Assembly (NCBI RefSeq): GCF_007644105.1
Contig: NZ_VFAC01000007.1
Span: 62,001 to 126,000, forward strand
Length of the DNA: 64,000 nt
Direction: 5' to 3'
Source of the DNA: Elioraea rosea
GTDB taxonomy: Bacteria; Pseudomonadota; Alphaproteobacteria; Acetobacterales; Acetobacteraceae
Shown here one piece after another: positions 1-64,000 of this stretch. The notes beneath the pieces were generated by a model. The model saw nothing but the letters and a program-made list of their open reading frames with translations, was not told the origin of the DNA and searched no databases. Position 1 is the first letter of the stretch. Every line of letters starts with the position of its first letter. The translations under genes were made by a program, and so were the position numbers.

Positions 1-73
1 CCTCCTGGAACGCGGCCGCCGCGCCGCGCGCGAAGCATGTGGCATCCCGGGGCGCTGCGGGAAAGCCCCCCAG

Positions 74-115
74 CCTGAGCGTTTCGTCCTGAGCGTTTCG
101 TCCTGTGCGTTTCGT
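74..115. repeat. three tandem 14-bp direct repeats
   Basis: The unit CCTGAGCGTTTCGT occurs at 74-87 and 88-101, and again at 102-115 with one change (A to T in the fourth position of the GAG part). The copies are head to tail with no spacer and lie about 50-90 bp before the esterase start. The spacing of 14 bp is not a whole helical turn. It could be a regulator site or a simple slippage repeat; I see no other feature in bases 1-165. Confidence 0.7.
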
Positions 116-165
116 CGGCGCGCGTTTGGTTCTAGCCTTGGGATGGAACGAAGGGGGAGGGCCGC

Positions 166-1143
166 ATGCAACGCCGCTACGGAAGGATCGATTCCACGCT
201 CGAGGCGGTCTACGCGAAGCTGGCGGACGAAGGCCATGTCTCGCCCGACCCGATGGTGATGCCGATCGCGGAGGCCCGGGCGGGCAACGTGCGCTACCTG
301 ACCCATGTCGGGGCGGGCGGGCCCGAGATGGCTTCCGTCACCGTCCGCGACATTCCGGGCCCGGCCGGCCCGATCCCCGTGAAGATCCTCAGGCCCGAGA
401 CGGCCGACATCCCGGCCCCGGCGGTGCTCTACCTGCACGGCGGCGGCTTCGCCTTCGGCGATCTCGACACCCATGACGGGCTTGCCCGCCATCTCGCCGC
501 CGAGAGCAACGCGGTGATCGTGATGCCGCACTACCGCCGCACGCCGGAGCACCCGTTCCCCGGGGCCTATGACGACAGCCTCGCCACCTGGCGGTGGCTG
601 GCGAGCGAGGCGACCATCGGTGAGCTCGGCCTCGATCATCGCCGCCTCGGGCTTGCCGGCGATTCGGCTGGCGGCAATCTCGGCCTCGCCCTTGCCGCGG
701 CGCTTCGCGACGGGGCAGGCCCGGTTCCGGCAGGGGCTGCGCTGATCTACGGCATGTTCTCGCGCAGGAGCGACACGCGCTCGCAGCAGGCCTATGCCGC
801 CGGGCCCGGCCTGACCAGCCCGCGGCTTGCCTGGTTCTGGGATGCCTACCTGCCCGGAGGCGTCGGCGCGGAGGACCCGCGTGCCGTGCCCTGGCACGTC
901 ACGCTCGAGGGGCTGCCGCCGCTCGCCCTCTTCGTCGCCGAATGCGACATCCTCGCCGACGACACCTGGGACATGGCCGAGCGGCTCGAGAAGGCGGGCG
1001 TTCCGTTCACGCTCGATGTCTTCCCCAACGCCACCCACGGCTTCATCCAGCTCTCGCGCTTCTACGCGCCGGCGGGGGATGCGCTCTCGGTCATCGGCAG
1101 GCGGATCGCCGAAATGCTTGGCGCGCCGGGAATGTCAGCTTAA
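166..1143 (+). CDS. alpha/beta hydrolase, hormone-sensitive-lipase (HSL) type esterase
   Basis: A 325-residue cytoplasmic esterase or lipase of the HSL family. The oxyanion-hole motif HGGGF is at residues 91-95 and the nucleophile elbow GDSAGG at 165-170, with Ser167. The likely acid is Asp261 (in ECDILADD) and the base His291 (in ATHGF). The ATG at 166 follows a purine-rich GGGGGAGGG ribosome-binding site. Its stop codon lies inside the PpsR operator that precedes idi, so it sits at the very edge of the photosynthesis cluster and is probably not part of it. The natural substrate cannot be told from sequence. Confidence 0.85.
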   Translation: MQRRYGRIDSTLEAVYAKLADEGHVSPDPMVMPIAEARAGNVRYLTHVGAGGPEMASVTVRDIPGPAGPIPVKILRPETADIPAPAVLYLHGGGFAFGDLDTHDGLARHLAAESNAVIVMPHYRRTPEHPFPGAYDDSLATWRWLASEATIGELGLDHRRLGLAGDSAGGNLGLALAAALRDGAGPVPAGAALIYGMFSRRSDTRSQQAYAAGPGLTSPRLAWFWDAYLPGGVGAEDPRAVPWHVTLEGLPPLALFVAECDILADDTWDMAERLEKAGVPFTLDVFPNATHGFIQLSRFYAPAGDALSVIGRRIAEMLGAPGMSA

Positions 1144-1150
1144 GTTGACA
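1133..1150. promoter_or_regulatory. PpsR/CrtJ operator before idi
   Basis: TGTCAGCTTAAGTTGACA matches TGT-N12-ACA exactly and is a near-perfect palindrome. It overlaps the stop codon of the upstream esterase (1141-1143) and ends two bases before the idi ATG. At that position it would block elongation or initiation rather than a distant promoter. PpsR is encoded at 42190-43614. Confidence 0.8.
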
Positions 1151-1152
1151 TC

Positions 1153-1689
1153 ATGGAGGAACAGGTCGTCCTGGTCGATCGGCAGGATCGCCCGCTCGGC
1201 GTGATGGGCAAGCTCGCCGCGCACCAGGAGGGGCGGCTGCATCGCGCGCTGTCCGTCGTCCTGCGCTCCGCCGACGGGCAGAAGCTGCTGCTTCAGCGGC
1301 GGGCGAGCTGCAAGTACCACTCCGGGGGGGCCTGGACGAACACGTGCTGCAGCCACCCCCGCCCGGGCGAGGACCCCGAGCAGGCCGCCGTGCGCCGCCT
1401 CCGCGAGGAGATGGGCATCGCCCTTCCGGGCCTCGAGAAGCTCTTCACCACCGTCTACCACGCCCCTGTCGGGTCGGGCCTGACGGAGCATGAATACGTC
1501 CACGTCTTCGGCTGCGCCTGGGACGGCGAGGTGCACCCCGACCCCGCAGAGGTCGAGAGTTATGCCTGGTTCGACGCCGAGGCGCTGAGGCGCGACATGG
1601 CCATGCACCCCGAACGCTACAGCGTGTGGTTCAGGACCTACGCCGATGCGTTCTGGGAGCGCATGGCCGGAGTGAAGCCTGCCGCATGA
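1153..1689 (+). CDS. idi: isopentenyl-diphosphate delta-isomerase, type I
   Basis: Interconverts IPP and DMAPP, feeding GGPP synthase (CrtE) for carotenoids and the BChl phytyl tail. The 178 residues match the usual length of bacterial type I Idi. The signature WTNTCCSHP at residues 61-69 carries the catalytic Cys (Cys66 by alignment to the NxxCxHP motif). The acidic TEHEYVHVF segment around 111-119 carries the metal-binding glutamates, and a Nudix-like helix (REEMGI) is near 84-89. The ATG gives the typical N-terminus (EEQVVLVD). There is no clear ribosome-binding site because the PpsR operator occupies the preceding 20 bases. The stop overlaps the tspO start (ATGA). Confidence 0.95.
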   Translation: MEEQVVLVDRQDRPLGVMGKLAAHQEGRLHRALSVVLRSADGQKLLLQRRASCKYHSGGAWTNTCCSHPRPGEDPEQAAVRRLREEMGIALPGLEKLFTTVYHAPVGSGLTEHEYVHVFGCAWDGEVHPDPAEVESYAWFDAEALRRDMAMHPERYSVWFRTYADAFWERMAGVKPAA

Positions 1690-2177
1690 GCGGCGGAAGG
1701 CATTCCCCGCTCCTGCCGGTGATCGTCGCGGCGGGGGCGGCGCTTCTCGTTGCCGCCGTCGGCGCGACGATGACCGATCTCGGCCCCTGGTACCAAAGCC
1801 TCGTCCGGCCGTCCTGGCAGCCGCCCGACTGGGCCTTCGGCCCGGCCTGGACGGTGATCTTCTCGCTGATGGCCCTGTCGGCAGTCACTGGCTGGCGAGA
1901 CGCGCCAGACCAGGCGACGCGGGAATGGCTCGTCGGCCTCTTCGCCGTCAACGGCGTGCTCAACATCGTCTGGAGCGGCATCTTCTTCCGCCTGCGCAGG
2001 CCGGACTGGGCGCTCATCGAGGTCGTCTTCCTCTGGCTCTCGATCCTCGCGCTGATCCTGTTCCTGCGCCGGTTCAGCGGCCGCGGCGCGCTTCTGCTCG
2101 TGCCGTACCTCCTCTGGGTCGGCTTCGCCGGCCTGCTCAACCTCGCTATCGTCCGGCTCAACGGCCCGTTCGGCTGA
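1686..2177 (+). CDS. tspO: TspO/MBR (CrtK) family tryptophan-rich sensory protein
   Basis: A 163-residue outer or inner membrane protein of the TspO/peripheral benzodiazepine receptor family, called CrtK in purple bacteria. In Rhodobacter it binds tetrapyrroles and modulates photosynthesis gene expression in response to oxygen. Five hydrophobic helices are visible, with the family motifs around WQPPDWAFGPAWTVIF and LNIVWSGIFF. The start at 1686 overlaps the idi stop by four bases, so the two are translationally coupled. A longer reading frame upstream exists but only shadows idi. Linkage to idi and crtI fits a role in pigment or isoprenoid regulation. Confidence 0.93.
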   Translation: MSGGRHSPLLPVIVAAGAALLVAAVGATMTDLGPWYQSLVRPSWQPPDWAFGPAWTVIFSLMALSAVTGWRDAPDQATREWLVGLFAVNGVLNIVWSGIFFRLRRPDWALIEVVFLWLSILALILFLRRFSGRGALLLVPYLLWVGFAGLLNLAIVRLNGPFG

Positions 2178-2180
2178 GCG

Positions 2181-2438
2181 ATGGCCGAAGTCATTGCCAC
2201 GGCGCTCGACCTCGTCCTTGTGGCGGTGGTGGTCCAGGGGGTGTTGCTCTCCCTCCACTGGCGGCGGACGGGAAGGGGAGTCCCGCCTGCCTCGCTTGCG
2301 GCCACCCTCGCCGCGGGGTGGTTCCTGCTTCTCGCGCTGCGCCTGGCCCTTGGCGCCGCCTGGCCCGGCTGGATCGGGCTCGCGCTGCTAGGCGGGCTGC
2401 TCGCCCACCTCGCCGACCTTCGCATCCGCTGGCGCTGA
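2181..2438 (+). CDS. small hydrophobic protein of unknown function
   Basis: I do not recognise this 85-residue protein. It has two or three membrane-spanning stretches (about residues 5-24, 40-58 and 62-79), short polar loops (HWRRTGRG) and a basic C-terminus (DLRIRWR). It starts three bases after tspO stops and ends 45 bp before crtI, with the crtI operator in that gap. It is therefore likely cotranscribed with idi-tspO. It may be a carotenoid or membrane accessory protein, but no function can be assigned. Confidence 0.7.
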   Translation: MAEVIATALDLVLVAVVVQGVLLSLHWRRTGRGVPPASLAATLAAGWFLLLALRLALGAAWPGWIGLALLGGLLAHLADLRIRWR

Positions 2439-2454
2439 TCAGGCTGGCGAACTC

Positions 2455-2472
2455 TGTCAACTTGCCCTTACA
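2455..2472. promoter_or_regulatory. PpsR/CrtJ operator before crtI
   Basis: TGTCAACTTGCCCTTACA fits TGT-N12-ACA. The left half (TGTCAACTT) is canonical, while the right half is degenerate. It lies 11 bases before the crtI ATG, with the GGAG ribosome-binding site between them, so PpsR would sit over the translation start region as at idi. Confidence 0.7.
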
Positions 2473-2483
2473 CTCGGAGCGGC

Positions 2484-4016
2484 ATGGACGCCGCAACGCT
2501 CGCCCCCCCGCGCCTTCAGGATGACCCCCGACCACATGCGGTGGTGATCGGCGCCGGCTTCGGTGGCCTCGCCGCCGCGGTGCGGCTCGGGGCGCGAGGC
2601 TTCCGCGTCACGGTCCTCGAGCGGCTCGACCAGCCAGGCGGCCGCGCCACGGTGTTCCACCAGGACGGGTTCACCTTCGACGCCGGCCCGACCATCGTCA
2701 CCGCCCCGTTCCTTCTCGAGGAGCTCTGGTCGCTCGCCGGCCGCCGCTTCGCAGACGATGTGACCCTCGTGCCGATGGACCCGTTCTATCGCATCCGGTT
2801 CCATGACGGCGCCGTGTTCTCCTACTCCGGAGACCCTTCGGCGATGCGGGCGGAGGTCGCGCGGTTCTCGCCGGCCGACGTTCCGGGCTGGGAACGCTAC
2901 ATGCGGCTGTCGGCCGAGACCTGCCGCATCGGCTTCGAGGAGCTCGGCCACGTTCCGTTCGGCTCGCCGCTCGACATGCTCCGCGTGGCGCCGGACCTCA
3001 TCCGCCTCAAGGCATGGAATAGCGTGCACGGCGTGGTGGCGGAGCATTTCCGCGACGAGCGGCTTCGCGCGGTGTTCAGCTTCCACCCGCTTCTGATCGG
3101 CGGCAATCCGTTCTCCGCGCCCTCCGTCTACTGCCTGATTGCCGCGCTCGAGCAGCGCTGGGGCGTCCATTCTGCGATGGGCGGAACGGGCGCGATCGTC
3201 GCGGGCCTCGTCTCGCTCATCGAAGGCCTCGGCGGTGCGGTGCGCACCGGGGCGGAAGCGGAGGAGATCCTGGTGCGCGACGGCCGCGCCCGCGGCGTGC
3301 GGCTCGCCGGCGGCGAGACGATCGCCTCCGACATCGTCGTCTCCAACGCCGATGCCGCCTTCACCTACGGCACGCTTCTGCGACGGCAGAAGAGACGTCG
3401 CTGGACGGACGGGCGGCTCTCCCGCGCGCGCTACGCGATGAGCCTGTTCGTCTGGTATTTTGGCACGCGCCGGCGCTACGAGGATGTCGGCCATCACACG
3501 ATCCTGCTTGGGCCGCGCTACCGTGCGCTTCTGTCCGACATCTTTCGCCGGAAGGTCCTGGCGGAGGATTTCAGCCTCTACCTCCACCGCCCGACAGCGA
3601 CCGATCCGGCTCTTGCCCCGGAAGGCTGCGACAGCTTCTACGTCCTCTCGCCTGTGCCCAACCTGCTCGGCAAGACGGACTGGACGGAGGCGGCCGAACC
3701 CTACCGGCAGGCGATCGAGGCGTCGCTCGAGGCGACGATGCTGCCTGGGCTCTCCTCGTCGATCGCTACGTCCCGCGTCATGACGCCGCTCGACTTCCGT
3801 GACCGCTACCTCTCCCGCCACGGCGCGGCCTTCGGCCTCGAGCCCGTGCTGCTGCAGAGCGCCTGGTTCCGCCCGAACAACCGGAGCGAGGAGGTCGACG
3901 GGCTCTACCTCGTCGGCGCGGGCACCCATCCGGGCGCAGGCATACCGGGCGTTCTCTCCTCCGCGCGCGTCCTTGACACGGTCGTTCCGGGGCCGGAGGT
4001 CTTCGCCCGTGCGTGA
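2484..4016 (+). CDS. crtI: phytoene desaturase
   Basis: FAD-dependent desaturase that converts phytoene to neurosporene or lycopene. The 510 residues match the CrtI family. The dinucleotide-binding GAGFGGLAAA motif is at residues 23-32, followed by the typical VTVLERLDQPGGRA. The C-terminal carotenoid-desaturase signature (GLYLVGAGTHPGAGIPGV) is near 474-491. The ATG at 2484 has a GGAGC site upstream. It overlaps crtB by eight bases, the usual crtIB arrangement. With crtC, crtD and crtF present and no crtA, a four-step CrtI leading to the spirilloxanthin series is the likely activity, which is inference. Confidence 0.96.
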   Translation: MDAATLAPPRLQDDPRPHAVVIGAGFGGLAAAVRLGARGFRVTVLERLDQPGGRATVFHQDGFTFDAGPTIVTAPFLLEELWSLAGRRFADDVTLVPMDPFYRIRFHDGAVFSYSGDPSAMRAEVARFSPADVPGWERYMRLSAETCRIGFEELGHVPFGSPLDMLRVAPDLIRLKAWNSVHGVVAEHFRDERLRAVFSFHPLLIGGNPFSAPSVYCLIAALEQRWGVHSAMGGTGAIVAGLVSLIEGLGGAVRTGAEAEEILVRDGRARGVRLAGGETIASDIVVSNADAAFTYGTLLRRQKRRRWTDGRLSRARYAMSLFVWYFGTRRRYEDVGHHTILLGPRYRALLSDIFRRKVLAEDFSLYLHRPTATDPALAPEGCDSFYVLSPVPNLLGKTDWTEAAEPYRQAIEASLEATMLPGLSSSIATSRVMTPLDFRDRYLSRHGAAFGLEPVLLQSAWFRPNNRSEEVDGLYLVGAGTHPGAGIPGVLSSARVLDTVVPGPEVFARA

Positions 4017-5025
4017 GGCAGACCTCGCCGCCTGCCGCGCGCTGCTGCGCGACGGCTCACGCAGCTTCCACACCGCCTCGCTCGTCCTGCCCCACTCCGT
4101 CCGCGCGCCAGCGACCGCGCTCTACGCCTTCTGCCGCCTCGCCGACGATGCGATCGATGGCGACCGCGGAAGCCCCGCCTCCCTTGCGCGCCTCGCGGCG
4201 CGGCTCGCGCGCGTCTACGAGGGCCGGGCAGACAAGCACCCGGCAGACAGGGCCTTCGCGGCCGTCGTCGAGGACCATGCGCTGCCGCGCGCGCTTCCCG
4301 AGGCGCTTCTCGAGGGCCTCGCCTGGGACGCCGAAGGACGCCGCTACGCCACGCTGTCGGAGCTGAACGCCTACGCCGCCCGGGTTGCCGGCTCGGTCGG
4401 CGCGATGATGGCGGTGGTGATGGGCGTGCGAGACCCCGCGGCCATCGCCCGCGCCTGTGACCTCGGCGTAGCGATGCAGCTCACCAACATCGCCCGCGAT
4501 GTCGGCGAGGATGCGCGGATGGGGCGGATCTACCTTCCGCTCGGCTGGCTCGAGGAGGCGGGAATCGCGCCCGCGCGGTTCCTTGAGCGGCCCGGCTTTT
4601 CTCCTGCGCTCGGCGCGGTGGTGGCGCGGCTGCTTGCCCATGCCGATGCGCTCTACGACCGCGCTGCCCCCGGCATAGGCGCGCTCCCGCTCTCCTGCCG
4701 CCCGGGCATCGGCGCGGCGCGGCTGATCTATGCCGAGATCGGGCGGGAGGTCGCGCGGCGACGGCTCGACAGCGTCTCCTCCCGCGCGGTGGTTCCGGGA
4801 AGGCGCAAGGTCGCGCTTCTCGCGCGCAGCCTCGCCGCGGCGCCGCTCGCCACGACGGGGCCTGGCCTTGCCGCCCCGCCGCTCGCGGAGACGCGCTTCC
4901 TCGTCCAGGCCGTCACCGCCGGTGCGGCGCCGCGCCTTGCGGGTCCGCTCGCCCGCATCACCTGGGTGATCGGGCTGTTCGAGAGGCTGATGCGCGAGGA
5001 CAGGCTCAGCCGAAGCGGCGCCTGA
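4009..5025 (+). CDS. crtB: phytoene synthase
   Basis: Condenses two GGPP to phytoene, the first committed carotenoid step. From the GTG at 4009 the protein is 338 residues and starts VREADLAACRALLRDGS, matching the family. The two aspartate-rich motifs that bind Mg-diphosphate are DDAID at residues 46-50 and DVGED at 164-168. The upstream in-frame extension only shadows the crtI C-terminus and was rejected. It overlaps the crtI stop by eight bases, so coupling is likely. The last 60 residues are Ala/Arg-rich and probably amphipathic. Confidence 0.95.
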   Translation: MREADLAACRALLRDGSRSFHTASLVLPHSVRAPATALYAFCRLADDAIDGDRGSPASLARLAARLARVYEGRADKHPADRAFAAVVEDHALPRALPEALLEGLAWDAEGRRYATLSELNAYAARVAGSVGAMMAVVMGVRDPAAIARACDLGVAMQLTNIARDVGEDARMGRIYLPLGWLEEAGIAPARFLERPGFSPALGAVVARLLAHADALYDRAAPGIGALPLSCRPGIGAARLIYAEIGREVARRRLDSVSSRAVVPGRRKVALLARSLAAAPLATTGPGLAAPPLAETRFLVQAVTAGAAPRLAGPLARITWVIGLFERLMREDRLSRSGA

Positions 5026-5042
5026 CGCGGAAGGGAGGCGGG

Positions 5043-5375
5043 ATGCGCTATATCGTCGGGCTCGTGTTCTTCGCCGCCGGCGCGGCCTTCCTGTACTCGG
5101 CGCTCGGCCGCCGCCGTCGCGTCATCGCCGCGGGGCCGGATGCTGCGCCGAAGCTCCACCCTTCTCTCCAGGCACTGGGCGACACGATGCCACCCCTGAT
5201 CGTGCTCGCCCTCGGAATCGTCGGCGCGAAGATGGCGCTCGCCTTCGTCGTGTCCGGCGCCGAGCGGCACCTCTCCTATCTCGACCTGCTCGGCTTCCTG
5301 TTCCTGCTCGCTGCCTATGGAAGCTGGGTGGTGATCCGCGCGCGCTATCGCGAGGCGGCGCCGGCGAAGCGATAG
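5043..5375 (+). CDS. small membrane protein of unknown function
   Basis: A 110-residue protein I do not recognise. It has three hydrophobic segments: residues 2-20, about 49-70 and about 78-98. The cytoplasmic-type loop after the first is very basic (GRRRRV). A good ribosome-binding site (AAGGGAGGCGGG) precedes the ATG. It lies 17 bp after crtB and 122 bp before bchE, so it probably ends the idi-crtIB transcript. The location suggests a pigment or membrane accessory role, unproven. Confidence 0.75.
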   Translation: MRYIVGLVFFAAGAAFLYSALGRRRRVIAAGPDAAPKLHPSLQALGDTMPPLIVLALGIVGAKMALAFVVSGAERHLSYLDLLGFLFLLAAYGSWVVIRARYREAAPAKR

Positions 5376-5400
5376 GGGCCTTGGGCGGTTTCGCGCCCAC

Positions 5401-5418
5401 CGTCAACTTGGATTGACA
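5401..5418. promoter_or_regulatory. PpsR/CrtJ operator before bchE
   Basis: CGTCAACTTGGATTGACA is the PpsR palindrome with one mismatch in the first base (C for T). The right half contains TTGACA, which could also serve as a -35 element. It is 79 bp before the bchE ATG, in the only real gap of this stretch, so bchE-bchJ probably has its own PpsR-controlled promoter. Confidence 0.72.
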
Positions 5419-5497
5419 CACCTCAACGCCTGACCGTTCCAGCACCGCTACCGGTAGAGAGCCGGCGCGCCGCCGGCCACGAACGTCCGGAGGGTCC

Positions 5498-7129
5498 ATG
5501 CGCGTCGTCCTCATGCATCCGAACTATCATTCGGGCGGTGCGGAGATCGCCGGGAACTGGCCGCCTGCCTGGGTGGCCTATCTCGCTGGCTACCTGAAGG
5601 CGGCCGGCCATACCGATATCCATTTCGTCGACGCGATGACCAACCACCTCTCCGACGACGAGGTGCGCGAGGCGATCCGACTGCTCAAGCCCGACATCGT
5701 CGGCGCGACGGCAATCACGCCCGCGATCTACAAGGCCGAGCAGCTTCTCGCCATCGCCAAGGAGGTCGACCCCTCGATCGTGACGGTGCTTGGCGGCATC
5801 CACGGCACCTTCATGTATCCGCAGGTTCTGCACGAGGCGCCCTGGATCGATGCGGTGGTGCGCGGGGAGGGGGAGCAGGTGTTCCTCAACCTCGTCACCA
5901 CCGTCGCCGAAGGCCGCTGGCCGGCAGAACGCGCCTCGGTGAAGGGCATTGCCTATGCCGAGGACGGCAAGGTGGTGGCGACCCCGGCCGAGCCGCCGAT
6001 CGCAGACATCGACCGCGTGAGCCCCGACTGGGGCATCCTCGACTGGGGCAAGTACATCTACATCCCGATGGGCGTGCGGGTGGCCATCCCCAACTTCGCG
6101 CGTGGCTGCCCCTTCACCTGCTCGTTCTGCTCGCAGTGGAAGTTCTGGCGCGACTACAGGGTGCGCGACCCGAAGAAGGTGGTGGACGAGATCGAGACGC
6201 TGGTCCGCGACCACCAGGTCGGCTTCTTCATCCTCGCCGACGAGGAGCCGACGATCCACAAGAAGAAGTTCGTACAGTTCTGCGAGGAGCTGGTCGCGCG
6301 GAACCTGCCCGTTCTCTGGGGCATCAACACGCGGGTGACCGACATCCTGCGCGACGAGGCGCTGCTGCCGCTCTACCGCCGCGCCGGGCTCGTGCATGTC
6401 TCGCTCGGCACCGAGGCCGCCGCTCAGCTCAAGCTCGACCGGTTCAACAAGGAAACGACGATCGCGCAGAACAAGAAGGCGATCGACCTGCTGCGCGCCA
6501 ACGGCATCGTCGCCGAGGCCCAGTTCATCGTCGGCCTCGAGAACGAGACGGCCGAGACGCTCGAGGAAACCTACCGCATGGCGCGGGACTGGAACCCCGA
6601 CATGGCGAACTGGGCGATGTACACGCCCTGGCCCTTCTCCGACCTGTTCCAGGAACTCGGCGACAAGGTCGAGGTGTTCGACTTCGAGAAGTACAATTTC
6701 GTCACGCCCATCATCAAGCCCGACGCCATGGACCGTGCCACGCTGCTCGACCGCGTGATGCACAACTACCGGCGCTTCTACCTGAACAAGACGCTGTTCC
6801 ACTACCCGTGGATCAGGGACAGGACCAAGCGCAGGTACATGCTCGGCTGCCTCAAGGCCTTCGCCAAGTCGGGATTCCAGAGGACGTTCTACGACCTCGG
6901 CAAGGTGGGATACTGGGGGCCACAGTCGAAGAAGAAGGTCGATTTCGCCTTCGATGCCTCGCGCACGCTCGACGCCCAGGCCGCTGCCGCGCCGGCGAAT
7001 GCGATGTGGAAGACGATGCACCACCGCAAGAAGGGCGGCGGCACCGTGCGCGAGGGCGCGATGGTGAAGGCCTGCGGCGGCGGCACCGAACAGCTCGTCG
7101 AAAGTGGCGAGGCCGCGCCGCGTGGCTGA
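5498..7129 (+). CDS. bchE: anaerobic Mg-protoporphyrin IX monomethyl ester cyclase (radical SAM, B12-dependent)
   Basis: Forms the isocyclic ring E of bacteriochlorophyll without oxygen, using water as oxygen source. The 543 residues have an N-terminal cobalamin-binding-like domain (about 1-160, with the HPNY start) and a radical-SAM core. The cluster motif CPFTCSFC places cysteines at 204, 208 and 211. A C-terminal BchE-specific region follows. The RBS GGAGGG precedes the ATG. It overlaps bchJ. The oxygen-dependent cyclase gene acsF is also in this window (27354-28421), so the organism can make ring E under both conditions if both are expressed. Confidence 0.95.
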
Positions 7130-7778
7130 GGCGCAGGCGCTCGATGCGGCCGGCATCGCCCTCGCCTCGGGTGCCGCGCGGATCGGGCCGAACGCGATCA
7201 TTCAGCTCGCGGCCGCGCTGGCGGAGGAACATGGCGAGGCGGCGGCCTCTGCCGTGTTCCACCGCGCCGGGCTGCCGGGCTGGCTCGACCATGCGCCCGG
7301 CGCGATGGTTCCCGAAGCCGATGTCGCCGCGCTGCATCGAGCGCTCGTCGAGCATGTGAGCGAGCCGGAGGCGCGCGGTGTGGCTGCCTCGGCCGGGAGG
7401 AGGACGGCCGCCTATCTCCTCGCCAACAGGATTCCCGGCGCCGTGCAGGGTCTGCTCAGGCTGCTTCCTCCATGGCCTTCGTCGCGCGTCCTGCTGCGCG
7501 CGATCGGCCGCAATGCCTGGACCTTCGTCGGCAGCGGCACCCTCTCGGTCGCGGCCGGGCATCCGATCGTGGTGACCATCTCTGGCGGGCCGCTTCGCGC
7601 TGCAGGCTCGGGCGCGCCGTGCGTTGCCGCGTACTACGCCGCAACCTTCGAGGGCCTGTTCCGCGCCCTCGTGCACCCAGAGGCGCATGCCGCGGCGCTG
7701 AGCCGGCTGACGGAGACGAACGGCAGCTGCGCCTTCTGCCTTAGCTGGGCACCGCCGCAGGCCTCGCTGGTGCGGTGA
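7122..7778 (+). CDS. bchJ: BchJ, V4R-domain protein (bacteriochlorophyll synthesis)
   Basis: A 218-residue protein of the BchJ family with a V4R-type domain in its second half (about residues 100-215, including the Cys-containing [12 protein letters not shown] near the C-terminus). It was once named 4-vinyl (8-vinyl) reductase. Later work suggests it is an accessory, perhaps substrate-delivery, protein, since COR (BchXYZ) itself can reduce the 8-vinyl group. I chose the GTG at 7122 because GGCGAGG lies nine bases upstream; an in-frame GTG at 7104 is also possible. It overlaps bchE by eight bases. Confidence 0.88.
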
Positions 7779-7814
7779 CTTGCGCGGCTTGCCGGCACGG
7801 CCATCTGCCAGCGC

Positions 7815-7958
7815 ATGGAAGAGGGGTTCCTGACCACGCTCGCGCGGCATGAATGGCTCATCATGCTTCTCATCCCGCTCGGCCTCCTGCTCTGGGAGTG
7901 GCGGAACATCCGTCGCGAGATCCGCCGCGCGCGCGAGGCCGAACGCCGCGAGGGCTGA
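7815..7958 (+). CDS. 47-residue single-span membrane protein, unknown
   Basis: A short frame, MEEGFLTTLARHEWLIMLLI at the start, followed by PLGLLLWEW and a strongly charged tail rich in Arg and Glu (NIRREIRRAREAERREG). One transmembrane helix (about residues 13-28) plus a basic amphipathic helix is the shape of small photosystem or assembly subunits. It is 36 bp after bchJ, and its stop directly abuts the crtC stop on the other strand with no base between. The periodic charged tail argues that it is coded rather than random, but it has no strong ribosome-binding site (only weak GCCAGCGC). Confidence 0.5.
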   Translation: MEEGFLTTLARHEWLIMLLIPLGLLLWEWRNIRREIRRAREAERREG

Positions 7959-8882
7959 TCAGCTGCGCCGCGGCATCCGGAACGGCAGGAGCATCTTCAC
8001 CCAGGCGCTCGAGAACCGGTCGAGATCGAGGCTCTCGTGCACGGCCGTCGCCTCCGCGCCTAGAAGCCGCGTGGTGACGACCGACCGCGCGTAGAACGGC
8101 GTATCCTCGAGCGTCGCCGCCACGCGCGCGTCGCCCCCTTCGCCGTGGCTCGACCGGCGGATTCGCCAGATCGTGGTGGACGGCAGCGCCGCGGGCGGAG
8201 GCAGATCGATCGGCGCGAGCGTGCCGTCCCGCAGCGCCTCGAGCGCGAGCGTCATCCGCGAGCCGTCGCGGCGCCACGCGTCATACAGGATCGCGGCCCT
8301 GCCTCCCGCATCGGCGCGCGACCAGTCCCACCGCGAGAAGCCCTGCTCGAGCGGCGCATCGCCCTGGTTGCTGTCGAGATAGCCATGGCCGGCCCAGGAG
8401 AGGGAGGGCTCCTCGAGCCGAACCTCCACCCGCGCGCGGGGGCTGAGCGGCGTCCAGCGATGCAGGCCCGGAGCGTCGAGCGGGAAGGTCCGCCCGCCTA
8501 GCGCCTCCGGCAGCAGTCGGATCGTTCCGCGAAGCCGGCGCGGCAGCGGCGCAGAGCGCTCGTCGAACCGGACGGTCAGGGCCGAGCCGTCCCAGGCCAT
8601 CGAGCTGGGCCCGACCGCGAAATGCTCCACCGAGCGGGCCAGCGCGCCGCGGCCGCGTTCCGTCATCGCCCAGCGCCGGGCGGGGCCGTAGAGCGCGACG
8701 TTCAGTGCGACATGGTTCTCGGGCTCGGCGCGCCCCCGCGCGCGCCGCCAAGCGTAGTAGGGGGAGAACACCGAGCCGACGAAGCCGATGATCGTGAAGC
8801 CGTGGACGCCGTCGTCGCTCAGCCCGTCGAGATACCACCAGAGATACCCGCCCGGCCGAACCCGCGCGTCGAACCGGAGCGC
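7959..8882 (-). CDS. crtC: hydroxyneurosporene synthase (carotenoid 1,2-hydratase)
   Basis: Adds water across the 1,2 double bond of neurosporene or lycopene derivatives, the first step toward spirilloxanthin. The recognisable family sequence begins at about 8882 (ALRFDARVRPGGYLWWYL) and includes GFVGSVFSPYYAW and GYLDSNQGDAPLEQGFSRWDW. The length from there is about 307 residues. No ATG, GTG, TTG or CTG exists in this frame near that N-terminus: the nearest are a CTG at 9032 and an ATG at 9173, both deep inside crtD. The 5' boundary given is therefore the start of homology, not a proven start. It overlaps the crtD tail by at least 64 bases. Confidence 0.88.
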   Translation of the reverse strand, partial: ALRFDARVRPGGYLWWYLDGLSDDGVHGFTIIGFVGSVFSPYYAWRRARGRAEPENHVALNVALYGPARRWAMTERGRGALARSVEHFAVGPSSMAWDGSALTVRFDERSAPLPRRLRGTIRLLPEALGGRTFPLDAPGLHRWTPLSPRARVEVRLEEPSLSWAGHGYLDSNQGDAPLEQGFSRWDWSRADAGGRAAILYDAWRRDGSRMTLALEALRDGTLAPIDLPPPAALPSTTIWRIRRSSHGEGGDARVAATLEDTPFYARSVVTTRLLGAEATAVHESLDLDRFSSAWVKMLLPFRMPRRS

Positions 8883-10363
8883 AGGCGAAGATGTTCCGCC
8901 GCCGCCGCCGCCGCGATCCTCCCCGACAGCGCCGCCATCGGCACGCCCGGGCCCGGATGGATGCTGCCCCCCGCAAGGAACAGGCCCGGAAGCCGCGTTC
9001 TCGCCCCCGGCCTCTGGAACGATGCCGCCCAGCCGTGCAGCGCCCGGCCGTAGAGGGCTCCCCCCGTCGCCGGGAACATCGCGTGGAAGGTCGCGGGGGT
9101 CGTGACCACCCGCTCCACGGTCGAGAGGCTCAAGCCCGCCCGGGCCAGAAGGCCGAAGGTTCGTTCCTCGCATTGTGCGATCTCCGAGGGGGATGGGGCG
9201 CCGCGGTCACCGGTGGCCGGGGCGTTGACGAGGACGAGGAACCGCTCGGCCGCGTCGGGGGCAGGGACGCCGCCGGCGCCGCGATCCTGCGCGCAGACAT
9301 AGATCGTCGGGTCGTCTGGCAGCCTCGCCTGACCGACGATCTGGTCGAACTCGGATCGATAGTCCTCTGAAAAGAAAACATTATGATGCAAAAGCGGAAA
9401 CCCTTCCGCCTTGGCCGCGAGGCTCCACGTCACCGCGGAGAGGGACCGTGGCGGCGCCTCCCCGGCGGTTGCGGAGGCTGCGCCGTCGCCGAACCGCCCC
9501 TCGCGCAAGGCGGCATGGTCGACATTGGCGATGACGGCGTCGGCCTCGATTGCCTCGCCGCTCGCGAGGCGCACCCCGCAGGCGCGGCCAGAGCGTTCGA
9601 GGATTGCCGCAACATCAACGCCATACCGGAAGATGCCGCCATGATGGGACACCGCCCCGGCAAGGGCGCGGGCGATCCTGTGCATGCCCCCCTGGACCGC
9701 CCACACCCCTTCCTGCTCGACATGCGCGATGAGCATCAGCGTGGCCGGGGCAGCAAAGGGCGAGGCGCCGCAATAGGTCGCGTAGCGGCCGAAGAGCTGG
9801 CGCAGCCGACCGTCCCGGAAGTGCCTGCCGAGCTCGTCCCATAGCGTGGCGAAGGGTGAGATGCGCATCAGCCCAGGCAGTCCCCGCACGCCGACGCGCC
9901 TGGCGAGCCCGATGGGCGAGGGCAGCTCGTCCGTCATGAAGCTGTCCTCGAGCGTGCGGTAGATCTCGCCAGCGCGGACGATGAAGTCGCGATAGCCGCG
10001 TGCCTCCGCCGCACCCGCGAAGGCCCCGATCGCCTCCTCGCTCGCGCCCCTGTCTGCATGGAGGTCGAGCCGCGCGCCGTCCCGCCAGGCGTGGCGGGCC
10101 AGAACGTCGAGCGGCTCGGTGGGCACGAGCGCGCCGAAATCGACCCCGGCCTCGGCGAACAGCGCCTCCAGCACCCAGCGCATGGTGAACACGGTGGGAC
10201 CGGAATCGACCGGGCGGCCGGCGACCATGACCTCCCGCATCTTGCCGCCCGGGGCGGCGGCGCGCTCGAGCACGGTGACGCGGGCGCCCTGGCGGGCGAG
10301 GTCGAGCGCGGCGGCGAGCCCGCCCATTCCGGCACCGATCACGACGACATGTCGTTCCGCCAT
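8819..10363 (-). CDS. crtD: 1-hydroxycarotenoid 3,4-desaturase (methoxyneurosporene dehydrogenase)
   Basis: FAD-dependent desaturase of the CrtI family acting after CrtC in the spirilloxanthin route. The start at 10363 gives MAERHVVVIGAGMGGLAAAL, with the GxGxxG motif at residues 10-15, and a 514-residue protein. The C-terminal signature GLFLAGGSIHPGPGVPMAALSGR is intact. Beyond it the protein carries a low-complexity tail (AAAAAA, then Gly/Arg/Ser-rich) that runs into crtC, encoded by a GCG repeat at about 8897-8914. The reading frame extends upstream of 10363 but only through the promoter region, so that extension is rejected. It is divergent from crtE. Confidence 0.94.
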   Translation of the reverse strand: MAERHVVVIGAGMGGLAAALDLARQGARVTVLERAAAPGGKMREVMVAGRPVDSGPTVFTMRWVLEALFAEAGVDFGALVPTEPLDVLARHAWRDGARLDLHADRGASEEAIGAFAGAAEARGYRDFIVRAGEIYRTLEDSFMTDELPSPIGLARRVGVRGLPGLMRISPFATLWDELGRHFRDGRLRQLFGRYATYCGASPFAAPATLMLIAHVEQEGVWAVQGGMHRIARALAGAVSHHGGIFRYGVDVAAILERSGRACGVRLASGEAIEADAVIANVDHAALREGRFGDGAASATAGEAPPRSLSAVTWSLAAKAEGFPLLHHNVFFSEDYRSEFDQIVGQARLPDDPTIYVCAQDRGAGGVPAPDAAERFLVLVNAPATGDRGAPSPSEIAQCEERTFGLLARAGLSLSTVERVVTTPATFHAMFPATGGALYGRALHGWAASFQRPGARTRLPGLFLAGGSIHPGPGVPMAALSGRIAAAAAAEHLRLRSGSTRGFGRAGISGGISTG

Positions 10364-10419
10364 TCCTGCCGTTGCTCCCCCTGTGCCGGATCGTTGCGGG
10401 AAAAAGTCGTTGACGCGAG

Positions 10420-10437
10420 TGTCAGGACAAGATGACA
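10420..10437. promoter_or_regulatory. PpsR/CrtJ operator between crtD and crtE
   Basis: TGTCAGGACAAGATGACA fits TGT-N12-ACA. It lies in the 142-bp divergent region, 57 bp before crtD and 69 bp before crtE, so one site could repress both. TATACC at 10441-10446 is a candidate -10 element for crtE. A PpsR/CrtJ site between crtD and crtE is also known in Rhodobacter. Confidence 0.7.
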
Positions 10438-10505
10438 GTCTATACCGACAACGAAGCGTGACGCACCCTCGTCCTTGGCTTCGTTCCTGCGGGAGGCGCT
10501 GGCCC

Positions 10506-11375
10506 ATGGATGCCATCACGCGGATCGAACGGGCGCTCGGCGCCGCTCTGTCCTGCACCGAAACAAGAGGCTCGCCGCCGCGTCTCGGCGAGGCGATGCG
10601 CTATGCCGTGTTCCCACGCGGCTCGCGCGTCCGCCCCCGGCTCTGCCTCGCCGTCGCCTATGCCTGCGGCGACGACATCCCCGCGATGGCCGATGCCGGC
10701 GCGGTGGCGATCGAGCTTCTGCACTGCGCATCGCTCGTGCATGACGACCTTCCCTGCTTCGACGATGCCGAGATGCGCCGCGGCAAGCCTGCGCTGCATC
10801 GCGCCTTCGGCCAGCCGCTCGCGGTGCTCGCGGGCGACGCGCTCATCATCGCCGCCTTCCAGGCGATCGCCCACGCCTCTGCCCTCGCGCCCTCGCGCGC
10901 GGCCGCGCTGATGCTGACCATCGGCGACAGCGTCGGCATGCCGTTCGGCATCGTCGCGGGCCAGGCCTGGGAGTGCGAGGACGAGGTCGATCTGGAGGAA
11001 TACCAGAGGCAGAAGACAGGCTCGCTCTTCGCCGCCGCCGCCGTCGCGGGAGCAGCGTCTGCCGGCGCCGACGCCGAGCCGTGGCGCCTGTTCGGCGAGC
11101 GGCTTGGCGAGGCTTACCAGGTCGCCGATGACCTCTCCGACGCGGTGTCGGAGGACGGCGAGAGCGGCAAGACCAGCGGCCGCGATGTCATGCATGGCCG
11201 GCCCTCTGCCGTGCGCAGCCTCGGCATCCAGGGGGCCGTGCGCCGGCTCGAGGAGCTCACGGAGGCGGCGGCCGATGCGGTGCCTGCCTGTGACGGCGCC
11301 GAGGCGCTGAAGGCGCTGATCCGGCTCGAGGCGCGCCGCCTGCTTCCCGGCAAGCTCGCGCTCAGCGCGGCCTGA
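10506..11375 (+). CDS. crtE: geranylgeranyl diphosphate synthase
   Basis: Prenyltransferase that makes the C20 precursor for phytoene and for the BChl tail. It has 289 residues. The first aspartate-rich motif is in LVHDDLPCFDDAEMRRGKP (DDxxxxD, about residues 81-87) and the second in YQVADDLSDAVSEDG (DDxxD near residue 211). The ATG at 10506 begins MDAITRIERAL, typical of the family; the frame is open upstream but only across the crtD promoter. crtF follows after three bases. Confidence 0.95.
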   Translation: MDAITRIERALGAALSCTETRGSPPRLGEAMRYAVFPRGSRVRPRLCLAVAYACGDDIPAMADAGAVAIELLHCASLVHDDLPCFDDAEMRRGKPALHRAFGQPLAVLAGDALIIAAFQAIAHASALAPSRAAALMLTIGDSVGMPFGIVAGQAWECEDEVDLEEYQRQKTGSLFAAAAVAGAASAGADAEPWRLFGERLGEAYQVADDLSDAVSEDGESGKTSGRDVMHGRPSAVRSLGIQGAVRRLEELTEAAADAVPACDGAEALKALIRLEARRLLPGKLALSAA

Positions 11376-11378
11376 GCC

Positions 11379-12542
11379 GTGGCGGCGCTCTCCCGCGAGG
11401 CGCCGCCCGCAAGGCCGATGCCGCTCCTCCGCTCCGCTATCGACCGTTTCCTCTCCTGGCGCGACGGGCGGATCGCCGATCCGCGCTTCCGCGCCTGGGC
11501 GGCGCGGTTTCCGCTGACACGGCCGAAGGCGCGCGCCGAGGCCCGTGCCCTGTTCGATCTCTGCGCCGGCTTCGTCTACTCGCAGGTCCTGCTTGCCTGC
11601 GTGCGGCTCGACCTGTTCGAGGCGCTCGCGCGCGGCCCGCTTCCTCAATCCACGCTCGCCGCACGATCGCGGCTCTCGCCGGAGGCGATGCAGCGACTCG
11701 TCGACGCGGCCGCCTCGCTGCGCCTGCTGCGGCGCGACGGCGCGGGGGGCGTCGCGCTCGGGCCCCTCGGCGCTGCGATGGTCGGCAATGCCGGGCTTGC
11801 AGCGATGGTGGAGCATCACGCGCTCGTCTACCGCGACCTCGCGGATCCGCTCGCGCTGTTGCGCGGCGAGCATGGCCAGGCGGCGCTCGCCGGCTACTGG
11901 CCCTACGCGGCCGATGGCCCGCACGCCGCGCTCGGCGATGCCGACGTTGCGCCCTACACGGCGCTGATGGCCGCCACGCAGCCGCTCGTCTCGGCGGAGG
12001 TGCTCGGCGCCTACGATTTCTCGCGGCACCGCACGCTGCTCGATGTCGGCGGCGGAGACGGCAGCTTCCTCGAGGCGATCGGCCGCGCCAACCCGCGGCT
12101 GTCCCTGATGCTCTTCGACCTGCCCCCGGTGGCCGAGCGCGGGCGGCAGCGACTCGAGGCCGCAGGCATGGGGGGGCGATTCCGTGCCTTTGGCGGATCG
12201 TTCCTCGAGGATAACCTCCCTCGCGGCGCAGACATCGTCTCGCTCGTGCGGGTGATTCACGACCACGACGAGGCGCGGGTTGCGCGACTCCTCCGTGCCG
12301 CGCGCGAGGCGCTGGGCCCCGGCGGCACGCTGCTGATCGCCGAACCGCTCGCCGACACGCCGGGCGCCGAGCCGATCGGGGCGGCCTATTTCGGCTTCTA
12401 CCTGCTCGCCATGGGGCGCGGCCGGGCTCGTTCTGTCGAGGAAATCAGCCGGCTTCTGCGGGATGCCGGCTTCGCCCGCACGCGCCGGGCGCCGACACGC
12501 ACACCGCTGCTGACCGGCCTCATCGTCGCGGAAACGGCATGA
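11379..12542 (+). CDS. crtF: hydroxyneurosporene O-methyltransferase
   Basis: SAM-dependent methyltransferase that methylates the 1-hydroxyl groups of carotenoids to give the methoxy ends of spirilloxanthin. The 387 residues show an N-terminal dimerisation or winged-helix part and a C-terminal methyltransferase domain. The SAM motif LLDVGGGDGSFLEAI is at about residues 215-230, and VIHDHDEARVARLL follows. GTG 11379 is used, three bases after crtE; ATG 11418 (MPLLRSAIDRF) is an alternative. The crtEF pair is the usual arrangement ahead of bchCXYZ. Confidence 0.94.
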   Translation: MAALSREAPPARPMPLLRSAIDRFLSWRDGRIADPRFRAWAARFPLTRPKARAEARALFDLCAGFVYSQVLLACVRLDLFEALARGPLPQSTLAARSRLSPEAMQRLVDAAASLRLLRRDGAGGVALGPLGAAMVGNAGLAAMVEHHALVYRDLADPLALLRGEHGQAALAGYWPYAADGPHAALGDADVAPYTALMAATQPLVSAEVLGAYDFSRHRTLLDVGGGDGSFLEAIGRANPRLSLMLFDLPPVAERGRQRLEAAGMGGRFRAFGGSFLEDNLPRGADIVSLVRVIHDHDEARVARLLRAAREALGPGGTLLIAEPLADTPGAEPIGAAYFGFYLLAMGRGRARSVEEISRLLRDAGFARTRRAPTRTPLLTGLIVAETA

Positions 12543-12556
12543 ACCGGGCCGTCATA

Positions 12557-12574
12557 TGTCAATCTTGCTTGACC
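12557..12574. promoter_or_regulatory. PpsR/CrtJ operator 1 before bchC
   Basis: TGTCAATCTTGCTTGACC is the palindrome with a final C for A. It lies just after crtF and 110 bp before the bchC start. It is separated from operator 2 by exactly 8 bp, the spacing known for cooperative CrtJ binding at the Rhodobacter capsulatus bchC promoter. Confidence 0.75.
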
Positions 12575-12582
12575 ATCCGAAC

Positions 12583-12600
12583 CGTCAAGTTAAACTGACA
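12583..12600. promoter_or_regulatory. PpsR/CrtJ operator 2 before bchC
   Basis: CGTCAAGTTAAACTGACA has one mismatch in the first base. With operator 1 it forms the two-palindrome bchC control region upstream of the bchCXYZ-puf superoperon. Confidence 0.75.
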
Positions 12601-12683
12601 CTCAAGTGAGGCAATCCGACAAGCAGCCTGCATCCGCGGGCAGAACGCTCCGGCTTCGTGCCGAACGGGGAGAGAAATCGTCA

Positions 12684-13625
12684 GTGGACACACTCGCTGT
12701 CCTCCTGAAAGCGCCGCAGGAGTTGGCCCTCAGCCGGCTCCCCCTCGTCGATCCGGGCGAGGACGACGTCGTCGTCGATGTCGAGTGGAGCGGCATCAGC
12801 ACGGGTACGGAACGGCTCCTCTATACCGGCCGGATGCCGCCCTTCCCCGGCATGGGCTATCCCCTGGTGCCTGGCTACGAGTCGGTCGGCCGCGTCGTCG
12901 AGGCCGGCCCGCGCGCGGGGCGGGATGTCGGCGCGCGGGTGTTCGTTCCGGGCGCCCGCTGCTTCGGCCCCGTCCGTGGGCTCTTCGGTGGGGCCGCGCA
13001 GCGGCTCGTCGTTCCCGGAACGAAGGTGCGCCCGATCGACGAGCGGCTTGAGGAGCGGGGAGTGCTGCTCGCGCTCGCCGCCACAGCCCGGCACGCGCTT
13101 GCCGCCCCTGGCGCACCGCTTCCCGAGTTGATCGTCGGACACGGCGTGCTCGGCCGGCTGATCGCGCGGCTGGTTCTTGCCCTCGACGGCAAGCCGCCCA
13201 CGGTGTGGGAAACCAACCCGGTGCGTGCGGACGGCGCCGAGGGCTATTCCGTGGTCGACCCGATCGAGGACGAGCGGCGGGACTATCGCTGCGTCATCGA
13301 TGTCAGCGGCGACGCCACCATTCTCGACACGCTCGTCGCGCGGCTTGCGCCGGGCGGAGAGGTCGTTCTCGCCGGCTTCTACTCCGATCGCCTCTCCTTC
13401 GCCTTTCCGCCCGCCTTCATGCGCGAGGCGCGGCTGCGCGTCGCCGCGGAATGGCGCGAGGGCGACATCGAGGCAGTGACCGCGCTGATCGCCGAAGGGC
13501 GGCTCTCGCTCGACGGTCTGATCACCCACCACGAGCCGGCGGAGCGGGCCGATGCGGCCTACCGCACCGCTTTCGGCGACCCAGCCTGCCTGAAGATGAT
13601 TCTCGATTGGAGGGCGTGCCCATGA
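12684..13625 (+). CDS. bchC: bacteriochlorophyllide a dehydrogenase
   Basis: NAD-dependent dehydrogenase of the MDR/zinc-type family that oxidises the 3-hydroxyethyl group of the chlorin to 3-acetyl. From GTG 12684 (VDTLAVLLKAPQELAL) the protein has 313 residues, the usual BchC length, and GGGGAGAGA lies upstream as ribosome-binding site. An in-frame GTG at 12606 would add 26 poorly conserved residues. Visible motifs include EWSGISTGTERLLYTG (residues 34-49) and LIVGHGVLGRLIARL. The stop overlaps the bchX start (ATGA). Confidence 0.93.
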   Translation: MDTLAVLLKAPQELALSRLPLVDPGEDDVVVDVEWSGISTGTERLLYTGRMPPFPGMGYPLVPGYESVGRVVEAGPRAGRDVGARVFVPGARCFGPVRGLFGGAAQRLVVPGTKVRPIDERLEERGVLLALAATARHALAAPGAPLPELIVGHGVLGRLIARLVLALDGKPPTVWETNPVRADGAEGYSVVDPIEDERRDYRCVIDVSGDATILDTLVARLAPGGEVVLAGFYSDRLSFAFPPAFMREARLRVAAEWREGDIEAVTALIAEGRLSLDGLITHHEPAERADAAYRTAFGDPACLKMILDWRACP

Positions 13626-14641
13626 ACGTGACCGTCGGCGCAAAGCCGGTTCCCTCCGCCCAGGCAAGCCAGGCCGAGGCCCTGCGCGCAGAAGCCTCGA
13701 TCGAGCCCGATGCCCCCGTCACCTCCGAGCCGAAGAAGGAGACGCAGATCATCGCGATCTACGGCAAGGGCGGCATCGGCAAATCGTTCACCCTCGCCAA
13801 CCTCAGCTACATGATGGCGCAGCAGGGAAAGCGCGTGCTGCTCATCGGCTGCGACCCGAAGAGCGACACTACGTCGCTGCTTTTCGGCGGCCGCTCCTGC
13901 CCGACGATCATCGAGACCTCCTCGCGCAAGAAGGCGGCGGGCGAGCAGGTGATCATCGGCGATGTGTGCTTCAAGCGCGACGGCGTGTTCGCGATGGAGC
14001 TCGGCGGGCCCGAGGTCGGCCGCGGCTGCGGCGGGCGCGGCATCATCCACGGCTTCGAGCTGCTCGAGAAGCTCGGCTTCCATCAGTGGGACTTCGACTA
14101 CGTCCTGCTCGACTTCCTCGGCGACGTGGTGTGCGGCGGCTTCGGCCTGCCGATCGCGCGCGACATGTGCCAGAAGGTCATCGTCGTCGGCTCGAACGAC
14201 CTGCAGTCCCTCTACGTCGCCAACAATGTCTGCTCTGCGGTCGACTACTTCCGCAAGCTCGGCGGCAATGTCGGCGTCGCCGGCATGGTGGTGAACAAGG
14301 ATGACGGCACGGGCGAGGCCGCCGCCTTCGCCGCAGCGGCGGGCATTCCCGTTCTCTCGGCGATCCCCGCGGATGACGACATCCGCCGCAAGAGCGCGTC
14401 GTACGAGATCATCGGCAAGCCGGGCAGCCCCTGGGCGCCGATGTTCGAGGAGCTCGCCCGCCAGGTGGCCGAGGCGCCGCCCGTGCGCCCGACCCCGCTG
14501 ACCCATGACGCGCTGCTCGGCCTGTTCAAGGGCGAGGCGGTCGGACGCGGCGTCACGCTCGACCCCGCGACGATGGAGGACATGTGCGCGGCCGAGCTGG
14601 TCACGAAACCCTCCCTCGAAGTCGTCTACGAGGGGGCGTGA
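13622..14641 (+). CDS. bchX: chlorophyllide a reductase iron protein BchX
   Basis: ATP-dependent electron donor of chlorophyllide a oxidoreductase (COR), which reduces ring B and can also reduce the 8-vinyl group. It is NifH-like, 339 residues. The P-loop [10 protein letters not shown] is at residues 46-55. The two [4Fe-4S]-ligand cysteines lie in GRGCGGRGI and DVVCGGFGLP. The first 40 residues are an Ala/Glu-rich extension typical of BchX. It overlaps bchC by four bases and partners with BchY and BchZ downstream. Confidence 0.97.
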   Translation: MNVTVGAKPVPSAQASQAEALRAEASIEPDAPVTSEPKKETQIIAIYGKGGIGKSFTLANLSYMMAQQGKRVLLIGCDPKSDTTSLLFGGRSCPTIIETSSRKKAAGEQVIIGDVCFKRDGVFAMELGGPEVGRGCGGRGIIHGFELLEKLGFHQWDFDYVLLDFLGDVVCGGFGLPIARDMCQKVIVVGSNDLQSLYVANNVCSAVDYFRKLGGNVGVAGMVVNKDDGTGEAAAFAAAAGIPVLSAIPADDDIRRKSASYEIIGKPGSPWAPMFEELARQVAEAPPVRPTPLTHDALLGLFKGEAVGRGVTLDPATMEDMCAAELVTKPSLEVVYEGA

Positions 14642-14645
14642 GGGC

Positions 14646-16163
14646 ATGAACGCCGTCTCGCAACCGAAACAGGCCGCTCCGCCCGCCTCCGAGGGCGGCT
14701 GCCATGGCGGGCGCGAGACCATGCGCGAGGCCGCGCGCGCCGCCGGCAAGTCCGAGGCGCTCGACCGGCTTCAGGCGGACTATCCGCAGGGCCCGCACGA
14801 CCAGCCGCAATCGATGTGCCCGGCCTTCGGCTCGCTCCGCGTCGGGCTTCGCATGCGGCGGGTGGCGACGATCCTCTCGGGCAGCGCCTGCTGCGTCTAC
14901 GGCCTCACCTTCACGAGCCACTTCTATGGCGCGCGGCGCACGGTGGGCTATGTGCCGTTCAACTCAGAGACGCTCGTCACCGGCAAGCTCTACGAGGACA
15001 TCCGCGAGGCGGTGCACCAGACGGCGAAGCCCGAGGAGTACGACGCGGTCGTCGTCATAAACCTCTGTGTGCCGACCGCCTCGGGCGTGCCGCTCGACCT
15101 CCTGCCGAAGCAGATCGACGGCGTGCGGATCATCGGCATCGACGTGCCTGGCTTTGGTGTGCCGACGCATGCCGAGGCGAAGGACGTGCTCGCCGGCGCG
15201 ATGCTCCGCTACGCCCGGAACGAAGCGGAGGCAGGCCCCGTCGCCCGGCCGCGCAACCTCGCCGAAGGCGTACGCAGCGTCGCCCTGATCGGCGAGCTCT
15301 TCCCCGGCGACCCGCCAGGCGTTGCGGCGCTACTCGCACCGATGGGCCTCGGCATCGCGCCGCAGACGCCCGCGCGCGAGTGGCGCGATCTCTACGCAGC
15401 GCTCGACTGCGAGGTCGCCGCCGCCGTGCATCCGTTCTACGTCGCGAGCGTCCGTGAGTTCCGCGCCGCGGGCCGCCCCGTCGTCGGCTCGGGCCCTGTG
15501 GGGCTCGACGGCACTGCGTCCTGGCTCGAGGCCGTCGCCGCCGCGGCGGGCGTCGAGCCCGCCGCGCTCGATGCAGCGAAGGCCAAGGCGCTGCCCGCGA
15601 TCAAGGCCGCGCTTGCGGCGAGCCCGATCGCCGCGCGCGTCACCATCTCCGGCTACGAAGGCTCCGAGCTCCTCGTCGCGCGGCTTCTTGTCGAGGCAGG
15701 GGCAGAGGTGCCGTATGTCGGCACGGCCTGCCCGCGCACGGAATGGTCCGACCCCGATCGCGAATGGCTCGAGGCGCGCGGCACGCACGTCCAGTTCCGA
15801 GCCTCGCTCGAGCAGGACATCGCGGCGATGAAGGACGCACGGCCCGATCTCGCCGTCGGCACCACGCCGCTCGTGCAGAAGGCCAAGGAGCTCGGCACGC
15901 CCGCGCTCTACTTCACCAACATGGTCTCGGCCCGGCCGCTGTTCGGCCCTGCCGGTGCCGGCGCGCTTGCCGCGATCGTCGCCGCGCAGACCAAGGGGGC
16001 CGAGCGCTTCAAGCGCATGGTCGGCTTCTTCGAGGGCGTCGGCACCCCCGATGGCGCCGGCTACGGGTTTTCCGGCAAGCCCGTCGATCCGCCCGGCTTC
16101 CGCGAACGGCAGAAGAAGCTGCGCGCGGCGAAGGCGAAGTCCGAAGAAGCGGTGGGGACCTGA
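14646..16163 (+). CDS. bchY: chlorophyllide a reductase subunit BchY
   Basis: NifD-like catalytic subunit of COR. The 505 residues start MNAVSQPKQ at the ATG 14646, four bases after bchX. Conserved cysteines that bridge the NB-type cluster lie in QSMCPAFGSLRVG and GSACCVYGLTFTSHFYG (residues about 55-95) and in VINLCVPTASG. It forms a heterotetramer with BchZ. The C-terminal region keeps the NifD-like fold. Confidence 0.96.
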   Translation: MNAVSQPKQAAPPASEGGCHGGRETMREAARAAGKSEALDRLQADYPQGPHDQPQSMCPAFGSLRVGLRMRRVATILSGSACCVYGLTFTSHFYGARRTVGYVPFNSETLVTGKLYEDIREAVHQTAKPEEYDAVVVINLCVPTASGVPLDLLPKQIDGVRIIGIDVPGFGVPTHAEAKDVLAGAMLRYARNEAEAGPVARPRNLAEGVRSVALIGELFPGDPPGVAALLAPMGLGIAPQTPAREWRDLYAALDCEVAAAVHPFYVASVREFRAAGRPVVGSGPVGLDGTASWLEAVAAAAGVEPAALDAAKAKALPAIKAALAASPIAARVTISGYEGSELLVARLLVEAGAEVPYVGTACPRTEWSDPDREWLEARGTHVQFRASLEQDIAAMKDARPDLAVGTTPLVQKAKELGTPALYFTNMVSARPLFGPAGAGALAAIVAAQTKGAERFKRMVGFFEGVGTPDGAGYGFSGKPVDPPGFRERQKKLRAAKAKSEEAVGT

Positions 16164-16166
16164 GCG

Positions 16167-17627
16167 ATGCTCGTTCTCGACCATGACAGGGCTGGCGGCT
16201 ACTGGGGTGCCGTCTACGCGTTCAGCGCGGTGCGCGGCCTGCGCGTCGTCATCGACGGGCCAGTCGGCTGCGAGAACCTGCCGGTCACCGCGGTCCTGCA
16301 CTACACCGATGCGCTTCCGCCGCATGAGCTTCCCGTCGTCGTCACCGGCCTCGACGAGGACAGCCTTTCGCAGAACGGCACGGAAGGAGCGCTGAGGCGC
16401 GCCGCCGCGACGCAGGACGCGGATCTTCCCGCCGTCGTCGTCACGGGCTCGATCGCGGAGATGATCGGCGGCGGGGTGACGCCGGAAGGGTCGAACCTGC
16501 AACGGTTCATTCCCCGCACGATCGACGAGGACCAGTGGCAGGCGGCCGACCGCGCGATCAACTGGCTGTGGACGGAGTTCGGCGCCAAGCGCACGAAGAT
16601 CCGCCCGCGCAAGGAGCGCAAGGAAGGCGAGAAGCCCCGCGTCAACATCATCGGGCCGATCTACGGCACGTTCAACATGCCCTCCGACCTCGCCGAGATC
16701 CGAAGGCTGGTCGAGGGGATCGGCTGCGAGATCAACCTCGTCTTCCCGCTCGGCAGCCATGTCGAGGACATCGCGAAGCTGCCGGATGCAGACGTGAACG
16801 TCTGCATGTACCGCGAGTTCGGTGCACGCCTCTGCGAGACGCTGGAGCGGCCCTGGCTGCGCGCCCCGATCGGGCTGTTCGCGACGACGAACTTCCTCCG
16901 CACCCTCGGCGAGCTCGCCGGTGTCGATCCCGAGCCGTTCATCGAGCGTGAGAAGCACACCACGATCAAGCCGATCTGGGATCTCTGGCGCAGCGTCACG
17001 CAGGACTTCTTCGGCTCCGCCACCTTCGCCGTGGTCGCGACCGAGACCTATGCGCGCGGGCTTCGCCGTTTCCTCGAGGAGGAAATGGGCATCCCCTGCG
17101 CCTTCGCCTTCTCGCGCAAGCCAGGCGAGAAGCCTGACAACGCGGCCGTGCGTGCGGCAATGCGTGCGACGCCCCCGCTCGTCCTGTTCGGCTCCTACAA
17201 CGAGCGCATGTATGCGGCCGAAGCCGGCGGCCGGTCGATGTACATTCCGGCCTCGTTCCCAGGCGCCATCATCCGCCGTGCCACAGGCACGCCGTTCATG
17301 GGCTACGCGGGCGCGACCTACGTCATCCAGGAATACTGCAACGCCCTGTTTGACGCGCTGTTCCACATCCTCCCCCTCGGCACCGATCTCGACCGCGTCG
17401 ATGCGACGCCGGCGAGGCCCGCGCAGGCGGAGATCCAGTGGGACGCGGATGCGGCTGGGCTCCTTCAGGCCCATGTCGAGGCCGAACCGTTCCTTGTCCG
17501 GATCTCCGCCGCCAAGCGGCTGCGCGAGCGCGTGGAGGCCGAGGTACGCGCCTCCGGCACGCAGCGCATCGATGTCGGCCGCGTCCGGGCCGTGCTGGGC
17601 GAACCGCGCGAGGCGGTCCCGGCATGA
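16167..17627 (+). CDS. bchZ: chlorophyllide a reductase subunit BchZ
   Basis: NifK-like catalytic subunit of COR, 486 residues. Family landmarks visible are [12 protein letters not shown], the Cys in [21 protein letters not shown] and the segment [31 protein letters not shown]. The C-terminus (about residues 420-486) is the conserved protochlorophyllide-reductase-like helical end. It starts three bases after bchY and precedes the puf genes by 132 bp with no terminator seen, consistent with a bchCXYZ-puf superoperon. Confidence 0.96.
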
Positions 17628-17759
17628 GCCCTTCCTCCGACATGCGGCAATGCCGCCCCATTCGCACTCGGCCTTGCCGGGTCACGTCTCGTCCGTGGTG
17701 GTCACGGCGGTCCCTGCCGCGCGGGAGGTGCGCGGTAACGATAACCTGCAGGAGACTCC

Positions 17760-17972
17760 ATGGCTGACAGGTTAGACAGTTCGCTGTCTGGGTTGACGGA
17801 GAACGAGGCTCGGGAATTCCACGGAATTTTCGTGCAGTCCTTCGTCATCTTCACGGTGATCGCGATCGTCGCGCACTTCCTCGTCTGGATGTGGCGTCCC
17901 TGGCTCCCGCCAGTGGGCGGCTACCGGGCGATGCTCGACACTGCGACCACGACCATCTCGTACCTGGTGTAG
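17760..17972 (+). CDS. pufB: light-harvesting 1 beta subunit
   Basis: LH1 beta polypeptide of 70 residues in the intracytoplasmic membrane. The BChl-ligating His39 is in [14 protein letters not shown] and the conserved His21 is in EFHGIFVQS. One transmembrane helix (about 24-44) is followed by the conserved W-RPWLP. A C-terminal extension of about 20 residues after the usual end ([19 protein letters not shown]) is longer than many beta chains. AGGAG lies nine bases before the ATG. No pufQ lies in front of it. Confidence 0.95.
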
Positions 17973-17984
17973 GAGGGGGATGCC

Positions 17985-18167
17985 ATGTGGCGCATCTGGC
18001 TGATTTTCGATCCCAGGCGTGTCCTCGTCGGACTCGCTACCTTCCTGCTCGTACTGGCCCTGCTGATCCACTTCATCCTGCTCGGAACCGACAGGTTCAA
18101 CTGGATCGAAGGGCCGCGGCCTGCTGCGGTGACGACGCAAGCGTCGCCTCTGCCGCCGTCTCGCTAG
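17985..18167 (+). CDS. pufA: light-harvesting 1 alpha subunit
   Basis: LH1 alpha polypeptide of 60 residues. It begins [20 protein letters not shown], the classic alpha N-terminus. His29 in [10 protein letters not shown] binds BChl. It lies 12 bp after pufB with GGAGG as ribosome-binding site, and pairs with PufB around the reaction centre. Confidence 0.95.
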
Positions 18168-18176
18168 CCTACCATG

Positions 18177-18228
18177 CCCGGCTGCGGGCGGGCGGCGGGT
18201 CCAACCCCCCCGCTCCTCCGCAGCCGGG
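18177..18228 (+). promoter_or_regulatory. pufA-pufL intercistronic hairpin
   Basis: The arms CCCGGCTGCGG (18177-18187) and CCGCAGCCGGG (18218-18228) are perfect 11-bp complements around a 30-base G/C-rich loop. In Rhodobacter, hairpins in this gap protect the pufBA mRNA 3' end from decay, so LH1 is made in excess over the reaction centre. No U-run follows, so it is not a simple terminator. The function here is by analogy. Confidence 0.75.
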
Positions 18229-18282
18229 ACCCGCAACGGAGAGGCCGACCCAACTCGACCTCGACACCCGGGAGTTTCGACA

Positions 18283-19107
18283 ATGTCGATGCTCAGTTTC
18301 GAGAAGAAGTACCGAGTCCGGGGAGGCACCCTGGTCGGGGGAGACCTGTTCGACTTCTGGGTCGGTCCCTTCTATGTCGGCTTTTTCGGCGTCACGACGA
18401 TGTTCTTCACGGTGCTCGGCACCGCGCTGATCATCTACGGCGCCGCGCTCGGCGGCACGTGGAATGTCTGGAAGATCAGCATCGCGCCGCCCGACCTTGC
18501 CTACGGCCTCGGCATCGCGCCGCTCAAGGCCGGCGGGCTGTGGCAGCTGATCACGGTCTGCGCGCTCGGGGCATTCATCTCGTGGGCGCTGAGGCAGGCG
18601 GAGATCTCGCGCAAGCTCGGCATGGGGCTTCACATCCCCTTCGCCTACGGCATGGCGATCTTCGCGTATTTCACGCTCGTCGTCATCCGCCCGGTCCTGA
18701 TGGGCGCCTGGGGGCACGGCTTCCCCTACGGCATCTTCAGCCATCTCGATTGGGTATCGAATGTCGGCTACCAGTACCTGCACTTCCACTACAACCCGGC
18801 GCACATGATCGCGGTGAGCTTCTTCTTCACCACGACGCTGGCGCTCTCGCTGCACGGCGCGCTCGTTCTCTCGGCGATCAACCCGCCGAAGGGCCAGCCG
18901 GTGAAGACCGCGGAGCATGAGAACACGTTCTTCCGCGACACGATCGGCTACTCGATCGGCACGCTCGGCATCCACCGCCTGGGCCTCTTCCTCGCCCTGT
19001 CGGCCGGCTTCTGGAGCGCGGTCTGCATCGTGATCAGCGGTCCGTTCTGGACGCGTGGCTGGCCCGAATGGTGGGGCTGGTGGCTCAACCTGCCGATCTG
19101 GAGCTAG
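18283..19107 (+). CDS. pufL: photosynthetic reaction centre L subunit
   Basis: Core subunit of the type-2 reaction centre, carrying special-pair and accessory BChl, bacteriopheophytin and QB sites together with PufM. The 274 residues match the family. It begins [23 protein letters not shown] as in other PufL. The segment around [24 protein letters not shown] carries the conserved histidines, and five transmembrane helices are apparent. It begins 54 bp after the hairpin and is separated from pufM by ten bases. Confidence 0.97.
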
Positions 19108-19117
19108 GGAGGGCGAG

Positions 19118-20095
19118 ATGGCCGAATATCTGAACATCTTCACCCGGGTGCAGGTTCGCGGCCCTGCGTATCCGGGAGTGTCGCTGCCGCGAAGCGACGA
19201 GCCGCGAAGGGGAGTGCCGCGCTTCCTCCACCTCGCCGGCAAGCTCGGCGACGCGCAGATCGGGCCGATCTATCTCGGTTGGCTCGGCGTGCTCTCGCTG
19301 GCCTGCGGGTTCGTCGCCTTCGAGATCATCGGTCTCAACATGCTCGCCTCGGTGGGCTGGGACCCGATCCAGTTCGTCCGTCAGCTCTTCTGGCTGGCGC
19401 TCGAGCCGCCCGCGCCGCAATACGGGCTCTCCTTCCCGCCGATGGCGGAAGGCGGGTGGTGGCTGATGGCGGGGTTCTTCCTCACCGCCTCGATCCTGCT
19501 CTGGTGGCTTCGCGTCTATCGTCGCGCCAGGCAGCTCGGCATGGGCACCCATGTCGCCTGGGCATTCGCCGCGGCGATCTGGCTCTACCTGGTGCTCGGC
19601 TTCATCCGCCCGATCCTCATGGGCAGCTGGTCCGAGGCCGTTCCCTTCGGGATCTTCCCGCACCTCGACTGGACGGCTGCGTTCTCGATCCGCTACGGCA
19701 ACCTCTTCTACAATCCGTTCCACGCCCTCTCGATCGTCTTCCTCTACGGATCGACGCTGCTCTTTGCGATGCACGGCGCGACCATCCTCGCCGTGAGCCG
19801 CTTCGGCGGCGAGCGGGAGATCGAGCACACCCTCGATCGCGGCACGGCGGCGGAGCGGGCCGGCATCTTCTGGCGCTGGACGATGGGCTTCAATGCCACC
19901 TACGAGTCGATCCACCGCTGGGCGTGGTGGTTCGCGGTGCTCTGCCCGCTCGCCGGCGGCATCGGCATCCTGCTTACCGGCACGGTCGTGGACAACTGGT
20001 ACCTCTGGGCGGTCCAGCACGATTTCGCCCCGGCCTACCCGGCCGTGTTCCCGCCCTCGGCTGATCCGGCAATCGCGGCAGGAGTGGTGCGATGA
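19118..20095 (+). CDS. pufM: photosynthetic reaction centre M subunit
   Basis: Core subunit paired with PufL. The ATG at 19118 has GGAGGGCGAG just upstream and gives [20 protein letters not shown], 325 residues. Landmarks are [19 protein letters not shown], with the special-pair His, and [20 protein letters not shown], with the QA/iron-binding residues. It overlaps pufC by four bases. Confidence 0.97.
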
Positions 20096-21180
20096 ACATC
20101 TTTCTCCAAAGCGGGCTGGGCGTTGCCGGTGTCGTTGGCGCCGCGATCGTCCTGCTCACCTTCGAGAGACCACCCGTCGAGACGGTGCAGCGCGGCTATC
20201 GCGGCACCGGAATGGAACTGGTCTATACCGAACGCGCTCTCGAGCGCATCTCGGCGGCCAACATCGTCCCCGAGGCCGACCCGCCGGTCGACCCCGTGGG
20301 GCAGCGGGCCTCGGAAGTGTACGAGAACGTGCAGGTGCTCGGCGATCTCGATGCCGGGCAGTTCATCCGGCTGATGGCGGCGATCACCGCCTGGGTGTCG
20401 CCGGAGCAGGGGTGCAACTACTGCCACAACCCCGAGAACCTCGCTTCCGACGACGTCTACACCAAGGTCGTGACGCGGCGCATGTTGCAAATGACCCGGG
20501 CGATCAATACCGACTGGCAGACGCACGTGAAGGAAACGGGCGTGACCTGCTACACCTGCCACCGCGGCCAGCCGATCCCGCGGCAGGTGTGGTCGACAGA
20601 GCCGGGGCGGAGCACGGCGATGCTCGCGGCCTCGGCGGGACAGAACGTCGTCTCGTCCTCGGCGGGCCTTACCTCGCTTCCGTATGACCCGTTCACGGCC
20701 TTCTTCCGCGACAGCCTGCCGATCCGCGTCAACGGCACGACGCCGCATGGGCCGAACAATCGCGCCTCCATCAAGCAGACCGAGTGGACCTACGGCCTGA
20801 TGATGCACTTCTCGCAGGCCACGGGCGCGAACTGCACGAACTGCCACAACACGCAGAACTTCGCGTCCTGGAACGATGCGGCGCCGACGCGGATCTCCGC
20901 CTGGCACGGCATCCGGATGGTGCGCGAGATCAACAACGCCTACATCGAGCCGCTCACGCCGCTCTGGGCCGCGAACCGGAACGGTCCTCCCGAGCGGGGC
21001 TCGGCGACAATGTCGCGTCTCGGCCCGCATGGCGATGCGCTGAAGACGAACTGCGCGACATGCCATCAGGGTGCCTACAAGCCGCTGCTCGGCGCACCGA
21101 TGCTGCGTGACTATCCGGAGCTGAACGCCGTCAGCCAGAACCCAACGACACCAAGATCCGCCGCGCTGGCGCCACGCTAG
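20092..21180 (+). CDS. pufC: tetraheme cytochrome c subunit of the reaction centre
   Basis: Periplasmic electron donor to the photo-oxidised special pair. The 362 residues hold four CxxCH heme motifs: CNYCH at 108-112, CYTCH at 153-157, CTNCH at 248-252 and CATCH at 321-325. Residues 8-24 are a hydrophobic N-terminal segment. No lipobox cysteine follows it, so the protein is probably anchored by an uncleaved helix rather than by a lipid as in Blastochloris. It ends the bchCXYZ-puf unit before a clear terminator. Confidence 0.96.
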
Positions 21181-21201
21181 CCGGCTCCCTCTCCCTCGCT
21201 G

Positions 21202-21232
21202 GGGCGGCCCTTCGTGGCCGCCCTCTTTTTTT
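21202..21232 (+). terminator. Rho-independent terminator after pufC
   Basis: The stem GGGCGGCC (21202-21209) pairs with GGCCGCCC (21216-21223) around a CTTCGT loop containing UUCG, followed by TCTTTTTTT. It is the strongest terminator-like structure in the window and separates the puf unit from the convergent bchO end. Confidence 0.9.
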
Positions 21233-21247
21233 GCGCAGCGCGGCGCC

Positions 21248-22123
21248 TCAGGGTTCGGAAGCTTGCACGATCAGCGCAGCGACCTCCTCGGGTGCCTCCT
21301 CATGCGCGAGGTGACCGAGCCCGGGAAGCGTGACGAGCTGCGCCGTGGGCAGGATCGCGCGCACGCGCAGCGCATCCTCCGGTGGGATCGTACGGTCATT
21401 GCCGCCGACGACCAGCGTGAGCGCGGGCCTGAGCCCCGGCAGGGCGCGGGCGAGGGGGTGAAGGTCCCACGCAGCCATCATGCCGAGGGCGGCCGTCACA
21501 TGCGCCGAATGACGCGCCAGGCTTGCGTAGAGCCTGACGCCTTCGGCATCGATGCGCGAGCCGGTGTTGCGCAGGAGCCGTTCCACAGCCGAACGGTCTG
21601 CCGCACGCCTGGCGATCAGCCAGGGCACGACCGGAACGGCAACGAGCATGCGGGCAAGGGCCGAGAAGATGAACAGGTCGCCTGGCCCGCCGCGCAGCGG
21701 CAGAAGCGCGCCGTTGATCGAGACGATCGCGCGCGGCGCGAGCATGCCCTCGAGCGCCATGGAAGCAGCGACCGCCGCGCCGGCGGAATGGCCGGCGACG
21801 AGCTCGGGCACGGCGCCGAGCTCGCGCAGCAGGGCGTGCACGGCCTCCGCCATGCCCGGCAACGACAGGGCGCGTTTCGGCGGCGCATCGGTGAAGCCGT
21901 GGCCCGGAAGGTCGGGGGCGACGACGGTGAAGCGCTCTGCGAGAAGCGGCAGGAGGCCGCGCCAGGAATGCGTCGCCGCGCCGGTTCCGTGCACCAGGAG
22001 GAGGGCAGGGCCCGTGCCGGTGATCTGCACGTGCCAGCGGAAACCGCCTGCACGGACGAAGCGGCTTGCCTTCCGGTTCGGCCAGTCGCGGCCGTCACGA
22101 TCCCAGGCCGGCCGGCTGGACAA
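21248..22123 (-). CDS. bchO: BchO, alpha/beta hydrolase of the Mg-chelatase operon
   Basis: A 291-residue alpha/beta hydrolase of the BchO family, linked to Mg insertion into protoporphyrin IX although its reaction is not established. Motifs are VHGTGAATHSW (residues 44-54) and the nucleophile elbow GHSAGAA at 111-117, with Ser113. GHLAHEEAPE near the end holds the catalytic His. It is the last gene of the long minus-strand unit, 18 bp after bchD. Confidence 0.92.
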   Translation of the reverse strand: MSSRPAWDRDGRDWPNRKASRFVRAGGFRWHVQITGTGPALLLVHGTGAATHSWRGLLPLLAERFTVVAPDLPGHGFTDAPPKRALSLPGMAEAVHALLRELGAVPELVAGHSAGAAVAASMALEGMLAPRAIVSINGALLPLRGGPGDLFIFSALARMLVAVPVVPWLIARRAADRSAVERLLRNTGSRIDAEGVRLYASLARHSAHVTAALGMMAAWDLHPLARALPGLRPALTLVVGGNDRTIPPEDALRVRAILPTAQLVTLPGLGHLAHEEAPEEVAALIVQASEP

Positions 22124-22141
22124 AGGGCGGCGTCCGCGCGC

Positions 22142-23896
22142 TCAGGCAGCCCGCGCGGTGTGCGCCGGCGCCATCGCCTTCACCGCGCGCGACACGGCCG
22201 CCGCATCCGCATAGGGAAGCGGGAGGTAGCGCGCGCCCATCGCTGCGGCGAGCGTCTCGCCCTGCTTCTGCGGCCGCGGCGAGGTGTCGAGCAGGACCGA
22301 GGCGATGCGAAGCGAAGCCAGTACACGGGCGGCGGCAAGCGCGTCCCGCTCGGCGGCCTCGCGCCCACCCGTGCCATCGCGCGCGACATTGGCGCGCCCA
22401 TCGGTAAACAGGACGACAACCGGCGTACCGCCGCGGCGAAGCACCGCTTCGGCGAGCGCGCGCGCACCGTCGAGCGCAGAGGCGACGGGCGTGCCGCCAC
22501 CGCCCGGAAGGGCCGCGAGGCTTCGCTTGGCGCGGACGAGCGATGTCGTCGGCGGAAGAAGAAGTTCTGCCTGCCGGCCGCGAAAGGCGATCAGCGCAAC
22601 GCGGTCGCGCCGCACATAGCAATCGGCGAGCAGGAGCTCGACCGCCCCCTTCGCTTCGGCCATGCGGTTCAGCGCAGAGGAGCCGGAGGCATCGACGGCG
22701 AAGATCGTCGTCGTCTCGCTCCGCTCGCGGTAGCGGCGGATGTGGAAATCCTCGCGCCGCACGGCGATGCGTGGCCCGCCTTGGCGACGGCGCATGCCCT
22801 GCCAGGGGGCAGCGGCGCGAAGCGTCTCGAGCAGCGCGAGCCGCTTGCCTCCGCCAGGCATGCCAGGCCGCGCGGCAAGCGGCGCGCCGCGAAGTGCGGA
22901 GAGGCGCGCGGCCCCTTCCTTGCCCGTGCTCGCGGCACCGCGGGAGAGGCCTCGCTGCGCGAGCGCCGCGAGTAGGTCCTTCGGCACGGCGGCTGCGGCG
23001 GCGGCAAGCAGGACGTCGGAGAGCGCATCGCTTGTCTCGCCTTCCTCCGAGCGGTTCTCCGTCTGCTCGGGCGGCGGCGGAGTGTCCTGCTCAGGCGGTG
23101 TCTCCGGCTCGGGCGGGCTCGGCATGCAGGTCGCGCGCGGGGCAAGCACCAGCCGGGTCGCAGCGATCGCATCCGCCTCCTCGACGGCGGGCCGTCCCGC
23201 GAGGGCGGCGGAGGCGCGCGCGGCCGCAAGCGCAAGCAGCGGGGCGCGGAGCGAGCCGATGCCGAAGGCCGCGGCCGTGGCGCAGAGCGCCTCCAACGTT
23301 CGGGCATCCACCGAAACCTTCGCCAAGGCGGTACGGGCGCGGAGGATCGCATCGCGACCCGTCTCGGCCATGGCTGTGTCGGCAAGCGGGATGCCCTCGA
23401 GCCGCGCGGCGAGGCCGATGCGCTCGGCGAGCTCGGGCGGCGGCGCCTCATCCTCCGTGGCACCTTCATCGAGAAGCACGAGCCCGACGCGCGCGGGAGC
23501 CCGGATCGTCATCCCCTCGCGCTCGGCGACGACCTCGCCGCGGTCGAGCGCAGCGCCGAGGCGCGCAGCGAGCCCGGGCGCAAGACGTTCCGCCATCGGC
23601 ACCAGAACGAGGCCGCCATCGGCTTCGGCGAGCAGGCCGCGCGCGCCGACAGGCCGGCCGCTCTTCAGCGTTGCTGCGAGATCGATGCCGCCGAGCAATC
23701 GCGAATCGCCGATGCCGGGGGGCAGCTTGCGCAGCGGCATCCCTTCCGGAAGCACGCGGCGCAGGAAGCCGAGCCAACGGTCGAGCACCGGGCCTGGCCG
23801 CGCGCGAAGCACGAGGCCCTTGAGCCCGGCAGGGTCGATCGCGAGAAGCTGCGCGGCGAGAAGGGCATCGTCCCAGGCCCGCGCGGCCTCGCTCAT
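22142..23896 (-). CDS. bchD: magnesium chelatase subunit BchD
   Basis: AAA+ and integrin-I-domain subunit of the Mg chelatase BchHID. The 584 residues have a degenerate AAA+ N-terminal half without a P-loop, an acidic/proline linker (about 260-295, PEPETPPEQDTPPPPEQTEN) and a C-terminal vWA domain with the MIDAS motif DASGSSALNRM near residue 406. It overlaps bchI by four bases and partners BchI in a double hexamer. Confidence 0.95.
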   Translation of the reverse strand: MSEAARAWDDALLAAQLLAIDPAGLKGLVLRARPGPVLDRWLGFLRRVLPEGMPLRKLPPGIGDSRLLGGIDLAATLKSGRPVGARGLLAEADGGLVLVPMAERLAPGLAARLGAALDRGEVVAEREGMTIRAPARVGLVLLDEGATEDEAPPPELAERIGLAARLEGIPLADTAMAETGRDAILRARTALAKVSVDARTLEALCATAAAFGIGSLRAPLLALAAARASAALAGRPAVEEADAIAATRLVLAPRATCMPSPPEPETPPEQDTPPPPEQTENRSEEGETSDALSDVLLAAAAAAVPKDLLAALAQRGLSRGAASTGKEGAARLSALRGAPLAARPGMPGGGKRLALLETLRAAAPWQGMRRRQGGPRIAVRREDFHIRRYRERSETTTIFAVDASGSSALNRMAEAKGAVELLLADCYVRRDRVALIAFRGRQAELLLPPTTSLVRAKRSLAALPGGGGTPVASALDGARALAEAVLRRGGTPVVVLFTDGRANVARDGTGGREAAERDALAAARVLASLRIASVLLDTSPRPQKQGETLAAAMGARYLPLPYADAAAVSRAVKAMAPAHTARAA

Positions 23897-24972
23897 GCGG
23901 CAAGAACCTCGGCGATGGCGCGTTCGACGCGCGTGGTCGCCACGGTATCGTCGAGCGGGTTGCGCCGAAGCCTGTGGCGCAGCGCCGCCGGGGCGACCGC
24001 GCGAAGCTGCGCGAGGCCGACCTCACGCTCACCGTCATACGCAGCGAGCGCGCGCGCGGCGCGGATCAGCGTGAGCTCGCCGCGGAGACCGTCCGTTCCG
24101 AGCGCTATGCACAGCCTCGCGGCATGGCCGATCGACTCGTCCGGCACGACGATCTCGGGAAGGCGCTTGCGGGCGGCGACGAGGCGCCGGCGAAGCTTCG
24201 CCTCCTCGGCCGCCCAGGACACGGCGAAGCCCGCCTGGTCGCGCTCGAACGCGTCGCGACGGCGGACGACCTCGATGCGCGTGGCGATGTCGCTGGGCGT
24301 CGTGACCTCGACGGAAAGGCCGAAGCGGTCGAGCAGCTGGGGGCGAAGCTCCCCCTCCTCGGGGTTGCCAGAGCCGACGAGAACGAAGCGCGCGGGGTGG
24401 CGTATCGACAGCCCCTCGCGCTCCACCACGTTCTCGCCGGACGCGGCGACGTCGAGCAGGAGATCGACGATGTGGTCCTCGAGTAGGTTTACTTCGTCGA
24501 TGTAGAGGAAGCCCCGATGGGCGCGGGCGAGCAGCCCTGGCTCGAACGCCTTCACGCCCTGGGCCAGCGCGCGCTCGATGTCGAGTGCGCCGACCACGCG
24601 GTCCTCCGTCGCGCCGAGAGGGAGGTCGACCACGGGAACCGGCACAAGCGCCGTCTTCGCCTTCGCGCCGGGCTGGCTGCACTGCTCGCAGAGGCCGGCC
24701 GGCGCATCGGGCGAGCAGGAATACGGGCAGCCGACGACGACGCGCATCGGCGGCAGGAGCGCCGCGAGCGCGCGCACGGCGGTCGATTTGCCCGTGCCCC
24801 GATCGCCGAACACGAGGACGCCGCCGAGCGTGGCGTCAACCGCCGCGATCAGCAGCGCGCGCTTCATTTCCTCCTGGCCGACGATGGCGGAGAACGGAAA
24901 AAGGACCCTGGCGTTCACGCCGCGAGCATCACCCCGCGCTCCGCTCGCGGCAAGAGCGGAGTCATGCCGCAC
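23893..24972 (-). CDS. bchI: magnesium chelatase ATPase subunit BchI
   Basis: AAA+ motor of Mg chelatase. From the GTG at 24972 it has 359 residues. Walker [11 protein letters not shown] is at residues 54-63, Walker [14 protein letters not shown] near 165-177, and [20 protein letters not shown] forms the sensor-1/arginine-finger region. The GTG lies 11 bases inside the hemA coding end, so translation is coupled. An internal GTG ([12 protein letters not shown], residue 19) is a possible later start. Confidence 0.95.
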
Positions 24973-26173
24973 GGCGCAGGCTCAGCTCCGACCAGATGGC
25001 GGAAAGGGCGCCGATCAGATGCTCGATATCGGCATCGGAGTGCAGCGGCGAGGGGGTGATGCGCAGCCGCTCCGTGCCGCGCGCCACGGTCGGGTAGTTG
25101 ATCGGCTGCACGTAGATGCCGTAGGCCTCGAGCAGGATGTCGCTGATCCGCTTGCAGGCGACGGGGTCGCCCACCATCACGGGCACGATGTGGCTCGGGT
25201 TGGCGAGATGCGGAACCCCGATCGCGTCGAGGCGGCGGCGCACGGTCGCGACGCGTTCGTGCATCCTCTGCCGCTCCGTCGTGCTGCGCTTCAGATGGCC
25301 GATCGAGGCGATGGCGCCGGCCGCGACATGGGGCGGGATGGCGGTCGTGAAGATGAAGCCCGACGCGTTCGAGCGCACGAAGTCGCAGAGCGCGGTGGAG
25401 GCCGCGATGTAGCCGCCGAGCACGCCGAACGCCTTGCCGAGCGTTCCTTCGATGACCGTCAGCCTGTCGGACAGGCCCTCGCGCTCGGCCACGCCGCCGC
25501 CGCGCGGCCCGTAGAGTCCGACGGCGTGCACCTCGTCGAGATAGGTCATCGCGCCGAACTCGTCCGCCACGTCGCAGATCTCGGCGATGGGCGCGATGTC
25601 GCCGTCCATCGAGTAGACGCTCTCGAACGCCACGAGCTTCGGCCGCTCGCGCGGGAACTCGGCGAGCTTGCGACGAAGGTCCTCAGGGTCGTTGTGGGCG
25701 AAGATGCGGCGCTCTGCGCGCGAATGGCGGATGCCCTCGATCATCGACGCATGGTTGCCCTCGTCGGAGAACACCACGCATTCGGGAACCCGTGCGGCGA
25801 GCGTGGTCAGGCTCGCCCAGTTTGACATGTAGCCCGAGTTGAAGATCAGCGCCGCTTCCTTGCCGTGCAGGTCGGCAAGCGTCGCTTCGAGGCGCACATG
25901 GTAGTGGTTGGTTCCGCCGATGTTGCGCGTGCCGCCCGCGCCGGCGCCGCAGCGGTCGAGCGCCTCGTGCATCGCGGCAAGGACCTCGGGGTTCTGCCCC
26001 ATGCCGAGATAGTCGTTGCTGCACCAGACGGTGACCTCGCGGGTTCCCTCAGGCGTGTGCAGCGTCGCCCGCGGGAAGGCACCGGCTCGCCGCTCGATGT
26101 CGGCGAAGACACGGTAGCGTCCTTCGTTCCGCAGGCCCTCGAGATGGCGGCGGAAGAATGCCTCGTAGTTCAT
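24962..26173 (-). CDS. hemA: 5-aminolevulinate synthase
   Basis: PLP enzyme condensing glycine and succinyl-CoA to ALA, the first step of all tetrapyrrole synthesis (Shemin pathway). It has 403 residues, starting [20 protein letters not shown]. The PLP Lys247 is in [11 protein letters not shown], and [12 protein letters not shown] holds the PLP-interacting Asp. Having hemA inside the PGC links ALA supply to photopigment demand. It is 84 bp after puhE and overlaps bchI. Confidence 0.96.
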
Positions 26174-26257
26174 GTCGCCTCCGTACCGTGCCGGTGCCGC
26201 GCTGCATCGGGTCTGGCGTCTGCACGGCGCGGCGTCGTGCGATGCCTTGTCATCGTC

Positions 26258-27322
26258 TCATCCAGCCTCTGGCAGAGGCGCGGCGGTGCAGGCGAGGAGC
26301 GCGGCCTGCAGGCGCTTGAGGTCTATCCGTGCGCCCGTCGCCGTGACCCGGGCCTCAGCGCTCGGCGGTGCAGGGCAGGCGGTGATCGTCGCTCCCCGCT
26401 CGGAGGCATAGAACTCGACCCAGCCGCCTCCGGCCCGCACGCTTCCGCGCAGCGTCTCGACCTCGCCGAAGGCGCCGCGCGACGCGGCATCGAGGAGATG
26501 GCGGAGGCCTTCGGGATCGCAAGGAGCGTCGATCGAGGTACTCCAGTCCCGCTTCTCGGGCTTCCGCGCCGCATCGCGCAGGCTCCAGGCCCAGAGCAGG
26601 ATCGAGGGGATCGGCAGAACGAGGAACCAGTGCTCGAGCACCGCGAGCGCAAGCATGCTCGCGAGGAAGGTGTAGCCCGCGGCCTCGCCAGCCGACGTCG
26701 CCGTGAGCGCGGCCTGGACGAGAAGGACCGTGCCGATCGTCCCGCCCGTGATGGAGAACGGGAAGAGCAGGTTCATCGGCCGCCTGCGGAAATGGCTCTT
26801 GAGGAAGGCGAGATGGTCGGGCAGCAGCTCCTCGCCTGAATTGGGTACGCCGAGGAACAGGTTGAGCTTCGCGCTCAGCCGCATCGCCCAGAGGAGAAGG
26901 TAGGTCCAGAGCCCGGCCAGGTTCTCTCCGCCCCAGGTCGCGGCCGCGATCGCTGCCGCGCCGGCGAGGATGGCGAGCTCGTGATGCAGGATCGCCGCCG
27001 TCGCCTCGGCGAAGCGGCGGAGCGGCCCCGCGCCGGGCGTCGCCGCCGCCGGGCGCGGCCCGGTGATGAACCCCATCAGGAAGGTCATCTCCTGCCAGGC
27101 CCAGATCATCAGCCCGGCAAGGAAGGCGAGATACGCGCCCGAAAGCGAGCCGTCATCGGCGGTTGCCGAGAGCGCCCACAGGGAGAGTGCGGCGAGCGAG
27201 GTCGCGACCGTGATGCTCACCCGGAACGTGTTCCGCGGCAGCCCGTCGAGCCAGAGGATCGCGCCGGTGGAGAACCACCAGGCGAACGCCGTGAACACAG
27301 CCGGGAGGAGCAGATCGGTCAT
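26258..27322 (-). CDS. puhE: photosynthetic complex assembly protein PuhE with C-terminal extension
   Basis: Integral membrane protein (DUF3623) needed for optimal reaction-centre assembly and BChl synthesis in Rhodobacter. The start at 27322 gives MTDLLLPAVFTAFAWWFSTG and 354 residues. The first 270 or so residues have seven or more hydrophobic helices with the conserved WAWQEMTFLMGFITGPR and LNLFLGVPNSGEELLP. After the last helix a soluble tail of about 85 residues (from RDAARKPEKRDW) is not part of the usual protein as I know it. The gene lies 31 bp after acsF. Confidence 0.9.
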   Translation of the reverse strand: MTDLLLPAVFTAFAWWFSTGAILWLDGLPRNTFRVSITVATSLAALSLWALSATADDGSLSGAYLAFLAGLMIWAWQEMTFLMGFITGPRPAAATPGAGPLRRFAEATAAILHHELAILAGAAAIAAATWGGENLAGLWTYLLLWAMRLSAKLNLFLGVPNSGEELLPDHLAFLKSHFRRRPMNLLFPFSITGGTIGTVLLVQAALTATSAGEAAGYTFLASMLALAVLEHWFLVLPIPSILLWAWSLRDAARKPEKRDWSTSIDAPCDPEGLRHLLDAASRGAFGEVETLRGSVRAGGGWVEFYASERGATITACPAPPSAEARVTATGARIDLKRLQAALLACTAAPLPEAG

Positions 27323-27353
27323 GCGGCCGCGACCCTCGCTCCCATGCCGCCTG

Positions 27354-28421
27354 CTACCACGCCGCCGCGGTGCGGATCTCGGCCGGAAGGGCCGCGTGCT
27401 TGCCCGGAAGCAGATAGAGGCCAAGGAAGGTCTTCGCCGCCGACGCCTTCAGCCCGAGCCGCCTCAGCGCACCGCCGATGCCCTTCTGGTTCTTCGCCTC
27501 CGACATCGCCTGCGTGATCGCGAACAGCTTCTCGAGCCCGCGATGGAAGGCTGGATGGTCGAGGTCGAGCGTGACGGGGAAGACCTGCTTCGAGATCTCT
27601 GCGGTGATGCGGAACACCTGCATGTCATAGGTGGTCGCATCCATGCCGAGCGCCTTGTGAAACTCCGGCCGGGCATGGTCGCGCACGTACATCGTTGCGT
27701 AGACGGCGAGCTGGAAGAACTTCACCCAGTACCTGTTCAGCCCCTCGAGCAGTGAAGGATTCGCACGCATCAGCAGCGCGAAGGCCTCGCCGTGGCGGAA
27801 CTCGTCGTTGCACCACTTCTCGAACCACTGGAAGATCGGGTGGAAGCGGTTCTCGGGGTGCCGTTCGAACTGACGGAAGATCGTGATGTAGCGGGCGTAG
27901 CCGATCTTCTCCGAGAGATAGGTCGCGTAGAAGATGAACTTCGGCTGGAAGTAGGTGTACTTCTTCGCCTTGGTCAGGAAGCCGAGATCGACGCCGATGC
28001 CGAGGCCCTTCAGCGTCTCGTTGATGAAGCCTGCATGCCGCGCCTCGTCGCGCGCCATCACGGCGAAGAGCTCCTGCACATCGGGGTTCTTGATGCGCTT
28101 CTTGATCTCGGCATAGAGCACGCAGCCGGAGAACTCGGCCGTCACGGAGCTGACGAGGAACTCCATGAACTCCTTCCGCAGCGGCGGCGGCAGGTCCTCG
28201 AGCTTGAACTCGTCAAAGGCGGTCGTGCGGACGAAATGGCCCTTGTTCAGGTCCGCCCGGAACTCCGCCATCAGCGCGTCCCAGTCGGCGCGGACGGAGG
28301 AGATGTCGAGCCTGTCCATCGCGTCGAAATCGGTCGTGTAGAAGCGTGGCGTCAGCACCGTGTCCTGCAGCGCGATGCGCGTGCTCTCGTTCGTCGTCTT
28401 GTGCGGCGTGAGCGCGTTCAT
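27354..28421 (-). CDS. acsF: aerobic Mg-protoporphyrin IX monomethyl ester oxidative cyclase
   Basis: Di-iron oxygenase forming ring E of BChl with O2. It has 355 residues. Ferritin-like iron motifs are visible: [24 protein letters not shown] (ExxH) and [11 protein letters not shown] (second ExxH). It begins [20 protein letters not shown] and overlaps the preceding small gene by four bases. It coexists with the oxygen-independent bchE at 5498, so the two enzymes cover different oxygen tensions. Confidence 0.96.
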
Positions 28422-28729
28422 GCTGCCACCTCTGGAAGCTCGATGTCCTCGAAGCCGACATTGTAGAGCTCGGTCAGCGTGAAGAACGCGCCGAGATGCA
28501 CCATCGCGCGGTCATACCAGCCGGCGCGCCGCACCGTGGCGCGCACCTGCATCGTCGCACGCTCGCCGAACGGAACCCCCGCCGGCGCGCCGTGCATCAC
28601 GAGCTCGTCCCCGGGACCGATGTCGATTCCGACCGGAATCGAGTAGGCGTGGAGGCTTTCCGCCGTCTGCTCGAGATCGAGATCGCAGACGATCTCGACC
28701 GTGTGTCTCCCCAGAAGCCAGTCGATCAT
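28418..28729 (-). CDS. small conserved PGC protein between puhC and acsF
   Basis: A 103-residue soluble protein beginning [21 protein letters not shown] beta-rich middle ([19 protein letters not shown]) and aromatic end ([22 protein letters not shown]) are visible. It has no membrane helix and no cysteine pair. A short open frame at this position is, to my knowledge, common in proteobacterial PGCs (puhC-orf-acsF), but its job is not established. It overlaps puhC and acsF by four bases each, so all three are coupled. A link to the cyclase or to reaction-centre assembly is inference. Confidence 0.85.
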
Positions 28730-29196
28730 CGGCGTTGTCCTCCTTCTGCGACGAGGATTGTCGTGAAGCTCTCGACCTGCGTCGGCCCGAAGGCGCCGAG
28801 GTCAACGAAGCGGCCAGTCGCGGGGTCCTCGAGGGTGAGGCGCCCGTCACTCCAGGCCGTCAGGCGGAACGGGGTCTCGGGTCCTGGACCATCGGCCGCG
28901 CGGCGCTCGCGGGCGAAGCCGCGCAGCGTCGCGCGGACGAAGCCGCCCGTGCCCGGTGCGAGGTCCGTCACCGTCTCGCCTGTGCGCGCGTCGCTGATGC
29001 GGATCGAGCCGGTCGGCGTATCCTCAAAGCGGAGGTCTCGCGTCACGCGTGGAGCGCCGTTCGGGCGGGAGAGATCGCTGTCGTTGGGCTCGAAGAGAAG
29101 TGCGGCGCCGAACGACAGGGCGACGGCAACGGCGGCAGCCGCGAGCGCGCCGCGCGGAAACCGGCGGCGTCGCGTGGAAGAGGAAGGTGTCTGCAT
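28726..29196 (-). CDS. puhC: photosynthetic complex assembly protein PuhC
   Basis: Membrane-anchored periplasmic protein that helps assemble the reaction-centre-LH1 complex. The start at 29196 gives 156 residues with a basic N-terminus (STRRRRFPRG), a transmembrane helix at about 16-36 and a soluble domain beginning around FEPNDSDLSR. The pattern TRDLRFEDTPTGSIRISDARTGE is typical of PuhC. A longer frame upstream merely shadows puhB. It lies 19 bp after puhB. Confidence 0.9.
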   Translation of the reverse strand: MQTPSSSTRRRRFPRGALAAAAVAVALSFGAALLFEPNDSDLSRPNGAPRVTRDLRFEDTPTGSIRISDARTGETVTDLAPGTGGFVRATLRGFARERRAADGPGPETPFRLTAWSDGRLTLEDPATGRFVDLGAFGPTQVESFTTILVAEGGQRR

Positions 29197-29215
29197 GGTC
29201 TCCTCCCGCCCCCCG

Positions 29216-29869
29216 CTAGATCGTTGCGGCCGCGGCTTCGCCGCGCGCGGGGCTTCGGTGCTCGGTGCCGGGAACCGCCTGGACGGGGAGGGCGGCGGAT
29301 GCCGCGAGCGCGCGTCCGATGATCTGCGCCACCGTCTCGGGCTCGGCGATGCAGCGGAGCGTCGGCTGCGGGCGAGAGAAGTGCCAGGGCCGGGCATGCG
29401 GCCAGAGGAAGAGGAAGGCGATCTTCTCGCTCGGCGCGAGCCGCAGGGCGATGTCGCCGGTTCCGTCGGAATGCTGCTTGAGCCCGGCCGCTTCGACGGA
29501 CGCGTAGGGAACGTTGACGGTGGTCGGCAGCGCCACGCCGGCGCGGATCACCACCCTTCGGTTCGTCACGGTGTAGAGCGTCGTACGCGCCGAGGCCCAG
29601 GCGTAGAGCGCGAGCGGCAGGATGGCCGCCCCGCCGAGCACGACGAGGAGCGCAACACCGAGCGCGATCTCGGTCGCTGCGGCGCCATCCATGGCGAGCG
29701 CGATGCCCCGCCAGGCAGCGAGCAGCGCGAAGTAGATGGCGATGGTGCGCACATGCAGGGCGCGACGGGCGAGCGAGTCTCGCCTCGGCGCTCCCTGCCA
29801 CAGGATGGTCTCGCCGGGAGGCAGCCTCTCCGGCAGTCCCGGAACGGGCTCGAAGTCATGCTCCCTCAC
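29216..29869 (-). CDS. puhB: photosynthetic complex assembly protein PuhB
   Basis: Integral membrane protein (PH-like domain family) needed for efficient reaction-centre assembly. GTG 29869 gives VREHDFEPVPGLPERLPPGETILWQGAP, the usual PuhB N-terminus, and 217 residues; GGAGGG lies about nine bases upstream. Two or three membrane helices (about 45-63 and 74-96) are followed by a bPH-2-like domain (TLYTVTNRRVVIRAGV). It lies 25 bp after puhA. Confidence 0.92.
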   Translation of the reverse strand: MREHDFEPVPGLPERLPPGETILWQGAPRRDSLARRALHVRTIAIYFALLAAWRGIALAMDGAAATEIALGVALLVVLGGAAILPLALYAWASARTTLYTVTNRRVVIRAGVALPTTVNVPYASVEAAGLKQHSDGTGDIALRLAPSEKIAFLFLWPHARPWHFSRPQPTLRCIAEPETVAQIIGRALAASAALPVQAVPGTEHRSPARGEAAAATI

Positions 29870-29894
29870 GGCGATCCCTCCTTTCGCGCCACGC

Positions 29895-30665
29895 TCAGAC
29901 AAGCGGTTCCTGCCTCTGCGGCGTGGCGTACATGTGACCCGACGCGAAGTATGCGCCGATGCGGTCTTCCTCGCGAAGCGTAACCTGGTTCGGGTTCGCA
30001 AGTCCCGGAGCATCGGCGAAATGCTTCGCCAGAACCGACACCACGCGAACCTGGCGCCGCGTCGCATCGATGCGCACGAGAGTCATCGGCACGAGCACGC
30101 TGCGTGCGCCGATATCGACCTCGACGAAGCGTGCGATCACCTCGGACAGGTCGATCCAGACATCGGTGCAGGTCCCGGCGACCTTGCCGTCGGCGCCGAC
30201 CACGGCCATGCCGCGCGGATCGGGATCCTCCTCGGCGAGGCTCCAGCCCGGCGCGATGCGCAGCGGCACGATCTTGGGCACGCCGTCATCGTAGGTCAGG
30301 TCCGGAACGTCAGCGCGCTGTACGTAGGAGGCGGGGCCGACGGCATCGAGCATCGGGTTGCCGGTCGGCACGAGCGGGGAGCCGAAGCTTCCCGATGCCG
30401 GAACCGCGCCCACGATCGGCGGCTCGACCTCGCCGACCCGCGGCACCGTGATCCTGTGACCGTCATGCGTGATGAAGGTCTTCGGCGAAGGCAGGTCAGG
30501 GAACCCGACGACGCGGATGCGAGAGGGGCGGTCGCTGACCAGCGGGTAGCCTTCGCGCTTGCCTTCGCGGTGCAGGTAGAAGACGAGCCCCGCGAAGAAG
30601 ATCCAGAACGCGTAGAGGCTGATGAAGGCGATATCGAAGTGGGCCGTTATGCCGGTGGAGGGCAT
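29895..30665 (-). CDS. puhA: photosynthetic reaction centre H subunit
   Basis: H subunit that caps the L/M core and controls proton delivery to QB. The 256 residues have one N-terminal transmembrane helix (about 12-31, AFISLYAFWIFFAGLVFYLH) and a large cytoplasmic domain containing GWSLAEEDPDPRGMAVVGADG and VDIGARSVLVPM. It lies three bases after lhaA, the usual bchM-lhaA-puhA order of purple bacteria. Confidence 0.96.
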   Translation of the reverse strand: MPSTGITAHFDIAFISLYAFWIFFAGLVFYLHREGKREGYPLVSDRPSRIRVVGFPDLPSPKTFITHDGHRITVPRVGEVEPPIVGAVPASGSFGSPLVPTGNPMLDAVGPASYVQRADVPDLTYDDGVPKIVPLRIAPGWSLAEEDPDPRGMAVVGADGKVAGTCTDVWIDLSEVIARFVEVDIGARSVLVPMTLVRIDATRRQVRVVSVLAKHFADAPGLANPNQVTLREEDRIGAYFASGHMYATPQRQEPLV

Positions 30666-30668
30666 CGT

Positions 30669-32126
30669 TTACCTCGCCAGGCTGGGTGTTGGCTCGACAG
30701 CGCGAGCGGTGCGCGGGTCGAGCTGGGGCGCGGGCTGTTGTGGCGCGCCCGCATGGCGCACAAGCGGGCCGATCACGGCCAGCGTGAGGAAAAGAAGTAC
30801 GATCTCGATGAGGTACACCGCGCCGTAGCCGGTCACGGTCGTCTGCAGCGTCGAGCCGAGCGTGCCGGCCGTTGCCGCGCCGCCGATCACGTCGCGCAGC
30901 ACGGAGCCCATGGCGATCGCCGCACCGACTGCGGTTGCCTGAACGGCCCCCCAGGCACCGAGGGCGAGCCCGGTCTGGCCCTTGCGGGCGAAGCGGATGC
31001 AGGCGGTGAGGGTGCCAGCGACGAAGAAGCCGCTGCCGAGCCCGATCATCGCGGTTCCGGCGAAGAACAACGCGACCGACCCGGTCGGGGCGGCAAGGAT
31101 GATGGCGGCGAAGGCGAAGGCGCCGATCAGCGCACCGTAGGCGGCGAGCCGGTGCGGATCGACCGGGCGGCTCAGCGCCCGCGCCGAGAGCGCGAAGCCC
31201 GCGATGCCGCCGGCGGCGAACAGCGCGGTGAGCATCGTCGTTCCGGCGACGCTCATGCCGAGAACCTGGCCGCCATAGGGCTCGAGCAGCACGTCCTGCA
31301 TGCTGAACGCTGCGGAGCCGAGGCCGACGGCGAGCAGGCGGCGGTTCCACTGCCCGCCCTCGCGAAGCTGGGCCCAGCTCTCGGAGAAGCTCGGCTGCGG
31401 CACGTGCCGTGCGGTGCGGGCCGGGTCGCGCGGCTCCTGCTTCCAGAGAGCGATGCAGTTGAGCGCCATCGTCACGACCGCCGCACCCTGGATCACCTGG
31501 ATCAGGCGAAGCTGGCTGAAATCGGCCAGAAGGGCGCCGAAGATCAGCGCCGAGACGACCATGCCGGCAAGCAGCACGACCGACATCAGGGCGACGACGC
31601 GTGGCTGCGTCTCCTCTGCCGCGAGGTCGGTCGCAAGGGCGAGGCCGACGGTCTGGACCGTGTGCAGCCCTGCGCCGACGAGGAGGAAGGCAAGCGCTGC
31701 CGCGAGCTGGCCGAAGATGGGCGGCCATTCGGTGTCGCCCGAGAGGAGCAGCAGGGCGAAGGGCATGATGGCGAGGCCGCCGAACTGCAGCAGGCTGCCG
31801 AACCAGATATAGGGAACACGTCGCCAGCCGAGCGCTGAGCGATGCGTGTCGGACCGGAAGCCGATCAGCGCGCGGAAGGGTGCGAACACGATCGGAAGCG
31901 CGACCATCAGACCGACGAGCGAGGTGGGCACGCCGAGCTCGACGATCATCACGCGGTTCAGCGTGCCGATCAGCAGAACCGCCGACATCCCGACGGAGAC
32001 CTGGAACAGCGACAGCCGCACCAGGCGGCCGAGCGGAAGGTCGGGCGTTGCGACGTCTGCGAAGGGCAGGAAGCGCGTGCCGAGGCGCTGCCAGCCGCGC
32101 AGGAGCGAGGCGTTGAGTGCCTTCAT
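30669..32126 (-). CDS. lhaA: LhaA/PucC-family light-harvesting assembly transporter-like protein
   Basis: Twelve-helix major-facilitator-like membrane protein of the PucC/LhaA family, needed for LH1 assembly. ATG 32126 gives 485 residues starting MKALNASLLRGWQRLGTRFLP. The family motif NRVMIVELGVPTSLVGLMVALP and RALIGFRSDTHRS are visible near residues 60-100. It overlaps bchM by four bases. A second member of the family is at 44531-45883. Confidence 0.93.
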   Translation of the reverse strand: MKALNASLLRGWQRLGTRFLPFADVATPDLPLGRLVRLSLFQVSVGMSAVLLIGTLNRVMIVELGVPTSLVGLMVALPIVFAPFRALIGFRSDTHRSALGWRRVPYIWFGSLLQFGGLAIMPFALLLLSGDTEWPPIFGQLAAALAFLLVGAGLHTVQTVGLALATDLAAEETQPRVVALMSVVLLAGMVVSALIFGALLADFSQLRLIQVIQGAAVVTMALNCIALWKQEPRDPARTARHVPQPSFSESWAQLREGGQWNRRLLAVGLGSAAFSMQDVLLEPYGGQVLGMSVAGTTMLTALFAAGGIAGFALSARALSRPVDPHRLAAYGALIGAFAFAAIILAAPTGSVALFFAGTAMIGLGSGFFVAGTLTACIRFARKGQTGLALGAWGAVQATAVGAAIAMGSVLRDVIGGAATAGTLGSTLQTTVTGYGAVYLIEIVLLFLTLAVIGPLVRHAGAPQQPAPQLDPRTARAVEPTPSLAR

Positions 32127-32832
32127 GCAGTGCCGTCCCGCCGCAGCTCGAGCGCCTGCGAGGTGTAGAAGCCCCGCGAGACCCGGAGCGTCCGGCCGAT
32201 CCCGTAGGAAGACAGCCCCGCCTCCTCGCCGATGAGCCGCGCGAGCTTCGCCCCGGCTACCGGCTCGATCGCTGGCGCGCGGTCGCTCCGCGGGAACAGC
32301 CTGCCCACCGCATGCATCGCGGCGAGGGCGGGTGTGCGCGGCGCATAGGTGAAGAGAACGCTCGATCGTGTCCGCGCGGCAAGCCCGGCGAGGGCGCGCG
32401 TCACGTCCTGCGCCCGGTAGTGGATGAGGCTGTCCATACAGACCACATGGTCGAAGCTGCCAAGGCTCGCATCGAGCATGTCGCCGGAGCGGAACGTCAC
32501 CCGCCCGCGCAGCGGCGTCGCCTCGGCGCGTTCCCGTGCGAGGCCGACCAGCGTCGGCGAGAGGTCGATCGCGACGACGTCTGCGCCCCGTGCCGCCGCA
32601 GCGATCGCGAGCGCGCCCGTTCCGCACCCGGCATCGAGAAGGCGGAGGCCGGTGAGATCGGCTGGAAGCCACGAGAGCATCGTCGCGCGCATCGTGTCGC
32701 GGCCCGCGCGAACGGTCGCGCGGATTCGGCCCACCGGGGCATCCGAGGTCAGCCGCTTCCAGGCTTCGACCGCCGTGCGGTCGAAATAGGTGAGGAGCTG
32801 GCCGCGCCGCTGCTGGTAGGTCGCCGTGTGCA

Positions 32833-32833
<1 letters not shown>
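32123..32833 (-). CDS. bchM: Mg-protoporphyrin IX O-methyltransferase
   Basis: SAM-dependent methyltransferase that forms Mg-protoporphyrin IX monomethyl ester, the cyclase substrate. The start at 32833 (MHTATYQQRRGQLLTYFDRT) gives 236 residues. The SAM motif LRLLDAGCGTGALAIAAA is at about residues 63-80. BchM-type segments RAGRDTMRATMLSWLP and VCMDSLIHYRAQDV are visible. It overlaps the bchL stop by one base and lhaA by four. Confidence 0.95.
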
Positions 32834-37368
<4,535 letters not shown>

Positions 37369-37397
<29 letters not shown>

Positions 37398-38970
37398 ACA
37401 GCGTCTCGACGGTGATGCGGACGAGTCCGCGTTCAGATGCGAAGCGTTCGGTGTTGCGGCGCGCCTTCCCGCGCACGAAGAAGGGGATGCGGCCGAGTTC
37501 CTTCTCGGCCTCCGGTGTCCAGCCAGGCTGCCCGGGCGGCTCGGGCGCGGCCGGCGCGACAGCCGGTGCCGCCGTGGACACGGCCAGCGCGGGCTCGGGC
37601 GCAGGCTCGGTGCGCGGCGTCGGCGCGTGGCCGAGATGCGAGGGAGCGGCGCCGTCGTGGAATTCGAAATCGTCGCGGAACATGCCGAGGAGATGCTCCT
37701 CGAGGCCCATCATCAGCGGGTGCACCCAGGTGTCGAAGAGAACGTTGGCGCCTTCGAACCCCATCTGCGGCGAGTAGCGGGCAGGGAAGTCCTGCACATG
37801 CACGGGCGCGGAGATCACCGCGCAGGGAATGCCCAGCCGCTTGGCGATGTGGCGTTCCATCTGCGTGCCGAGAACGAGCTCGGGCTGCAGTTCTGCCACC
37901 TTGGCCTCGACCTCGAGATAGTCGTCGGTGATGAGCGGCTCGACGCCGTATTCGGCAGCCGCCTCGCGGACCTCGCGCCCGAACTCGCGCGCGTAGGTGC
38001 CCAAGCCCACGACGGCGAAGCCGAGCTCCTTCGCGGCGACGCGGGCGGCGGCGATCGCGTGCGTCGCATCGCCGAAGATGAACACGCGCTTGCCGGTGAG
38101 GTAGGTGCTGTCGACGGACCGGGAGTACCAGGGAAGCCGGCTCTCCTCCGCCGCGAGCAGCACGTCCGCGTCGAGCCCTGCGGCCTCGGCGATCTCGGCG
38201 ATGAAGCCGCGCGTCCCGAGAACGCCGATCGGGATGGCGCGGATCGTCCTCTGTCCGAAGGTGCGCCCGAGCCACGCCGCCGCCACGCCCGCGACCTCCG
38301 GGTAGAGGACGACGTTCATCTCCGCCTCGCCAAGCCTCGCGAGATCCGCGACCGACGCGCCCAGCGGCGCGACGACGTTCACGTCGACCCCGATGCGGCC
38401 GAGCAGGCTCACGATCTCGGTCACGTCGTCGCGGTGGCGGAAGCCGAGGGCGGTGGGGCCGAGGATGTTGCAGCGCGGGCGATGGCCGGCGGCGCGCGGC
38501 GCGCGCGCCGTGCCAGGCGGCGGCGCCGAGGGGCCTGCGAAGGCGCGGACGAGGCGGTAGAACGTCTCCGCCGCGCCCCAGTTCTCCTTGCGCTGATAGG
38601 CAGGCAGCTCGAGGGGAACGACCGGAATGGGAAGGTCCATCCCCTCGGCGAGTCCGCCCGGGTCGTCCTGGATCAGCTCGGCGGTGCAGGAGGAGCCGAC
38701 GAGAAGTGCCGCGGGGCGGAAGCGGTCATAGGCATCGGCGCAGGCGGCCTTGAACAGCCCCGCCGTGTCGCCGCCGAGATCGCGCGCCTGGAACGTGGTG
38801 TAGGTGACGGGCGGCCGCGCCTTCTGCCGCGCGATCATCGTGAAGAGAAGATCAGCGTAGGTGTCGCCCTGCGGGGCATGCAGCACGTAGTGCACGTCGC
38901 GCATCGAGGCGGCGATGCGCATCGCTCCGACATGCGGCGGCCCCTCATAGGTCCAGACGGCGAGGTGCAT
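37369..38970 (-). CDS. bchB: light-independent protochlorophyllide reductase subunit BchB
   Basis: NifK-like catalytic subunit of DPOR, 533 residues. It begins [23 protein letters not shown]. Landmarks are [20 protein letters not shown], with the cluster-bridging Cys, and the C-terminal [10 protein letters not shown]-like segment ([29 protein letters not shown]). A low-complexity Pro/Ala linker of about 40 residues ([14 protein letters not shown]) precedes the C-terminal helix domain. It overlaps bchH and is two bases after bchN. Confidence 0.96.
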
Positions 38971-38972
38971 CG

Positions 38973-40876
<1,904 letters not shown>

Positions 40877-41072
40877 TTCTTGACAAGCCCCCTCCCGAAA
40901 AGGTCCGCTGTCGTCACGGTTCTCGCCGCGGCTCCGGCGGATCATCACGGCTTCGACGGGGCGCCCTGCGGAAGGAGACGATCTCTTGGAAACTCGTCCT
41001 GATCTGCCGCTTGACGCCCATGCCGCCCGCTCCAAAGCGCGCAGTGGAAGGCTAGTGTTCGGGCGGATCGGG

Positions 41073-41106
41073 TGTCAAGCAGGATTGACGTAAATGAAGC
41101 TTGACA
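41073..41106. promoter_or_regulatory. two overlapping PpsR/CrtJ operators before aerR
   Basis: TGTCAAGCAGGATTGACG (41073-41090) and CGTAAATGAAGCTTGACA (41089-41106) each match the palindrome with one end base changed, and share two bases. TTGACA at 41101-41106 could be the -35 of aerR; with 18 bases between, GATAGA at 41125-41130 would be a weak -10. On the minus strand, 41078-41073 also reads TTGACA and could be a -35 for bchF. No other gene or element was seen in the 275-bp gap 40877-41151. Confidence 0.65.
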
Positions 41107-41151
41107 GTTGGCCTGGTGCGGCGGGATAGACTCTCACTCGGAGGACGGGCG

Positions 41152-42105
41152 ATGGACATCACCGGCTTGGACTCGCTGCACCAGGGCTCACTGCTTTCCA
41201 ACGTCACCGCCCTTGGCGCGCGGGACGCCGACGAGGACGGTTCCGGCGTGTCCTACGGGACCGGCGCATCCCCTCTCGTGGATGAGCTGACACGAGCCCT
41301 TCTCGCCCGAAGGCGTCCTGCCACGCCCCGCTGCAATGGTCTCGCGAGCGCCGTCTCGGCCGACATCCTCCCGCGCCTTGTGCTCGCGCTGCGGGCGCCG
41401 AGCCCGGGCGGCGCGAACGGAGCCGGGAGCACCCGCTTCGCCGAGCCGATCGTTGTGCTGGCCGATCTTGCGCTCGAGAGCGACGTCGCCGGCGCGGTCC
41501 GCTTCGTCGAGGCGTTGCAGGCCGGGGGCCATGCGCTCGAGACGATCTATATCGATGTCGTGGCCGCCGCGGCGCGCCATCTCGGCCAGCTCTGGCATGA
41601 CGACCGGGCGAGCTTCGCCGACGTCACGATCGGGATCCTGGCGCTGCAGCGGCTGCTGCATGCCCTGGACCATGCGTTTTGCTGCAATGCGGAGCCGACT
41701 CGGCGCGACCCCGGGAAGCGCATCCTCCTCTCGACGCGGCCCGGCGAGGCGCACGCTTTCGCCCTTGATATCGTTGGCGCTTTTCTCAGGCGCGCCGGCT
41801 GGATGGTCGAAACCATCGCCCCGAAGAGCCAGGGTGACCTATCGGGGGCCATCCGCCGGGGCTGGTATGCGGTGCTCGGGATCTCTGACAGTTGCGGCGA
41901 CTCGCGGGATGCGCTTGCCTCCGCGATCCATGCCGCGAGGCGCGCCTCGCTCAACCGTGGCCTTCGGGTCATGGTCGGCGGGCCTGCCTTCGCTGTCGAC
42001 CCGGATCGCGTAACCCGGACCGGAGCTGATGCGATGGCCCGGGATGCGCGCCACGCCGTGGAGCAGGCGGAAGGCCTGCTCGCTCACGCCCGGCAGGGCA
42101 ACTGA
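41152..42105 (+). CDS. ppaA: AerR/PpaA, cobalamin-binding photosynthesis regulator
   Basis: Anti-repressor that modulates PpsR/CrtJ in response to light and B12 in Rhodobacter. ATG 41152 with GGAGG ten bases upstream gives 317 residues. The B12-binding-type region spans about residues 90-305, with VVAAAARHLGQLWHDDRASFADVTIGILALQRLL matching the four-helix-bundle plus Rossmann SCHIC layout. The N-terminal 60 residues are variable. Its position next to ppsR and its operators support autoregulation. Confidence 0.88.
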   Translation: MDITGLDSLHQGSLLSNVTALGARDADEDGSGVSYGTGASPLVDELTRALLARRRPATPRCNGLASAVSADILPRLVLALRAPSPGGANGAGSTRFAEPIVVLADLALESDVAGAVRFVEALQAGGHALETIYIDVVAAAARHLGQLWHDDRASFADVTIGILALQRLLHALDHAFCCNAEPTRRDPGKRILLSTRPGEAHAFALDIVGAFLRRAGWMVETIAPKSQGDLSGAIRRGWYAVLGISDSCGDSRDALASAIHAARRASLNRGLRVMVGGPAFAVDPDRVTRTGADAMARDARHAVEQAEGLLAHARQGN

Positions 42106-42189
42106 GATCACGGCATGGCGATTGGTGGTGACGGCATGGGAGGCGGGTTGTCGGCGAGGGCGCCGACATGAAGGACAAGGCAGGACGAC

Positions 42190-43614
42190 ATGACATTCAT
42201 GACCCCACGGGTCGCGCTGGGAGATCTCGACGCAGAGGCGGCGGCAGCGCTCGTCTCGGCGGCAGCAGATATCGCCCTTGTCGTGTCGCCTGAAGGAACG
42301 GTGCTGGACGTGGCCTGCAATACCGATGACATCGCCCGCGAAGTCGGCGATGGCAGCGCCTGGCGGGGAAGGCCCTGGGCCGACATCGTCGCGCCCGACA
42401 GCCGCACCAAGACAGCAGAGATCATTGCCTCCGCCACCGACGGCCGGGCGCCGACCTGGCGCCACGTGAACCAGATCACCCCGCGCGGCACCACCTTGCC
42501 CATTCTCTATTCCGCCGTTCGGACCGGGCCGAGGAAGCACATCGTCGCCTTTGGCCGTGACCTGCGCCCCATCGCGGCGCTGCAGCAGCGACTCGTCGAT
42601 GCCCAGGCCTCGCTCGAGCGCGACTACACCCGGCTGCGCTACGCCGAGACGCGGTATCGCCTGCTGTTCCAGATGTCGTCCGATCCCGTGCTCGTGCTCG
42701 ATGCCGACTCGCGGCGGATCGTCGAGGTGAACCCGGCGGCCGAGGAGCTGTTCGGCGCCGAGTCCCGGCCCCAGGTCGGGCAGGATTTCCTGTCGATCTT
42801 CGCAGAACCGGCGCGACGGCCCATCGAACTCCTGCTTGCCGGGGTGCGGGCCGCAGGCCGCGGGGACGACGTGCGCGCCATGCTCGGCGGCAGCGCTCGC
42901 CCGGTCGATGTGTCGGCGACGCTGTTCCGGCAGGACAACAGCTCCTTCTATCTTGTCCGCCTCCTCGCGGTCGCGGTGACCGACGAGCTGGTCACGCCAG
43001 GGCGGCCGAAATCGAAGCTGCTCAAGCTCGTCGAGAGCGCGCCGGACGGCTTCGTCGTGACCGGCGAGGATGGCCGGATCCTCACCGCGAACGCCGCCTT
43101 CCTCGAGATGGCGCAGCTCGCGACGGAGGAGCAGGCGCGGGGCGAGGCGCTCGAGCGCTGGCTCGGCCGGCCTGGTGTCGACCTCGAGGTTCTGCTGGCC
43201 AACCTGCGGGAGCGCGGGCCGGTCCGGCTGTTCCCGAGCACGTTGCGCGGCGAGTACGGCGCACAGGCGCAGGTCGAGATCTCCGCGGTGTCGACGACGA
43301 ACGGCGGCGTGCCCTGCTACGGCTTCGCGATCCGCGACGTCGGCACGCGCCTTGCCACGCAGCCGAACTCGCAGCGGGAGATGCCGCGCTCGGTGCAGCA
43401 GCTCTCGGAGCTGATCGGCCGCGTGCCGCTGAAGGACCTTGTCCGCGAGGCGACCGACGTGATCGAGCGGCTCTGCATCGAGGCCGCGCTCGAGCTCACC
43501 AACGACAACCGCGCCTCGGCTGCGGAGATGCTGGGCCTCTCGCGACAGAGCCTCTACGTGAAGCTCCGCCGCTACGGCCTCGGCGACCTCGCCTCGAGCT
43601 CGGACCAGCCATGA
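42190..43614 (+). CDS. ppsR: PpsR/CrtJ, PAS-domain photosynthesis repressor
   Basis: Redox-sensing repressor of photosynthesis genes under oxygen. The 474 residues hold an N-terminal PAS-like region (about 15-125), a coiled-coil Q-linker, two further PAS domains (about 150-265 and 275-390) and a Fis-type helix-turn-helix (about 435-465, ASAAEMLGLSRQSLYVKLRRYGLG). Cys429 (VIERLCIEAALEL) corresponds to the redox-sensitive cysteine of the HTH in CrtJ. It targets the TGT-N12-ACA sites listed here. It overlaps bchG by four bases. Confidence 0.95.
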   Translation: MTFMTPRVALGDLDAEAAAALVSAAADIALVVSPEGTVLDVACNTDDIAREVGDGSAWRGRPWADIVAPDSRTKTAEIIASATDGRAPTWRHVNQITPRGTTLPILYSAVRTGPRKHIVAFGRDLRPIAALQQRLVDAQASLERDYTRLRYAETRYRLLFQMSSDPVLVLDADSRRIVEVNPAAEELFGAESRPQVGQDFLSIFAEPARRPIELLLAGVRAAGRGDDVRAMLGGSARPVDVSATLFRQDNSSFYLVRLLAVAVTDELVTPGRPKSKLLKLVESAPDGFVVTGEDGRILTANAAFLEMAQLATEEQARGEALERWLGRPGVDLEVLLANLRERGPVRLFPSTLRGEYGAQAQVEISAVSTTNGGVPCYGFAIRDVGTRLATQPNSQREMPRSVQQLSELIGRVPLKDLVREATDVIERLCIEAALELTNDNRASAAEMLGLSRQSLYVKLRRYGLGDLASSSDQP

Positions 43615-44534
43615 GCGAGGGCGGCGGACTGGCGGCGAACATCCCCGCACCGCTCGTCGGCCGCCGCCCTGCCTCGCCGCTCGCAGCGCTAGAGCTTCTC
43701 AAGCCGATCACCTGGTTCGCGCCGATGTGGGCGTTCGGCTGCGGCGTCGTCTCGAGCGGCGTCGCCCCAACGGAGCGCCTGGGCCTGTTCGCCCTCGGCG
43801 TGCTGCTCGCTGGCCCTCTCGTGTGCGGAACGAGTCAGGCTGTGAACGACTGGTTCGACCGGCACGTCGATGCGATCAACGAGCCGAACCGCCCCATACC
43901 GTCCGGCCGCATCCCCGGACGCTGGGGGCTCTGGATCGCGATCGGCATGAGCCTTCTATCGCTTGCCGTCGCTTCGCAGCTCGGCACGTGGGGCTTCTGG
44001 GCCACCGTCGTCGGCCTCGTTCTGGCTTGGGCCTACAGCGCCCCGCCCATCCGGTTGAAGCAGAATGGCTGGTGGTCGAGCGCGGTGTGCGGCGCCTGCT
44101 ACGAGGGCCTGCCCTGGATCACGGGAGCGGCGGTGATGGCAGGCGGCGCGCCGGCGCCGGTCGTGCTCCTGGTCGCCGCGCTCTACAGCATCGGCGCGCA
44201 CGGCATCATGACGCTGAACGACTTCAAGGCGGTGGAGGGCGACCGGCGCATGGGCATCGGCTCGCTGCCGGTCCGCCTCGGCGTCGCGCCGGCCGCGCGG
44301 CTCGCCTGCTGGGTGATGGCGCTGCCGCAGGTCGCCGTCGTCGCCTTGCTCCTGGCGCGCGATGCGCCGCTGCATGCGGCTGCCGTCGCGGCCGTGCTCG
44401 GCGTACAGGTCGTGCTCATGCGGAAGCTGCTGTCAGACCCGCGCAAGCTCGCACCCTGGTACAACGCAACCGGAACGACGCTCTACGTGATCGGCATGCT
44501 GGTGACGGCCTTCGCCATCAGGCCGGTCGCATGA
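43611..44534 (+). CDS. bchG: bacteriochlorophyll synthase (geranylgeranyl transferase)
   Basis: Membrane UbiA-type prenyltransferase that esterifies bacteriochlorophyllide a with geranylgeranyl diphosphate. It has 307 residues and about eight helices. The Mg-diphosphate motif NDWFDRHVDAINEPNRPIPSG is near residues 81-101, and a second aspartate motif is in LNDFKAVEGDRRMGIGSLPVRLG. Stops overlap the start of the PucC-like gene downstream (ATGA) and bchP follows, a conserved order. Confidence 0.95.
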   Translation: MSEGGGLAANIPAPLVGRRPASPLAALELLKPITWFAPMWAFGCGVVSSGVAPTERLGLFALGVLLAGPLVCGTSQAVNDWFDRHVDAINEPNRPIPSGRIPGRWGLWIAIGMSLLSLAVASQLGTWGFWATVVGLVLAWAYSAPPIRLKQNGWWSSAVCGACYEGLPWITGAAVMAGGAPAPVVLLVAALYSIGAHGIMTLNDFKAVEGDRRMGIGSLPVRLGVAPAARLACWVMALPQVAVVALLLARDAPLHAAAVAAVLGVQVVLMRKLLSDPRKLAPWYNATGTTLYVIGMLVTAFAIRPVA

Positions 44535-45883
44535 GGAGCATGGGTGCCGGATCAGGGCTCTCCTGGCCGGGAATCCTGCGGCTCGGCCTCGTGCAGACGG
44601 CACTCGGCGCGATCGTGGTGCTGACGACGTCGGCGATCAACCGCGTGATGGTCGTCGAACTCGCCCTGCCGGCGACGCTTCCCGGGGTTCTCGTTGCCGT
44701 CCACTACGCGGTGCAGATGCTGCGCCCGCGCATGGGCTATGGCAGCGACATGGGCGGGCAGCGTACGCCCTGGATCATCGGCGGCATGGCCGTGCTCGCT
44801 GTTGGCGGCGTGGTCGCGGCCGCGGCAACGGCGATGATGGGTGAGGCGCCCGTGGCCGGGCTTGCGCTTGCGCTCGTCGCCTTCGTCATGATCGGGCTCG
44901 GCGTCGGCGCGGCGGGCACGTCGCTTCTCGTCCTCCTTGCCGCGCTCGTCGTCGAGCGGCGCCGCCCGGCCGCGGCGTCGATCGTCTGGATCATGATGAT
45001 CGCGGGCTTTGTCCTGACGACGGCGATCGCCGGCAGGCTCCTCGACCCCTATTCCGGCCCTCGGCTCATCTCGGTCTCTGCCGGTGTCTCCGTGCTTGCC
45101 TTCCTGCTCGCGCTCGTCGCGGTGTGGGGAATCGAGAAGCGGCACGCGCCGGTGCAGGCGCCCGTGACGGCCGAGCGTGCGCCGAAGCCGGCCTTCCGCC
45201 AGGCGCTCGCCGAGGTGTGGGCCGAGCAGGATGCACGGCGCTTCACCGTGTTCGTGTTCCTGTCCATGCTCGCCTACAGCGCGCAGGACCTCATTCTCGA
45301 GCCCTTCGCCGGGCAGGTCTTCGGCATGACGCTCGGCGAGACGACGCGGCTTGCCTCGATGCAGCACGGCGGCGTGCTCGCAGGCATGGTCGTCATCGCG
45401 CTCGTCGGCAGCTTCGCTTCCGGAACGAGGCTCGGCAACATGCGCGCCTGGACCGTGGGCGGATGCCTTGCCGCCGCCGTTGCCGTCTCGATGCTGATCG
45501 TCGCGGGCCAGGTCGGCCCGGGCTGGCCGCTCGGGCCGTCCTACTTCCTGCTTGGCCTCGCCAACGGCGCCTTCGCCGCCGCCGCAATTGCCTCGATGAT
45601 GCTGATGGTCGGCAAGGGGCGGGAGCGGCGCGAGGGCGTGCGGATGGGGCTCTGGGGCGCGGCGCAGGCCATTGCCTTCGGCCTCGGCAGCCTTGCCGGC
45701 GCGATGGCGCTCGATGGAGCCCGCATGGCCTTCGCAGACGAGGCGACCGCCTACGGGGCCGTCTTCGTGGCCGATGCCATCCTGTTCATCGCGGCGGCGC
45801 TTCTCGCGCTGCGCATCGGAACCTACGGACAGCGGAGCGCGCCCGGCTATGGCGCCGTGCCCACCGCTGCGGTCGGAAGCTGA
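44531..45883 (+). CDS. PucC-like MFS protein between bchG and bchP
   Basis: A 450-residue, 12-helix membrane protein of the PucC/LhaA/Bch2 family. The frame opens upstream into bchG but the ATG at 44531 (MRSMGAGSGLSWPGILRLGL) is the natural start. NRVMVVELALPATLPGVLVAVHYAVQMLRPRMGYGSDM is the family motif. In purple bacteria this orf428-type gene lies between bchG and bchP and may move or insert pigments; its exact function is unsettled. The cluster has a second, more divergent family member, lhaA. Confidence 0.9.
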   Translation: MRSMGAGSGLSWPGILRLGLVQTALGAIVVLTTSAINRVMVVELALPATLPGVLVAVHYAVQMLRPRMGYGSDMGGQRTPWIIGGMAVLAVGGVVAAAATAMMGEAPVAGLALALVAFVMIGLGVGAAGTSLLVLLAALVVERRRPAAASIVWIMMIAGFVLTTAIAGRLLDPYSGPRLISVSAGVSVLAFLLALVAVWGIEKRHAPVQAPVTAERAPKPAFRQALAEVWAEQDARRFTVFVFLSMLAYSAQDLILEPFAGQVFGMTLGETTRLASMQHGGVLAGMVVIALVGSFASGTRLGNMRAWTVGGCLAAAVAVSMLIVAGQVGPGWPLGPSYFLLGLANGAFAAAAIASMMLMVGKGRERREGVRMGLWGAAQAIAFGLGSLAGAMALDGARMAFADEATAYGAVFVADAILFIAAALLALRIGTYGQRSAPGYGAVPTAAVGS

Positions 45884-45893
45884 GGGAGGCTGC

Positions 45894-47093
45894 ATGGCGC
45901 GCGGCGAAACATTCGACGTTGCGGTGATCGGCGGCGGGCCCTCGGGCGCGACCGCGGCGAACGACCTCGCGAGGTCGGGGCTGTCAGTCCTGCTGCTCGA
46001 CAAGGCGGGGCGCATCAAGCCGTGCGGCGGGGCGATCCCGCCGAAGTTGGTCGATGATTTCGGCATCCCCGAGCACCTTCTCGTCGCGCGGATCCGCTCG
46101 GCGCGGATCGTTTCCCCGAAGAGCCGTTCGGTCGACATGCCGATCGATGGCGGCTTCGTCGGCATGGTCGACCGCGACGTGTTCGACGAGTGGCTTCGTT
46201 GCCGTGCCGCGGCGAACGGCGCCGAACGGGTGAGCGGCACCTTCGAGACGCTCAACCGCGGCGACGACGGCACGAGCACGATCACCTATCGTGCCAAGGG
46301 CGCTGCGCCCGATGCGCCGCTCGAGGCGGTTCGCGCGCGCGCGGTGATCGGCGCAGATGGCGCACTCTCCGCGGTTGCCCGGCAATGCGTTCCGGGGGCC
46401 GAAAAGGTGCCCTTCGTCTTCGCCTACCACGAGATCGTCCGCACGCCGGAGGAGGGCACCGCCGCCTACGACCCGGCGCGCTGCGACGTTTACTACAACG
46501 GCGCGATGTCGCCCGATTTCTACTCCTGGATCTTCCCGCACGGGCAGACCATGAGCATCGGCACAGGCTCGGCGCACAAGGGCTTCTCCCTTAAGGGTGC
46601 GGTGGGCGACCTGCGGGGGCTGACGGGCCTCGCCGGAGCGGAGACCATCCGCCGCGAGGGCGCACCGATCCCGCTGAAGCCTCTGAAGCGGTGGGATGAC
46701 GGGCGGAACGTTCTGCTCGCGGGCGATGCCGCGGGCGTCGTCGCGCCGGCCTCGGGCGAGGGCATCTACTACGCGATGCTCGGCGGCCGCCTCGCGGCCG
46801 ACGCGGTCGGCGAATTCTGCCGCACCGGCGATGCGCGCGCGCTGCGCACTGCGCGTCGGCGCTTCATGCGCGTGCACGGCCCGGTGTTCTGGATCCTCGG
46901 CGTGATGCAGACCTACTGGTACGGCACCGACGAGCGGCGCGAGCGCTTCGTCAGAATCTGCAGGGACAAGGACGTGCAGACGCTGACGTGGGACGCGTAC
47001 ATGAACAAGGAACTCGTCAAGGCGCGGCCGCTCGCGCATGTGCGGATCTTCTTCAAGAACCTCGCCCATCTCACGGGGCTCGCCTCGGCATGA
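45894..47093 (+). CDS. bchP: geranylgeranyl reductase (BChl phytyl chain)
   Basis: FAD- and NADPH-dependent reductase that saturates the geranylgeranyl tail of BChl a to phytyl. ATG 45894 gives 399 residues starting MARGETFDVAVIGGGPSGATAAND, with the FAD-binding GGGPSG at 13-18. DKAGRIKPCGGAIPPKLVDDF follows as in other BchP, and the FAD-contact GDAAGVVAPASGEGIYYAM is near 275-295. GGGAGG lies before the start. hemC follows after 55 bp. Confidence 0.95.
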   Translation: MARGETFDVAVIGGGPSGATAANDLARSGLSVLLLDKAGRIKPCGGAIPPKLVDDFGIPEHLLVARIRSARIVSPKSRSVDMPIDGGFVGMVDRDVFDEWLRCRAAANGAERVSGTFETLNRGDDGTSTITYRAKGAAPDAPLEAVRARAVIGADGALSAVARQCVPGAEKVPFVFAYHEIVRTPEEGTAAYDPARCDVYYNGAMSPDFYSWIFPHGQTMSIGTGSAHKGFSLKGAVGDLRGLTGLAGAETIRREGAPIPLKPLKRWDDGRNVLLAGDAAGVVAPASGEGIYYAMLGGRLAADAVGEFCRTGDARALRTARRRFMRVHGPVFWILGVMQTYWYGTDERRERFVRICRDKDVQTLTWDAYMNKELVKARPLAHVRIFFKNLAHLTGLASA

Positions 47094-47148
47094 GACGGCA
47101 CCGGAGCGGAGCGGGGAACAAGGCCAGGCAGGGTATGGGGAGAGGGCG

Positions 47149-48201
47149 TTGAGCACTTTGTCGGAAGGCGGGTTCGGTCAGGGTGATGGCGGCGGCCGTC
47201 GCGTCATCTCCGAACTGCCTGGCGGTGGACGGCGTGTCCGTTCCCATGCGAGATCGTTGCCGCTTCGTGTCGGCACGCGCGGCAGCCCGCTCGCGCTCTG
47301 GCAGACGCGCATGTTCCTCGGCATGATCTCGGGCTTCTGCCCGGTGCTCAACGCGGCCAAGGCGTTCGAAGAGCACACGATCGCCACCTCGGGCGACATC
47401 ATCCAGGACAGGCGGCTTGCCGAGATCGGCGGCAAGGGGCTGTTCGCAAAGGAGATCCACGAGGCGCTCTGCGAGCGCCGCGTCGACTTCGCCGTGCACA
47501 GCATGAAGGATCTCGAGACGAAGCTTCCCCCCGGCATCGTACTCGCCTGCTGCCTCGCCCGCGAGGACGAGCGCGATGCGCTCATCCTCGGTCCCCGCTG
47601 CGGCCCGGCCGACAGCGCCGACCCCTATGGCGCGATCCCGCATGGGGCGCTCGTCGGCACCTCCTCGGTGCGCCGTCAGTCGCAGCTTCTCGCCGCGCGG
47701 CCGGACCTCAAGGTGACGATGCTGCGCGGCAACGTCGCGAGGCGCCTCTCCAAGGCGCATGACGGAACGGTGGATGCGACGCTTCTTGCCGTCGCCGGCC
47801 TCCGCCGCCTCGGCCTCGAGCACATGGCCGACATCGCCCTTTCCCCGGAGATCATGGTTCCCGCCGCAGGGCAGGGCATCGTCGGCATCACCGTGCGCGA
47901 GGAGGACGAGGAGCTGTGCGAGCTTCTCTCCGCCATTGAGGACCGCGAGGCGAGGATCGTCTCGACGGCCGAGCGGGCGTTGCTCGATGCGCTCGACGGC
48001 TCCTGCCGCACGCCCGTCGGCAGCTATGCCGTTCTGCAGCCCGACGGCGACATCCGCCTTACCGGACTTGTCGCGAGCGAGGACGGGACGTTCATGCTGC
48101 GACGGGTGATGATCGGCGCGGCCTCGGATGCTGCGCGAATCGGCACGGCACTCGGCGAGAGCCTCAAGCGCGACAGCCCAGCTGACATCTTCCTCGACTG
48201 A
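47149..48201 (+). CDS. hemC: porphobilinogen deaminase (hydroxymethylbilane synthase)
   Basis: Polymerises four porphobilinogens in the tetrapyrrole pathway, cytoplasmic. The recognisable protein begins LRVGTRGSPLALWQTRM, and the dipyrromethane-cofactor Cys lies in LDGSCRTPVGSYAV. The conserved VGTSSVRRQSQLLAARPDL is intact. No ATG or GTG lies just ahead of the conserved part. I chose TTG 47149, which has GGGGAGAGGG upstream and gives 350 residues, including about 40 Gly/Arg-rich residues before the usual start. A hemC at the end of the PGC supports coordinated tetrapyrrole supply. Confidence 0.88.
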   Translation: MSTLSEGGFGQGDGGGRRVISELPGGGRRVRSHARSLPLRVGTRGSPLALWQTRMFLGMISGFCPVLNAAKAFEEHTIATSGDIIQDRRLAEIGGKGLFAKEIHEALCERRVDFAVHSMKDLETKLPPGIVLACCLAREDERDALILGPRCGPADSADPYGAIPHGALVGTSSVRRQSQLLAARPDLKVTMLRGNVARRLSKAHDGTVDATLLAVAGLRRLGLEHMADIALSPEIMVPAAGQGIVGITVREEDEELCELLSAIEDREARIVSTAERALLDALDGSCRTPVGSYAVLQPDGDIRLTGLVASEDGTFMLRRVMIGAASDAARIGTALGESLKRDSPADIFLD

Positions 48202-48222
48202 GCGACGGCACAGGCGAGCGGT

Positions 48223-50034
48223 TCAGGCGAAGTCGCCCTTTGCCCAGCGCTTGCGCAACCGCGCGCTCGCGCCTTGGCGGAGCGAACGTTCGATATGCGC
48301 GTTGAGCCTCGCCTGGCTTGCGCGCGCTTCCTCCTCCTCGATGTAGATGCCCGGCCATTTCTGCGCGAGCCAGAGATAGGCGGTGAGAAGCTTTGCCGCG
48401 CGCTCCGCGTCGGCAAGGTCGCCCGGGTCGCCGGCGACGGACTGGTCGAGCCGCCGCGGCGGAGGCGGCGGGGCGGTCACCTCCACGCCATGCGCATGCC
48501 GCCGCGCCCAGGCGATGAGCTGCATCGAGGTGCGCTTGTCGCGGAGATCGGCCGGGCAGCCGAGATAGCCGAGCGCGTCCTTCAGCGGCAGCCTCGCGGC
48601 GGCGGTGATCTCGGCCATCGCCATCGCATCGTCGAGCCGGCCGAGCTCGATGCCGCTCGCGGGCCAGCGGAAACGCTCCGCCACCACCGTGAGAACGCGG
48701 ATGAGGCTCGGCGCTCCGAGGCGCCGGCCGATGTCGAGAAGCTGCTGCTCGCGCGGCAGAACGCGCATCGGCCCCTCGAGCGGCGGGGGCGGGTGCTCGA
48801 TCGCTGCGCGGATCGGCGTCTCGTCCTCGCCCGCGAGCACGCCGACGAAACCTTCGGCGTAGTGGCCATACCGCCCCGCCCGGCCGGAGATCTGTCGGAT
48901 GAGATGGGGCCCGAGGCCGCCGTATTTCGTCGTTGCGGCGAACAGGATGCGCCGGATGGGCAGGTTCAGTCCCATCCCGATCGCGTCCGTCGCGACCAGG
49001 ACGGGCGCGGTGCCGCTGCGGAACCGTTCCGCCTCCGCCCTGCGGACATCGGGGCCGAGCGCGCCATAGACCATCGCGGGAGGCTTGTTCCTGGCGATCA
49101 ACGCCTCGCGGAGCGCGAAGGCATCGCGTCGCGAGAAGCAGACGATCGCGTCTCCGGGCTCTGCCTTGGCAAGCGGCACGGGGCGATCGAGCAGGGTCAG
49201 CGGCACCATGCGCTCGAATCGTCTGACCGTGATGCTCTCGCCGGTGAGGGACGCCAGCCGCCGGATCATCGGCTCCGCCTCGGCCGCGCCGGCGAGCACG
49301 ATTCGCCGAGCCGGCATGCCGATCACCGCCTGCGTCCAGGCCCAGCCCCGATCCTCGTCTGCGAGCATCTGGATCTCGTCGATGACCGCGACATCAACCT
49401 CCGAGGACAGGTCGGCCATCTCGACGGTTGCACAGAGATGGCGCGCCCCCGGAACGATCCGCCTCTCCTCTCCCGTCATCAGGCTGGCAGCGATTCCGCG
49501 TTCGGCGAGGCGCTCAGTGCCTTCCCAGGCGAGCAGGCGGAGCGGGGCGAGATAGGCGCCGCGATGGGCCTCAGCGAGCATGTCGAACGCCGCGTGGCTC
49601 TTGCCGCTATTGGTCGGCCCGAGCAGCGCGACGATCTCGCGGCGGATCGCGCGGGCTTGCTGGAAGGAGGCGACCCAGCGGCCGAGCGTGAGCGCGCCGA
49701 CGACCTCCTGCTCGTGCCGGTGCCTCGCCTTCGCATGCAGCGTGCCGAGCCGTTCGCGACGCCATTCCTCGAGGCGGGCTTCGGCGCGCGCACGCTCGGC
49801 ATGCACCATCGCCCCGTCGTTCTCGGCTCGGCGCAGCCTGCCGCGGATCGCCTCGGCCAGAACCGAGATCAGCGCGATGTCGTCGAGCTCGGGGTCGGCG
49901 GCGATGGCGGCGAGACCGGCCGCGATGTCCTCCCGACGCACCGGAACGCGCAGGCCATGCAGCAGGAGGTCGAGCCGGGTGCGGGATGAGGGGGCGGGTG
50001 TGTCCACGGCCTTGCGTGTGCGCGGTTGCTGCAT
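48223..50034 (-). CDS. SUV3-like superfamily 2 RNA helicase
   Basis: A 603-residue ATP-dependent helicase of the alphaproteobacterial SUV3-like family. Walker A GPTNSGKS is at residues 139-146, Walker B DEIQ at 218-221, and motif VI-like QISGRAGRYG is near 395. An N-terminal basic and helical region (1-130) and a C-terminal SUV3-type domain follow. In mitochondria SUV3 works with RNA degradation; here the role in RNA turnover is inferred. It is convergent with hemC, 21 bp apart, and unlikely to belong to the PGC. Confidence 0.85.
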   Translation of the reverse strand: MQQPRTRKAVDTPAPSSRTRLDLLLHGLRVPVRREDIAAGLAAIAADPELDDIALISVLAEAIRGRLRRAENDGAMVHAERARAEARLEEWRRERLGTLHAKARHRHEQEVVGALTLGRWVASFQQARAIRREIVALLGPTNSGKSHAAFDMLAEAHRGAYLAPLRLLAWEGTERLAERGIAASLMTGEERRIVPGARHLCATVEMADLSSEVDVAVIDEIQMLADEDRGWAWTQAVIGMPARRIVLAGAAEAEPMIRRLASLTGESITVRRFERMVPLTLLDRPVPLAKAEPGDAIVCFSRRDAFALREALIARNKPPAMVYGALGPDVRRAEAERFRSGTAPVLVATDAIGMGLNLPIRRILFAATTKYGGLGPHLIRQISGRAGRYGHYAEGFVGVLAGEDETPIRAAIEHPPPPLEGPMRVLPREQQLLDIGRRLGAPSLIRVLTVVAERFRWPASGIELGRLDDAMAMAEITAAARLPLKDALGYLGCPADLRDKRTSMQLIAWARRHAHGVEVTAPPPPPRRLDQSVAGDPGDLADAERAAKLLTAYLWLAQKWPGIYIEEEEARASQARLNAHIERSLRQGASARLRKRWAKGDFA

Positions 50035-50106
50035 GACGCGTCAAGGCCCAACGGCGGCCAAGGGTTGCGCTAGGATCATCCTGGCAATGAGCAGGGGGAG
50101 GACGAG

Positions 50107-51999
50107 ATGGCAGACACGCTCGCAGCGCAGTGGTGGCGGGCCTATCCTCGCGAGGAGGCGGAGCCTGACCCCGGGCGGTTCGAGCTCGGCCTCTGCATGG
50201 CCGGCGCGATCTCCGCGGGCGCCTACACCGCCGGCGTGCTCGACTTCCTGATCGAGGCGCTCGACGGGTTCGAGGCCGAGAATGCGCGCCTCGGCGCCTC
50301 CGGACCGCTGCATCACGTCACGGTCAAGGTACTCGGCGGGGCATCGGCAGGGGGCATGTGCGCGGCGATCGCGGGCCTGTTCCTCGACCGCCGCTTCCGG
50401 CCCGTGCGATCGCTCGCCGATGCCGAGGCGCAGCGCGAGAACCCGCTCTGGCAGGCCTGGGTCGAGATGATCGACATCGACCAGCTCCTGCGGGCCGATG
50501 ACCTGCCCGAGGGCGCGCCGATCCGCTCGGCGCTCGACTGCACGGTGCTCGACCGCATCGTCGACACCACGATCGCGCGCGTCGCGACGCTTCCCCCGGT
50601 GCGGCGGCCCTGGCTCGCCGACCCCGTGCGCGTGATCCTCACCCTCGCCAATCTCCGCGGCGTGCCCTACGCGCTTCGCTTCTCAGGCCGCGAGGGCGCG
50701 ACCTCGCACTTCATGTGGTCGCACGCGGACAGCGTGTGCTTCACCGTTGCCGCCGATGCGGCGGCATCGGCGACCGCCGCGCCGGCCACGCGGCCTGGCG
50801 AGGTGGCGGTCGAGCGTGGGGACCTTGCGCAGGGCGCCTTCGTGGGCGATCTCTTCCGCGCCGCGGCGCTCGGCACCGGCGCCTTCCCGGTGGCGCTTCG
50901 CCCGCGCGAGGTGACGCGGCTGCGCGACGACTACGCCTATCGCGCCCTGCTCACCCCTGCGGGCGCATTCGGCGATGCCCCGCCTGAGAACCCCGCACTC
51001 GGCCTGCCCGACTGGCCGGCGGAGATGGACGAGCGCTACCGCATGCTGGTGCTCGACGGCGGCGCGATGAACAACGAGCCGCTTGATCTCGTGCGCCGTG
51101 CGCTGGCGGGATGGGGCGGGCGGAACCTCCGAGAGGGCGAGCGTGCGAACCGCGCGGTGCTGATGGTCGATCCCTTCGTCGAGCCCGGCCTGCCGGGCCC
51201 TGACCATGAAACCGGCCTGCACGCGACGCTGCTGCCGCTCTTCGATGCGCTCGTGCGCGAGGCACGGTTCAAGCCGGAGGACCTTGCGCTCGCGGCCGAC
51301 CCGGACGTCTATAGCCGTTTCCTGATCGCACCGAGCCGGGGGGGAGACTGGTCGGGGAAGTCGGCGATCGCGGGCGGCTATCTCGGCGGCTTCATGGGGT
51401 TCTTCTCGCGTGCCTACCGGGCCCATGATTTCCTGCTCGGCAGGCGCAACTGCCAGAGCTTCCTCCGCAAGTACTTCGTCCTGCCGGAAGGAAACCCGCT
51501 GTTCTCGACGCCTGGCTGGACGGAGGAGGCGAGGGTGCGGTTCGGCATCCTGCCGCGCGGCGATACGCGCCGGCATCTGCCGATCGTTCCGCTGTGCTCT
51601 TCTGCCGAGGGGCTCGACCTCGGCGCACCCGAGGCCGCGCCCGAGCCAACCTGGCCAGCGGGAGCCTTCAGGGCCGCGGATGTGAAGACGCGGATCGAGG
51701 AACGCGTCGCCGCCGTGACGGCCCAGGTCGATGCGACGATCCTCACCCCGCGCTTCCGCAAGGGCGCGGAAGCCTTCGTCGGACGCATGGTGGGCGAGAA
51801 GATCGCCGAGCAGGCCTGGCCGCTGCGCGTGCTCGCCAATGCGTTCCGCAAGCGCATCGACGAGATTGCCCTGCGGGCGCTCGAGCGCGCCTGGGCCTCG
51901 GCCCTGCGCGTGCCGGGCGAGACGGCCGGCAAGGCCGCGTCGGATGCGATCGCGAAAGCCGTCGCCGAGCTCGACCGCGCGACGCCGCGCCCGCGCTGA
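50107..51999 (+). CDS. patatin-like phospholipase-domain protein (DUF3376 type)
   Basis: A 630-residue protein with an N-terminal patatin domain. The nucleophile motif GGASAGG is at residues 77-83, with Ser80, and the catalytic Asp is in VLDGGAMNNEP (about 315-325). The glycine-rich oxyanion region is LCMAGAISAGAYTAGVLDFL at 29-48. The remaining 300 residues form a long C-terminal region as in the DUF3376 branch. No signal peptide is seen. It may act on lipids, but the substrate is unknown. Confidence 0.85.
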   Translation: MADTLAAQWWRAYPREEAEPDPGRFELGLCMAGAISAGAYTAGVLDFLIEALDGFEAENARLGASGPLHHVTVKVLGGASAGGMCAAIAGLFLDRRFRPVRSLADAEAQRENPLWQAWVEMIDIDQLLRADDLPEGAPIRSALDCTVLDRIVDTTIARVATLPPVRRPWLADPVRVILTLANLRGVPYALRFSGREGATSHFMWSHADSVCFTVAADAAASATAAPATRPGEVAVERGDLAQGAFVGDLFRAAALGTGAFPVALRPREVTRLRDDYAYRALLTPAGAFGDAPPENPALGLPDWPAEMDERYRMLVLDGGAMNNEPLDLVRRALAGWGGRNLREGERANRAVLMVDPFVEPGLPGPDHETGLHATLLPLFDALVREARFKPEDLALAADPDVYSRFLIAPSRGGDWSGKSAIAGGYLGGFMGFFSRAYRAHDFLLGRRNCQSFLRKYFVLPEGNPLFSTPGWTEEARVRFGILPRGDTRRHLPIVPLCSSAEGLDLGAPEAAPEPTWPAGAFRAADVKTRIEERVAAVTAQVDATILTPRFRKGAEAFVGRMVGEKIAEQAWPLRVLANAFRKRIDEIALRALERAWASALRVPGETAGKAASDAIAKAVAELDRATPRPR

Positions 52000-52006
52000 A
52001 GATGGC

Positions 52007-52702
52007 TCAGAACGGCTCGACCCAGGGCCGAAGCTCGACCTCGAGGCTCCAGGCGCTGCGCGGCTGGGAGAGCACCGCCATCATCGTGTCGGCGATGGCA
52101 TCGGGGTCGAGCAGCGCATCGGGGCGCGCCGGGTCCGCCGGGCGGCGTTGGCTGCGCACGCCGCCATCGATCACGATATGGACGACGTGGATTCCCTTCG
52201 GCTGCAGCTCGCGCGCCATCGCCTGGGCGAGGCCGCGCAGCGCGAACTTGCCCATCGCGAACGGGGCCGACTGCGCGTAGCCCTTCACGCTCGCCGACGC
52301 TCCGGTGAACAGGATCGTTCCGCCGCTCCGCGCGAGCATGCGCCGCGCCGCCTGCTGTCCGGCGAGGAAGCCGCCGAAGGCGGTGACGGCGAGCGAGCGC
52401 GCGACGTCCTCGGGCGCGAGGTCGACGATCGGGCCGCGCACGCGGAAGGAGGGGTTGTAGTGCAGCGCCGACAGCGGCGGCATGGTCGCGTCGATCGCCG
52501 AGAAGAGGCGCTCGACGGAGGCGTGATCGGCCGCGTCGACCGCATGGGCCGTCGCTGCCGTTTCGGTGCACAGGGCGGCGAGCTTGGTGGTATCACGCGC
52601 GGCGAGCGCGACGCGGTAGCCGGCGGCGGCGAGGCGTCGGGCGAAGGAGGCGCTGATGCCTTCTCCCGCGCCGATGATCAGGGCGGTGCCCTTGTCGGAC
52701 AT
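52007..52702 (-). CDS. short-chain dehydrogenase/reductase with Phe in place of the catalytic Tyr
   Basis: A 231-residue Rossmann-fold SDR. The cofactor motif GAGEGISASFARRL is at residues 11-24 and the family segment LHYNPSFRVRG at 80-90. The usual YxxxK is FAMGK here (Phe148, Lys152), although Lys is kept and Ser135/Ser137 could be the catalytic Ser. It may be a weak or non-classical SDR. The start at 52702 (MSDKGTALIIGAG) is preceded by AAAGGAG and overlaps the upstream methyltransferase by 25 bases. Confidence 0.85.
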   Translation of the reverse strand: MSDKGTALIIGAGEGISASFARRLAAAGYRVALAARDTTKLAALCTETAATAHAVDAADHASVERLFSAIDATMPPLSALHYNPSFRVRGPIVDLAPEDVARSLAVTAFGGFLAGQQAARRMLARSGGTILFTGASASVKGYAQSAPFAMGKFALRGLAQAMARELQPKGIHVVHIVIDGGVRSQRRPADPARPDALLDPDAIADTMMAVLSQPRSAWSLEVELRPWVEPF

Positions 52703-53643
52703 GCTTGGTGCTCCTTTTTCGCGTCGCACGGCCAGAGGAAGGTGAGCTCGTGCTTGTTGTGGAACAGGTGAAGCAGCCTGCCGTGTGCGATCGCTGCGAA
52801 GCCCTCCGCGGCATCATGGTCGGTCTCGCCCTGGAACTTCAGCGTGCAGACGATGTTGCGTACTGCGTTCGCCTCGATCCACGCGCGGATCATCCGGAGG
52901 GAGCGCTGCGGATAGGCGATCACGTCGCAGACGAGCCAGTCGACGATGCCGTGCCCGGACACCCAGGCCGGGGGGTCGATCGCGAAGGCGCTTTCGCGCA
53001 GCGCGCCCACCCCGTCCAAGGCTGCGATGGCGGGATCGAGCGGCGCCTTGTCGATCGCGGTGACGCGCGCGCCGAGCTTCGCGAGCACCCAGGTCCACCC
53101 ACCGGGCGCGGCGCCGAGGTCGAGGCCGATCTCGCCCGGCGCCGGCCATCGTCGGAGGAGCGCGAACGCTTCCCAGAGCTTCAGGTAGGCCCGGCTCGGC
53201 GGACCTTCGCGATCCTCGACGAAGTGTGCCTCGCCGTTGGGGAAGGGGCTCGTGCAGGCCGCGCTCGCGAGCAGCGTACCGGGCTCGAGAAGGGTCCAGC
53301 TTCCGAGCGGCGCGGCCGGCGCGGCGGCAGGAAATACGAGCGGCTTGGCCGAGACATGCGGCAGCCTGTCGACGATCAGCGCAGCACGGCGATGGTGCAG
53401 CGGTGCATAGGCGGCCCAGTTCCGCTGGATCGCGCGCAGCCGGTTCGCCGCATCACCGATCGAGGCGATCGGGATCGTGTCCGGCTCGGTCCATGCATTG
53501 AGCGCCCAGGCGGCGGGCACCGGCGCGTCGGGGCTGAGTGCGAGGCGGCCGTGCCATGCGGCGATGCGCGCGCCACGCCGGGCAAGCTCCTCCTCGAGCG
53601 GCGCCTCGAACCCCTCTGCCGCGAGATAGGCGGAGGCGATCAT
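52678..53643 (-). CDS. RlmM-like SAM-dependent rRNA 2'-O-methyltransferase
   Basis: A 321-residue FtsJ-type methyltransferase, resembling the enzyme that 2'-O-methylates 23S rRNA C2498. The SAM motif GLDLGAAPGGWTWVLAKLG is at about residues 190-208, with AIDKAPLDP following, and DWLVCDV and LKFQG provide the catalytic Asp and Lys of the K-D-K-E set. The N-terminal THUMP-like part is shorter than in E. coli RlmM (366 aa). It starts at 53643, overlapping the DUF423 gene by four bases. Confidence 0.85.
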   Translation of the reverse strand: MIASAYLAAEGFEAPLEEELARRGARIAAWHGRLALSPDAPVPAAWALNAWTEPDTIPIASIGDAANRLRAIQRNWAAYAPLHHRRAALIVDRLPHVSAKPLVFPAAAPAAPLGSWTLLEPGTLLASAACTSPFPNGEAHFVEDREGPPSRAYLKLWEAFALLRRWPAPGEIGLDLGAAPGGWTWVLAKLGARVTAIDKAPLDPAIAALDGVGALRESAFAIDPPAWVSGHGIVDWLVCDVIAYPQRSLRMIRAWIEANAVRNIVCTLKFQGETDHDAAEGFAAIAHGRLLHLFHNKHELTFLWPCDAKKEHQACPTRAPP

Positions 53644-54011
53644 GCTCCGCGCCAGCGAGCGAGCCCGGCGATGGCGAGGAGGAGCCACCCCGCCATGAGA
53701 AGCGCGCCGCCGAGCGGCGCGACAGGGCCGAGGCGGAGGCCCGCGAAGGCGGTCGCATAGACCGCTCCGCAGAACAGAATCAGACCCGCCGCGAAGCAGG
53801 CTCCAGCACCATGGGCAATCCGCGTCCGCGCCGCGATCAGCGCCGCGGCGAGAAGGGCGAGGGCGTGCCAGCCCTGCATCGTCAGCGCACTGTCGACCAT
53901 GGCGAGCGCAGCGGCATCGAGGCGCTGCGGCAGGGCGTGCGCGCGTAGCGCCGAGAGCCCGACCGCGGTGCCTCCCGAGAGCGACCCGAGCACCAGCCAG
54001 ATGCGTTCCAT
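53640..54011 (-). CDS. DUF423 family small membrane protein
   Basis: A 123-residue four-helix membrane protein matching the DUF423 (YgdD-like) family, which begins with GxxxGAxxVxxGAxxAH-like sequence; here GSLSGGTAVGLSALRAHALPQRL. The start at 54011 gives MERIWLVLGSLSGG. The function is unknown. It is divergent from the TetR gene across a 56-bp region that holds a palindrome. Confidence 0.85.
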   Translation of the reverse strand: MERIWLVLGSLSGGTAVGLSALRAHALPQRLDAAALAMVDSALTMQGWHALALLAAALIAARTRIAHGAGACFAAGLILFCGAVYATAFAGLRLGPVAPLGGALLMAGWLLLAIAGLARWRGA

Positions 54012-54038
54012 GCAGCCAGACTCCCCTGCGACTTGACG

Positions 54039-54062
54039 AAACTGAACGGTGCAGTTCAATTT
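54039..54062. promoter_or_regulatory. inverted repeat, probable TetR-regulator operator
   Basis: TGAAC (54043-54047) and GTTCA (54054-54058) form a palindrome around six bases, extended by AAA and TTT at the ends. It lies between the divergent DUF423 and TetR genes, six bases before the TetR start. TetR-family repressors commonly bind such repeats next to their own gene. Confidence 0.6.
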
Positions 54063-54067
54063 GTCGA

Positions 54068-54733
54068 GTGATGCCGAATGCAGGCCATGCCCTGGTCTCG
54101 TCTCCCTCCGCACCGCAACGCAAGCGGCGCCAGGTGCTCGACGCGGCCTCCTCGCTCTTCATGGCGCAGGGCTATGGCGCGACAAGCATGGATGCCGTCG
54201 CGCGCGAGGCAGGCGTCTCGAAGGCGACGCTCTACGCCTATTTCTCCGGCAAGGATGCGCTCTTCGCAGCGATCGTCGGCGAAGCCTGCTCGCGCCATGC
54301 CGAAGCCGGGGAGGCGGGCCATGCCGAGGAAGCGTCGGATGTCACCGAGGCGCTGCGCGAAATCGGGCGGGGCTATCTCTCCTTCCTGTTCCGGCAGGAC
54401 GTGCTCGCGATCTGGCGCGTGGTGATGGCGGAGGGGCCGCGCTTCCCAGAGCTCGGCCGCGCCTTCTTCGAGAGCGGGCCGATGCGGCTTCTGGGCTGGT
54501 TCTCGGGTTGGGTGCGGCGTCGGCAGGAGGCGGGCGCGCTCGGGCAAGGCGAGCCGATGGTGATGGCGGAGCAGTTCCTCGCCCTGCTTCGCACCTCGGC
54601 CTTCATGCGCCGCATGCTCGGCCTGCCTGCGGCGGACGATGCGGCAAGCGAGGCAGCGGCGATCGAGGCTTCCGTCGACGCGGCGGTCGTGACCTTCCTC
54701 GCAGCCTTCGGCCCGAGGCGGGCTCTGTCATGA
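54068..54733 (+). CDS. TetR/AcrR family transcriptional regulator
   Basis: A 221-residue repressor. The N-terminal helix-turn-helix is FMAQGYGATSMDAVAREAGVSKATLYAYFSGKDALF, about residues 30-66. The ligand domain follows, ending in a variable Ala-rich stretch. The GTG at 54068 and the ATG at 54071 are both possible starts. It overlaps the NUDIX gene (ATGA), so the two are coupled. Its likely targets are itself and the divergent DUF423-RlmM-SDR unit. Confidence 0.9.
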   Translation: MMPNAGHALVSSPSAPQRKRRQVLDAASSLFMAQGYGATSMDAVAREAGVSKATLYAYFSGKDALFAAIVGEACSRHAEAGEAGHAEEASDVTEALREIGRGYLSFLFRQDVLAIWRVVMAEGPRFPELGRAFFESGPMRLLGWFSGWVRRRQEAGALGQGEPMVMAEQFLALLRTSAFMRRMLGLPAADDAASEAAAIEASVDAAVVTFLAAFGPRRALS

Positions 54734-55281
54734 CGGCCGGCGACGGCGTAGTGGCTGACCACTGGCTGCCCAACCCTTCGCTGGCAGATCGGCGCTTCGC
54801 CGGCGCGCTGCTGACGGACGAGTGGGGCCGCTACCTCCTGCAGATTCGCGACGACAAGCCGGAGATCCTCCACCCTGGCGCGTTCGGTCTGTTCGGCGGC
54901 GGCATCGAGGACGGCGAGGCGCCCGAGGAGGCGATGCGGCGGGAGCTGATAGAGGAGATCGGCCTCGTTCCCGACGACCTCGCGCCGTTCCGCCTCGTGT
55001 GGCTTCCGGTCAGGCAGCTTGGGCTGCCGTTGCAGCGCGCGGCGCTGCAGCTCTTCGCCGGCACCATCGCCGCCGCATCCGTCCCCGCGCTCGACCAACG
55101 CGAGGGGGCGGGACGGGTGCTGATGCCGCCGCACCTGCTCCTGCTCGAGGCGCGGGTGGCGCTGTCGGCCCGCATCGGCATCGCCCTGCATGCGCAGGCC
55201 GCGCTCGCCCACCCGCCGCGCCTGGCCGAAGCGGAAAGGTGGGATGTGTCCGCACCGGAGGGTCGGAAGGCCGAGGCCTAG
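54730..55281 (+). CDS. NUDIX hydrolase
   Basis: A 183-residue nucleoside-diphosphate-linked hydrolase. The Nudix box reads GGGIEDGEAPEEAMRRELIEEIGL, about residues 56-79, with REL.EE.G intact. The rest is a small alpha/beta fold. It begins four bases inside tetR. The substrate cannot be named. Its stop overlaps that of the next gene on the minus strand within CTAG. Confidence 0.88.
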   Translation: MTAGDGVVADHWLPNPSLADRRFAGALLTDEWGRYLLQIRDDKPEILHPGAFGLFGGGIEDGEAPEEAMRRELIEEIGLVPDDLAPFRLVWLPVRQLGLPLQRAALQLFAGTIAAASVPALDQREGAGRVLMPPHLLLLEARVALSARIGIALHAQAALAHPPRLAEAERWDVSAPEGRKAEA

Positions 55282-56015
55282 CGCCGGCGGAACAGCCGCC
55301 TGAGCGCGGCGAGGAGGCCGCCGCTTCCGGGCCGCGGCGCAGCGCCGCCGCGATGCGTCACATGCGGACGTGCCGAAGGCGGCGGCATGGCGGATGCCAC
55401 CGTATAGGCCCGCACATCGCCCGCAGCGATCAGCCGCCGCTCGAAGGCGACGACGCGATCCACCGGGTCGGGGAGGCCGGCACGCTCCAGCTCTCCCGCC
55501 TGCGCAGCCGCACCGCCGAAATCGCCGGCCCGCCTGAGGATATCGACGATCCGCACGCGCTGCTCGAGATCCGGCCGCGGCCCCTGGCGGAACAGCGCCA
55601 CCGCATCGAGGCGCCAGGCGCGGGCGAGGTCGGGCTTGCGGGAATCGTCCGCCACCCAGGCGGCATGCAGCGTCGCTTCGGCCGCCCCATGCAGGTCACC
55701 CGTCTCCTCGAGAAGCATCGCCCGGCACAGGAAGCGGCGCGCAAGCGGCGGGTAGCCGGCCTCGGCAAGCAGCGCGCGGTAGGGGCCGCCGGCGACGATG
55801 GCAGAGGCGGCTTCGTCGGCCTCGTCGATGCGGGGCGAGACATAGCCGCAGTTCGGGCATTGCTGCAGCCAGTGCGGCATGGTGCTGCGGGCCATCTCCG
55901 CAGGGCGGAGATCGAGATCGGGCGGCCCGTGCTGGGCAACCGAGCGGAGCGTACGCTGCGGACTCTCCCTTCCGCAGACGGCGCAGCAGGCCGGTGCCGT
56001 GTCATTCTTCCCCAT
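55278..56015 (-). CDS. zinc-ribbon-like protein with helical repeats
   Basis: A 245-residue protein that I do not recognise beyond a domain call. Two cysteine pairs (CAVCG at about 12-16 and CPNCGY at about 50-55) suggest a zinc ribbon. The following 130 residues are helical, with TPR-like spacing (FLCRAMLLEETGDLHGAAEATLHAAWVADD). It resembles the DUF2225 group. The start at 56015 (MGKNDTAPACCAVCG) is used. A long proline- and arginine-rich tail ends LAALRRLFRRR. Confidence 0.65.
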   Translation of the reverse strand: MGKNDTAPACCAVCGRESPQRTLRSVAQHGPPDLDLRPAEMARSTMPHWLQQCPNCGYVSPRIDEADEAASAIVAGGPYRALLAEAGYPPLARRFLCRAMLLEETGDLHGAAEATLHAAWVADDSRKPDLARAWRLDAVALFRQGPRPDLEQRVRIVDILRRAGDFGGAAAQAGELERAGLPDPVDRVVAFERRLIAAGDVRAYTVASAMPPPSARPHVTHRGGAAPRPGSGGLLAALRRLFRRR

Positions 56016-56153
56016 GGTGGACGAAGGGTAACGCGGCGGGGCGGCACGGAAAATACCCACGCCCGGGCAGGGGCTGTGCGCGCGGCGGAGGCTTCGGCTA
56101 GATAGGGCGGTGCCTGCGTCGGCCTCGCGGCCGCGCGCCGATCGGGAGTGCAG

Positions 56154-57122
56154 ATGCCTCGCAGCGACCTCTATCCGGACATCGCGCCCTTCGACAGCGG
56201 CTACCTGCCCCTCGACAACGGCCACACGATGTACTGGGAGCAGGTGGGCAACGCGTCAGGCCAGCCCGTTCTGTTCCTGCACGGTGGGCCTGGCGCGGGC
56301 GCGGGGGCGGTGCATCGCCGCTTCTTCGACCCCGGCCGCTTCAAGGTGGTGATCTTCGACCAGCGCGGCGCCGGCCGCTCCCGCCCGCTCGGCAGCCTCG
56401 TCGCCAACGACACGCCGCACCTCGTGGCCGACATCGAGAGGCTCCGCCAGCATCTCGGGGTGAAGCGCTGGCTCGTGTTCGGCGGAAGCTGGGGCTCGAC
56501 CCTGGCGCTTGCCTATGGCCAGGCGTACCCCGAGCGTGTTGCGGGCTTCGTCCTGCGTGGCATCTTCCTCGGCCGCGACCGAGAGCTCGACTGGTTCCTC
56601 GATGGGCTCGCGCGCTTCTTCCCCGATGTGTGGGGCCCGTTCGCCGACCAGGTGGGGGCCAGGAGCGGCCAGGCGCTTCTCGACGCCTATCGCCGCCTGC
56701 TCGACGACCCTGACCCGCGCGTCCATCTCCCCGCGGCAAGGGCGTGGAGCATCTACGAGGGCTCGTGCAGCACGCTTCTGCCGAGCCCCGAGACGGTCGC
56801 GTCCTTCGCGGAGGACAGGACGGCGCTGGGGCTTGCGCGCATCGAGGCGCACTACTTCGCCAACCGCCTGTTCCTGCCCCAGGGCGGGCTGCTCGCGCAC
56901 ATGCATCGCATCGCCCACCTTCCTGCAGAGATCATCCAGGGGCGGTACGACATGATCTGCCCGCCCGAGAGCGCCTTCGCGCTGGCCGAGGCCTGGCCGC
57001 GCGCGCGGCTGACGATCGTGGCCGATGCCGGGCACTCGGCGCTCGAGCCCGGGATCCGCTCGGCCCTGCTTGCGGCCGTCGAGCGCATCCGCCCTCTGGC
57101 GGCCGAGATCGCCCTGGGCTGA
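56154..57122 (+). CDS. pip: proline iminopeptidase
   Basis: Cytoplasmic alpha/beta hydrolase releasing N-terminal proline from peptides. It has 322 residues from ATG 56154. Motifs are HGGPGAGAG (oxyanion), FGGSWGSTLALAY with the catalytic Ser, and DAGHSALEPG with the catalytic His near the end. GGGAG precedes the ATG by seven bases; a GTG at 56148 is an alternative. There are 138 bp of intergenic DNA upstream. No regulatory element was recognised. Confidence 0.93.
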   Translation: MPRSDLYPDIAPFDSGYLPLDNGHTMYWEQVGNASGQPVLFLHGGPGAGAGAVHRRFFDPGRFKVVIFDQRGAGRSRPLGSLVANDTPHLVADIERLRQHLGVKRWLVFGGSWGSTLALAYGQAYPERVAGFVLRGIFLGRDRELDWFLDGLARFFPDVWGPFADQVGARSGQALLDAYRRLLDDPDPRVHLPAARAWSIYEGSCSTLLPSPETVASFAEDRTALGLARIEAHYFANRLFLPQGGLLAHMHRIAHLPAEIIQGRYDMICPPESAFALAEAWPRARLTIVADAGHSALEPGIRSALLAAVERIRPLAAEIALG

Positions 57123-57156
57123 CGCCTAGCGCCCGTCATGCTAGATGGATGGTCAC

Positions 57157-57233
57157 GTCCCCGTAGCTCAGCAGGATAGAGCACAGGATTCCTAATCCTG
57201 GGGCCGGAGGTTCGAATCCTCTCGGGGACGCCA
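57157..57233 (+). tRNA. tRNA-Arg (anticodon CCT)
   Basis: The acceptor stem GTCCCCG (57157-57163) pairs with CGGGGAC (57223-57229), followed by discriminator G and an encoded CCA (57231-57233). The anticodon loop TTCCTAA places CCT at 57190-57194 in the loop, giving tRNA-Arg for AGG. D-loop and T-loop (GGTTCGAATCC) sequences are typical. It lies 35 bp after pip. Confidence 0.93.
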
Positions 57234-57253
57234 CCCTGCCGCCGTCACGGCTC

Positions 57254-57673
57254 ATGAGGTGTGGCCTGGTGACCCGAACCGCATCGTGCAGCTGCGGCCA
57301 GCTCCGCATCGAGGTCGAGGGTGAGCCGCGGGGCGTCGGGGTGTGCCACTGCCTCGCCTGCCAGCGCCGCACAGGCAGCGTGTTCGCCGCGCTCGCGAGC
57401 TTCGCCCCACCCTGGCTGGTGCACGGCAAGGCCACCGAATACGTGCGGCAGGGAGACGGCGGGGCGCGCTTCACCTTCCGGTTCTGTCCTGTGTGCGGAA
57501 CGACCCTCTTTCACACGGAGGAGGGACGCGAGGCGCGATCCGTCGCGGTCGCCGTCGGCGCCTTCGCCGATCCGGGGTTTCCGCCGCCGACCGTGTCCGT
57601 CTACGAGTGCAGGCGGCATTCCTGGGTGCAGCTGCCGGAAGGCATCCGGACCTACGACAAGGACCCCGACTGA
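57254..57673 (+). CDS. GFA family (glutathione-dependent formaldehyde-activating-like) protein
   Basis: A 139-residue zinc-binding protein of the GFA/CENP-V fold. Cysteine pairs CSCG (about residues 12-15), CHCLAC (31-36) and FCPVCGTTLFH (75-85) bind zinc. Members are often of unknown activity; glutathione-linked formaldehyde adduct formation is the name-giving example. The ATG at 57254 is used, just after the tRNA. Confidence 0.85.
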   Translation: MRCGLVTRTASCSCGQLRIEVEGEPRGVGVCHCLACQRRTGSVFAALASFAPPWLVHGKATEYVRQGDGGARFTFRFCPVCGTTLFHTEEGREARSVAVAVGAFADPGFPPPTVSVYECRRHSWVQLPEGIRTYDKDPD

Positions 57674-57703
57674 TCGCGGCCCACAGAGCCGCGGGCGCGA
57701 CGC

Positions 57704-59080
57704 TCAGCCCAGCGCCGCGTCCGCCTCGCGCCTGAGCGCCCACAGCGCGCTTCCCTCCGGTGCGACGACATCGTCCGCCGTCACCAGCGCGTCCTTCGCC
57801 ACCGGTCGTGCCAGCGTCAGCCCCACCGCCATGTAGTAGGGAAGCGGATTGCCGCCGCGCACGGGCTTCGCGGGCAGGAGTGCGGCGTCGAGCCCCGGCA
57901 CGGCATGGCGTGTGCCGACGATCTCGAGCGCGTGGCCAGCCGGCAGGTCGCGATCCGCCCGCGCGACGAGGTCGACGCGCTGGCGGTACTCGGCATCGAC
58001 CATCGAATGGCCGAGCCGTGCCGCCGCCATGACTGTGATCGGCGCCTCGACGCCGAGCAGGTGCGAGGGGTTATAGATCAGCGCCCGCGAGCGGTCGCGC
58101 GACACGGGGATGCCCTTGCCGGCGAACAGCTCTCCGGTGGCGCGGTCGGCAAGCGAAACGACGACGAAGACGCCGCCGGCGAAGCTCGCCTCGTCGGGAC
58201 GGCGGAGGCAGTTGAACACATCGACCACGCCCTCGCGGTCGAGCACGCCGCCCTCGGCGCGCGTGGCGTATAGGTCGGGCAGCTCGATCGTCCGCGCCAT
58301 CGGCGCATGGAAGACGTCCCTGTCCGGCATCAGCCCGGTCGCGTTGCTCACGAGCGACATCTCGCAGGCGTCCGGCACCGTCCGCTGCGGCAGGGCAGCC
58401 AGAGCCTTGGCGCGTGCGGCCATCGTCCCTGCCACCTCGCCCTTGCCGAGGTGCCAGTGCTCTGCGAGCTGCGGAGCCGCGACACTTTCGGACAGCCAGC
58501 GCGTCACGCCGGTGGCCGGATCGAAGACGAAATCATACTCGCTGCTCTTGCCCGCCGCGACGATGGGCAGCCCGAGCGTGCGCGCCCAGGAGACGAGCCC
58601 GATGAGAAGCGAGGGCTGGTCCCCGTCCACCAGCGTCCAGGCGAGGCCGGCCTTGCGCGCCCGCGCCGCGAGCGCGGGGCCGACCACGCATTCCGCCTCC
58701 TTCGAGACCATCGTGACGCCGATGCCTGCCTCCAGCGCGGCGAGCGCGTGGCGCACCGCGGCCTCGGCATGGCCCGTTGCCTCGACGACATGATCGAGCG
58801 GGAGGGAGAGGAGGTCGTCGATCCGTTCGCAGAGCGCGATCTCTCCGGCATCGAGCGCAGAGCGTGCCTCGGCGGCGCTGGCGCAGCGGCGATGCGGCGT
58901 GTCCACGGCTGCGAGCTTGGAGGCGACGCGCTCGAGGTCGCGGTCCAGCGCCGCGACGATGCGGAGCCCAGCAGTGCGCCGCGCCTGCGCGATCAGCGAG
59001 AGGCCGAACTCCCCCGCGCCTAGCAGGGCTGCGCGGACGGGCCGTTCTGCGGCTGCGCGGAACAGGGTCTGGAACTGCAT
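57704..59080 (-). CDS. NAD-binding oxidoreductase with C-terminal SAF domain
   Basis: A 458-residue protein. The N-terminal Rossmann domain begins RAALLGAGEFGLSLIAQA (GxGxxG at residues 21-26), and a homoserine-dehydrogenase-like catalytic domain spans the middle. The C-terminal SAF-type region runs from about residue 370 (HSMVDAEYRQRVDLVARADRDLPAGH). The layout resembles the predicted homoserine-dehydrogenase-like group with a SAF domain. It is divergent from dctP with a shared sequence between them, suggesting a role in the same catabolic pathway. The substrate is unknown. An upstream in-frame extension to 60193 is rejected as shadow of dctP. Confidence 0.85.
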   Translation of the reverse strand: MQFQTLFRAAAERPVRAALLGAGEFGLSLIAQARRTAGLRIVAALDRDLERVASKLAAVDTPHRRCASAAEARSALDAGEIALCERIDDLLSLPLDHVVEATGHAEAAVRHALAALEAGIGVTMVSKEAECVVGPALAARARKAGLAWTLVDGDQPSLLIGLVSWARTLGLPIVAAGKSSEYDFVFDPATGVTRWLSESVAAPQLAEHWHLGKGEVAGTMAARAKALAALPQRTVPDACEMSLVSNATGLMPDRDVFHAPMARTIELPDLYATRAEGGVLDREGVVDVFNCLRRPDEASFAGGVFVVVSLADRATGELFAGKGIPVSRDRSRALIYNPSHLLGVEAPITVMAAARLGHSMVDAEYRQRVDLVARADRDLPAGHALEIVGTRHAVPGLDAALLPAKPVRGGNPLPYYMAVGLTLARPVAKDALVTADDVVAPEGSALWALRREADAALG

Positions 59081-59121
59081 GGCGGGCGTTTCTCTCGGCT
59101 CATTGCATTTGCGATGGTGTT

Positions 59122-59137
59122 CTGCATACAGTGCACA
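59122..59137. promoter_or_regulatory. candidate GntR operator before dctP
   Basis: CTGCATACAGTGCACA lies in the 90-bp region between the SAF oxidoreductase and dctP. Its ten-base palindrome CTGCATACAG is the exact reverse complement of CTGTATGCAG at 63419-63428 near gntR, and both are followed by TGCACA. This shared 16-base element is the best evidence that one regulator serves both places. Confidence 0.6.
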
Positions 59138-59170
59138 CAATGCCGGAAAGGGCAAATGGGGAGAAACGCC

Positions 59171-60181
59171 ATGACCAAGCTCCGCCGCCGCAGCCTCGTC
59201 GCTGCCAGCCTTGCCGCCACCAGCCTCGCCGCACCGTGGATCGGTGGCACGGCCCGAGCCCAGGCGACGCGGCTCCGCTTCGCCCACCCGCATCCGGAGA
59301 GCGACAGCTGGCACAAGGCCGCTCTGCTCTTCGCCGAGGAGGTGCGCGCCAAGAGCGGCGGCGCACTCACCGTCCAGGTCATCTCGGGCGGCGCGGCCGG
59401 CAGCGACCCGACGACGATCAACGCCGCGCGTGGCGGCACGCTCGACATCGTTCTGACAGGCAACCCGTTCTTCACCGGCCTCGCACCGAAGCTGAACGTG
59501 CTCGACCTGCCCTTCCTGTTCAGTGACCGGGTGCATGTGGCGCGCGTACTCGACGGCGAGATCGGCAACGAGCTCGCCAAGGAGCTCGAGCCCGCCAACC
59601 TCGCCGTGCTCGGCTTCTGGGACATCGGCTTCCGCAACCTGACGAACTCGCGCCGCGCGGTGCAGGGCCCGGCCGACATCCGGGGGCTGAAGATCCGCAC
59701 CACGCCGAACCCAGCGCATATCAAGGCCTTCCAGCTTCTCGGCGCCACGCCCGCACCGATGCCGTTCACCGAGCTCTTCACCGCGCTCGAGACCCGCGCG
59801 GTCGACGGCCAGGAGAACCCGACGACGCTCATCCTCAATGCCCGGTTCTTCGAGGTTCAGCGCCACCTGAGCCTGACGCGGCACGCCTACACCGCCGGCA
59901 TCCTCGCGATGTCCTCGCAGAGGCTCGCCGCACTTCCTGCCGCCCAGCAGGAGGTGCTGCGCGGCGTCGCCGCCTCGATCACGCCGCGGCAGAGGCGGAT
60001 GAACGAGGAGGGCGAGGGCACCGCAGTGGCGGAGCTGAAGGCGAAGGGCATGGCCGTCGTCGAGCAGCCTGATCGCGACGCGATGGCGAAGATCGTCATG
60101 GCAGAGACGCGGCAGGATTATGTCGGCCGGTTCGGCTCCGCCGTGCTCGACCGCATCGTCGCTGCCGGCCCGACTGCCTGA
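59171..60181 (+). CDS. dctP: TRAP transporter substrate-binding protein DctP
   Basis: Periplasmic solute receptor of a tripartite ATP-independent transporter, 336 residues. ATG 59171 starts MTKLRRRSLVAASLAATSLA, a signal peptide whose RRRSLV pattern resembles a Tat motif, cut after about ARAQ. The TRAP landmarks RFAHPHPESDSWHKAALLFAEEV and GLKIRTTPNPAHIKAFQLLGATPAPMPFTELFTAL are present, the latter holding the conserved Arg for carboxylate binding. A carboxylate-type substrate is expected. A cyclase-family gene follows after two bases. Confidence 0.92.
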   Translation: MTKLRRRSLVAASLAATSLAAPWIGGTARAQATRLRFAHPHPESDSWHKAALLFAEEVRAKSGGALTVQVISGGAAGSDPTTINAARGGTLDIVLTGNPFFTGLAPKLNVLDLPFLFSDRVHVARVLDGEIGNELAKELEPANLAVLGFWDIGFRNLTNSRRAVQGPADIRGLKIRTTPNPAHIKAFQLLGATPAPMPFTELFTALETRAVDGQENPTTLILNARFFEVQRHLSLTRHAYTAGILAMSSQRLAALPAAQQEVLRGVAASITPRQRRMNEEGEGTAVAELKAKGMAVVEQPDRDAMAKIVMAETRQDYVGRFGSAVLDRIVAAGPTA

Positions 60182-60183
60182 GC

Positions 60184-60870
60184 ATGGGTGCATCCGGCAT
60201 GCGCATCGTCGACCTGACGATGCCGATCGCGGACCATTTCCGCTGGAAGACGGTTCTCTCGGTCACCGGCAACATCAAGGCGGGTGACCAGTTCCGCATC
60301 TCCCGCCTCGATGCCGCCTGTCATGGCTTCTCGCATGTCGACGCGCAGGCGCACATCCTCGCCGATGCGCCGACGATCGAGGCCACACCGCTCGAGCGCG
60401 TCGTCGGCGCCTGCCGGGTTCTCGACCTGCGCGACGTGCGCGCGGAGGAGGAGATCGGGCCCGAGCGTCTCGCCGCCGCAGACCCGGGCGGCGCGGAGGG
60501 GGAGATCCTGCTTCTCTCGAGCGGGTGGGACAGGCATGAGGACTGGAACACGGCAGGCTTCTGGAAGCGCGCGCCGTGGCTGAACCGCGCAGCCGCCGAG
60601 TGGCTCGTCTCGCGGAGGCCCTCTGCTGTTGCGTTCGATTTCCCGCAGGACTACCCGATCCGGCTTCTGCTCGACGGCGTGACGGTTCCGTTCGACCAGC
60701 ACGTGACGCATGACACGCTGCTTCGCGGCGGGGTGACACTGATCGAGTATCTCGTGAACACGACCGCGCTGTCCGAACGGCGCGTGCTGCTCTCCGCCGC
60801 GCCGCTGAAGATCCCGGGGGCGGATGGCGCGCCCGCCCGCGTCTACGCCATCGAGGGCCTGTCGGTCTGA
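60184..60870 (+). CDS. cyclase-family (kynurenine formamidase-like) metal hydrolase
   Basis: A 228-residue hydrolase of the cyclase (PF04199) family. The metal motif HGFSHVDAQAH at 47-57 fits H-x3-H-x-D-x3-H with His47, His51, Asp53 and His57. The family segment LLLSSGWDRH is near 115. Possible reactions include lactone or amide hydrolysis of the transported acid. It sits inside the TRAP operon between dctP and dctQ and starts two bases after dctP, so it should act on the imported substrate or product. Confidence 0.85.
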   Translation: MGASGMRIVDLTMPIADHFRWKTVLSVTGNIKAGDQFRISRLDAACHGFSHVDAQAHILADAPTIEATPLERVVGACRVLDLRDVRAEEEIGPERLAAADPGGAEGEILLLSSGWDRHEDWNTAGFWKRAPWLNRAAAEWLVSRRPSAVAFDFPQDYPIRLLLDGVTVPFDQHVTHDTLLRGGVTLIEYLVNTTALSERRVLLSAAPLKIPGADGAPARVYAIEGLSV

Positions 60871-61376
60871 TGCTCGCGCGCCTTGCCGGCCTCGTGCTGA
60901 CGGCGGCGGAGTGGCTTCTGGCACTGGCGCTGCTCGCAATGCTCGGCATGGTCTTCGGCAACGTGGTGCTGCGCTACGGCTTCAATTCAGGCATCACGGT
61001 GACGGAGGAGATCTCGCGCGTCCTGTTCGTTTGGATCACCTTCCTCGGCGCCGTGGCTGTCGCGCGCAGGCGGGGCCATCTCGGCTTCGACCTCGCGGTG
61101 CGCCTGCTGCCGCGGCGCGGCCGCGTCGTATGCCGTGCGCTCGCTGCGGCGCTGACGCTTCTCTGCTGCCTCGTCTTCCTCCGCGGTGCCTGGACGCAGA
61201 CGGCGATGAACATGACCAATGCCGCGCCCGTCTCCGGCCTTCCGATGGGCTACGCCTATGCGGCAGCGGTGGTCGGCGCCGCGGGCCTCGCCCTTTTTGC
61301 GCTCGCCGACCTGGTCGAGGCGCTGAGGGGCCGCGAGCCGCCGCTTCCGACGCACGAGGCGGAACCGGGCGCATGA
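60870..61376 (+). CDS. dctQ: TRAP transporter small permease DctQ
   Basis: A 168-residue membrane protein with four hydrophobic helices (about 5-38, 47-65, 85-105 and 125-150). It has the DctQ pattern LRYGFNSGITVTEEISRVLFVWITFLGAV. It overlaps the cyclase stop by one base and dctM by four. Confidence 0.92.
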   Translation: MLARLAGLVLTAAEWLLALALLAMLGMVFGNVVLRYGFNSGITVTEEISRVLFVWITFLGAVAVARRRGHLGFDLAVRLLPRRGRVVCRALAAALTLLCCLVFLRGAWTQTAMNMTNAAPVSGLPMGYAYAAAVVGAAGLALFALADLVEALRGREPPLPTHEAEPGA

Positions 61377-62650
61377 CGCTCCTCGTCTTCGTTGCCTCGC
61401 TGCTTGGCGCGATGGCGCTCGGCATGCCGGTGGCGTTCGCGCTGCTCGTCTCGTCCCTGGTGATGATGCAGTTCACCGGCGGCATCGATCCGCAGACGGT
61501 GGCGCTGCAGATGATCAACGCCGCCGACAGCTTCGCGCTGCTGGCGATTCCGTTCTTCCTCCTCGCGGGCGAGGCGATGAGCGCGGGCGGGCTGTCGCGC
61601 CGCCTGGTCGCCTTCGCCCTGGCGCTCGTTGGCCACAGGCGCGGCGGTCTCGGCTACGTCGCGATCATCGCCGCCGTGCTGCTCTCGAGCCTCAGCGGCT
61701 CTGCCGTGGCCGACACCGCGGCGCTCGCCTCGGTGCTGATGCCGATGATGCGCCGAGCAGGCTACGACACGGGGCGTGCGGCGGGGCTGATGGCGGCGGG
61801 CGGCATCATCGGGCCGGTGATCCCGCCATCGATCGCGTTCATCGTGTTCGGCGTCGCGGGCAATGTCTCCATCACCTCGCTGTTCCTCGCCGGCGTCGCG
61901 CCAGGCCTGTTGATGGGCGCCGCACTTGCCGTCACCTGGTCATTCGTCGCGCGCAAGGAGAAGGTCGAGATGCTGCCGCGTGCGACCTGGCGCGAAACCG
62001 CCGCGGCGCTACGCGACGGGCTGCTCGCGCTCGGCCTTCCGGTGATCATCGTCCTCGGCCTCAAGTTCGGCATCTTCACGCCGACAGAAGCGGGCGTGGT
62101 GGCGGCGGTCTACGCGCTCGCGGTCGGCATCTTCGGCTATCGCGAGCTTGCGCTCTCCGCCGTGCCGCATGTCCTCGTCTCGGCCATCCGAACCACTGCC
62201 TCGGTGATGCTGCTCGTCGCCGCCGCGTCCGTCTCCGCCTACCTGATCGCGATCGCCGACATCCCTGCGGAGATGCGCGCGCTCCTCGCGCCGTTCGAGG
62301 GCAGCCGCACCACGCTGCTCGTGGCGATGATGGTGCTCGTGCTCGTCGCCGGTACGGCGCTCGACCTGATCCCGACCATCCTGATCCTGACGCCGGTGCT
62401 GATGCCGATCGTCCGTTCGGCCGGGATCGACCCGGTCTATTTCGGCGTGCTTTTCGTGATGAACACCTCGATCGGGCTAATCACGCCGCCTGTCGGCACG
62501 GTGCTGAACGTCGCCTCCGCCGTCGGCCGTGTGCCGCTCGGGCGTGTCACGGTCGCGGTGCTGCCGTTCCTTGCGTCGCAGGTCGCTGTCCTGTTCGCGC
62601 TCGTATTCGTGCCCGAGCTCGTCACGGTCCCGCTGCGGTGGCTGCGGTAA
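61373..62650 (+). CDS. dctM: TRAP transporter large permease DctM
   Basis: The 425-residue ion-transporter component with 12 or so helices. It starts MTLLVFVASLLGAMALGMPVAFALL. The family signatures SLSGSAVADTAALASVLMPMM and AGGIIGPVIPPSIAFIVFG are visible, and LITPPVGTVLN near the end. It overlaps dctQ (ATGA). The regulator gene on the opposite strand converges 20 bp downstream. Confidence 0.94.
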   Translation: MTLLVFVASLLGAMALGMPVAFALLVSSLVMMQFTGGIDPQTVALQMINAADSFALLAIPFFLLAGEAMSAGGLSRRLVAFALALVGHRRGGLGYVAIIAAVLLSSLSGSAVADTAALASVLMPMMRRAGYDTGRAAGLMAAGGIIGPVIPPSIAFIVFGVAGNVSITSLFLAGVAPGLLMGAALAVTWSFVARKEKVEMLPRATWRETAAALRDGLLALGLPVIIVLGLKFGIFTPTEAGVVAAVYALAVGIFGYRELALSAVPHVLVSAIRTTASVMLLVAAASVSAYLIAIADIPAEMRALLAPFEGSRTTLLVAMMVLVLVAGTALDLIPTILILTPVLMPIVRSAGIDPVYFGVLFVMNTSIGLITPPVGTVLNVASAVGRVPLGRVTVAVLPFLASQVAVLFALVFVPELVTVPLRWLR

Positions 62651-62670
62651 GGCGTTGCGGCCCGTCGGTA

Positions 62671-63381
62671 TCAGAGGCTGTCGCGCACCCGTTCGATCGC
62701 CATGTCGAGATGGCGGCCGATCACCTCCGCGGCGGCCTCACCGTCGCGCCGCGCGATGGCGGCAGCCATCTCCTCGTGTTCGGCGACGGCGGCGGCCCAT
62801 TTCTCCGGCCCCTCATGCCCGATGAACCGGATGCGCCGCATGCGCGACTGGAGCTGGGTATGCAGCGTCGCAAGGACGGCATTGCCCGAGAGGCGCGCGA
62901 TCGCCGAATGGATTTCCTGGTTGAGCTTGAAGTAGGCGAGGCGGTCGCGCGCTGCGTAGCGGTCCATCATCGCCGCATGCAGCGCGCCGATCTCGGCGAT
63001 GGCTGCGGAGGAGCCCTCGGCGCAGATCTGGCGGGCAGCGAGCTGCTCGAGCGCCTTGACGACCGCGAGGCTGTCGCAGAGGTCCTTCAGCGTGAGCGTG
63101 CGGACGACGGCACCGCGGGCCGGGACGATCTCGACGAGGCCTTCGCTCGCAAGCGTCTTGATCGCCTCGCGCAATGGCGTGCGCGAGACCCCGAGAAGCT
63201 GCCCGAGCGCGACCTCGTTCACGCGGCGACCAGGCGCGAGGTGGCCCTCGATGATCATGTCGCGCACGCGGCTCGCCACCTCGTCATGCAGCGTCCGCCG
63301 CGCGATCGGCAGCACGGGCGCATCGTTGCCCGAGGAGGGCGATGTGCCTGCGCGCGGGCCCGTCAATCCTGGTGTCTCCAT
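62671..63381 (-). CDS. GntR/FadR (FCD) family transcriptional regulator
   Basis: A 236-residue regulator. The winged helix-turn-helix is ARRTLHDEVASRVRDMIIEGHLAPGRRVNEVALGQLLGVSRTPLREAIKTLASEG, about residues 27-81. The C-terminal FCD domain (about 95-225) has the FKLNQEIHSAIARLSGN pattern with metal-binding histidines. It probably controls the neighbouring TRAP, oxidoreductase and PdxA genes. The start at 63381 gives METPGLTGPRAG. Confidence 0.92.
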   Translation of the reverse strand: METPGLTGPRAGTSPSSGNDAPVLPIARRTLHDEVASRVRDMIIEGHLAPGRRVNEVALGQLLGVSRTPLREAIKTLASEGLVEIVPARGAVVRTLTLKDLCDSLAVVKALEQLAARQICAEGSSAAIAEIGALHAAMMDRYAARDRLAYFKLNQEIHSAIARLSGNAVLATLHTQLQSRMRRIRFIGHEGPEKWAAAVAEHEEMAAAIARRDGEAAAEVIGRHLDMAIERVRDSL

Positions 63382-63418
63382 GCTGGGAGCCTAGCCTGCC
63401 GACGGAGTCGGGACAATG

Positions 63419-63434
63419 CTGTATGCAGTGCACA
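63419..63434. promoter_or_regulatory. candidate GntR operator before gntR/pdxA
   Basis: CTGTATGCAGTGCACA contains a ten-base palindrome-like core matching the site at 59122-59137. It is 38 bp before gntR (minus strand) and 67 bp before the pdxA-family gene, so it could control both divergent genes, including autoregulation. Confidence 0.6.
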
Positions 63435-63500
63435 GTGTGTTGCGTAACGCGATTGACGATGTTAAGGACTGCTGAGGAAACATCCGGGGACCGTGCCGCC

Positions 63501-64000
63501 ATGGCCGACGCCAAGCACACGCCGACGATCGCCTTCGCCATGGGCGACGCATCCGGCATCGGATCGGAACTGATGGCCAAGGTCCTCGCCGATGCCGACA
63601 TCGCCGCAGCGGCCCGCTACATCGTCATCGGCGATTCCCGGGTTCTCGCACGCGGCGCGAGCATCGTCGGCCTGCCCGTCACCCTTCCCGTCGTGGGACC
63701 CGACGCCACGCTGCCGCGCGATCGTTCCGTGTTCGTCGATCTCGGCCATCTCGACCCGAAGGACGCGCCTTTCGGCACGGTGAACCTCGCAAGCGGCCGT
63801 TTCGCGCTTGAGAACTTTCGCACCGCGCTGCTCCTCGGCCTCGCAGGCGAGGCCGATGCGGTTGCCTTCACGCCGTTCAACAAGGCGGCGATGCGCCTCG
63901 CCCACCCGCCCTACGAGGACGAGATCGGCTTCACTGCGGGCGTGCTCGGGTTCGACGGCAAGGCCAAGGAGTTCAACATCCTCGAGGGGCTGTGGAACGC
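63501..64000 (+). CDS. PdxA/PdxA2 family 4-phosphoacid dehydrogenase (partial)
   Basis: Starts at ATG 63501 and runs off the window end after 166 codons. The family motif FAMGDASGIGSELMAKVL is at residues 11-28, and FTPFNKAAMRLA, with the conserved Lys, near 124-135. PdxA proper makes pyridoxal precursor by oxidising 4-phosphohydroxythreonine; PdxA2 paralogues oxidise phosphorylated four-carbon acids in catabolism. Neighbourhood (GntR, TRAP, SAF dehydrogenase, cyclase) favours the catabolic PdxA2 type, by inference. Confidence 0.88.
   Translation, partial: MADAKHTPTIAFAMGDASGIGSELMAKVLADADIAAAARYIVIGDSRVLARGASIVGLPVTLPVVGPDATLPRDRSVFVDLGHLDPKDAPFGTVNLASGRFALENFRTALLLGLAGEADAVAFTPFNKAAMRLAHPPYEDEIGFTAGVLGFDGKAKEFNILEGLWN

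Follow-up and report, generated by a model that had tools for sequence, protein, structure and literature searches.

Gene content around the two sites

The window, a stretch of 64,000 nucleotides of Elioraea rosea contig NZ_VFAC01000007.1, carried the following genes and candidate operators near its right end.

57704..59080, minus strand: DRL, a DXR-II-like NAD(P)-dependent oxidoreductase of the DRL family, 458 aa (DRL_cat PF21135, 2e-24; NAD_binding_3)
59119..59137, plus strand: candidate operator 1 in the DRL/dctP divergent gap; core 59122-59131, third half-site TGCACA 59132-59137
59171..60181, plus strand: DctP, TRAP solute-binding protein (SBP), 336 aa (PF03480, 2e-82)
60184..60870, plus strand: cyclase-family metal-dependent hydrolase, 228 aa (PF04199, 8e-20; PDB 1r61, a metal-dependent hydrolase, 1.4e-13)
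60870..61376, plus strand: DctQ, TRAP small permease (PF04290; YiaM-like, under cut-off)
61373..62650, plus strand: DctM, TRAP large permease (PF06808, 1e-119; YiaN-like, 473 bits against a cut-off of 800)
62671..63381, minus strand: FadR-subfamily (GntR + FCD) regulator, 236 aa (PF00392 and PF07729; orthologues adjoin the same motif)
63416..63434, plus strand: candidate operator 2 in the gntR/pdxA divergent gap; core 63419-63428, third half-site TGCACA 63429-63434
63501..64000, plus strand, continuing past the window end: PdxA-like dehydrogenase, 354 aa in full (PF04166, 1e-84)

The TRAP importer, cyclase-family hydrolase and PdxA-family enzyme named in a preliminary description of this DNA were borne out by Pfam; its "SAF-domain oxidoreductase" was indeed an oxidoreductase, refined here to a DXR-II-like member of the DRL family. 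PF03480, PF04290 and PF06808 together made up a complete DctPQM TRAP transporter. Beyond the window, pdxA headed eight co-directional genes (PdxA, TctC, TctB, TctA, TctC2, amidohydrolase, ILVD/EDD dehydratase, and DapA-like), the seven further genes covering about 9 kb to a position equivalent to 72372 of the window; this run is presumably transcribed as one operon. It encoded a TTT (TctABC) transporter, as judged from PF01970, PF07331 and PF03401, while the amidohydrolase was lactonase-like and the ILVD/EDD protein resembled sugar-acid (arabinonate) dehydratases. No NCBIfam equivalog cut-off was passed by the cluster proteins scanned, a set that comprised those other than the Tct proteins.

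The only PDB sequences found for the DRL protein were 3upl and 3upy (7e-38), which we take to be the Brucella DRL structures; the homology spanned the NAD-binding and catalytic domains. Residues diagnostic of DXR-II are, in Brucella numbering, Gly121, Thr229, His250, Arg320, and Val351 (PMC3847144). Within aligned blocks, Gly121, Arg320 and Val351 were replaced by Ala108, Asn337 and Arg368, respectively, and Thr229 by Asp237 according to an ungapped extension two residues beyond the aligned block; the one DXR-II-typical residue retained was His250 (His258 here). DRL is thus DXR-II-like, though probably not DXR-II itself, and at four of the five positions its residues fitted DLO1/DLO2, the clade beside DXR-II without the diagnostic residues, whose members were uncharacterised as of 2013 (PMC3847144). 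A role as the sole MEP enzyme of the genome was rejected because a true DXR-I was found in the same genome and four of the five DXR-II residues were absent. The Roseomonas marmotae gene that by position encodes the oxidoreductase was labelled homoserine dehydrogenase in public records.

The PdxA-like protein scored below cut-off with both TIGR00557, the vitamin-B6 PdxA model (253.8 bits; cut-off, 290.35), and NF002891, the PdxA2 model (196 bits; cut-off, 583). K274, N283 and R292 of E. coli PdxA are, we assume, the phosphate-binding Lys, Asn and Arg; in the PdxA-like protein, the Lys was retained and the other two were replaced by Thr and Ile. The equivalents of N283 and R292 were Thr and Ile/Leu/Val in all 78 proteins readable by pattern among 80 related loci, and N and R were retained in both further PdxA paralogues that this genome encodes. 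A vitamin-B6 function was rejected for the PdxA-like protein, canonical and PdxA2-type copies being located elsewhere in the genome; by the residue evidence, the name vitamin-B6 PdxA given to the enzymes of such loci in public records is probably wrong.

The shared site and its conservation with gntR

The preliminary description had placed the ten-mers CTGCATACAG at 59122 and CTGTATGCAG at 63419, each followed by TGCACA, in divergent gaps. Both were present there, in the 90-bp gap between DRL (minus strand) and dctP (plus strand) and in the 119-bp gap between gntR (minus strand) and pdxA (plus strand), and on the plus strand they had the same orientation, with TGCACA toward dctP or pdxA. Because of the near-palindromic core, calling the second site an exact reverse complement or a same-strand copy with Y and R exchanged amounts to the same statement. 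The TGCACA was refined to a third half-site of a FadR/FCD-type motif, which in full (ATnCTGYATRCAGnATACW) combines a palindrome with this additional half-site on one side only. Sites in the position table, from which the two of the window were left out, were chosen by exact core; therefore, the core columns are invariant by construction, and evidential weight lies with the Y/R positions and the flanks alone. The GT-N2-AC centre (TGTATACA form) agreed with operators of the FadR subfamily, which are palindromes with a GT-N2/3-AC centre and for which extra boxes 7–12 nt from the centre have been described (PMC4494728), and the regulator itself had the domains of that subfamily, both above cut-off (PF00392, 3e-17; PF07729, 2.5e-24).

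With one mismatch allowed, the two sites were the only matches to the ten-mer in the window, a count that is not significant by itself (2 versus 1.47 expected; 42 of 100 shuffles reached 2). In windows resampled by a first-order Markov model, as in all resampling controls here, exact ten-mers appeared at 0.03 per window, with none of 60 windows reaching 2, and the 16-mer CTGYATRCAGTGCACA appeared in none of 60. The 15-mer TGYATRCAGTGCACA occurred at exactly two places in the 4.49-Mb genome, both at this locus; two mismatches added four places, versus two for the reversed control pattern. CTGYATRCAG was found at nine places, and the seven besides the two sites were all CTGCATGCAG and all inside long open frames (weak evidence; the genome is 70% G+C). 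No convincing additional regulon member was recognised among the genome-wide matches to TGYATRCAGTGCACA and CTGYATRCAG, and no terminator was found in either gap.

Among the 80 loci, 53 were hand-picked for a GntR of at least 49% identity whose gene diverges from pdxA, either as its immediate neighbour or separated from it by DRL. The other 27 had a distant GntR (40–43%, all Bradyrhizobium), none nearby, or one placed elsewhere, and the sole motif holders among them were L136 and L169 (54% and 49% GntR elsewhere, respectively). After removal of L112, L114 and L117 as duplicates of family genomes, 67 loci were compared, which are related to each other and so are not independent samples. CTGYATRCAG was exact in 52 of the 67 distinct gaps between an orthologous gntR and the divergent pdxA-like gene (resampled gaps: mean 0.12, maximum 2, 500 resamples) and the octamer TGYATRCA was present in 63 (resampled gaps: mean 1.43, maximum 6). 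Outside these gaps the ten-mer was seen four times in 1,212,348 bases, always before DRL or dctP. Fifteen gaps lacked the exact ten-mer and four lacked the octamer (L085, L129, L148 and L188), including both betaproteobacterial ones. Within the Acetobacteraceae loci, the motif was in 15 of 17 gaps, and five further sites in 507 kb were all upstream of DRL/dctP (four) or gntR (one); among 120 permuted palindromes, no other occurred in as many as three of these gaps.

In the 150 bp upstream of genes, the exact motif preceded 14 of 21 pdxA, 14 of 20 gntR, 3 of 18 DRL and 1 of 6 dctP, the last count omitting L071, the dctP start of which was miscalled; genes of the relatives came from a simple codon-score caller, and some starts were wrong (dctP of L071, cyclase and GntR). 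The corresponding regions of 255 genes without BLAST match to cluster proteins were free of the motif (0/255), even with one mismatch. Nor was it present in four DRL clusters, all from one genus, that have a different GntR (27% identity in L072 and L086; below the search threshold in L073 and L079). Comparison of the loci showed that the site tracks the orthologous GntR regulator, lying before gntR/pdxA and, in several genomes, before DRL and dctP. Being conserved across loci, the site cannot be held to have arisen by chance, an origin rejected by the conservation, the resampling and the unmatched-gene controls.

Regulation and putative substrate

Conservation of the site with the regulator lent strong support to the shared-site, GntR-controlled regulon of the preliminary description. 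With a probability of roughly three in four, the GntR/FCD protein whose gene lies between the two sites uses both as operators and through them controls uptake and breakdown of a small sugar acid. By family analogy, a GntR dimer would bind the palindrome, the third half-site would recruit or stabilise further protein, and GntR would repress both divergent operons until a small carboxylate of the pathway binds the FCD domain. It is highly improbable that GntR binds elsewhere and that the sites serve another regulator or represent a promoter element shared by chance. The proximity of gntR is circumstantial and a sigma-70 promoter scan was silent in both gaps, but the motif follows the GntR orthologue, is absent where GntR is replaced, and has the GT-N2-AC form of the FadR subfamily.

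GntR might also control only gntR and pdxA, the DRL/dctP site being weak or a relic. DRL and dctP were divergent in three loci, with the site exact in L009 (the window genome) and L071 (same genus) and with one mismatch in L074, and at the remaining loci DRL was in other arrangements. However, the one-mismatch site before DRL/dctP of genome G011 (L074) lay on a contig other than that of gntR, genome G238 had such sites before DRL (L076, other contig) and dctP (L077, same contig), and resampling gave P of 0.003–0.02 for the one-mismatch sites of these two genomes; moreover, the exact motif preceded DRL in L078 and L080, and DRL directly adjoins the motif-bearing gap in five loci (Bosea and related). 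This restricted control is thus considered improbable.

As to the substrate, the nearest solved relatives of DctP were 4p47, 4p9k, 4pdh, and 4pdd. In a related set of TRAP SBPs, some were solved with sugar acids, erythronate or pantoate, mostly co-purified (PMC11668362); that set comprises relatives of another SBP, IseP, which overlap those of DctP. The best solved relatives, around 4P47 and 7BBR, shared with DctP the carboxylate ligands of 4P47 (R155, R176 and N216 in DctP, matched by offset, the DctP model having a mean pLDDT of only 62.5), whereas identity in structural alignment was about 25–30%. Genes linked at related loci encoded a TIM barrel, a dihydroxyacetone kinase, a DUF1537 kinase, and a GarR-like dehydrogenase. 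Linked genes and SBP relatives point to a lactone or small sugar acid, which may have four carbons, and the hydroxy or lactone acid of the preliminary description fits the enzymes and SBP relatives. The oxidoreductase was present in 30 and dihydroxyacetone kinase in 19 of the 67 loci, and both in none. A dihydroxyacetone kinase step was rejected for this genome, where a Dak1 match was absent, so that the rhizobial dihydroxyacetone route is not directly transferable.

The TRAP and TTT transporters would bring in such a sugar acid or lactone, most likely a C4 tetronate, and the lactonase-like and cyclase-family hydrolases would open an imported lactone. The PdxA-like enzyme, with its 4-phosphate pocket lost, would oxidise, and probably also decarboxylate, an unphosphorylated 3-hydroxy acid, the products being handled by the DXR-II-like oxidoreductase, the sugar-acid dehydratase, and the DapA-like lyase. 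We tentatively propose, at less than even odds, a sugar-acid pathway spread through Alphaproteobacteria and some Gammaproteobacteria, in which a PdxA-type enzyme acts on unphosphorylated acids and a DXR-II-like enzyme occupies the dihydroxyacetone kinase slot.

It is rather unlikely that real GntR operators serve another substrate, such as a branched, pantoate-like hydroxy acid or, as for the PdxA relative TphB, an aromatic dihydrodiol acid. Pantoate is found besides erythronate among the ligands of the same, mostly co-purified SBP set, the PdxA-like enzyme lacks phosphate-binding residues and has the terephthalate dihydrodiol dehydrogenase 4aty as a distant PDB match, and terephthalate-binding proteins are among the TctC relatives; nevertheless, a ring-hydroxylating oxygenase was absent from the genes of the focal cluster, and the DUF1537, dihydroxyacetone kinase, TIM-barrel, sugar-acid dehydratase, and lactonase-like genes of this and sister clusters favour sugar acids.

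Relation to known systems

From two sites, the analysis arrived at a candidate regulon for which the operator, the orthologue group of the regulator and a conserved set of core enzymes are defined, and which places the uncharacterised DLO relatives of DXR-II in a possible pathway context. If the proposed pathway with a DXR-II-like enzyme in the kinase slot is real, DLO enzymes would have a catabolic role and the DXR-II of the MEP pathway would perhaps derive from a sugar-acid enzyme. Sinorhizobium meliloti 1021 carries the core regulon without the oxidoreductase, at an orthologous pSymB locus that has the motif. No description of the regulon turned up in the papers searched, supplements apart (SAF domain/PdxA/GntR/TTT, DUF1537/PdxA2, and Sinorhizobium pdxA/dihydroxyacetone kinase), nor was a paper found joining GntR to TGCATACAG.

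DRL resembles the DXR-II/DLO family, typified by Brucella DRL, in its homologous domains and the shared His250. The PdxA-like enzyme belongs to the same protein family as PdxA2 (D-threonate-4-phosphate dehydrogenase), has kept the three His that we take to be metal ligands, and lies in a sugar-acid gene context. It differs from the PdxA2 plus DUF1537 kinase system in that two phosphate-binding residues are lost and the focal cluster is without the kinase; a separate PdxA2-type gene lies near a DUF1537-type match on contig C12 of the same genome. With the regulons that Suvorova et al. 2015 describe for the FadR subfamily, the present one shares a single site in the divergon of regulator and structural genes and an extra half-site near the centre; however, pdxA is absent from the main text of that study, in which no group was matched to the present regulon (PMC4494728). 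Atu1419 of Agrobacterium fabrum, an FCD GntR with the operator ATGTATACAT, is similar in domain composition, in having sites before its own and a neighbouring operon, and in the TGTATACA core with GT-N2-AC spacing, whereas its region encodes hydroxycinnamate degradation (PMC7797058) and thus other pathway genes; in the Elioraea regulon, the core is flanked by C/G (CTGYATRCAG) and accompanied by the conserved one-sided third half-site.

Two predicted operators and their genes

The ten-mers reported in the preliminary description, both of the form CTGYATRCAG, were recovered at their two positions, followed each time by TGCACA. Site 1 occupies a 90-bp gap between the minus-strand gene of a DXR-II-like (DRL) oxidoreductase and dctP, which encodes a TRAP solute-binding protein (SBP); site 2 lies between gntR, encoding a FadR-subfamily (GntR plus FCD) regulator, and a pdxA-like gene.

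57157–57233: tRNA-Arg(CCT), immediately upstream of the cluster
57254–57673: small ORF between this tRNA and the cluster, presumably GFA-like
59122–59131: core of site 1, between DRL (minus strand) and dctP (plus strand)
63419–63428: core of site 2, between gntR (minus strand) and pdxA (plus strand)
Downstream of pdxA, in order: TctC, TctB, TctA, second TctC, amidohydrolase, ILVD/EDD dehydratase, DapA-like protein

The pdxA run extends past the window edge, to about 9 kb. Exact matches to the ten-mer were rare (0.03 per resampled window), the one-mismatch count in the window was unremarkable, and the 15-mer TGYATRCAGTGCACA had exactly two copies in the whole 4.49-Mb genome, which comprises 95 contigs, the window covering positions 62001–126000 of contig C67.

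Conservation of the motif with GntR

On sequence comparison, conservation of the motif, and not its count in the window, is the strong test against chance. The oxidoreductase and GntR were searched in 299 genomes of the family, with matches in 138 and 39, respectively, at E ≤ 1e-30, and 28 stretches were taken, 26 from other genomes and two from other contigs of the E. rosea genome. Three genomes of this family, Acetobacteraceae, have sequence in common with named contigs of Roseomonas mucosa, Roseomonas sp. E05, and Acetobacteraceae bacterium AT-5844. A GntR orthologue was divergent from pdxA in 17 family loci (window's own included), and CTGYATRCAG occurred in 15 of these gaps. Resampled gaps averaged 0.02, and of 119 alternative palindromes with the letters permuted, none occurred in more than 2 of the 17. 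Five further sites were found in 507 kb of family loci, all upstream of DRL/dctP or gntR. From a PdxA-alignment scan of genome contigs, the best 80 of at least 595 pattern matches were kept as named loci; among these, an orthologous GntR was divergent in 53, with the exact ten-mer in 40 of the 53 gaps. After removal of three duplicates, the family and scanned loci formed a set of 67, with the ten-mer in 52 gaps and the octamer TGYATRCA in 63, the loci being related and the counts hence not independent trials. The octamer was missing from four gaps of this set despite a qualifying GntR (L085, L129, L148, and L188), which counts against a link between motif and regulator. Outside the gaps, four ten-mers were found in 1.21 Mb of the 67 loci, all before DRL or dctP, and none, even with one mismatch allowed, in the upstream regions of 255 genes that had no match to cluster proteins. 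Three gaps (L164, L171, and L177) carried two ten-mer copies separated by 53 bp and may represent double-site divergons.

The motif was absent where the GntR differed, namely in L072, L073, L079, and L086 (one genus) and with Bradyrhizobium proteins at 40–43%, but present in L136, the single locus of Bradyrhizobium whose GntR is at 54%, where one copy immediately precedes the gene of that regulator; these findings tie the motif to the regulator. The four loci of one genus represent a sister cluster (DRL 70%, PdxA 47–48%, Tct, and DapA), with another regulator beside DRL (an FCD GntR in L072) and without a CTGYATRCAG operator.

As for site 1, the exact motif was present in the equivalent DRL|dctP gap of a same-genus relative (L071). 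In relative G011, DRL and dctP are on a contig other than that of gntR and their common gap holds a one-mismatch motif, and in relative G238 such motifs precede DRL (on another contig) and dctP (on that of gntR), with resampling P of 0.003–0.02 for these sites. Exact sites precede DRL in L078 and L080, and DRL directly borders the motif-bearing gap in L124, L132, L156 (Bosea), L152, and L165. Over the full set of called genes, an exact site stood before just 3 of 18 DRL starts, because elsewhere DRL lies inside operons or under another GntR. It is very probable that GntR binds the two predicted sites; the regulon would be new and include two poorly annotated enzyme groups.

Enzymes, transporters, and possible substrate class

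The genome encodes three PdxA homologues. The two outside the cluster score above the family cut-off and retain Asn and Arg, while the cluster copy has Thr and Ile, at positions that, together with Lys, contact the phosphate of the substrate in E. coli PdxA. Lys, Thr, and Ile/Leu/Val were found in all 78 proteins that could be read with a simple pattern (absent from L111 and L112) among the best 80 of at least 595 PdxA loci. A separate PdxA2-type gene on contig C12 (86447–87451, L195) keeps Asn and Arg; a DUF1537-type match (88158–88547, L110) is close to it, and a second, stronger one lies elsewhere on C12 (199258–199938, L109).

In rhizobia, the same operator precedes pdxA-tctCBA (tct encoding a TTT transporter), a xylose-isomerase-like TIM barrel, and dihydroxyacetone kinase. 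With matches of at least 40% identity over half the query in stretches of at most 20 kb, DRL was found in 30 of the 67 loci, the kinase in 19, and both in none (hypergeometric 7e-7, inflated by relatedness of the loci). Ensifer, Brucella, Mesorhizobium, and Rhizobium each have both types in the same slot after tctA (e.g. L144 versus L155, L173 versus L171), and Salinicola lacks the kinase but has DRL and a TIM barrel of about 52% identity. In three Microvirga loci and L088, DRL has a DUF1537 kinase as its neighbour, relatives of this kinase being present in 6 of 67 loci (L186 by Pfam, others by tblastn); GarR-like dehydrogenases occur in 10 of 67, with TIGR01505 as best model, below cut-off, and the L-threonate dehydrogenase model weaker. 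Tetronate pathways include TIM-barrel isomerases, DUF1537 kinases, and LtnD. Since tetronate-type genes accompany related clusters, a C4 sugar acid would be preferred as substrate, by guilt by association. In the part of the pdxA run beyond the window edge, the sole NCBIfam match of the amidohydrolase was L-fucono-1,5-lactonase (79.6 bits, cut-off 400), and the dehydratase scored 856 with the L-arabinonate dehydratase model, slightly below its cut-off of 882.

The TRAP SBP retains three carboxylate-binding residues listed for 4P47 (matched by offset). SBPs with pantoate or erythronate presumably include 4p9k, 4pdh, and 4pdd. In the IseP paper, SBPs overlapping the match list of the TRAP SBP are reported with KDG (7BBR), galacturonate (4N8Y), and glucuronate (4X8R), and further ones with pantoate or erythronate; most of these, it cautions, were co-purified (PMC11668362).

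Five positions (Gly121, Thr229, His250, Arg320, and Val351) are named as separating DXR-II from the DXR-II-like oxidoreductase (DLO) families (PMC3847144). The oxidoreductase has Ala, Asn, and Arg in place of Gly121, Arg320, and Val351, keeps His250, and, by ungapped extension, has Asp at the Thr229 position. Because of these departures and a DXR-I also encoded in the genome, the oxidoreductase is most likely a member of the DLO group, whose proteins are uncharacterised. A second DRL-family paralogue, 35% identical (C9:20456–21745, L096), carries Arg at position 320 and, judged from an alignment, Ser at position 229.

A sugar acid as substrate class is moderately supported, and the overall explanation, with most weight on its regulatory side, is given a probability of roughly three in four.

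Form of the predicted operator

The consensus ATnCTGYATRCAGnATACW was derived from 43 distinct sites (window's own two excluded), which were chosen by exact core, so that its evidence is limited to the Y/R columns and flanks. Positions -2/-1 carry A and T in 38 and 39 of the 43 sites, mirrored at +12/+13, where A and T occur in 34 and 35. On the pdxA side, A/G-C-W at +14 to +16, which has no counterpart on the other side, completes a direct repeat with a 7-bp period, its unit being the half-site ATRCA. The TGCACA noted earlier spells this third half-site in its minority form, with G at +12 and C at +13 in 7 of 43 sites each. In FadR-subfamily sites, GT and AC are separated by 2 or 3 nt, and additional boxes at 7–12 nt from the centre are on record (PMC4494728). 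The FCD protein Atu1419 binds ATGTATACAT (PMC7797058), and this Atu1419-type palindrome is matched in at least two of three Salinicola loci (L137 and L180), where it stands at the operator position in place of CTGYATRCAG.
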